Shown here piece after piece: positions 1-35,875 of a stretch of 35,875 nucleotides of DNA. The notes beneath the pieces are model-generated. The model was not told where the DNA came from, did not search any database, and worked only from the letters and a program-made list of their open reading frames with translations. The translations under genes and the position numbers were made by a program. Source of the DNA: Firmicutes bacterium HGW-Firmicutes-21 (GTDB lineage Bacteria > Bacillota > Clostridia > Oscillospirales > CAG-382). The stretch is from contig PGZT01000013.1 of assembly GCA_002841455.1 (NCBI GenBank), positions 1-35,875 of the forward strand. Reading direction: 5' to 3'. How positions within the stretch are numbered: the stretch's first letter is position 1; the number at the start of each line of letters is the position of its first letter.

Positions 1-122
1 TTTCGCAATTTCCATTATATAGGATTTCTTTGGTTTATGCTCTACTTTTTTTCTTTTTCTGTAAAGCTCTATCGCCACCTCAACATTTATTATAGAGCCA
101 TAATTAATAAAACGACAGAAGT

Positions 123-156
123 ATCCGGAGTGGTGTTGAATCACTCCGGATTTTAT
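123..156. terminator. Rho-independent terminator-like hairpin (ATCCGGAGTG...CACTCCGGAT followed by TTTT)
   Basis: Perfect 10-bp inverted repeat with 9-nt loop followed by a T-run; a related copy begins at 35849. Confidence 0.7.
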
Positions 157-187
157 ATATTTCGAAAGTCATATTAATATAAAATGT

Positions 188-216
188 TTGACAAAGGTGT
201 TTTCCCTTGTTATAAT
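188..216 (+). promoter_or_regulatory. Consensus sigma70/SigA promoter of the nusB/OLE operon
   Basis: TTGACA (188-193), 17-nt spacer, TATAAT (211-216); lies inside the over-extended 184..771 ORF, upstream of the likely nusB start at 379. Confidence 0.8.
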
Positions 217-378
217 ATAATGATAAATTATGATTATTTCATAATTAAAGCCATTGCAGATTGCTTATCCGGCGATAAGCAGGGCACGCATATATGTTTT
301 AATAAGCAAGAGCAAAAAAGAGCAAAACGATATTTAAAATGTGTTTTAAATATTTCGCCGGAGAAACGGATAACATTT

Positions 379-771
379 ATGACAAGACGAGAGGCGAGAG
401 AGAGCGCTCTCTGCCTGATATACGAATACAGCTATAACAACGAAAAAACTCCGGAAGAGGTCTATGAGCAAGCGGTAGCTGTCCGTGAGGAGCATCCGAG
501 CGCATTCGCAAAGCAGCTGTATTTCGGAACCTGTGAGCATATGCCCGAATTAGATGAGCGGATTGCCGTTGCCGCAGACAACTGGCGGATTGGTCGGATA
601 AGCAGAGTTTCGCTTGCGGCGTTAAGGCTCTGTGCTTTTGAGCTGCTTTATATGCCCGGAACCGAGAAGGAAATAGCCATAAACGAGGCTCTTGAGCTGA
701 CGAGAAAATACGATGACGAGAAAGCGGTCGGCTTTGTAAACGGCGTTATCGGAAAAATAATAAACACATGA
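379..771 (+). CDS. nusB: Transcription antitermination factor NusB
   Basis: Translation from 379 (MTRREARESALCLIYEYSY...NEALELTRKYDDEKAVGFVNGVIGKI) is NusB-like; the longer ORF start at 184 overlaps the promoter. Confidence 0.92.
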   Translation: MTRREARESALCLIYEYSYNNEKTPEEVYEQAVAVREEHPSAFAKQLYFGTCEHMPELDERIAVAADNWRIGRISRVSLAALRLCAFELLYMPGTEKEIAINEALELTRKYDDEKAVGFVNGVIGKIINT

Positions 772-2066
772 GCGAGCAAAGAAGCCTGAGCGTTTCACAG
801 CTTAATACTTTTATCAAGGATTACCTTGACAACCTCCCAACCCTGCGGAATGTGTATGTTAAGGGTGAGATATCAAACCTTAAGGTGTACGGAGGTTCGG
901 GGCATATTTACTGCACTCTCAAGGATGAGCAATCGCGATTGAATGTAATTATGTTCGGCGGAACGACAAAATTAAAGTTCCGCCCCGAGGACGGAATGAA
1001 GGTTGTCTGCCGCGGCAGAGTGGCGGTTTTCGTTCGGGACGGTGCGTATCAGCTCTATGCGGACGATATGGAGCCGGACGGAATCGGTTCCTTGTATATT
1101 GCTTTTGAGCAGTTGAAGGCGAAGCTGGAAGCGGAGGGTCTGTTTGCATCCGATCATAAGAAAAAGCTGCCGAAAATACCCTTTCGTATCGGTATTATAA
1201 CCGCTCCGACAGGGGCTGCGGTCAGGGATATGATAAATGTTTGCGGACGGCGTTTCCCCGCCGCCGAGATAATAATCTATCCGTCGCTTGTCCAGGGTGA
1301 AAACGCACCGGCACAGCTGATAAAGGCACTTAAATATATCGACAAAAACTCTCTCGCCGATATTATTATAATCGGCAGAGGCGGCGGCTCAATCGAGGAC
1401 CTCTGGGCGTTTAACAACGAAGCTCTCGCAAGAGCCATTTATGCCTGCAACACCCCGATAATATCGGCGGTCGGGCATGAGACGGATTTTACAATAGCCG
1501 ATTTTGTTGCCGACAAGCGGGCGCCTACACCCTCTGCGGCGGCGGAGATAGCCGTTCCAGATTCATACGAGCTGAAAAAATTGTTCGGCAACGCACAAAA
1601 CAGGCTTGCTTTACTGCTCAGAAAGCAAACGGATGATATGCGCAAGCATCTTAAGCTGCTCTCTGACCGCCCCGTGCTACAGAATCCGCTCACTTCCTTT
1701 GACGACAAGCGGATGGTTCTTGCACGATACGAGGAGAAGCTGAGCGAAACATTTAATTTCGCATTACTCCGCAGTAATGTTGCCTATTTAGACGAGCGGT
1801 TAAGGCAGCTTACCGAGATTAATACGGAGCGGTTGTCCCAAAGGTTACGCTTACAGAGCGGGAAGCTGCACAGCCTTAACCCGATGAGCGTACTCGAGCG
1901 GGGCTATGCAGCCGCCTTTAAGCCCGACGGAACGGTCATAAAGGGTGTCGATGACCTTAAAAAAGGTGATGTCTTTGACCTTAAACTGTACAACGGCAGC
2001 GTAAGCGCAAAAGCAGTCGACATTATTCATCCTTCACCGAAAGATAACCGAAAGGAATGGTCATAA
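768..2066 (+). CDS. xseA: Exodeoxyribonuclease VII large subunit
   Basis: SVSQLNTFIKDYL...VYVKGEISNLK OB-fold start, GRGGGSIEDLWAFNNE and GHETDFTIADFVADKRAPTPSAAAE motifs; followed by xseB. Confidence 0.96.
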   Translation: MSEQRSLSVSQLNTFIKDYLDNLPTLRNVYVKGEISNLKVYGGSGHIYCTLKDEQSRLNVIMFGGTTKLKFRPEDGMKVVCRGRVAVFVRDGAYQLYADDMEPDGIGSLYIAFEQLKAKLEAEGLFASDHKKKLPKIPFRIGIITAPTGAAVRDMINVCGRRFPAAEIIIYPSLVQGENAPAQLIKALKYIDKNSLADIIIIGRGGGSIEDLWAFNNEALARAIYACNTPIISAVGHETDFTIADFVADKRAPTPSAAAEIAVPDSYELKKLFGNAQNRLALLLRKQTDDMRKHLKLLSDRPVLQNPLTSFDDKRMVLARYEEKLSETFNFALLRSNVAYLDERLRQLTEINTERLSQRLRLQSGKLHSLNPMSVLERGYAAAFKPDGTVIKGVDDLKKGDVFDLKLYNGSVSAKAVDIIHPSPKDNRKEWS

Positions 2067-2314
2067 TAATGGAAAACGAGAAGATAAAAAAAGACGACAA
2101 GCTCACCTTTGAGGACGCTCTAACACGACTGGAGAAAATAGTCCGTTCTTTGGAGGAGGGAAATGTCCCCTTGGACAGCTCGTTGTCGCTTTTTGAGGAG
2201 GGCACAAAGCTCATCCGCTTTTGCAGCGAAAAAATCGACGCCGCGGAGCAGAGGGTTAAAATACTTACGGAGAAGAACGGGGTTGTTACCGAGCAGGAGT
2301 TCGGAAGCACTTAA
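2057..2314 (+). CDS. xseB: Exodeoxyribonuclease VII small subunit
   Basis: LTFEDALTRLEKIVRSLEEGNVPLDSSLSLFEEGTKLIRFC signature; possible alternative start at 2069. Confidence 0.95.
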   Translation: MVIIMENEKIKKDDKLTFEDALTRLEKIVRSLEEGNVPLDSSLSLFEEGTKLIRFCSEKIDAAEQRVKILTEKNGVVTEQEFGST

Positions 2315-2340
2315 TGAGCCGAAAGGATTTGTAAAACTAA

Positions 2341-3231
2341 ATGACATTAAAAGAGGCTATGTCACACTCTGCGGAGCAAATCGAGGGTATGCTTTACACA
2401 CTGCTGACACCTATAGCGGATATAAATCATTCTAAGCTGTTTGAAGCTATGCGTTACTCCGTAATGGCTGGAGGAAAGCGGATACGCCCCTATTTGGTTA
2501 CCGAGTTTTGTGTTCTGCACGGAGGTATGGCGGAGAACTCGCTTCCGTATGCGGCAGCTGTTGAAATGCTGCACACGATGTCGCTTATTCACGACGACCT
2601 CCCTGCGATGGACAACGATGTATTAAGGCGGGGAAAGCCGACAAATCATGTTGTTTTTGGTGAAGCGACGGCAATCCTTGCGGGAGACGCTCTTTTAACA
2701 GAGGCGTTTAATGCGTTATCCTCAAACAAGCATTTGACGGCGGAGCAAAACCTTGAGGCGGTAACCGCACTTGCACGCTTCGGCGGAGTAAACGGTATGA
2801 TGGGCGGACAGCAGATTGATCTTCAAAGTGAGAATATATCCGTCCCTATCGAGGTTTTGGACGACCTTGTTTCCAAAAAAACAGCGGCTCTTTTGTCCTG
2901 CTCCTGTCTTTTGGGCTGTATTGCGGCAAATGCAAGCAGCTCGGATAAGGAAAAAGCGGTCGAATACGGTCATAACCTCGGGGTTGCCTTTCAGATTACG
3001 GATGATATTCTTGATATGGAGAGTGATAATATAACACTCGGCAAGAGCATCGGCAAGGACAACAAGGACGGAAAGTCAACCTATGTTTCACTTTTGGGGA
3101 TTGACCGAGCAAAAGCACTTGCGTATGAGCTAACGCAAAATGCTAAAAAAATTATCGGCATATACGAGCAAAACGCTTCCGCAAGGCGGCTTTTTGAGAT
3201 GTGCGACCTGTTATTGAACAGGAAAAAATAA
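2341..3231 (+). CDS. ispA: Polyprenyl (farnesyl/geranyl) diphosphate synthase
   Basis: DDLPAMDND first Asp-rich motif, GGKRIRPYL, DDILD second Asp-rich motif. Confidence 0.95.
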   Translation: MTLKEAMSHSAEQIEGMLYTLLTPIADINHSKLFEAMRYSVMAGGKRIRPYLVTEFCVLHGGMAENSLPYAAAVEMLHTMSLIHDDLPAMDNDVLRRGKPTNHVVFGEATAILAGDALLTEAFNALSSNKHLTAEQNLEAVTALARFGGVNGMMGGQQIDLQSENISVPIEVLDDLVSKKTAALLSCSCLLGCIAANASSSDKEKAVEYGHNLGVAFQITDDILDMESDNITLGKSIGKDNKDGKSTYVSLLGIDRAKALAYELTQNAKKIIGIYEQNASARRLFEMCDLLLNRKK

Positions 3232-3270
3232 CAGTAATACCGTTTAAAACGGTTGCATAATAAATGGCAA

Positions 3271-3299
3271 TTGATATTTTTAAAAATATGTGATATAAT
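3271..3299 (+). promoter_or_regulatory. Promoter immediately upstream of the OLE-like RNA
   Basis: TTGATA (3271-3276), 17-nt spacer, TATAAT (3294-3299); predicted start about 3305-3307. Confidence 0.7.
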
Positions 3300-3305
3300 C
3301 CTATC

Positions 3306-3926
3306 GATGGCGCAGTATCCTAGTTAACTCGTTGTTGCTGAAAGCGTGCCTAAAAATACGCATAAAGGCAAATCGATGAAGCTCCTTGTGCTTGCTTTAT
3401 ACGCCCAGTATAGGGTGGGTGCTGGGAGAATGGGACTGTGGGCTGCCCGCAATGGCATGCGGAGAGGGACCCACTTTCCTTTGAGGCCTTATTCTCGTGG
3501 TCGAATGGTTACGGCAGCTTTTGCCGCACATATCAGCTACGGATTAAGGATTAGACCTATTACGCGGTGCATTTTAAGAATGACGCTGTGGATAGATGTA
3601 GCCTGCCTTGAGTGGTTATGGCGGATAGAGGATCATACCGGCGGCGATTAGCTACCAAAGTCGGGAATATCTCCTTTTGAAATCATCGCTGCAAAAGAGG
3701 ATTAGGCAACGGACTCGGGTTATTGAGGAAAACTCCTAGGCTGAGCACATGCGTTTATCGCATCAGGCACAATATGGATTGCAGTGCGGACTTAAAGGCA
3801 ATCAAGTCACGGCTATGGTAACATACCGTCTGCGGCTTTAAAGGGAAACCGCTTCATTGGCGACAAGAAGCAGCCGCCGGGGAAAACCAACTTGACCGTA
3901 TGCCGCAAAGTTTACATGTTGTGCCG
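3306..3926 (+). ncRNA. ole: OLE RNA (Ornate Large Extremophilic RNA)
   Basis: ~620-nt interval without a credible ORF, between ispA and an oapA-like gene followed by dxs; own promoter; many local helices, e.g. GTGGGT 3415-3420/ACCCAC 3469-3474 enclosing CCGC 3447-3450/GCGG 3459-3462, and ATGCG 3749-3753/CGCAT 3759-3763. Size and synteny match the known OLE locus. Ends approximate. Confidence 0.88.
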
Positions 3927-3928
3927 CC

Positions 3929-3948
3929 ATCAAAAGGTTCTTTTTGAT
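3929..3948 (+). other. Hairpin at the 3' side of the OLE-like RNA (ATCAAAA..TTTTTGAT)
   Basis: ATCAAAAGGTTCTTTTTGAT inverted repeat; not followed by a strong T-run, so possibly a processing or attenuation site. Confidence 0.45.
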
Positions 3949-4008
3949 ATTTAAGCATAATATAAAATCGAACAGCTAATAATTGTATTATGTAACGGAA
4001 GGAAAAAT

Positions 4009-4635
4009 ATGGGTAACAACGAACCTCCCCGAAGTATAAAAAACGGAGGAAAGTATCCTGCCGACAAGCCGAACGACATAAAAAACGGCAAAAGCAATAT
4101 CGGTCGGAAGGAGCAGCTAAAAAAAAGGTCGCAGAAACGCTGGATTATTACGGCGTTTGCTTTGTCTTTTTGCATCACGGCGGTGCTGTCGCTCGGCTCG
4201 AACGAGGTTATTTCCTCGCTCAATGTGCTGGTGGCGATACCGGTACTGCTGTTTTTTATCTTTATCGGCATTGTTTTTGACACAATAGGGTTAGCCGTTG
4301 CCGTTGCGGAGATTAAGCCCTTTAATTCCATGGCATCCCGTCGGCTTAAAACCGGTAAAAAAGCCGTGTGGCTTATTACAAATACCGAAAAGGTCAGCTC
4401 CTTCTGTAACGACCTGATCGGCGACATTGCCGGTGTTTTGAGCGGAGCTACGGGTGTGGCTATAGCCGCAAGACTCTTTTCGGGCGGAGCGAGCATATGG
4501 CTTACACTTGCGATGACCTCATTAATCGCCGCAATCACGGTGGGCGGCAAGGCAATAGGAAAGCTAATAGCGGTTGAATATAGCGAGCAGATCGTTATGT
4601 TCTCCGCAAAGGTATTATGCGGGTTCAAGCAATAA
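4009..4635 (+). CDS. oapA: OLE-associated membrane protein OapA
   Basis: 208 aa with several hydrophobic segments and a Lys/Arg-rich N-terminal tail (NIGRKEQLKKRSQKR); contains DLIGD (DxxxD, aa 135-139); directly downstream of the OLE-like RNA and upstream of dxs; good RBS (GGAAGGA). Confidence 0.82.
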   Translation: MGNNEPPRSIKNGGKYPADKPNDIKNGKSNIGRKEQLKKRSQKRWIITAFALSFCITAVLSLGSNEVISSLNVLVAIPVLLFFIFIGIVFDTIGLAVAVAEIKPFNSMASRRLKTGKKAVWLITNTEKVSSFCNDLIGDIAGVLSGATGVAIAARLFSGGASIWLTLAMTSLIAAITVGGKAIGKLIAVEYSEQIVMFSAKVLCGFKQ

Positions 4636-4637
4636 AA

Positions 4638-4765
4638 ATAAACTCGTAAACGAGTTTTTGACAAAATGCTCCGCATTTTGCGCTATACGCTTTATAAGGC
4701 AATAAACTCGTAAACGAGTTTTTGACAAAATGCTTCGCATTTTGCGCTGTACGCTATATATGTCA
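4638..4765. repeat. Two tandem 64-bp units, each with two hairpins
   Basis: ATAAACTCGTAAACGAGTTTTTGACAAAATGCTYCGCATTTTGCGCTRTACGCT repeated at 4638 and 4702; each unit has AAACTCG-TAAA-CGAGTTT and CAAAATGC-TYC-GCATTTTG inverted repeats. Confidence 0.9.
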
Positions 4766-4791
4766 ATATAAATTAAGGATGACAACACGAT

Positions 4792-6660
4792 TTGATTCTT
4801 GACAATATTAATCACCCTAATGATATAAAAAACCTTACCCAGCCCGAGCTTGAGCTGCTGTTAGACGAGCTTCGGGATACCGTTGTTCGCATTGTAGCAA
4901 AAACCGGGGGGCATCTTGCCTCCAACCTCGGCGTTGTCGAGCTTACCGTCGCACTGCACCGTGTTTTTGATTCTCCTGCCGATAAAATCGTCTGGGATGT
5001 AGGTCATCAGAGCTACATACACAAAATACTCACCGGCAGAAACCCCCGTATGGACACCTTAAGGCAATACGGAGGGCTGTCCGGCTTCACAAAACGGGAC
5101 GAGAGCGAGCACGACCCCTTCGGTGCGGGACACAGCTCAACCTCCATTTCGGCTGCCGTGGGTATTGCCTCCGCCAACAAGCTTGACGGAAACGACGGCT
5201 TTACCATCGCCGTTGTCGGTGACGGAGCATTTACCGGAGGAATGATTTACGAGGCGCTCAACAATTGCTCCGACAAGGACAGATTAATTATAATTCTTAA
5301 CGATAACGATATGTCTATCTCTCCCAATGTGGGAGGAATGAGCCGATATTTCAGACGGTTTCGCACCACGGCACGCTATTTCAGGTTCAAGCATTGTTTT
5401 AAACGCATATTCGGAGCCATTCCGTTAATCGGAAAGGGCTTGGTGGGTATAGCGAGGAGGACAAAGAACGGCTTTAAGCGGCTGCTGGTAACCGAGAACT
5501 TTTTCGAGGTTCTTGGGCTGTCCTACTACGGACCTCTCGACGGAAATAACGAAAAGCACCTTGAGCTTGTATTAAACGAGGCGAAAAATGACAAGAAATG
5601 CAGCGTTGTCCACATTTGCACAAAAAAGGGCAAGGGTTATTCGTATGCGGAGGAAAAACCCGATCTTTATCATTCGGTGAGCGGCTTCGATATCGAGAGC
5701 GGTGAAATTAAAAACGGATTAAAAAAATCCTTTTCCGATTGCTTCGGCGAGATAATCACCGAAGCGGCACAAAAGGATAAGGATATATGTGCGGTAACCG
5801 CCGCAATGAGCGGCGGAACGGGGCTGGAGAGCTTTGAGGGAGCCTTTCCTGAGAGGTTTTTCGATGTCGGCATTGCCGAGGCGCACGCACTTACCTTCTC
5901 CGCCGGACTTGCCTCACAGGGTAAAAAAGCGGTTTTTGCGGTATATTCGACCTTTTTTCAACGAGCATATGACCAGCTGCTGCACGATGCGGCGTTACAG
6001 GGAGTCCCCGTTATTCTTGCGCTTGACAGAGCGGGCTTTGTTGCGGAGGACGGCGCAACGCATCACGGAGTTTTTGATGTTGCGGTCATTAACAGCATAC
6101 CCGATACAGATATTTATTCGCCGGAGAGCTTTGAGGATATGCGTTATGCCTTCGGTAAAGCGTTTTCGGGCAGCCGTCCCGTTGCCGTAAGGTACCCAAA
6201 GGGTTCACCCGAGGAATACGACAGGTCTATATTTAAGAATATCGGGGATATGTGCTTCTGCGATTTCGGCTCATATCCGTCGGTCGCAATAATAACCTAC
6301 GGAAAAATTACCAAAAACGCTTTACTTGCGGCAGCAGAGCTATATAAATCAGGAATAAACACGAGGGTTATCAAGCTTATTTGCATAAAACCGATTGATT
6401 TTACCAAGATAACCATGCTCGCCGGCGGCACAAGCAACCTGTATATACTCGAGGAGGGCATAAAAACGGGCGGAGTCGGTGATGTTATTGCTTCTAATTT
6501 GAGCGAGAACGGCTTCCTTGAGGGTAAAAGGATAAGGATAAGAGCGATAAACGACAGCTTTATTTCCCACGGGAGCAACGAGCTTTTATATAAGGAATGC
6601 GGTTTTATGCCCGAGCAGATAGCTGCGGAGATTACGGAGCTTGTTAAGTTTGAAAGATAA
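4792..6660 (+). CDS. dxs: 1-deoxy-D-xylulose-5-phosphate synthase
   Basis: ASNLGVVELTVALH, WDVGHQSYIHKILTGR, GDGAFTGGMIYEALNN and DRAGFVAEDGATHHGVFD motifs; TTG start. Confidence 0.97.
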   Translation: MILDNINHPNDIKNLTQPELELLLDELRDTVVRIVAKTGGHLASNLGVVELTVALHRVFDSPADKIVWDVGHQSYIHKILTGRNPRMDTLRQYGGLSGFTKRDESEHDPFGAGHSSTSISAAVGIASANKLDGNDGFTIAVVGDGAFTGGMIYEALNNCSDKDRLIIILNDNDMSISPNVGGMSRYFRRFRTTARYFRFKHCFKRIFGAIPLIGKGLVGIARRTKNGFKRLLVTENFFEVLGLSYYGPLDGNNEKHLELVLNEAKNDKKCSVVHICTKKGKGYSYAEEKPDLYHSVSGFDIESGEIKNGLKKSFSDCFGEIITEAAQKDKDICAVTAAMSGGTGLESFEGAFPERFFDVGIAEAHALTFSAGLASQGKKAVFAVYSTFFQRAYDQLLHDAALQGVPVILALDRAGFVAEDGATHHGVFDVAVINSIPDTDIYSPESFEDMRYAFGKAFSGSRPVAVRYPKGSPEEYDRSIFKNIGDMCFCDFGSYPSVAIITYGKITKNALLAAAELYKSGINTRVIKLICIKPIDFTKITMLAGGTSNLYILEEGIKTGGVGDVIASNLSENGFLEGKRIRIRAINDSFISHGSNELLYKECGFMPEQIAAEITELVKFER

Positions 6661-6670
6661 ATCTTTCAAA
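6649..6670. repeat. 22-nt palindromic hairpin at the dxs stop codon
   Basis: TTTGAAAGA-TAAA-TCTTTCAAA; near-identical copy at 14794-14815 after leuS. Confidence 0.7.
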
Positions 6671-6684
6671 TACGGTTTTGTGCC

Positions 6685-7446
6685 TTGGATACAAAAGATG
6701 TATCCATTTGTATTGCATACAAAACGCTTCTTGTCCAAAAAGGTGTCTTTGAGAGCCGAAACAGAGCCTCCGCCGCTATAATCGAGGGCAAGGTTGAGGT
6801 AAACGGTCTGATAATAACAAAACCCTCCTTTCAGACAGAGGAAACTGCGGATATTGCCGTCTTAAAAACGGATAACTATGTTTCGAGGGCCTACCGCAAG
6901 CTGTCCGCCGCTCTGGACGAGTTCGGTATTACGGTAACGGATAAGGTAGCTGTTGATATAGGAGCATCCACCGGCGGCTTTACCCAATGCCTGCTGGAGC
7001 GGGGCGCAAAAAGAGTTTATGCGGTGGATGTGGGCGTAGGTCAGCTGCACCCGAGCTTATTACAAGACAGCCGTGTTATAAATATGGAATCGGTCAACGC
7101 CAGAAAGCTAAGGAAAAGCGACTTTCCCGAGGAAATTACACTTGCGGTCATGGATGTTTCTTTTATATCTCAAATTAAGATTTACCCAGCCGTATCTGAC
7201 ATTTTACCGAACGGAGCACCGCTGATAAGCCTTGTTAAGCCGCAGTTTGAGGCAGGCAGGGAAAACATAGGCAAAAAAGGAATCGTTAAGGATAAAAACG
7301 GAAAACTGATAACCTCTGTTTTTGACAATTTAACCCGTAACGCAGAGATAAACGGTCTTTTTATAAAGGAATTTATACCCTCGCCGATAGACGGCGGCGA
7401 CGGAAACAAGGAGTATCTCGCTTTATTTTATAAGAGGTGTTTATGA
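6685..7446 (+). CDS. tlyA: TlyA family RNA methyltransferase (S4 domain plus FtsJ-like)
   Basis: S4 region (KGVFESRNRASAAIIEGKVEVNG), then VSRAYRKLSAALDEFGI and DIGASTGGFTQCLLERGAKRVYAVDVG; TTG start uncertain. Confidence 0.92.
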   Translation: MDTKDVSICIAYKTLLVQKGVFESRNRASAAIIEGKVEVNGLIITKPSFQTEETADIAVLKTDNYVSRAYRKLSAALDEFGITVTDKVAVDIGASTGGFTQCLLERGAKRVYAVDVGVGQLHPSLLQDSRVINMESVNARKLRKSDFPEEITLAVMDVSFISQIKIYPAVSDILPNGAPLISLVKPQFEAGRENIGKKGIVKDKNGKLITSVFDNLTRNAEINGLFIKEFIPSPIDGGDGNKEYLALFYKRCL

Positions 7447-8300
7447 GCAATAACATAAAAAGGGTGCTTTTGTATCCCAATACGCAAAAGGAGTTCTGCG
7501 CCGATGCCGTTGTACGGGTGTCCGAGAAGCTGTTCTCGCTCGGAATAAACACGATTATGGCGGAGGAGCTGCGGGAGCAATACGGCAACGCCGATATATA
7601 TCTGCCGGAACGAGAGGCGTTTGCGAGCAGTGACCTTGCAATTGTTTTGGGCGGCGACGGAACAATGCTCTCCGCCGCACATATCGCCTGCGAGACAAAT
7701 ACGCCGCTCTTGGGAGTTAACTTAGGCACTCTCGGATATATGAGCGAGCTTGAGCTGGAGGAAATAGACCTGCTCGATAAGCTCTCGGAGGATTTTGATT
7801 GTGCGGACAGAATGATGCTTGATGTCTCGGTTGAACGGGAGGACGCAACGCTTATCGGATTTACCGCTCTCAACGAGGCGATTATATCAAGAGGTGCGGT
7901 TGCAAGCATGGTCGGCTTAAGCCTGATTTGCGACGGTACACTGGTTAACAGCTATCGTGCTGACGGTTTGATTGTTTCCACGCCGACAGGCTCAAGCGCA
8001 TACTCAATGTCGGCGGGCGGACCTATTATAGACACGAAGCTGGACGCTTTCTGCGTCTGCCCGATATGCTCACATTCCCTTGCGGGTTCGAGAGCATTGC
8101 TTTTTTCTCCGAATTCTGTTATAATTATACAGCCCTCCTCCGAGAAGGGCGGCGATATAATACTTACCGCAGACGGCCGTTATTCCTTCAGGCTAAACGA
8201 CTGCGACTGTGTTAAAATTAAAAAGAGCGAAAAAATTACCCGCTTTGTCAAAATAAAAAAGGATGCGTTCTACACCGCTCTAAAACGCAAGCTCGGTTGA
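7443..8300 (+). CDS. nadK: NAD kinase
   Basis: VLGGDGTMLSAAH, GVNLGTLGYMSELE, TPTGSSAYSMSAGGPI motifs. Confidence 0.95.
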   Translation: MSNNIKRVLLYPNTQKEFCADAVVRVSEKLFSLGINTIMAEELREQYGNADIYLPEREAFASSDLAIVLGGDGTMLSAAHIACETNTPLLGVNLGTLGYMSELELEEIDLLDKLSEDFDCADRMMLDVSVEREDATLIGFTALNEAIISRGAVASMVGLSLICDGTLVNSYRADGLIVSTPTGSSAYSMSAGGPIIDTKLDAFCVCPICSHSLAGSRALLFSPNSVIIIQPSSEKGGDIILTADGRYSFRLNDCDCVKIKKSEKITRFVKIKKDAFYTALKRKLG

Positions 8301-8331
8301 TTATATATTACGAAAGGAACGGGAAACAAAG

Positions 8332-8793
8332 GTGAAGGTAAAAAGACAGAAGGCCATACTGGATTTTATTACAAAAACCGACATCGATACGCAGGAGGAG
8401 CTTCAGGCAAGGCTTAAGGACGCCGGTTATGAGGTTACTCAGGCGACAATTTCCAGGGATATAAGGGAACTCGGGCTTGTCAAAACCTCTTCGGGCAGAG
8501 GAGGATATAAGTATGTACAAAACGCTCTTAAGCAAAAGGAAAGCATAACAGGTAAATTCTCGGCAATACTGACACAAGCGGCGCATTCGGTGGATTGCGC
8601 CCAAAACCTTGTTGTTATAAAAACCTACACCGGCATGGGAAGTGCGGCAGGTGCGGCGGTTGATTCTATGGAGCTTCCCGGCGTTATCGGCTCGCTTGCG
8701 GGCGACGATACCCTGCTTATTATTACTCGGGACGAGGAAACGGCAGGCAGACTATACGACAGCTTCTCTATGCTGTTCGGACAGAATAAGTAA
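8332..8793 (+). CDS. argR: Arginine repressor
   Basis: KRQKAILDFITKTDIDTQEELQARLKDAGYEVTQATISRDIRELGLVK and the C-terminal GTIAGDDT-like GSLAGDDTLLIITR. Confidence 0.95.
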   Translation: MKVKRQKAILDFITKTDIDTQEELQARLKDAGYEVTQATISRDIRELGLVKTSSGRGGYKYVQNALKQKESITGKFSAILTQAAHSVDCAQNLVVIKTYTGMGSAAGAAVDSMELPGVIGSLAGDDTLLIITRDEETAGRLYDSFSMLFGQNK

Positions 8794-8795
8794 TT

Positions 8796-10487
8796 ATGTT
8801 AGCATCCGTACATATCGAAAATATCGCTCTGATAAAGAATATAGATATCTCGTTCGGAGGCGGCTTCAATGTACTTACAGGCGAGACGGGAGCAGGCAAG
8901 AGTATAATTATCGATGCTTTGTCCCTTCTCTGCGGCGCTCGCAGCGACAGAGAGATTATCCGCTCCGGCGAGGACAACGCACTTGTTGAGGGTGTTTTTA
9001 CCGAGCTTGGCAAGGAGACGCTTGCGTTGCTTGCCGAGCAGGATATTTATCCGGACGAGGACGGCCTGTTGCTGCTGCAAAGACGGCTGTCCGCAGACGG
9101 CAGAACGGTTGCAAGGATAGGAACCCGCCAGGTCCCCGCCTCAAAGCTGCGGGAAGCGGCGTCCGTTCTTATCGCCATTCACGGTCAGCAGGACACACAA
9201 ATACTTGCGGACGAGCAGAAGCAGCTTATTTTGCTGGATAACTTTGCGCAAAATTCCGCCTTGATAGACATTTACCGCTCGGAATACAATAAATACACCG
9301 CTCTGTTAGAGAAGCGGCGTTCCCTACGCAGTACCGAGGACGAGAAGAGCTTTCGGCTTGATATGATAAATTACAGGCTTGCCGAGATAGAGAAGGCACG
9401 ACTCTCCGCAGACGAGGAGGACAAGCTTAATGCCGAACGCACAATGCTCTCAAACAGCGAGCGGATTATAACCCATACCAACGAGGTGTACGACAGTTTA
9501 TACCGTAATCAGAACAGTGCCGCAGATCGAATATCCGCCGCTATAAATTCGCTCCGACAGCTGAGCGGCATTATCCCCGAGGCGGACAGCCTTATAGAAC
9601 GGCTCACCGAGGCTAAATACGAGCTTGATGATATTTCGGAGCAGATTCAACCCTACACAGAGCAGGACGGAGAGAATCCGCTGAAACGGTTAGATGCGGT
9701 TGAGGAACGATTGGAGCAGATTAATTCCCTTAAACGGAAGTACAAGAGCGATGTTGAGGGAATACTAAATGAATATAACAGGCTTACGGAGGAAAAGGAT
9801 AATATAGAATACGCCTCCGAGCTGCTGGAGCAGCTGGAAGAGCAGATAAAAGAACAGACAGCCGTTTTGAATGAAAGTGCCGACGCACTCAATAAATCAA
9901 GAAGCGTCGCCGCGGCGGAGCTGATTAAAAAAGCTCGGGAAACACTTGTGTTTTTGGATATGCCGTCGGTAGAATTTGATGTTGAATTTACTAAAAAGGA
10001 TTTTGGCAATAACGGAAACACAGAGGTCAGCCTTTTAATAAGCGCAAACATCGGCGAGGCTCCCAAGCCGATAGCAAAAATAGCGTCGGGAGGCGAACTG
10101 TCCCGTGTTATGCTTGCTCTAAAAAACATCTCGTCAAGGGGAGAGAACCCCGTAATGATTTTTGATGAGATAGATACCGGAATATCCGGTAAAACAAGCG
10201 ATAAAATCGGGATAAAGCTGTCCGAAACCGCAAAAGTAGGCGGATGCCAGGTTATCTGCGTAACACATTCGGCGCAGATTGCGGCAAGAGCGGACACGCA
10301 CCTTCTTATCTCCAAGGAGGAAGCGGACGGCAGAACAACTACAAGAATCAACGAGCTGTTCGGAGACGAAAGAGTGAACGAGATTTCCCGAATAATCGGC
10401 GGTGTTACAATTACCGATACGGTGCGAAAAACAGCCGAGGAGATGCTGTCCAAGCAGGCACAACAAACAATAAATACTTCGTATTGA
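8796..10487 (+). CDS. recN: DNA repair protein RecN
   Basis: LASVHIENIALIKNIDISFGGGFNVLTGETGAGKSIIIDAL Walker A, SGGELSRVMLALK signature, MIFDEIDTGISG Walker B. Confidence 0.97.
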   Translation: MLASVHIENIALIKNIDISFGGGFNVLTGETGAGKSIIIDALSLLCGARSDREIIRSGEDNALVEGVFTELGKETLALLAEQDIYPDEDGLLLLQRRLSADGRTVARIGTRQVPASKLREAASVLIAIHGQQDTQILADEQKQLILLDNFAQNSALIDIYRSEYNKYTALLEKRRSLRSTEDEKSFRLDMINYRLAEIEKARLSADEEDKLNAERTMLSNSERIITHTNEVYDSLYRNQNSAADRISAAINSLRQLSGIIPEADSLIERLTEAKYELDDISEQIQPYTEQDGENPLKRLDAVEERLEQINSLKRKYKSDVEGILNEYNRLTEEKDNIEYASELLEQLEEQIKEQTAVLNESADALNKSRSVAAAELIKKARETLVFLDMPSVEFDVEFTKKDFGNNGNTEVSLLISANIGEAPKPIAKIASGGELSRVMLALKNISSRGENPVMIFDEIDTGISGKTSDKIGIKLSETAKVGGCQVICVTHSAQIAARADTHLLISKEEADGRTTTRINELFGDERVNEISRIIGGVTITDTVRKTAEEMLSKQAQQTINTSY

Positions 10488-10498
10488 GAGGAAGAACC

Positions 10499-10795
10499 AT
10501 GTTATCCACTAAGCAGCGTGCTTTTTTGCGTTCCATAGCAAACACCACCGAGACCTTCCACCAGATTGGAAAAAACGGCTTGACGGAGAATCTTTTAAAG
10601 ACACTTTCCGATGCTCTTGAGGCAAGAGAGCTAATAAAAATACAGATACTCGAGACCTGTCCCGATACACCGAAGGATATAATGAACACGCTCTGCCCCG
10701 CGCTCCGCTGTGAGCCTGTGCAGGTGATAGGCAGAAAAGTGGTTATCTATCGTCCCTCGTTTGACAAGCCGCTGATAAAGCTGCCTGTAAAATAA
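10499..10795 (+). CDS. yhbY: YhbY-type (CRM domain) RNA-binding protein
   Basis: MLSTKQRAFLRSIANTTETFHQIGKNGLTENLLKTLSDALEARELIKIQIL; true start at 10499 in the longer ORF. Confidence 0.93.
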   Translation: MLSTKQRAFLRSIANTTETFHQIGKNGLTENLLKTLSDALEARELIKIQILETCPDTPKDIMNTLCPALRCEPVQVIGRKVVIYRPSFDKPLIKLPVK

Positions 10796-10813
10796 AAAAC
10801 GGCAGGTGAACGG

Positions 10814-11386
10814 ATGAAAACAGGAATATTCGGCGGAACCTTCGACCCCGTACACATTGGGCATGTCCGTGCGACGGAGGCATTTGTTTACGAACTCGCT
10901 CTTGACCGCCTGTTTGTTCTGCCAAACTGTCTGCCTCCGTTAAAGGATAAGGAGAGCGCCTCCGCAGAGGACAGGCTGGCGATGCTCAAGATAGCCTTTT
11001 CGGACATGGAAGGGGTGCAGGTCGATGATTTTGAGCTTAAAAACGGAGGCACCAGCTACACCTATAAAACAATTGAGCATTACAGGGCTTTGTTCCCGCA
11101 AGACAGGCTTTTTTTACTGATAGGGGACGATAACCTTTTAATATTCCGAAAATGGGTAAACTTTGATTATATCATAAAAAACTGTACGATTTGCGTTGCG
11201 GCTCGTTCCGGAGCCGACATAACCCGAGATACGGCTGTGCTCAAGCAAAAATACAACGCCGATATCAGGGTGCTGTCATATACCCCTACGGTAATTTCCT
11301 CCACCGAGCTGAGAGAGAGGCTTACAGTCGATTTATTGCCTGTCGGAGTTTATGACTTCATTCGTGAAAAAGGACTTTACAGATGA
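10814..11386 (+). CDS. nadD: Nicotinate-nucleotide adenylyltransferase
   Basis: GIFGGTFDPVHIGHVRATEAF and the SSTELRERL C-terminal motif. Confidence 0.95.
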   Translation: MKTGIFGGTFDPVHIGHVRATEAFVYELALDRLFVLPNCLPPLKDKESASAEDRLAMLKIAFSDMEGVQVDDFELKNGGTSYTYKTIEHYRALFPQDRLFLLIGDDNLLIFRKWVNFDYIIKNCTICVAARSGADITRDTAVLKQKYNADIRVLSYTPTVISSTELRERLTVDLLPVGVYDFIREKGLYR

Positions 11387-12036
11387 CAATGACCGAAAAA
11401 ATCATCAAGGATCTGCGACTGTCAAACGAACGGTTTCTGCACACCTTAGGTGTTGCCGATTGTGTAAAACGGCTTGCGGAGCGGCATTTCCCTTTGCTTT
11501 CAACCGAAAAATTGGAGGTTGCGGCATTGCTGCACGATTTTACAAAGGAATATTCGACCGACAAGCAGCTTGTTCTGTGCAAAAAGTACAATATTGTCAT
11601 GACCGATGAGGAAGCGAAAACACCCAAGCTCTATCATGCAAAAACGGCGGCCGCAATAGCAAAGGATACATATGGGGTTGACGATTATACCGCATCCGCC
11701 ATATACTATCATACAACGGGCAGGGCGAATATGACCGATGCCGAGCTTTGTCTTTATTTTGCGGATTATATTGAGGATTACAGGACAGACAAGGCCTGCA
11801 TTAAGGTCAGGGAATACTACCAAAAGCTCCTTGCAAAGGAACGGGACCATCTCGTCGCACTTAAAAAGGGAGTCCTTTACTCATATGACTCAACAATAAT
11901 GCATCTGATAAAAAAGGGCGAAAACATAAACCCGACAACAATTGAAGCAAGAAATCAGCTTGTTGACGAAATCAAACAAAACGGAGAAAGGAAAACAAAA
12001 AATGACAGACAACGAACAGGTAAAAAAAGCAAATGA
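11383..12036 (+). CDS. yqeK: YqeK family HD-domain hydrolase
   Basis: RFLHTLGVADCVKRLAERH, AALLHDFTKEYS, YYHTTGRANM motifs; between nadD and rsfS; 3' end overlaps the rsfS start. Confidence 0.92.
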   Translation: MTMTEKIIKDLRLSNERFLHTLGVADCVKRLAERHFPLLSTEKLEVAALLHDFTKEYSTDKQLVLCKKYNIVMTDEEAKTPKLYHAKTAAAIAKDTYGVDDYTASAIYYHTTGRANMTDAELCLYFADYIEDYRTDKACIKVREYYQKLLAKERDHLVALKKGVLYSYDSTIMHLIKKGENINPTTIEARNQLVDEIKQNGERKTKNDRQRTGKKSK

Positions 12037-12388
12037 GCTTGCAGAGGTAATTTTTAAAGCTCTTGAGGATAAAAAAGGTATAGACACCACCCTGCTTGAG
12101 GTCGGAAAGCAGACTGTTCTGGCGGATTACTTTGTGATTTGCACGGGAACCTCCAACACTCATGTAAAGGCGCTTGCGGGCGAGGTTGAGTTCAAAACAA
12201 CAGAGGAGCTGGGCATAAAGCCCAACCATATCGAGGGATACTCCGACAATACATGGACACTGCTTGATTACGGCTCCGTTATAGTACACATATTTACAAA
12301 CGAGGGCAGAGAATTTTACAAGCTGGAGAAACTATGGAAGGATGCCTCTGTAAATATAATTGACAACACACAAAAGGAAGATAAATAA
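12002..12388 (+). CDS. rsfS: Ribosomal silencing factor RsfS
   Basis: [51 protein letters not shown]; start at 12002 chosen over 11942. Confidence 0.95.
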
Positions 12389-12390
12389 AC

Positions 12391-14790
12391 ATGAAATATA
12401 ATTTTACCGCCATTGAAAAGAAGTGGCAGGACATCTGGGACGAAAAGAATGCGTTTATTGCGGAAAATGACTATACAAAGAAAAAATATTATGCCTTGAT
12501 TGAGTTCCCCTATCCTTCGGGTTCGGGGCTTCATGTCGGGCATCCGCGACCATATACGGCGCTGGACATTATCTCCCGCAAGCGGAGAATGCAGGGCTAT
12601 AATGTGCTGTTCCCGATGGGGTGGGATGCATTCGGACTGCCAACCGAGAACTATGCAATTAAGCATAAAATGCACCCTGCCGATGTAACAAAGCAGAATG
12701 TGGCACGCTTCAAGTCGCAACTTATATCACTGGGACTCTCCTTTGACTGGTCAAGAGAAATTAACACTACAGATCCTGAATATTACAAATGGACACAGTG
12801 GATTTTTCTTCGCCTTTTCAAAAAGGGTCTTGCTTATAAAAAAGAAATGTCTGTAAACTGGTGTACGCACTGCAAGGTTGTGCTTGCAAATGAGGAGGTT
12901 ATCGCCGGAGAGTGCGAGCGCTGCCACGGCGAGGTTATTCATAAGGCAAAGAGCCAATGGATGCTCAAAATCACCGATTATGCCGACAAGCTCCTCGACG
13001 ACCTTGAAACGGTTGACTATATCGAAAGGGTCAAGCTTGCCGAACGCAACTGGATAGGCCGCTCCTACGGTGCGGAGGTTGATTTTTCAACAACCGCAGG
13101 CGATAAGCTGCGCGTGTTCACCACACGTGCCGATACCTTGTTCGGTGCGACATATATGGTTATCGCTCCCGAGCATCCTTATATCGAAAAATGGAGGAGC
13201 AACCTTAAAAATTACGAACAGATTACCGCCTACAGAGAGCAGGCGACAAAAAAGAGCGACTTTGAGCGGACAGAGCTTGCAAAGGATAAAACGGGTGTAA
13301 AACTTGACGGCGTAACGGCAATCAACCCCGTAACAAATAAGGAAATACCGATTTTTGTATCCGATTATGTCCTGATTACTTACGGAACCGGTGCAATAAT
13401 GGCGGTGCCCGCACATGACGAGCGGGATTATGATTTTGCCAAGGCGTTTGAGCTTCCCATAGTGGAGGTTGTCGCAGGAGGCGATATAACAAAAGAAGCG
13501 TTTACGGATGTCGACAGCGGGATTATGATAAACTCGGGCTTTTTAAACGGGCTGGAGGTATCTGCCGCCAACGAAAAAATGGCGGAATTCCTTACGGAAA
13601 ACGGTTTGGGTGAGAAGAAGGTAAACTACAAGCTTAGGGACTGGATTTTTGCAAGACAAAGATATTGGGGCGAGCCTGTTCCGCTTGTCTGGTGCGGTTG
13701 CTGCGGATGGCAGCCTATTGACGAGAGCGAGCTTCCGTTACGGCTACCCGAGGTAACCTCATACGAGCCTACCGACAACGGAGAGAGTCCGCTTGCCGCT
13801 ATCACCGACTGGGTAAGCACCACCTGCCCCAAATGCGGGACTCCCGCAAAAAGAGAAACCGACACCATGCCCCAGTGGGCAGGCTCCTCCTGGTACTTCC
13901 TGCGGTACTGCGACCCGCACAACAGCGATTTTTTTGCCGCAAGGGAGACGCTTGATTATTGGATGCCGGTCGATTGGTACAACGGCGGTATGGAGCATGC
14001 CACGCTGCATCTGCTGTATTCCCGCTTCTGGTCAAAATTCCTGTATGACGAGGGATTGATTTCATGCCCGGAGCCTTATCTTAAACGCACCGCACACGGG
14101 ATGATTCTAGGCGAGGACGGCGAAAAGATGAGCAAATCAGAGGGTAAAGCCATTAATCCCGACGATGTTGTCCGTGATTACGGAGCAGATACTCTGCGTC
14201 TTTATGAGATGTTTATAGGTGATTTTGAAAAAAGCGCGCCCTGGTCTACAAAAAGCGTTAAGGGCTGCAAGCGTTTCCTTGAGCGTTTTGCCGAGCTCTC
14301 GACAATGATAACAAGAGATAAAGACGGAGACCTTGAGAGAGAGCTGCACCTTACAATTAAAAAGGTTACGAACGATATTGAGGACATGAAGTTCAACACC
14401 GCAATTGCGGCTATGATGAGCCTTATAAACAGCATTTACGCCAAGGGCGGAATAGATAAAGAGAGCCTTATGCTTTTTATTACCATACTCTGTCCCTTCG
14501 CCCCGCATATCTGCGAGGAGATGTGGGAGAATTTAGGCGGAAAAGGACTCTGCTCATTAACCTCATGGCCGCAATATAATGAGGAAAAAACCAAGGTAGA
14601 CGAGGTGGAGATAGCAATACAAATCAACGGTAAGGTGAAGTCTGCCGTTACCGTTCCGTCAGATTGCGACGAGGCAACCGCTTTTGGTATAATAGAGCGG
14701 AGCGGAAGGCTTACGGCATTTACCGAGGGTAAAACCATCGTTAAAAAGATATATATACCAAACAGGATATTCAATATAGTGGTTAAGTAA
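12391..14790 (+). CDS. leuS: Leucyl-tRNA synthetase
   Basis: [24 protein letters not shown]-type motif and KMSKSEG motif; 799 aa. Confidence 0.98.
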
Positions 14791-14793
14791 AAT

Positions 14794-14815
14794 TTTGAGA
14801 GCTAAATCTTTCAAA
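14794..14815. repeat. Second copy of the 22-nt TAAATCTTTCAAA hairpin, after leuS
   Basis: TTTGAGAGCTAAATCTTTCAAA, 20/22 identical to 6649-6670. Confidence 0.6.
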
Positions 14816-14840
14816 TTACTACCGAAAGGCATGGTAGAAA

Positions 14841-15731
14841 ATGTCTGAAATAATCAGAGCAATGACAAGGGACGGCTCGGCGAGAGCGTTGATAATAGAT
14901 TCAAAGGAAATAGTGGCAAGGGCGACCGAGATACACAAAACGCTACCCACGGCAACCGCCGCATTGGGACGGATACTGACGGCGGCTTCGCTAATGGGGA
15001 GCCTTTTAGGTGAGGAAACCGACCTTTTAACCCTTCGCTTCAAGGGCGACGGAGGTGGCGGTACGATTGTCGCGACAAGCGACTATATGGGGAATGTCAG
15101 GGGGTTTATACAGAACCCGTCCTTCGATAAACCGCTTAAGGAAAACGGCAAGCTGGATGTCGGCAGCTGTGTCGGAAAGGGTATGCTTTATGTTCTTCGG
15201 GACACGGGAGGCAACGAGCCATATATCGGAGTATCCGAGATTGTCAGCGGCGAGGTTGCCGAGGATATCGCTTATTATTACGCAACGAGCGAGCAAATCC
15301 CCACCGTTTGTGTGCTTGGCGTGCTTGTCGACATCAATTACAGCTGCAAAGCGGCCGGCGGCTTGCTTTTACAGCTGCTACCCTTCGCAGACGAGAGCAT
15401 TATCGATAAAATAGAGGAAAACATTAAAGGGACTCCGCATATAACCTCTCTGCTTACCGAAAGGAGCCTCAAGGAAATACTCGGAACCTATCTTGACGGA
15501 ATTGAATATGATATTTTTGACGAGCTTGAATGCGGATATAAATGCGTATGCAGCAGGGATAAAACCGATGCCGCATTGATTTCACTTGGCAGGACCGAGC
15601 TTGACAAGCTGCTTGAGAACCCCGAGAAAACAGAGCTGACCTGTCAGTTCTGTGATAATATTTACTATTATTCCGAGCAACAGCTGAGCGAACTGCGGGA
15701 ACAAATCGAGGACGGAGATGAGCACGATTAA
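14841..15731 (+). CDS. hslO: Hsp33 redox-regulated chaperone
   Basis: RFKGDGGGGTIVATSDYMGNVRGF and C-terminal CVC...CQFC zinc-type motif. Confidence 0.96.
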   Translation: MSEIIRAMTRDGSARALIIDSKEIVARATEIHKTLPTATAALGRILTAASLMGSLLGEETDLLTLRFKGDGGGGTIVATSDYMGNVRGFIQNPSFDKPLKENGKLDVGSCVGKGMLYVLRDTGGNEPYIGVSEIVSGEVAEDIAYYYATSEQIPTVCVLGVLVDINYSCKAAGGLLLQLLPFADESIIDKIEENIKGTPHITSLLTERSLKEILGTYLDGIEYDIFDELECGYKCVCSRDKTDAALISLGRTELDKLLENPEKTELTCQFCDNIYYYSEQQLSELREQIEDGDEHD

Positions 15732-16806
15732 CGGCAGGAATATTTATAAAAAGCTTGAGAACGAGGGTTACGATGCGGCGGTTTTTTTTGACGAGATAAA
15801 CCAGCGGTATCTTACGGGCTTTCATTCAACCGACGGGATTGTGTTGGTTGATGAGCGGGAGACCGCACTCATTGTAGACAGCCGTTATTACGAGGCTGCC
15901 GTTCTCGCGAAATCAAACGGCTTATTACAGGAGGATGTTACCCCTTATCTGCTGTCAAACCGTGCGATGGACAGCCTTATCGACCATATGGAGAAAAAGA
16001 GCATTTCCTCTCTTGCGTTTGATAAAACCATTCTAACGGTTGCTCAGGCGGAGAGATTGGAGAGAGCACTTCCAAAGCATAAAATCGGCGGATTATCAGA
16101 CATATGCGGAACACAAAGACAGATAAAAAGCAAGGCAGAAATCAAGAGCATAAAGGCGGCTCAGGAGATAACCGATGCCGCCTTCTCGCATATATTATCC
16201 TTTATACGGGAGGGTGTAACCGAAACCGAGGTTGCCGCAGAGCTTGAATATTTCTGCCGCAGGAGCGGTGCGGACGGAATGGCTTTTAATACCATAGCCG
16301 TTTCCGGAGCGAACAGCTCGCTGCCGCACGGAGTCCCTTCTAAAATACCGCTTACCAAGAATTCGTTTTTTACGATGGACTACGGAGCCAAATATAACGG
16401 CTATTGCTCGGATATGACGAGGACCGTAGTGCTGGGCAGAGCCGACAGCGAGATGAGGCATGTATACGAAACGGTATTAACAGCTCAAAGAAAATCACTT
16501 GAAACCGTAAAGAGCGGGGTAACGGGTATCGAGGTGGACTTTGCGGCAAGAAATTATATTTATGCAAGCGGCTATGAGGGCTTCTTCGGACATTCCACAG
16601 GTCATTCACTCGGGCTTGAGATTCACGAACAGCCTCGTTTTTCCACCGCTTCGGGGGAAAAGGTTATGGCGGGAGCGGTTATGACGGTTGAACCGGGCAT
16701 TTATCTGCCGGGTAGATACGGTGTTAGGATAGAGGATTTAGTGTTGATTACCAAATCAGGCTGTAAGAATTTTACCCGTTCCTCAAAAGAGCTTATAGAA
16801 TTATAA
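15718..16806 (+). CDS. Xaa-Pro aminopeptidase / M24 family peptidase
   Basis: YLTGFHSTDGIVLV N-terminal creatinase-like domain, TMDYGAKYNGYCSDMTRTV, GHSTGHSLGLEIHEQPRFS, VMTVEPGIYLPGRYGVRIEDLV; 14-nt overlap with hslO. Confidence 0.95.
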   Translation: MSTINGRNIYKKLENEGYDAAVFFDEINQRYLTGFHSTDGIVLVDERETALIVDSRYYEAAVLAKSNGLLQEDVTPYLLSNRAMDSLIDHMEKKSISSLAFDKTILTVAQAERLERALPKHKIGGLSDICGTQRQIKSKAEIKSIKAAQEITDAAFSHILSFIREGVTETEVAAELEYFCRRSGADGMAFNTIAVSGANSSLPHGVPSKIPLTKNSFFTMDYGAKYNGYCSDMTRTVVLGRADSEMRHVYETVLTAQRKSLETVKSGVTGIEVDFAARNYIYASGYEGFFGHSTGHSLGLEIHEQPRFSTASGEKVMAGAVMTVEPGIYLPGRYGVRIEDLVLITKSGCKNFTRSSKELIEL

Positions 16807-16813
16807 AAAAAGC

Positions 16814-16842
16814 TTGACAGAATCTGTATTTGCATATACAAT
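16814..16842 (+). promoter_or_regulatory. efp promoter
   Basis: TTGACA (16814-16819), 17-nt spacer, TACAAT (16837-16842). Confidence 0.6.
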
Positions 16843-16897
16843 ATAGGATAGAATATTTTAGAAACAAAAGCAAAGGTGCTTTTGTTGAGGAGGACAT

Positions 16898-17455
16898 ATG
16901 GTATCAGCAGGCGATTTTAGAAACGGCCTGACCTTTGAGATGGATAACAATATCGTACAGATTATTGAGTTCCAGCATGTTAAGCCCGGTAAGGGTGCGG
17001 CTTTTGTTAGAACAAAGCTTAGAAATGTAGTTACCGGTTCGGTGGTGGAGACAACCTTCAACCCGTCGGCTAAGTTCCCGACGGCGGTTATAGAACGCAA
17101 GGATATGGAATACAGCTATAACGACGGCGATTTATATTATTTTATGGATTTAGAGACCTTCGATCAGCTTCCGCTCAACAAGGATAAGCTGCCCGATAAC
17201 TTTAAGTTTGTTAAAGAGGGAATGACCGTCAGGCTTGCTTCCTGCAAGGGAAGTGTGTTTTCGGTTGAACCTCCAATGTTTGTGGAGCTTTTAGTCGTTG
17301 AGAGCGAGCCGGGCGTTAAGGGCAACACCGCAACCAACGCAACCAAGCCCGCAAAGCTTGAGACGGGCGCAGAGATAAAAGTGCCTATGTTCATTAACGA
17401 GGGCGATGTTTTAAAAATAGACACACGCACCGGAGAGTATCTCGAAAGAGTATAA
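16898..17455 (+). CDS. efp: Elongation factor P
   Basis: [63 protein letters not shown]. Confidence 0.98.
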
Positions 17456-17554
17456 GCTCCGACACACCATAAATTTTTCACACGGATCAGATTATTAACC
17501 TAAAAATTGTATTAGACGGAATGTCCCGTATATCGGGGCGGAAAGGAGCCGGAC

Positions 17555-17980
17555 ATGAACATTTCGGAGAAATCAGCTCATCTTAAAGGACTTATGGAGG
17601 GCATGGACTACGACCTCACAACCAAGGAGGGCAAGCTGTTTGCGGCTATTGCCGATCTTTTGGAGGATATTGCGCTGTCCGTTATTGATTTAGAGGACGA
17701 GGCGGCTGTTTTGGGCGATTATATCGAGGAAATAGACGAGGATTTGGGCGAGGTTGAGCGAGTCGTGTATGATGTGGACGATGACGATTATGACGACGAT
17801 GAATGCGATTGTGATTGCTGCTGCGAGGACGGTGATTGCTTAGAGCTTACCTGTCCCGCATGCGGAGAGCTTCTCTATCTCGATTACGACGAATTCGAGG
17901 ACAAGGATACTGTCGAGTGTCCCTCCTGCGGCAAGGTTCTCAGCGTGATTAAGGATGACGAGGACGAAACCGAGGAATAA
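17555..17980 (+). CDS. CD1247 N-terminal domain-like protein with C-terminal zinc-ribbon
   Basis: EKSAHLKGLMEGMDYDLTTKEGKLFAAIADLLEDIALSV...EIDEDLGEVERVV, acidic/Cys-rich linker, CPACGELL...CPSCGK. Confidence 0.8.
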   Translation: MNISEKSAHLKGLMEGMDYDLTTKEGKLFAAIADLLEDIALSVIDLEDEAAVLGDYIEEIDEDLGEVERVVYDVDDDDYDDDECDCDCCCEDGDCLELTCPACGELLYLDYDEFEDKDTVECPSCGKVLSVIKDDEDETEE

Positions 17981-18012
17981 TCCTTTTTATCGGATATTTT
18001 ATGTTCCATCAG

Positions 18013-18043
18013 TTAAGGCGGGTATTCTACCGCCTTAATATTT
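18013..18043 (+). terminator. Terminator after the CD1247-like gene
   Basis: TTAAGGCGG-N8-CCGCCTTAA followed by TATTTT. Confidence 0.7.
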
Positions 18044-18076
18044 TGCATAAAACTTTTTAGGAATCAGGCATAAAAA

Positions 18077-18883
18077 ATGGAAAAAATCAAAAGAGAAGTT
18101 ATAGACGCACACACACATATTTTCCCCGATACGCTTGCTGTCCGAGCCGCCGATAAGGTGGTTACATACTATAACCTGACCAGAGAGGGCGACGGAACCG
18201 CAGATATGCTCATTAAAGGCGGCGAGCCGTTTGAGAATATCAGATATGTAATCTCCGCCGCGGCGGTAAAACCCGAGCATGTCGTCAACGGCAACAATTT
18301 CCTGTTGGATGCCGCAAAAAAAGACAACCGCTTTATACCGCTCTGCTCGTTCCACCCCGATATGGATTATAACGAAGGAATAAAGGAGCTTGAACGGGTT
18401 AAAGCAGCGGGTGCAAAGGGAATAAAGCTCCATTCGGATTTTCAGCGCTTTCCCATAGACAGGGAGGATATCCTCCCGTTTTATCAAGCGTGTGCGGATT
18501 TAGCTCTGCCCATACTCTTTCATGTCGGAGACGAGAACAGCGATATTTCCTCACCGACAAGGTTGTACAGGGTTATAAGCCGTTTGCCCGAGCTGACCGC
18601 AATTGCGGCGCATATGTGCGGCTATCAAGCGTGGAACGAAGCGGAGGAGGTTCTTATAGGCACGCCCGTTTACACCGACACCTCGGACGCTTTAATCGGA
18701 CTCTCCCCCGAACGGCTGTATGATTTGATAAAAAAGCACTGTACAGACCGTATTATGTTCGGCAGCGATTATCCTCTTGCGTTTACCCATTCGGCGTACA
18801 ACGCATTGGAGGCTCTTCCTCTTACCGAGGAGGAGAAGGAAAATATCTACTCCGCCACCGCAAAAAAGGTGTTCGGATTGTAA
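18077..18883 (+). CDS. Amidohydrolase family metal-dependent hydrolase
   Basis: DAHTHIFPD, GIKLHSDFQ, LPILFHVGD, IAAHMCG, IMFGSDYPLAF metal-ligand motifs. Confidence 0.88.
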   Translation: MEKIKREVIDAHTHIFPDTLAVRAADKVVTYYNLTREGDGTADMLIKGGEPFENIRYVISAAAVKPEHVVNGNNFLLDAAKKDNRFIPLCSFHPDMDYNEGIKELERVKAAGAKGIKLHSDFQRFPIDREDILPFYQACADLALPILFHVGDENSDISSPTRLYRVISRLPELTAIAAHMCGYQAWNEAEEVLIGTPVYTDTSDALIGLSPERLYDLIKKHCTDRIMFGSDYPLAFTHSAYNALEALPLTEEEKENIYSATAKKVFGL

Positions 18884-18900
18884 ACAGAAATCATAAAGCA

Positions 18901-18930
18901 AGCGTGTTGCAAAAATGCAACACGCTCTTT
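18901..18930. terminator. Bidirectional terminator between the amidohydrolase gene (+) and radC (-)
   Basis: AGCGTGTTGCA-AAAA-TGCAACACGCT perfect 11-bp stem. Confidence 0.8.
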
Positions 18931-18931
18931 G

Positions 18932-19654
18932 TTATATATCGGAGTTTTTGTCCCCATACCGGTTTGGCATATTTCTCATTATGGGAATACAATTTTCACC
19001 AGCAATAATATAATGCTCGACAAGCTCAATATCATTTATCCGCAGAGCAGCAGCGATACGCTGGGTTGTGTAAATATCCTCGTTTGAGGGGATTACCGAA
19101 CCGTTGGGATGGTTATGTGCGAGGATAACCGAGCTGCAGGAATTGTTAATAGCGGCTTCGGTGACCAAACGCATTGAAAATGCGGCGGAATTAATGCTGC
19201 CCTTGTGCAGCAGTCTTTTCTCCGAGAGACCTCCGAAGGAATCCAAGCAGAGCAGATATACATGCTCCTCCCTCAATCCGGCATAGCAACCCTTTAAATA
19301 TTCGGAAGCCGTTGCCTGATCCTTGAAGGACATACACGATTCGCTCTCTCCGGCGACAAACCGCCTTGACAGCTCCGGTAGCATGGTTATCAGCACCGCC
19401 GTGTGCTGCTTGATTCCGCCTATCTTCATTAATTCGCCTGCGTCTGCCCTTAACACACCCGACAGGGTACCAAAGCGGTCCAAAAGCTCGGCGGCAATGG
19501 GGCGGGTATCGTTTCGGGGCAGCGCAAAGGACAGGAGCAGCTCAAGCAGGGTTTTGTCATCCAAATTCTCCGCACCCTCGCCCAGATACCTTTCCTTAAG
19601 ACGCTGTCTGTGAAAAAGGTGCGGATTTACTGCTTTTTTTGCCGAGCGGTTCAT
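18932..19654 (-). CDS. radC: RadC family JAB-domain protein
   Basis: LLELLLSFALPRNDTRPIA, HhH region, ILAHNHPNGSVIPSNED JAB/MPN motif. Confidence 0.95.
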   Translation of the reverse strand: MNRSAKKAVNPHLFHRQRLKERYLGEGAENLDDKTLLELLLSFALPRNDTRPIAAELLDRFGTLSGVLRADAGELMKIGGIKQHTAVLITMLPELSRRFVAGESESCMSFKDQATASEYLKGCYAGLREEHVYLLCLDSFGGLSEKRLLHKGSINSAAFSMRLVTEAAINNSCSSVILAHNHPNGSVIPSNEDIYTTQRIAAALRINDIELVEHYIIAGENCIPIMRNMPNRYGDKNSDI

Positions 19655-22245
19655 TATGAGTAGATATTAAAGGTTCCGAGGAAATAACGCTTAATCTTGA
19701 GGAAGTCGGCTCCGGTAATGCCTCCGCTGTTGTCGACATCCCCTGCGGTTAAAAATTCATCCGCAAGCGTATATGTTCCTAAGAAATGCCGTTTAACGAG
19801 CAGGAAGTCAACAGAATTGACTCGTCCGTCGCCGGAACAATCGCCGAGAACAATCACGGTAAGCTCCGAGACAACGATATCACCGTCCTTGAGCTGCAGC
19901 TTGCTTCCCGTTCCGACAAAGCTGCCCGACTTGGGAGTGCAGATAACTCCGCTTGTCGATATTTTGGAAAGAACGGTCTCGCTCGAGAGCTGGTCTGCAT
20001 TTAAATAGATAAAAGCTCCGTCAATGGTAAAACCGCTGTTATCGATTAATTCTATTGTACCGGGAATTACAACTTCCATAGTATACTCAAGCGTAATGCT
20101 GCCTGCGGAGGCGGTGAAGGTGTAGCCTGTGTCAGCGGTGTTTAGAGTATAACCGCTAATCTCGGCACCTGGGACAAGTATTCTTGCACCGACCGCACCC
20201 TTAAGGGTAATGGCGTCCGCTATCTCCGCACCCTGTGTATCGGTATATTTTACCTCAACGGTTGACAGGTTCTTGTCGTCATATACAGCCGCAAGATAGT
20301 CGCCGATTAAATCCGCATATCTTTGGTGTCCGTAAGCAGACTGGTGCAAGCCGTCGCCCGCCAGCACGAACTGCTTGAGATCCTCAAAATTACACTCGTA
20401 ATTAATATCGACAAGCCCGCAGCCGTATTTAATTGCAACTTTGCGCATTGCCTCGCTGAAGTCGAGAAGATTGTCGGTTGCGTAATTCAGCCCGTATGCA
20501 CCGGCTACATAATATCCGGCTTCGCTGCATACTGCGTTGGGGGTTACAAACACTACATCAATATTAGCTTCTGTAAGGGTTTTTGCAAAGAACTCAAGAT
20601 TTGCGGTATAATCTTCGAGGGGAACATTAGGTTTATTTTTTGAAGATGACTGCGCCTGATCGTTCATACCGAAATTAATAATAACAATATCGGCGTTTTT
20701 ATCGAGAACATCCTTTATGAACCTGCCTCTGCCCGCGTTACTGGAATCGCCGCCCACACCGGAGTTTATTATATCAGAACCAAAACGACCGCCGAGCAGG
20801 TTAACCCAGCCGGTTCTTGCCGTAAGGCTGTCTCCGAAAGCAACTATTGTCTTATTGCGAAGGTTGCTTGTAAACGCTTCCTCGCTGATAACCGCCAATC
20901 TTGCTCTGCTGAGCATACTCGGAGCCTTACCTTCTCCGGTTGCGTAAACGGATACCGTGTAGTTGTTGCCGGCGACAAGCTTATCGCTTGTTATGGCATA
21001 CGAGGTTCCGGTTACCGCGGTTTCCTTAACGACGAGCAGTCCGTCGGGAATATAGGTAGAATTGTTGATGTTAACAACATAGCCCGTCGCACCCTCAACC
21101 GCCGCCCACTGTACGGTGAAACCGGTATCGGTGGCAAGCGTTCTCTTCTCGGTCATGTTTGTTAATATGGGAGCGGCAAGTCTTGTGCCGCTTAAGGTCG
21201 GCGTATATGGAGTAAGTGCCGTATCGGGTATGTTAACGCATACCTTTACGGATGCCGTTATCGTTCCCGCGCCGAGATCCGCACCGTAAACAAAAGCTTT
21301 TGTACCGACCTTCAGTTTATCGATGTTACCTAAGGTGGAATCGGTTCCCGTACCCTGTACTACGGCGATTACAAAACCGTTTTGGGGGATTATCGCTTGC
21401 TTTGCGCTGTTGTTGTCACGCACAAGCGAGGTGCTGGAAACCACATAGCAGCTCTGGATGTGGTCCCACTCAAATATAGCGGTCTTCCACCATTGATACT
21501 TAGCCGTACCGCCGCCGCCGAATATTTCTGTTCCGTAAGCTCTTGTAAAGAGAATGGACATTCCAATTTCGTATTCAGCTGTATTAATGTGCGTTACATC
21601 CAAGGTGTACTGGAAAAGAATCGCCTCTGCTTCGTTCGGATCATACGGTGTTCCCGTCGCATCCGGTGTACCTATTTTTATGTAGGAATTGGAAACAAAC
21701 TCGGGTCTGTACCAATCTGCACCGTTTGCATCAATAACTCCGTTGGCAATGTCGGTGTTGTAAACATATGCTTTCGCACCTATCGAGAGAGTATGTGCAT
21801 ATGTACGGGAATTCAATACATTTGCGGTTTGGTAATTCGGTTTGTTTGCATATGCTTCGTTCTTGGGGTTGGATGCTTCATAAAGCGCAGGATAATTGTT
21901 ACCTGTGTTTATTGCGTACACAAAGCCGTTTTCGGGTATCTCGGTTGTCTTTTTTGCCGTTCCCCCCGTTGTTTGGGATTTTGTCAGCTTATAGCAATAA
22001 TCGCCCTCGTCCCATTCAAATGTTAAAAGAGACCACCATGCGAAATCGGTGGTTTTTCCCGCAACGGTTTCACCCGACAAAGGGGTAAGGATCACGGCGG
22101 AGCCCTCCTGAGAGCAATTTGCATCGATATGCGTTATAATTAACTTACTGTCGGTTGCGCCAAAGGCAATTCCGCTGATCGGCAACATACCCATAAGCAT
22201 AAAAACCGACAGAATAACCGCGGTAATCTTGACATGTCTTTTCAT
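19654..22245 (-). CDS. Secreted multidomain SGNH/GDSL-type esterase: signal peptide, two copies of an uncharacterised module, Fn3-like domain, SGNH hydrolase, C-terminal type I dockerin
   Basis: Signal peptide; VAFGDSLTARTGW, GVGGDSS, INFGMND, DGLHQSAYGH SGNH blocks; GDCSGDGRVNSVDFLLVKRHFLG...GDVDNSGGITGADFLKIKRYFLG dockerin repeats. Confidence 0.88.
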   Translation of the reverse strand: MKRHVKITAVILSVFMLMGMLPISGIAFGATDSKLIITHIDANCSQEGSAVILTPLSGETVAGKTTDFAWWSLLTFEWDEGDYCYKLTKSQTTGGTAKKTTEIPENGFVYAINTGNNYPALYEASNPKNEAYANKPNYQTANVLNSRTYAHTLSIGAKAYVYNTDIANGVIDANGADWYRPEFVSNSYIKIGTPDATGTPYDPNEAEAILFQYTLDVTHINTAEYEIGMSILFTRAYGTEIFGGGGTAKYQWWKTAIFEWDHIQSCYVVSSTSLVRDNNSAKQAIIPQNGFVIAVVQGTGTDSTLGNIDKLKVGTKAFVYGADLGAGTITASVKVCVNIPDTALTPYTPTLSGTRLAAPILTNMTEKRTLATDTGFTVQWAAVEGATGYVVNINNSTYIPDGLLVVKETAVTGTSYAITSDKLVAGNNYTVSVYATGEGKAPSMLSRARLAVISEEAFTSNLRNKTIVAFGDSLTARTGWVNLLGGRFGSDIINSGVGGDSSNAGRGRFIKDVLDKNADIVIINFGMNDQAQSSSKNKPNVPLEDYTANLEFFAKTLTEANIDVVFVTPNAVCSEAGYYVAGAYGLNYATDNLLDFSEAMRKVAIKYGCGLVDINYECNFEDLKQFVLAGDGLHQSAYGHQRYADLIGDYLAAVYDDKNLSTVEVKYTDTQGAEIADAITLKGAVGARILVPGAEISGYTLNTADTGYTFTASAGSITLEYTMEVVIPGTIELIDNSGFTIDGAFIYLNADQLSSETVLSKISTSGVICTPKSGSFVGTGSKLQLKDGDIVVSELTVIVLGDCSGDGRVNSVDFLLVKRHFLGTYTLADEFLTAGDVDNSGGITGADFLKIKRYFLGTFNIYS

Positions 22246-22285
22246 TAGTTAGCCTCCAAAATAATTATTTCGATAATACGGTATT

Positions 22286-22314
22286 ATTCTATAGCATTTA
22301 TATTGTAAAGTCAA
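22286..22314 (-). promoter_or_regulatory. Promoter of the dockerin-esterase/radC transcription unit
   Basis: On the minus strand TTGACT (22314-22309), 17-nt spacer, TAGAAT (22291-22286); RBS GGAGG follows. Confidence 0.65.
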
Positions 22315-22397
22315 CAGTTATTTAGGACTGCTCACATATAATATTGTTTATTAATTACAAAATTCGCATTATAGCTGTTTATATTATGTCTGTTCCT

Positions 22398-22426
22398 CTT
22401 GCTATTCGGGCAAAATTGGTGTATAA
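22398..22426 (+). promoter_or_regulatory. Promoter of pcrA
   Basis: TTGCTA (22398-22403), 17-nt spacer, TATAAT (22421-22426). Confidence 0.6.
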
Positions 22427-22456
22427 TATATATGGTAAGTAATCTGGGAGAGAGAT

Positions 22457-24829
22457 GTGAAGACGGTGAAAAAAGAAGAATTTTTAAATATCAAGAGGAA
22501 TCTTTTTGATAAATACTACGGGGGGCTCAACGAGATGCAGCGCCGCGCGGTCTATTGCGTAAACGGACCGCTCCTTGTGCTTGCGGGTGCCGGCAGCGGA
22601 AAAACAACCGTGCTGGTAAACAGGATAGCAAACATCATTTCCTGCGGAAACGCATATGAATCGGATTTTGTGCCCAAGGATAGCAGCGCCCTTATAACGA
22701 AAATGAAGCAGCTCGCCGAAAACGGAACCCGTGAACAGATACACGAGTTCCTGCCCACGGTTGCGGAGAATCCTGCGGAGCCGTATCAGGTGCTGTGTAT
22801 AACCTTTACAAACAAAGCCGCAAGCGAATTTAAGGAGAGGCTTAAAAAGCTCTTGGGTAACGCGGCAGACGATATATGGGCGGGAACCTTTCACTCGATA
22901 TGCGTGAGGATTTTAAGAAGGCATATAAATTTAATTGGCTATGAAAACGGCTTTACCATATACGACTCGGACGATTCAAAGAGGTTGATAAGCGATATAT
23001 TAAAACGGCTTAATATCGATGAGAATTTACTTACCGTCCGCACTGCGCTCAACACTATTTCGAGAGCAAAGGAAGAGGGGGTTTTCCCCAAGGAGTTTGC
23101 CGAGAGCGGCGGTAACGACAACCGTATGCAAAAAATAGCTGCTGTTTATACGGAATATCAGGGGAATTTACAGCGGTCCAACGCACTGGATTTCGATGAC
23201 ATTATTATGCTTACAAACCTGCTTTTTGATATTCATCCGGCGATTTTGGATAAATACACAAGACAGTTCGAGTATATCCTTGTCGATGAGTATCAGGACA
23301 CCAACCTGTCGCAGAGCCGCCTTATAACCCTGTTGGCGGGCGAAAAACGGAATGTATGCGTCGTGGGAGACGACGACCAGAGCATTTATGCGTTCAGAGG
23401 AGCCACGGTTGAGAACATACTGTCCTTTGACAGCACCTTCAGGAACGCACGGGTTGTAAAATTGGAGCAGAACTACCGCTCGACGGGGAACATTCTTGCC
23501 GCTGCGAACGGGCTTATAAAAAACAACACCGGCAGAAAAGGCAAGAACCTATGGACAGACGAGGGCGAGGGCGACCCCGTGTTGCAGAAAAAGCAATCGA
23601 CACAGAGCGACGAGGCAACCTTTATCGTCAACTTTATACGGAGCCGTGTTGCCTCTCACGAATATAAATACGGCGATTTTGCTATACTTTATCGTATGAA
23701 TGCACAATCAAATGCGCTGGAGATTATATTCTCCAAGAGCAAGATACCCTACCGCATTTTCGGAGGTGTTCGCTTCTACGAGCGCAAGGAGATTAAGGAT
23801 ATTATCGCCTATCTTTCGGTAATAAACAATCCGAGCGACGATACAAGGCTCAGGAGGATTATAAATGTTCCGAGACGGCAAATCGGTCCTAACACACTCG
23901 CCTTACTCGACGAGATATCCCAAAGAGAAAATAAATCGGTCTTTCATATAATAAAAAATGCATCGGATTATCCCGATCTGCAAAAAAGCATACCGAAGCT
24001 TGAGCGCTTTTATTCGCTTATTGCCGAGCTACGCTCATTCTCGCAGACAGCCAGTCTTTCCGAGCTTATAAAAGAGGTGGTCATACGAACCGCCTATAAA
24101 GAGATGCTTACAGAGGACGAGACCGATATGACCAGAGCCGATAATGTCGACGAGCTGGTTTCATCGGCGATTGCGTTTGAGGAGAGTGTCTCCGAGCCGA
24201 CCTTATCTGCGTTTTTGGAGGACATTGCGCTGGTCAGCGATACGGACAATTTCGACAGCACGGCGGATGCGGTTACGCTTATGACGGTACATTCCGCAAA
24301 GGGTCTGGAGTTCCCCGTGGTGTTCCTGCCCGGATTTGAGGAGGGTATATTCCCGAGCGTGCAATCGATAACCGAGGGAGAAAAAGCTCTGGAGGAGGAA
24401 CGCAGGCTCGCTTATGTCGCGGTTACAAGAGCAAAAAGGAAGCTCGTTATTTTACACACAAACACCCGTCTGCTTTTCGGACGCACCTCATCCAATCCCG
24501 TGTCCCGTTTTGCGGACGAGATTCCAAACGATTGCAAAATTGTGGATGACAAACCGCAAGCAACGGTTACTACGGTCAGCGAGGCTAAAAAGAAATATTC
24601 CAATTCACAGGTTTCCTTCCTTAAGAACATCGGCTACAGCCAAAATACACAGGAGGATGTAGAGCAAAAGCAGTTTAGTGCCGGTACTAAGGTTGAACAC
24701 GCAATGTTCGGTACGGGAACCGTAATGTCCGCAGAAAAAATGGGCGGAGACATATTGTATGAGATAGAGTTCGACAGCGGCTCGGTCAAGCGGCTTATGG
24801 GGACTTATGCAAAGCTTACAAAAGTATAA
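22457..24829 (+). CDS. pcrA: UvrD/PcrA superfamily 1 DNA helicase
   Basis: LNEMQRRAV, LAGAGSGKTTVL, ITFTNKAASEFKER, GTFHSICVRILR, LVDEYQDTN, VGDDDQSIYAFRGA, MTVHSAKGLEFPVVFLPGFEEGIFP, RRLAYVAVTRAK. Confidence 0.95.
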   Translation: MKTVKKEEFLNIKRNLFDKYYGGLNEMQRRAVYCVNGPLLVLAGAGSGKTTVLVNRIANIISCGNAYESDFVPKDSSALITKMKQLAENGTREQIHEFLPTVAENPAEPYQVLCITFTNKAASEFKERLKKLLGNAADDIWAGTFHSICVRILRRHINLIGYENGFTIYDSDDSKRLISDILKRLNIDENLLTVRTALNTISRAKEEGVFPKEFAESGGNDNRMQKIAAVYTEYQGNLQRSNALDFDDIIMLTNLLFDIHPAILDKYTRQFEYILVDEYQDTNLSQSRLITLLAGEKRNVCVVGDDDQSIYAFRGATVENILSFDSTFRNARVVKLEQNYRSTGNILAAANGLIKNNTGRKGKNLWTDEGEGDPVLQKKQSTQSDEATFIVNFIRSRVASHEYKYGDFAILYRMNAQSNALEIIFSKSKIPYRIFGGVRFYERKEIKDIIAYLSVINNPSDDTRLRRIINVPRRQIGPNTLALLDEISQRENKSVFHIIKNASDYPDLQKSIPKLERFYSLIAELRSFSQTASLSELIKEVVIRTAYKEMLTEDETDMTRADNVDELVSSAIAFEESVSEPTLSAFLEDIALVSDTDNFDSTADAVTLMTVHSAKGLEFPVVFLPGFEEGIFPSVQSITEGEKALEEERRLAYVAVTRAKRKLVILHTNTRLLFGRTSSNPVSRFADEIPNDCKIVDDKPQATVTTVSEAKKKYSNSQVSFLKNIGYSQNTQEDVEQKQFSAGTKVEHAMFGTGTVMSAEKMGGDILYEIEFDSGSVKRLMGTYAKLTKV

Positions 24830-24850
24830 TATTACAAGAGGAGTTCTTTT

Positions 24851-26113
24851 ATGGCAGAGATTAAAACAATCAAGGCACTTCGTTACACAGAAAAGGCAGG
24901 ATGTTTATCGGATAATGTTTGTCCGCCTTACGATATAATAAGCGAGCGGGAAAGAGAGGCTCTTATACAAAAGAGCCCGTATAACCTTGTTAATCTGGAG
25001 CTTCCTACAGGGGAGGACAAATATGCACAGGCAGGTAAAAAGCTTGCCGAATGGATAAAAGAGGGCATACTTGCGACAGACGACAGAGAGGGTATGTTTG
25101 TATACAGGGAGCAATTCAAGGTTAAGGGCAAGGAATATGTCTTTACCGGACTTATCTGCCTTGTTAAGCTGTACGAATTCGCCGAGAGGGTTATTTTGCC
25201 GCATGAGGAAACGCTGACAAAGGCAAAAACCGACAGGCTTAATCTTATGAACGCTACGCATTGTAACTTTTCGTCGGTTTATTCGCTTTATCTTGACCGC
25301 GAGTGTGTTATAGGAAGCATTCTTTGCAAGGCGACCGAGACAGAGCCTATCGACGCCTTTACCGACAACGAGGATATTACCCATATGCTGTGGAAAATCG
25401 AGGATAAAAGCGTTTTGGAGACACTAACAAGAGCGTTTGCCGACAAGCAGCTCTTTATTGCGGACGGTCATCACAGATACGAGACCGCTCTTAATTTCAA
25501 ACGGTCTCTTGCGGAGCGGAACAAACTTGAGGGTACAACCGCCGATTGTATGATGATGACATTAGTCGATATGGACGACGAGGGACTGGTTATTTTCCCG
25601 ACACACAGGGTTGTAACCGGGCTTGAGGTAAACAGAGCCGAGCTATTGGATAAAATAAGCGATAATTTTGATATTAAGGAATACCCCGATATAACAAAAG
25701 CGGAGGATATTCTGTCCGAATATACCTCCCGACACGCCTTCGCTATGTATGACGGGGGAGAGGGCTTTACCCTTTTAGCGGCAAAACCGCAGGTCGACGA
25801 CATTATTTTCGAGGGCAGGTCAAAGGCATACAGCAGCCTTGATGTAACCGTTCTGCATTCGCTGATATTGGAAAAAGGGCTTGGAATAGATAAAGAAAAC
25901 ATGGCAAATCAAGTAAACCTTCGTTATACACGCACCTCTGAAGAAGCGGTTGAACGAGTGAAAAAGGGTGAATGTGTACTTGCATTTATTATAAACCCCA
26001 CAAGGATACATGAAATAAAGAATGTATCTCTCGAAGGGGATAAAATGCCGCAGAAGAGTACATATTTCTACCCCAAATTAAAAACAGGACTCGTTATCAA
26101 TCAACTTAACTGA
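24851..26113 (+). CDS. DUF1015 family protein
   Basis: KALRYTEKAGCLSDNVCPPYDIISEREREAL...SPYNLVNLELP and IADGHHRYETAL motifs. Confidence 0.9.
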   Translation: MAEIKTIKALRYTEKAGCLSDNVCPPYDIISEREREALIQKSPYNLVNLELPTGEDKYAQAGKKLAEWIKEGILATDDREGMFVYREQFKVKGKEYVFTGLICLVKLYEFAERVILPHEETLTKAKTDRLNLMNATHCNFSSVYSLYLDRECVIGSILCKATETEPIDAFTDNEDITHMLWKIEDKSVLETLTRAFADKQLFIADGHHRYETALNFKRSLAERNKLEGTTADCMMMTLVDMDDEGLVIFPTHRVVTGLEVNRAELLDKISDNFDIKEYPDITKAEDILSEYTSRHAFAMYDGGEGFTLLAAKPQVDDIIFEGRSKAYSSLDVTVLHSLILEKGLGIDKENMANQVNLRYTRTSEEAVERVKKGECVLAFIINPTRIHEIKNVSLEGDKMPQKSTYFYPKLKTGLVINQLN

Positions 26114-26126
26114 GGGGAATTTAAGT

Positions 26127-28751
26127 ATGCAAAAAGAATTAAATAAAAAATACAACCCTGCCGAGTTTGAGGATAAGCTCTATTCCGAATGGCAGGAAAA
26201 GGGATATTTCTCCCCAAGCGGGGATAAAACAAAGCCGTCCTTCTCAATTGTGATGCCCCCGCCGAACATCACCGGACAGCTCCATATGGGACACGCACTC
26301 GACAACACAATGCAGGACATTCTCACCAGATATAAGCGGATGTGCGGCTTTAATTCGTTATGGCTGCCCGGTACCGACCATGCCTCCATTGCCACAGAGG
26401 CAAGGATTGTTGAGGCTATGAAAAAAGAGGGCGTAACAAAGGACGACATCGGCAGAGAAGGTTTTCTGGAGCGGGCGTGGGACTGGAACAGGGTCTACGG
26501 CGGCAGAATAATCGAGCAGCTAAAGAAGATAGGCTCGTCCTGCGACTGGAGCAGAACCCGTTTCACCTTGGACGAGGGCTGCTCGGCTGCGGTTCGCGAG
26601 GTTTTTATTAACCTATACGAGAAGGAGCTTATTTACAGGGGCATCCGTATAATTAACTGGTGTCCGCATTGCCTTACCTCTATCTCTGATACCGAGGTCG
26701 AATACGAGGACAGAGCAGGCAGCTTTTGGCATATAAAATATCCGCTTACCGATGGCAGCGGTTTTGTTTACCTTGCGACAACACGCCCCGAGACCATGCT
26801 CGGCGATACTGCGGTTGCGGTCAACCCGAAGGACGAAAGATATAAGAATTTAATAGGAAAAACGGTAACCCTTCCGTTAGTCGGCAGGATTATTCCTATT
26901 GTTGCGGATGATTATGTTGAGCCGGAGTTCGGTACAGGTGTCGTAAAAATCACACCTGCGCACGACCCCAACGACTTTGAGGTCGGAACCCGTCACAACC
27001 TGCCGCTTGAAAATATGATGACCGACGACGCTAAGATTACGGATAATTACCCTAAATATGCGGGAATGGATAGGTACGAGGCAAGGAAAGCGATAATAAA
27101 GGACCTTGAGGACGGCGGATTTTTGGTAAAGACCGAGCCGCACGAGCATAATGTGGGAACCTGCTACCGCTGCGACACAACAATAGAGCCGAGAGCGTCG
27201 TTGCAATGGTTTGTAAAAATGGAGCCGCTTGCCAAGCCCGCCATTGAAGCGGTTAAGAGCGGTGATATAAGATTTATACCGGAGCGGTTCGAGAAGAACT
27301 ATCTGCACTGGATGGAGAATATCCGTGATTGGTGCATTTCCCGTCAGTTATGGTGGGGACACCGTATTCCCGCTTTCTATTGCGACGAGTGTGAGGAGCT
27401 GCTCGTTACAAAGGAGGAAAACCCGACCTGCAAATGCTGCGGCAAGCCAATGCGTCAGGATCCCGACACGCTTGACACCTGGTTCTCCTCCGCACTCTGG
27501 CCGTTCTCGACCTTGGGCTGGCCGAACAAGACCGAGGATATGGAGAGCTTTTACCCGACAAGCGTGCTCGTTACCGCTTATGATATAATTACATTCTGGG
27601 TATCGAGAATGATTTTTTCGGGGCTTGAATATACGCGCAAAAAGCCTTTTTCGGATGTGCTTATTCACGGGCTTATCAGGGATTCTCAGGGCAGGAAAAT
27701 GTCCAAATCACTCGGAAACGGAATTGATCCGCTCGAGATTATAGAGTCCTACGGTGCGGACGCACTCCGTTTTGCTCTGACAACGGGGAACAGCCCGGGA
27801 AACGATATGCGCTTCTTCACCGAGAGAGTCGAATCGTCGAGGAATTTCGCAAACAAGCTGTGGAACGCAGCCCGTTTTATAATGATGAATATAGACGAAA
27901 CCGCTTCCTCCGACTCTATTGAAACCGCATCGCTTGAGGACGAGGACAAATGGCTGCTGTCGCTTTACAACCGTCTGATTACGGAGGTACGGGATAATAT
28001 CGACAGATACGAATTAGGCATTGCGGTTTCCAAGCTGTATGATTTTATCTGGGATATTTTCTGCGATTGGTATATCGAGCTTGTCAAGGGCAGGCTTATC
28101 GACAAGGCAAGCAAGACCAATATGTCGGCACAGAACACGCTTACCTATGTTATGTCGAACACACTTAAGCTGCTGCATCCCTTTATGCCCTTTATTACAG
28201 AGGAGATATGGCAGACTCTGCCCCACAAGGGTGAATCCATTATGATATCGGATTTCCCCGTGGGTAATAAGGAGCTTGATTTTCCTCATCAGGAGGAAAA
28301 TATGCGTGTTATTATTGATGCCGTCCGTGCAATAAGAAACCACCGTGCCGAGATGAATGTCCCTCCGTCAAGGAAGGCAAAGATATATATAAAGACGGAC
28401 AAAACCGAGTTTTTTACGGGTAAGGAGCATTTCTTTGTGCGACTTGCCTCCGCAACACAGGTTGAGCTTGCCGATAAGGTGTTTGACGACAATTCGATAC
28501 AGATAATTACCGATTCCGCCGAGATTTATATTCCGATGAGCGATATTATTGATACCGCCGCCGAAAAGCAACGGCTAACGAAGGAGCTTGAAGATACCGA
28601 GAGAGAGATTGAACGGGCGCAGAGCAAGCTGGATAATGCAGATTTCATCGGCAGAGCACCGGAAAAGGTGGTTAACGCCGAGCGGGACAAGGTGAACAGG
28701 TTCGGCATTATACGGGATAAAGTTAAGGAAGCTATTCAAAAACTGCAATAA
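26127..28751 (+). CDS. valS: Valyl-tRNA synthetase
   Basis: PPPNITGQLHMGHALDNT, LPGTDHASIATE, GRKMSKSLGNGIDP, C-terminal coiled coil. Confidence 0.98.
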   Translation: MQKELNKKYNPAEFEDKLYSEWQEKGYFSPSGDKTKPSFSIVMPPPNITGQLHMGHALDNTMQDILTRYKRMCGFNSLWLPGTDHASIATEARIVEAMKKEGVTKDDIGREGFLERAWDWNRVYGGRIIEQLKKIGSSCDWSRTRFTLDEGCSAAVREVFINLYEKELIYRGIRIINWCPHCLTSISDTEVEYEDRAGSFWHIKYPLTDGSGFVYLATTRPETMLGDTAVAVNPKDERYKNLIGKTVTLPLVGRIIPIVADDYVEPEFGTGVVKITPAHDPNDFEVGTRHNLPLENMMTDDAKITDNYPKYAGMDRYEARKAIIKDLEDGGFLVKTEPHEHNVGTCYRCDTTIEPRASLQWFVKMEPLAKPAIEAVKSGDIRFIPERFEKNYLHWMENIRDWCISRQLWWGHRIPAFYCDECEELLVTKEENPTCKCCGKPMRQDPDTLDTWFSSALWPFSTLGWPNKTEDMESFYPTSVLVTAYDIITFWVSRMIFSGLEYTRKKPFSDVLIHGLIRDSQGRKMSKSLGNGIDPLEIIESYGADALRFALTTGNSPGNDMRFFTERVESSRNFANKLWNAARFIMMNIDETASSDSIETASLEDEDKWLLSLYNRLITEVRDNIDRYELGIAVSKLYDFIWDIFCDWYIELVKGRLIDKASKTNMSAQNTLTYVMSNTLKLLHPFMPFITEEIWQTLPHKGESIMISDFPVGNKELDFPHQEENMRVIIDAVRAIRNHRAEMNVPPSRKAKIYIKTDKTEFFTGKEHFFVRLASATQVELADKVFDDNSIQIITDSAEIYIPMSDIIDTAAEKQRLTKELEDTEREIERAQSKLDNADFIGRAPEKVVNAERDKVNRFGIIRDKVKEAIQKLQ

Positions 28752-28757
28752 AACATT

Positions 28758-28797
28758 CTGCGGAGAGCGTATATGCCCTCCGCAGATTTATTTTTTT
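28758..28797. terminator. Terminator after valS
   Basis: CTGCGGAG-N12-CTCCGCAG followed by a T-rich tract. Confidence 0.75.
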
Positions 28798-29368
28798 ATC
28801 CCAATCCGAATACACTATAAAATACTCCGCCGGCGGCGCCGGCAACAGCAAGGACTAAAATAGGGTGAGCCTTGTATTTGCGAAGGATAAAAAGGCAGAC
28901 GGCGAACAAAATAACCGCAAAAAAGTTAATGTCGCTAAGGTCGGACGGGAAACCGCCTCCCCTGAAAAACGCAAGAATCAATATTGACAACCCCGCCGAT
29001 GCTATCAGCCCGACGACAGCGGGACGAAGTCCGCTCAGGATAGCCTTAAGGTAGCCGAACTTGTTATATTTAAGGTACAAATAAGCGATTACGGAGGTTA
29101 TTATAAGGGACGGGAAAATAAACCCGAAGGTAGCTATAACCGCACCGGCAGCTCCGCCCACTCTCGCTCCAACAAAGGTGGCGGCGTTAATCGCTATCGG
29201 CCCCGGAGTCATCTCCGACACGGTTACCACATCCGCAAACTCGTCGAGCGTTAGCCAGCCGTGAAGATTTACCACCTGATTCTGTATTAACGGAAGGGTA
29301 ACAAGACCGCCCCCGATAGAGAACAAACCTATTTGAAAGAAGGACCAGAAAATCTCCAGATAAATCAT
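28796..29368 (-). CDS. Chromate transporter half-protein
   Basis: FFQIGLFSIGGGLVTLPLIQ and EMTPGPIAINAATFVG typical of the CHR family; 4-bp overlap with a second CHR ORF. Confidence 0.92.
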   Translation of the reverse strand: MIYLEIFWSFFQIGLFSIGGGLVTLPLIQNQVVNLHGWLTLDEFADVVTVSEMTPGPIAINAATFVGARVGGAAGAVIATFGFIFPSLIITSVIAYLYLKYNKFGYLKAILSGLRPAVVGLIASAGLSILILAFFRGGGFPSDLSDINFFAVILFAVCLFILRKYKAHPILVLAVAGAAGGVFYSVFGLG

Positions 29369-29934
29369 TGCTTACCGACCTCCTCATCCTTTTTTGAATA
29401 CAGGAGGAAGCCGAGAAAGCCGCAAACGGGAATAATTATTATAACACTGACAGAAAAAACGGCAACGGCGACGAAAGCCGAGACGGCAATGCCTACGGAA
29501 ACGAAAGCCTTGTTTTTAAAGACCGACTGTGCCATACTGATTACAACATCGGCGATAACTGCGGCGACGCCCGCCCTCATACCCAAAAAAACGCTCTGAA
29601 CAACGGTGTTGTCACGAAATGCCTCATAACCGAAGGAAACGGTGTATAAAATTATCAACGGCGGCAGAATGGTTGCAAGCACGGTTATGGCAGCCCCGAG
29701 CGCACCCGCCAATTTAAAACCTATCAAAAAAGCTGCGTTTACAGCTATAGCTCCCGGAGAGGACTGCGCCATTGCGGTAAAGTCGATCATCTCGCTATCC
29801 TCGAGCCAACCCAGCTTGTTTACAAACTTCTTCCTCATTAACGAAACTATTACATATCCGCCACCGAAGGTAAAGGCACTGAGCTCAAAGCAGGACACAA
29901 ACAGCTTTATATAAAACTTAAAATCACGCTTCAA
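29365..29934 (-). CDS. Chromate transporter half-protein
   Basis: CFELSAFTFGGGYVIVSLMRKKFV and MAQSSPGAIAVNAAFLIG CHR family motifs. Confidence 0.92.
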   Translation of the reverse strand: MKRDFKFYIKLFVSCFELSAFTFGGGYVIVSLMRKKFVNKLGWLEDSEMIDFTAMAQSSPGAIAVNAAFLIGFKLAGALGAAITVLATILPPLIILYTVSFGYEAFRDNTVVQSVFLGMRAGVAAVIADVVISMAQSVFKNKAFVSVGIAVSAFVAVAVFSVSVIIIIPVCGFLGFLLYSKKDEEVGKQ

Positions 29935-30013
29935 TTCGATACATCCTTAACCGTTAGATTTTTTAATGATTTCCATTATATCACATTTATAAACGGTTTT
30001 CTATATAATACGT

Positions 30014-30060
30014 GTAAAAAAAGAACAGAGCCGCCCTTGGCCGGGAGGCTCCGCTCTTTT
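30014..30060 (-). terminator. Terminator of the DUF1836-nfeD-flotillin operon
   Basis: Minus strand AGAGCGGAGCC TCCCGGCCAAGGGC GGCTCTGTTCTTTTTTT GC-rich hairpin plus T-run. Confidence 0.7.
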
Positions 30061-30074
30061 TATGAAAGGAATTA

Positions 30075-31460
30075 TCAGTCCGCCTTGGGAGCGGTAGGGA
30101 TATCGGTTCCGAGATATTCGGGCAGCTTCATACCTGCCATGTTGAATACTTCGTTCATTGGGGGGATAGACTTCATCAATCCGGACAGAAATCCTGCCGT
30201 TGCGCTCTTTCCGTCGCCGGATGCGTTTGAGTTTGTGTCCCAAACAGTAACCTTGTCTATCTTAATGTTCTTGATAGCCTCGACCTGTATCTTAACGAGG
30301 TCCTCCAGCTTATCGGCGATTAACAGCCTGATTGCGTCGTCCGATTTGCCGCCTGCCGATTCGACTATACGGGCAAAACCTTCCGCCTGCTTAGAAAGAA
30401 TCTCACGCATACCGTTTGCTTCCGCCTGCATCTTCATAAAGATAGCATCGGCATCACCGCGGGCACGCCTTCTGGTCTGCTCCGCTTCGGCTTCCGCCTG
30501 CAGCTCGAGTCTTTGCTTCTCGATTTGAACCTTAACGATAATATCGGCCTCCTGGCTTGCTTTTTCAAGCGTTGCACGGGCAATCTCGGCAGCCTTCTGT
30601 GCGGCATAGGATTCCTCCAGCGCCTTTGCGGCTTGAATATTCTCGGCTGCGGTCGCACGCTTGAGTGCCTCCGCCTCTCGTTCGCGGTGGATCGCTTCCG
30701 ACTCGGCAATTTTTACTCTTGCCTCGTTTTCACCCTTAACCGCTTCGGAGTTTGCCATGGAAACGCTTACTCTTTGGTCTCGTTCTGCGTTTGCTGAACC
30801 TATTGCACCGGCACGGTCCGCCTGAGCAACCGAGACCTTTGCATCGTTGATAGCCTTGGAAGCAGCCTCACGACCGAGAGCCACAATGTATCCGCTTTCG
30901 TCGTTAATATCGGTAACATTAACATTTATCAAGCGAAGACCGATTTTTTTAAGCTCGGTTTCGACATTGCCGGATACCGCATCAAGGAACTTGTCACGGT
31001 CGGTATTGATTTCCTCAATATCCATGGTTGCGATTATTAAACGCAGCTGACCGAATATAATATCCTCGGCGAGCTTCTGAATCTCTTCCATTCTTAAGCC
31101 GAGCAAACGCTCTGCCGCATTCTGCATTATACCGTTCTCGGTAGATATACCAACTGTAAATCGGGAGGGAACATCGATACGGATGTTCTGTCGGGAAAGT
31201 GCGCTTTTCAAGTCAACACTTATAGAAATTGGTGTCAGGTCAAGGTATTCATATGCTTGGAAAACCGGCCATATAAAGGAAGCACCGCCGTGGATACATT
31301 TTGCGCTTCTCTGTGTGCCGTCGTTATTACTGCCTACTTTACCGTAGATGACCATAACCTGATCCGAGGGACATTTTTTATACCTCGAGAGTGCGGTAAT
31401 TACGATGATAAAAGCCACTAATACCGCAACGGTTACCAGCCCGATGATGATAGGGTCCAT
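30075..31460 (-). CDS. Flotillin-like SPFH protein (FloT/YuaG-type)
   Basis: N-terminal TM segment, SPFH region, long EARVKIAESEAIHREREAEALKRATAAE coiled coil, C-terminal VTVWDTNSN; adjacent to an NfeD-like gene. Confidence 0.92.
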   Translation of the reverse strand: MDPIIIGLVTVAVLVAFIIVITALSRYKKCPSDQVMVIYGKVGSNNDGTQRSAKCIHGGASFIWPVFQAYEYLDLTPISISVDLKSALSRQNIRIDVPSRFTVGISTENGIMQNAAERLLGLRMEEIQKLAEDIIFGQLRLIIATMDIEEINTDRDKFLDAVSGNVETELKKIGLRLINVNVTDINDESGYIVALGREAASKAINDAKVSVAQADRAGAIGSANAERDQRVSVSMANSEAVKGENEARVKIAESEAIHREREAEALKRATAAENIQAAKALEESYAAQKAAEIARATLEKASQEADIIVKVQIEKQRLELQAEAEAEQTRRRARGDADAIFMKMQAEANGMREILSKQAEGFARIVESAGGKSDDAIRLLIADKLEDLVKIQVEAIKNIKIDKVTVWDTNSNASGDGKSATAGFLSGLMKSIPPMNEVFNMAGMKLPEYLGTDIPTAPKAD

Positions 31461-31529
31461 TGTTTTTCTCCTTTTTTAATATAATATAATTTTGGGTTAC
31501 TTTTTTACATGCTCGGTGATACACTCCGG

Positions 31530-32093
31530 TTATTGATAATCGCTAATGTTTGCATTTATCAGGTGTAGCCCGATCTTTTTTAGCTCGGTTTCGACATTGC
31601 CGGAAACCGCACCAAGGAACTTGTCACGGTCGCTGTTGATTTCCTCAATGTCCATGGTTGCGATAATTAAACGCAGCTGACCGAATATAATATCCTCGGC
31701 GAGCTTTTGAACCTCTTCCATTCTTAATCCGAGTAAACGCTCTGCGGCGTTCTGCATAACTCCGTTCTCGGTTGATATACCTACGGTAAAACGGGAGGGA
31801 ATTTCAATAAGAATGTCCTGTCGGGAGAGTACGCTTTTTAGGTCAATGTTTACCGAAATTGGTGTCAGGTCAAGGAATTCGTACGCTTGAAAAATCGGCC
31901 ATACAAAGCAAGCACCGCCGTGGATACACATTACGCTTCTCCGCGTGCCGTCTGGGTTTACACCTACACTTCCATAAATGACCATTATCTTATCCGAGGG
32001 ACATTTCTTATACCTCGAAAGAGCGAAAATCATCATGATAAGAATTACCAATACCATAACGGCTACCAGCCCGATGATGATAGGGTCTAACAT
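31530..32093 (-). CDS. C-terminally truncated flotillin paralogue (TM plus SPFH portion only)
   Basis: 187 aa closely similar to the N-terminus of 30075..31460, ending NISDYQ where the paralogue continues VTDINDESGYIVALGREAASKAI. Confidence 0.85.
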   Translation of the reverse strand: MLDPIIIGLVAVMVLVILIMMIFALSRYKKCPSDKIMVIYGSVGVNPDGTRRSVMCIHGGACFVWPIFQAYEFLDLTPISVNIDLKSVLSRQDILIEIPSRFTVGISTENGVMQNAAERLLGLRMEEVQKLAEDIIFGQLRLIIATMDIEEINSDRDKFLGAVSGNVETELKKIGLHLINANISDYQ

Positions 32094-32129
32094 TGTTTTC
32101 CTCCGCTTTAATAAAATATATTTTGCGGG

Positions 32130-32708
32130 TTACTTTTTAACACGCTCGACAACCAACAAACCGGTCTCGTCGGTTGATACTACTCTGACTGCCTCGCCTG
32201 TCTTTAAGGTTTCGGCTTCGTTGGTTATGGCTCTTACCTCCGAGTAAGTGCCCTGAATTATAACGGTTATCTTCCCGTTACCCTTGGCGTTGCCGGGGAT
32301 TGGAATATACACTTGCCCGACCTTACCGATTGCATTTGCCAAATCAATATTTCCCGAGGACTGTAAGGACATCATAAGCTTAAAAACATATGCTACTCCC
32401 ACGAGTGCGGCAAGTCCGCACAGGGTTGCTAAGAAGATTGCGAGTACACTGTTCATATCGGAGCCTGTAAGAGCCATTCCGCTCCAGCCGCCTATACAAA
32501 GGAATGCCATGATACCTTTTACCGAGAACAATGCCAGCCCGTCGTCGCCGAATCCGTCCCCAATACCGTCTCCGTCAACATCGGTTTCGCCGTCACCAAT
32601 GCCGAACAGCAGCAATATGGTCTGCAGAATAAGAACCAATGTTGAGGGAATAGCGATTAAACAAAAAATCTGCTGCAGAGAATTTAGTTGGTTGAACCAT
32701 TCAATCAC
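32130..32708 (-). CDS. NfeD/YuaF-like membrane protein with C-terminal OB-fold
   Basis: Hydrophobic N-terminal region, Asp/Gly-rich loop (DVDGDGIGDGFGDDG), GKVGQVYIPIPG...GTYSEVRAITNEAETLKTGEAVRVVSTDETGLLVVERV; next to flotillins. Confidence 0.82.
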   Translation of the reverse strand: MIEWFNQLNSLQQIFCLIAIPSTLVLILQTILLLFGIGDGETDVDGDGIGDGFGDDGLALFSVKGIMAFLCIGGWSGMALTGSDMNSVLAIFLATLCGLAALVGVAYVFKLMMSLQSSGNIDLANAIGKVGQVYIPIPGNAKGNGKITVIIQGTYSEVRAITNEAETLKTGEAVRVVSTDETGLLVVERVKK

Positions 32709-32722
32709 ATGTCATCCCCCCT

Positions 32723-33307
32723 TTATAATTTTCCGAACAGCTCTTCGGTGTAGGTTGTGATCAAAGTCGAATAATAGGACAATACAATAATTTGCAATGC
32801 TTTTCTAAGCCTTTTTGCGGCTCCGGCAACGGGCTCGTTATAATCTTGCGTGCATTCTTCAATGTGCTTTTTAAGCGAGCCTACCGCAAGGCTCGTGTCG
32901 TCTCCGCTGCTGTCCGCCATCCTGTCGATAATGCGGGTGATATAATCGTACAGAACAGACTCGGGGATAATATCATCCTCCCGATTGTTGGGGTTTCCGT
33001 TGATATACTTGAGCAGAAAATCAATTCGTTCAAGCTGGGTGTTTTTACGCAGCATATTGATAATCAAAATGCGTGCGAGCTGATCCTTGGAGTAGCGTTT
33101 ATTGGTCGGCTTGCAGATCCAGCTCCGTTTAACCCAGTTCTGTAGGGTTGAACTGTCCGTCCCTGCGATTTCCCTCACCTGCGAAAGCATTATACCGTCG
33201 GTTATAAAGAAAATCTTGTCAAGAAACTCCATTCCGTCCGCATCACCCATAGCCTTCTTCTCGAGAATAGTGCCCGGAATCATATTGTTCGTTATACCTG
33301 CGTTCAA
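32723..33307 (-). CDS. DUF1836 family protein
   Basis: LSQVREIAGTDSSTLQNWVKRSWICKPTNKRYSKDQLARILIINMLRKNTQLERIDFLLKYING; TTG start. Confidence 0.78.
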   Translation of the reverse strand: MNAGITNNMIPGTILEKKAMGDADGMEFLDKIFFITDGIMLSQVREIAGTDSSTLQNWVKRSWICKPTNKRYSKDQLARILIINMLRKNTQLERIDFLLKYINGNPNNREDDIIPESVLYDYITRIIDRMADSSGDDTSLAVGSLKKHIEECTQDYNEPVAGAAKRLRKALQIIVLSYYSTLITTYTEELFGKL

Positions 33308-33342
33308 AGAATCATCAAGCTCCTTTCCTTAACGGTTGCCTT

Positions 33343-33371
33343 ATTATATCACGCAGTCAAGTGATTGTCAA
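33343..33371 (-). promoter_or_regulatory. Promoter of the DUF1836-nfeD-flotillin operon
   Basis: On the minus strand TTGACA (33371-33366), 17-nt spacer, TATAAT (33348-33343). Confidence 0.75.
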
Positions 33372-33431
33372 TAGCGTTCGTAAAAATAATTAAAAAAATC
33401 TTTTGACCGAGTTACAAAGCATTGTTTGGTG

Positions 33432-33460
33432 TTGTAAAGCTGTGTATTTAATGATATAAT
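33432..33460 (+). promoter_or_regulatory. Promoter of the 33502 gene
   Basis: TTGTAA (33432-33437), 17-nt spacer, TATAAT (33455-33460). Confidence 0.6.
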
Positions 33461-33501
33461 AAAATATACAAATAAATATTTAAAATTGAGGAGGTTTGGG
33501 A

Positions 33502-33798
33502 ATGGCGGACGAAAAAAAAGATATTGTACTATTGGTAACGGCGTTGAGCGATACCGAGGAAATGATTTTTGAGGGAATTCTTATACAAAATAACATTGCG
33601 TATCTAAAGAAGAAGAAGGAAAGCGGCGAGGTTACGGGTATAATAATGGGGTTCTCTATCTTCGGCACAAACTTTTATGTCGAAAAAGAGCGTTACGAGG
33701 AGGCGGCCGAGCTTTTAGAGGCATATGCGCAAGCCGTGGAGGATGATTTCAACGCCGATGACAGCGATGAGGATTTTGAAGAAACGGAAGACAGCTAA
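33502..33798 (+). CDS. Small DUF2007-like protein
   Basis: LVTALSDTEEMIFEGILIQNNIAYLKKK...FGTNFYVEKERYEEAAELLEAY pattern; acidic C-terminus. Confidence 0.6.
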   Translation: MADEKKDIVLLVTALSDTEEMIFEGILIQNNIAYLKKKKESGEVTGIIMGFSIFGTNFYVEKERYEEAAELLEAYAQAVEDDFNADDSDEDFEETEDS

Positions 33799-33811
33799 TA
33801 ACAAATACCGT

Positions 33812-33847
33812 AAAGACCGTAGATGACAAAAATCTGCGGTCTTTTAT
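33812..33847 (+). terminator. Terminator after the DUF2007-like gene
   Basis: AAAGACCGTAGAT...CTGCGGTCTTTT hairpin. Confidence 0.7.
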
Positions 33848-33938
33848 ATTATTATCAGATAAAAAATTATTAGCATGAAACAAAACAGTGAAAAATTACC
33901 ACTATTGTATTAGAGAATAAATGCAGGAGTTGATTTGT

Positions 33939-35735
33939 ATGCTAAAAAGATTGAATGTCGGTCAGATTATAATAGTTTTTGCCGTACCGGTTGTAATTCT
34001 CGCAACTATGTTTTTAATGGGATTGTTCGGCGGAGAGGGGGCTGTTTCGGAGGATGAGGACAGTACCTTTAGCGAAATAATGCTGTTTAAGGTGCCGAAT
34101 GTAATAAATCTGACGGAAGCACAGGCAAGAACCAAATTAGAGGAACATTTTTTGTTGTCAATCGAATATACACATAATGACACGGTAACGGGTGACAGGG
34201 TAATAATGCAGTCGCTCGATTATGGCAGCATGGTCGAGGAGGGGTCTAAAATAACCGTAATAATAAGTCTCGGCCCTGTTATGGTAACCGTACCCGATTT
34301 AATCGGCATGGACAAAGAGGAAGCGGTTGCTCTGCTTGATAAAATGGGGATAGAATGCTTTTTAGAGGAGATATATCACGAATCCGCAAAAATTGGAACA
34401 ATATGCTTTCAGAGCATTTCGGGAGGCAAAAACGCAAGAAAAGATACAAGGATAAAATTGAATGTCAGTAAAGGGAAAATAAACATACAGAGCATTTCAT
34501 TCTATAGTGATACTTATGTAGCAATAGGGAAAAGTGTAGGTCTATATTATAACCCGTCCCCGCAGAATTACCAAAGCAAATTGATTTGGTTGTCGGATGA
34601 CACCTCTGTAGCTACGGTTGAGAACGGAGTTGTTGCCGGAATCTCGGAGGGAACAACAGTAATCTCCGTATGGTCTGAGGATGATGAGAGTATATGTGGC
34701 AGCTGTATGGTTACGGTTTTTGAAGACGGGTTAATTGTTTTAACGGATTATGAAATCGAGCAGGTAGTGCGGATGGAGATACGAAAGCCAGAAGGAGATA
34801 TATTTAAAAGCGATGTTTATAATATGATATTTCTTGGTGATTATTGGGTTAATTTAAAGGCAAGTAGTCTTGCTGATCTTGTGTATTTTCCTAATGTTAA
34901 AGATATATGGATCAATTCAGAAGAGTTAAACGAGTTAGAGCCTCTTATTTATTGTAAAAAACTCGAATATCTTGTAATAACAAGATGTGCAGCCGAAGAT
35001 ATAAGTGTTATTTCGGAATTGACCGAATTGAAATCGTTGTCACTTAATAACTTTAAAATCATTAATCCTGAACCGTTGAAAAAATTATCCAAGCTTGAAT
35101 ATTTAAGTTTAGATAATGTTGGATTAAGCGATATAAGTTTTTTATTGGATTTGACTAATCTAAAAAGCTTAAGCCTGCGGGACAATAATATAAGATATAT
35201 AAATGCAATATCAAGTTTAAATAATTTATCATACCTTTGTTTAGATAACAATAAAATAAAGGACATAACCCCTCTGGGAGAGTTGAAAAACCTTTCATAT
35301 TTATGGTTAGAAAACAATCGAATTAAGGATATAACTCCGTTAAGCACTTGTAAGAGTTTGTTATTATTAAAAGCGAGAAACAACCAAATAAAAGATATAT
35401 CTCCATTGTTGAATTGCGAAATACATTATCTTTATTTAAGAGAGAATTTTATTAGTGATTTAACTCCGCTCTCCGGATATGCCACATTAGAAACATTAGA
35501 TATAAGTTTTAACAATATTACAAATATTGAGCCACTAAGTGATTGTATCGATTTGTATCATCTTTTTATTCAAGGTAATAAAATGAACGATATTTCTTCA
35601 TTATATAATATTTCAGGATTAAGATATTTGTATATTTGGAATACTGAAATAAGCGAAGAACAAATAACTGATTTTATGCAAGTAAACCACGATTGCACTA
35701 TATTTAAGGAAGAATTTGAAGAAGAATATTATTAG
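33939..35735 (+). CDS. Membrane-anchored PASTA (x2), Big2-like and leucine-rich repeat protein
   Basis: N-terminal TM anchor; VPNVINLTEAQARTKLEE and VPDLIGMDKEEAVALLDKMGI PASTA units; SDDTSVATVENGVVAGISEGTTVISV Big2; ~10 internalin-like LRRs (LSYLCLDNNKIKDITPLGELKN). Confidence 0.88.
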   Translation: MLKRLNVGQIIIVFAVPVVILATMFLMGLFGGEGAVSEDEDSTFSEIMLFKVPNVINLTEAQARTKLEEHFLLSIEYTHNDTVTGDRVIMQSLDYGSMVEEGSKITVIISLGPVMVTVPDLIGMDKEEAVALLDKMGIECFLEEIYHESAKIGTICFQSISGGKNARKDTRIKLNVSKGKINIQSISFYSDTYVAIGKSVGLYYNPSPQNYQSKLIWLSDDTSVATVENGVVAGISEGTTVISVWSEDDESICGSCMVTVFEDGLIVLTDYEIEQVVRMEIRKPEGDIFKSDVYNMIFLGDYWVNLKASSLADLVYFPNVKDIWINSEELNELEPLIYCKKLEYLVITRCAAEDISVISELTELKSLSLNNFKIINPEPLKKLSKLEYLSLDNVGLSDISFLLDLTNLKSLSLRDNNIRYINAISSLNNLSYLCLDNNKIKDITPLGELKNLSYLWLENNRIKDITPLSTCKSLLLLKARNNQIKDISPLLNCEIHYLYLRENFISDLTPLSGYATLETLDISFNNITNIEPLSDCIDLYHLFIQGNKMNDISSLYNISGLRYLYIWNTEISEEQITDFMQVNHDCTIFKEEFEEEYY

Positions 35736-35756
35736 TATAAACTGAATACAATACAA

Positions 35757-35796
35757 CACCCCGATAAGGTTTATGCCTTATCGGGGTGCATTTTTG
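35757..35796 (+). terminator. Terminator after the PASTA-LRR gene
   Basis: CACCCCGATAAGG-TTTATG-CCTTATCGGGGTG perfect 13-bp stem followed by CATTTTTG. Confidence 0.88.
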
Positions 35797-35848
35797 TAAG
35801 GCTCTATGTCAATAGTTGGGGTAAAGAAAACCTAAAATAAATCTACAT

Positions 35849-35875
35849 GATCCGGAGTGGTGTTAAACTGCTCCG
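35849..35875 (+). repeat. Partial copy of the TCCGGAGTGGTGTT hairpin found at 123-151
   Basis: ATCCGGAGTGGTGTTAAACTGCTCCG, cut by the window end; shares ATCCGGAGTGGTGTT with 123-137. Confidence 0.6.

Follow-up and report, generated by a model that had tools for sequence, protein, structure and literature searches.

A predicted full-length OLE RNA gene beside oapA in Firmicutes bacterium HGW-Firmicutes-21, and the alternation of OLE and MpfA among its relatives

The window, the whole stretch of 35,875 nucleotides analysed here (contig PGZT01000013.1 of Firmicutes bacterium HGW-Firmicutes-21), almost certainly carries the ole gene for OLE RNA at positions 3306-3926. OLE RNA is a large bacterial RNA, located at the membrane together with partner proteins, that helps cells to cope with stress; the class has been described since 2006. 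Judged by its sequence, the window RNA is a genuine and ordinary full-length member of this known class at the standard locus. The window copy alone adds nothing to the class, and only its comparative setting is new.

A full-length match to the Rfam OLE family (RF01071) was found at 3291-3946 on the forward strand, covering model positions 1-616 of 616 with 395 bits (gathering score 50 bits) and an E-value of 8.5e-113. The first-pass annotation had proposed OLE RNA and had set a covariance-model search beforehand as the check; this search, strong covariation and the lack of a coding signal all bear the proposal out. Apart from OLE, no Rfam family scored above threshold in the window, and a search of 14 control genomes with RF01071 gave no matches. 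The first ~15 and last ~20 positions of the match are unpaired flanks. With a likely transcription start near 3305 and position 3925 closing the last pair of the model, the interval 3306-3926 describes the gene well (annotated here as 3305-3926, forward strand), and the boundaries first proposed are right within about 20 nt.

When the Rfam structure was projected onto the window RNA, 132 of the 151 mapped pairs were standard. To assess covariation, we aligned 25 OLE RNAs from the order with MAFFT, without fitting the alignment to the structure; 83.7% of its cells were paired. Double-sided changes were seen in 106 of the 151 pairs, compared with 78.5 in shuffled alignments and at most 66 when partners were slid, and none of 500 shuffles reached 106. 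The covariation score was 0.445, against 0.187 for shuffles and at most 0.155 for slid partners. P7 and upper P9 were poorly aligned and showed weak pairing. The minimum free energy of the 621 nt was -221.5 kcal/mol, against -195.2 +/- 8.4 kcal/mol for shuffled sequences (z = -3.1). These results agree with the earlier description of the interval as a structured RNA rich in hairpins.

The 3′ domain (3766-3925, forward strand, like all elements of the RNA given here) contains the long closing helix and the P12/P13 region, which we take to be the reported OapB-binding region; 84-100% of cells were paired in its helices 15-22. An extra P7 hairpin, CGGCA...TGCCG (3511-3530), is a lineage-specific insertion relative to Rfam, with similar hairpins in two congeners. 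In the P4/P4a hairpin (3382-3428, helix 2) 94.6% of cells were paired, and P4a is one of two regions reported to contact OapA (PMC12265935). P5/P6 and their joining segments (3429-3488, helices 3 and 4), which form the OapC k-turn in other species (PMC9723947, PMC12286853), are present and paired. The window RNA is thus like full-length OLE RNAs in length, secondary structure and conserved blocks, and in its locus upstream of oapA among ispA, dxs, xseAB, nusB and argR/recN. It differs in small lineage features only, namely the extra P7 hairpin and a P9.3 loop with UAGCUA instead of a GGCC core. OLE variant 1, the type of the TANB77 clade, has a shorter P7-P9 and often lacks the OapB site (PMC11332333). 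In contrast, the window RNA has retained P7, P8, P9.3 and P13, and OapB and OapC candidates are encoded in its genome; it is nine relatives in the family that have a shortened P9 without P9.3.

The P9.3 hairpin (3635-3664) presents the palindrome UAGCUA in its loop (3649-3654), in register with relatives. From its sequence this is expected to be the kissing loop of the OLE dimer, termed bridge B3, for which palindromic cores GGCC, GAUC or AGCU have been described (PMC12286853). A 6-nt palindrome was in register in 18 of the 21 family RNAs with P9.3, and a 4-nt palindrome in one more; one RNA had GUCGAC shifted by a base and one had no palindrome in register. This evidence within the family is modest, since the core AGCU hardly varies. 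The nine family OLE RNAs in which the P9.3 kissing-loop hairpin is absent (L025 and L087-L094) have fixed changes elsewhere in common. Such changes are expected of related sequences, and so are no evidence of compensation. Given these nine relatives, the P9.3 dimer contact cannot be essential throughout the class.

The first-pass annotation had placed a promoter directly upstream, and a predicted sigma-A promoter is indeed found at 3271-3299 (forward strand). It reads TTGATA-17-TATAAT, matches 11 of 12 consensus positions and has a TG before the -10 element (extended -10); as it ends at 3299, the transcript would start near 3305. Many aligned relatives also have a TATAAT-like element directly upstream of OLE. 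Downstream of the RNA we found no convincing intrinsic terminator, and oapA follows ole immediately on the same strand, as it would if the interval were a riboswitch-like, cis-acting leader of oapA and dxs and not a free OLE RNA. We consider such a leader very improbable, because ole has its own strong promoter-like site, and because oapA is not adjacent in some relatives (~1.8 kb away in G006, on a different contig in G037). The OLE RNA of H. halodurans is reportedly a free, processed RNA, which also counts against a leader.

The interval could instead encode a small protein, in the 101-aa ORF at 3346-3651 or another frame, and the ORF is open in the window sequence taken alone. However, in-frame stops or frame-breaking indels were found in 29 of 29 family relatives, and substitutions relative to two congeners showed no preference for any codon position (17/17/20 and 14/14/10). 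The ORF had no match in Pfam or NCBIfam, and the covariation of the RNA is strong. Coding by the 101-aa ORF is ruled out by the broken frames and the even substitutions, and we give a small protein in any frame practically no credence. The first-pass annotation had judged this ORF spurious, and the conserved coding signal across homologous loci that it had named as a refutation was looked for and was absent. Antisense to oapA, at 3951-4676 on the reverse strand, there is a 241-aa ORF that is longer than oapA and that a mechanical ORF caller could prefer.

The OLE RNA gene lies between the neighbours claimed for it at the outset. Upstream is ispA, for farnesyl diphosphate synthase (2341-3231; NF045485, 317.8 bits, cut-off 275), and downstream are oapA (4009-4635), for the 208-aa OLE-associated membrane protein A, and dxs (4792-6660; TIGR00204, 651.6 bits, cut-off 466), all on the forward strand. 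The gene order is nusB, xseA, xseB, ispA, ole, oapA, dxs, tlyA-like, nadK, argR, recN-like, and this nusB-to-recN neighbourhood is the usual setting of OLE. ArgR has been named, from unpublished work, as a candidate OLE partner (PMC12265935). The oapA-dxs gap contains two tandem 64-bp units at 4637-4768 (ACTCGTAAACGAGTTTTTGACAAAATGC...), with three further near-copies on another contig (C37) of the same genome and none in two congeners. Elsewhere in the window, 19654-22245 on the reverse strand encodes a large protein of the GDSL-lipase type that also carries a type I dockerin and a MucBP domain, which suggests cellulosome-like parts.

In OapA the DxxxD motif (residues 135 and 139) was invariant in 21 of 21 sequences. 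The protein is 71% identical to its counterpart in the congener Eubacteriales bacterium isolate STF1_200, the only match among named genomes. A weak CNNM match in OapA scored 21.6 bits, below the Pfam cut-off of 28.4, and no other domain was found in the 208 aa. A phmmer search of OapA against the PDB gave no match; fold comparison alone gave one. With the AlphaFold model (mean pLDDT 80.6), the top six PDB fold matches were all CNNM/CorB/CorC membrane domains with probability 1.00, at a best E-value of 2.6e-3 and with none below 0.001. The predicted fold thus resembles the membrane domain of the MpfA/CorC/CNNM Mg2+ exporters, whereas OapA differs from these exporters in carrying the DxxxD motif and in lacking CBS and CorC/HlyC domains. 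OapA is CNNM-like and is not MpfA.

Candidate genes for OapB and OapC are both present in the genome, a draft assembly of 92 contigs, away from the ole locus. The OapB candidate (91 aa) is encoded after map in the ribosomal cluster. A KOW-model search at E <= 0.001 did not find OapB; the candidate surfaced at a looser cut-off and then had as its best PDB match OLE-associated protein B (7k9b, E 1.4e-8). The OapC/YbxF candidate (88 aa) is encoded upstream of rpsL and matched YbxF structures in the PDB (E 4e-5); the second L7Ae protein in the genome is YlxQ. Similarity and gene context make both proteins candidate orthologues. For comparison, OapB occurs in ~60% and OapC in ~45% of OLE species (PMC11332333). 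A degraded OLE relic that no longer functions is a barely credible reading of the interval: the window RNA scores 395 bits against 468 for the best relatives and its P7 pairing is poor, but the conserved blocks and compensated helices are all kept, OapA is intact, DxxxD motif included, and the genome has candidates for the partner genes and lacks MpfA.

An anticorrelation between OLE and MpfA across Bacillota has been reported (Fernando and Breaker, PMC11332333). We compared them in 63 genomes of the family, calling MpfA where a protein of MpfA size scored strongly as CNNM. OLE was found in 32 of the 63 genomes and such a protein in 30; 30 genomes had OLE only, 28 had MpfA only, two had both (G008 and G062) and three had neither (G013, G074 and G080, 53-82% complete). 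The alternation of OLE and MpfA in the family is nearly complete, but the two genomes with both mean that they are not mutually exclusive. Fisher tests on these counts treat relatives as independent and were not relied on. In a SecY tree covering 28 genomes, five changes were needed for each trait, and G008 was sister to the MpfA-only genus g10. Independent pairs on this tree were opposite in four of five cases, the same in none and without difference in one (p = 0.125, underpowered with four informative pairs). Both states occur within each of the genera g2, g9 and g13, with contamination of or gaps in single assemblies possible. One genome of g9 has an unusually short OLE match (G070:C36:38991-39474, 484 nt, 248 bits). 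G014 (97% complete) lacks OLE and its congener G023 has it; G014 and G025 gave no dxs match with an N-terminal query.

The distance between ispA and dxs was 15-126 nt in 11 OLE-lacking relatives, eight of them in the family, and 1,560 nt in the window. From this empty site it appears that ole and oapA are gained or lost as a unit. The fine-scale swap is consistent with overlapping jobs of the OLE RNP and MpfA. It is a real possibility, to which we give somewhat less than an even chance, that ole-oapA and mpfA serve the same task in this family and can stand in for each other, one having repeatedly replaced the other in either direction, with both-bearing genomes as intermediates.

The gene's own promoter would drive transcription of a ~620-nt OLE RNA, which might also be transcribed within a nusB-xseAB-ispA-ole-oapA-dxs run. 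By homology, the RNA would dimerise, with the self-complementary P9.3 loop as one contact among others, and dock on OapA dimers in the membrane, its folding aided by OapB (at P12.2/P13) and OapC (at the k-turn). The resulting RNP is probably a membrane device for divalent-metal and stress homeostasis, with OapA as a CNNM-like, transporter-type part. More doubtfully, the RNA might replace the soluble CBS/CorC part of MpfA-type Mg2+ exporters. That OLE RNA acts in place of CBS domains is a published speculation. H. halodurans without the OLE RNP is sensitive to Mg2+, cold and alcohols and grows poorly on some carbon sources, and suppressors of this loss lie in metal homeostasis (PMC10898510). 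As the set of parts is complete and MpfA is missing, we infer the same role for the OLE RNA of the window, whose family membership is established computationally and whose function is drawn from H. halodurans.

OLE RNA is among the largest bacterial RNAs with a biochemical role still open. If ole-oapA and mpfA do exchange, the family would be a natural experiment on the contribution of the RNA. Family members without one dimer contact make the need for P9.3 dimerisation testable, and comparison of close relatives that carry OLE with others that have an empty site, MpfA being distributed reciprocally, makes it testable whether the two systems do the same job.
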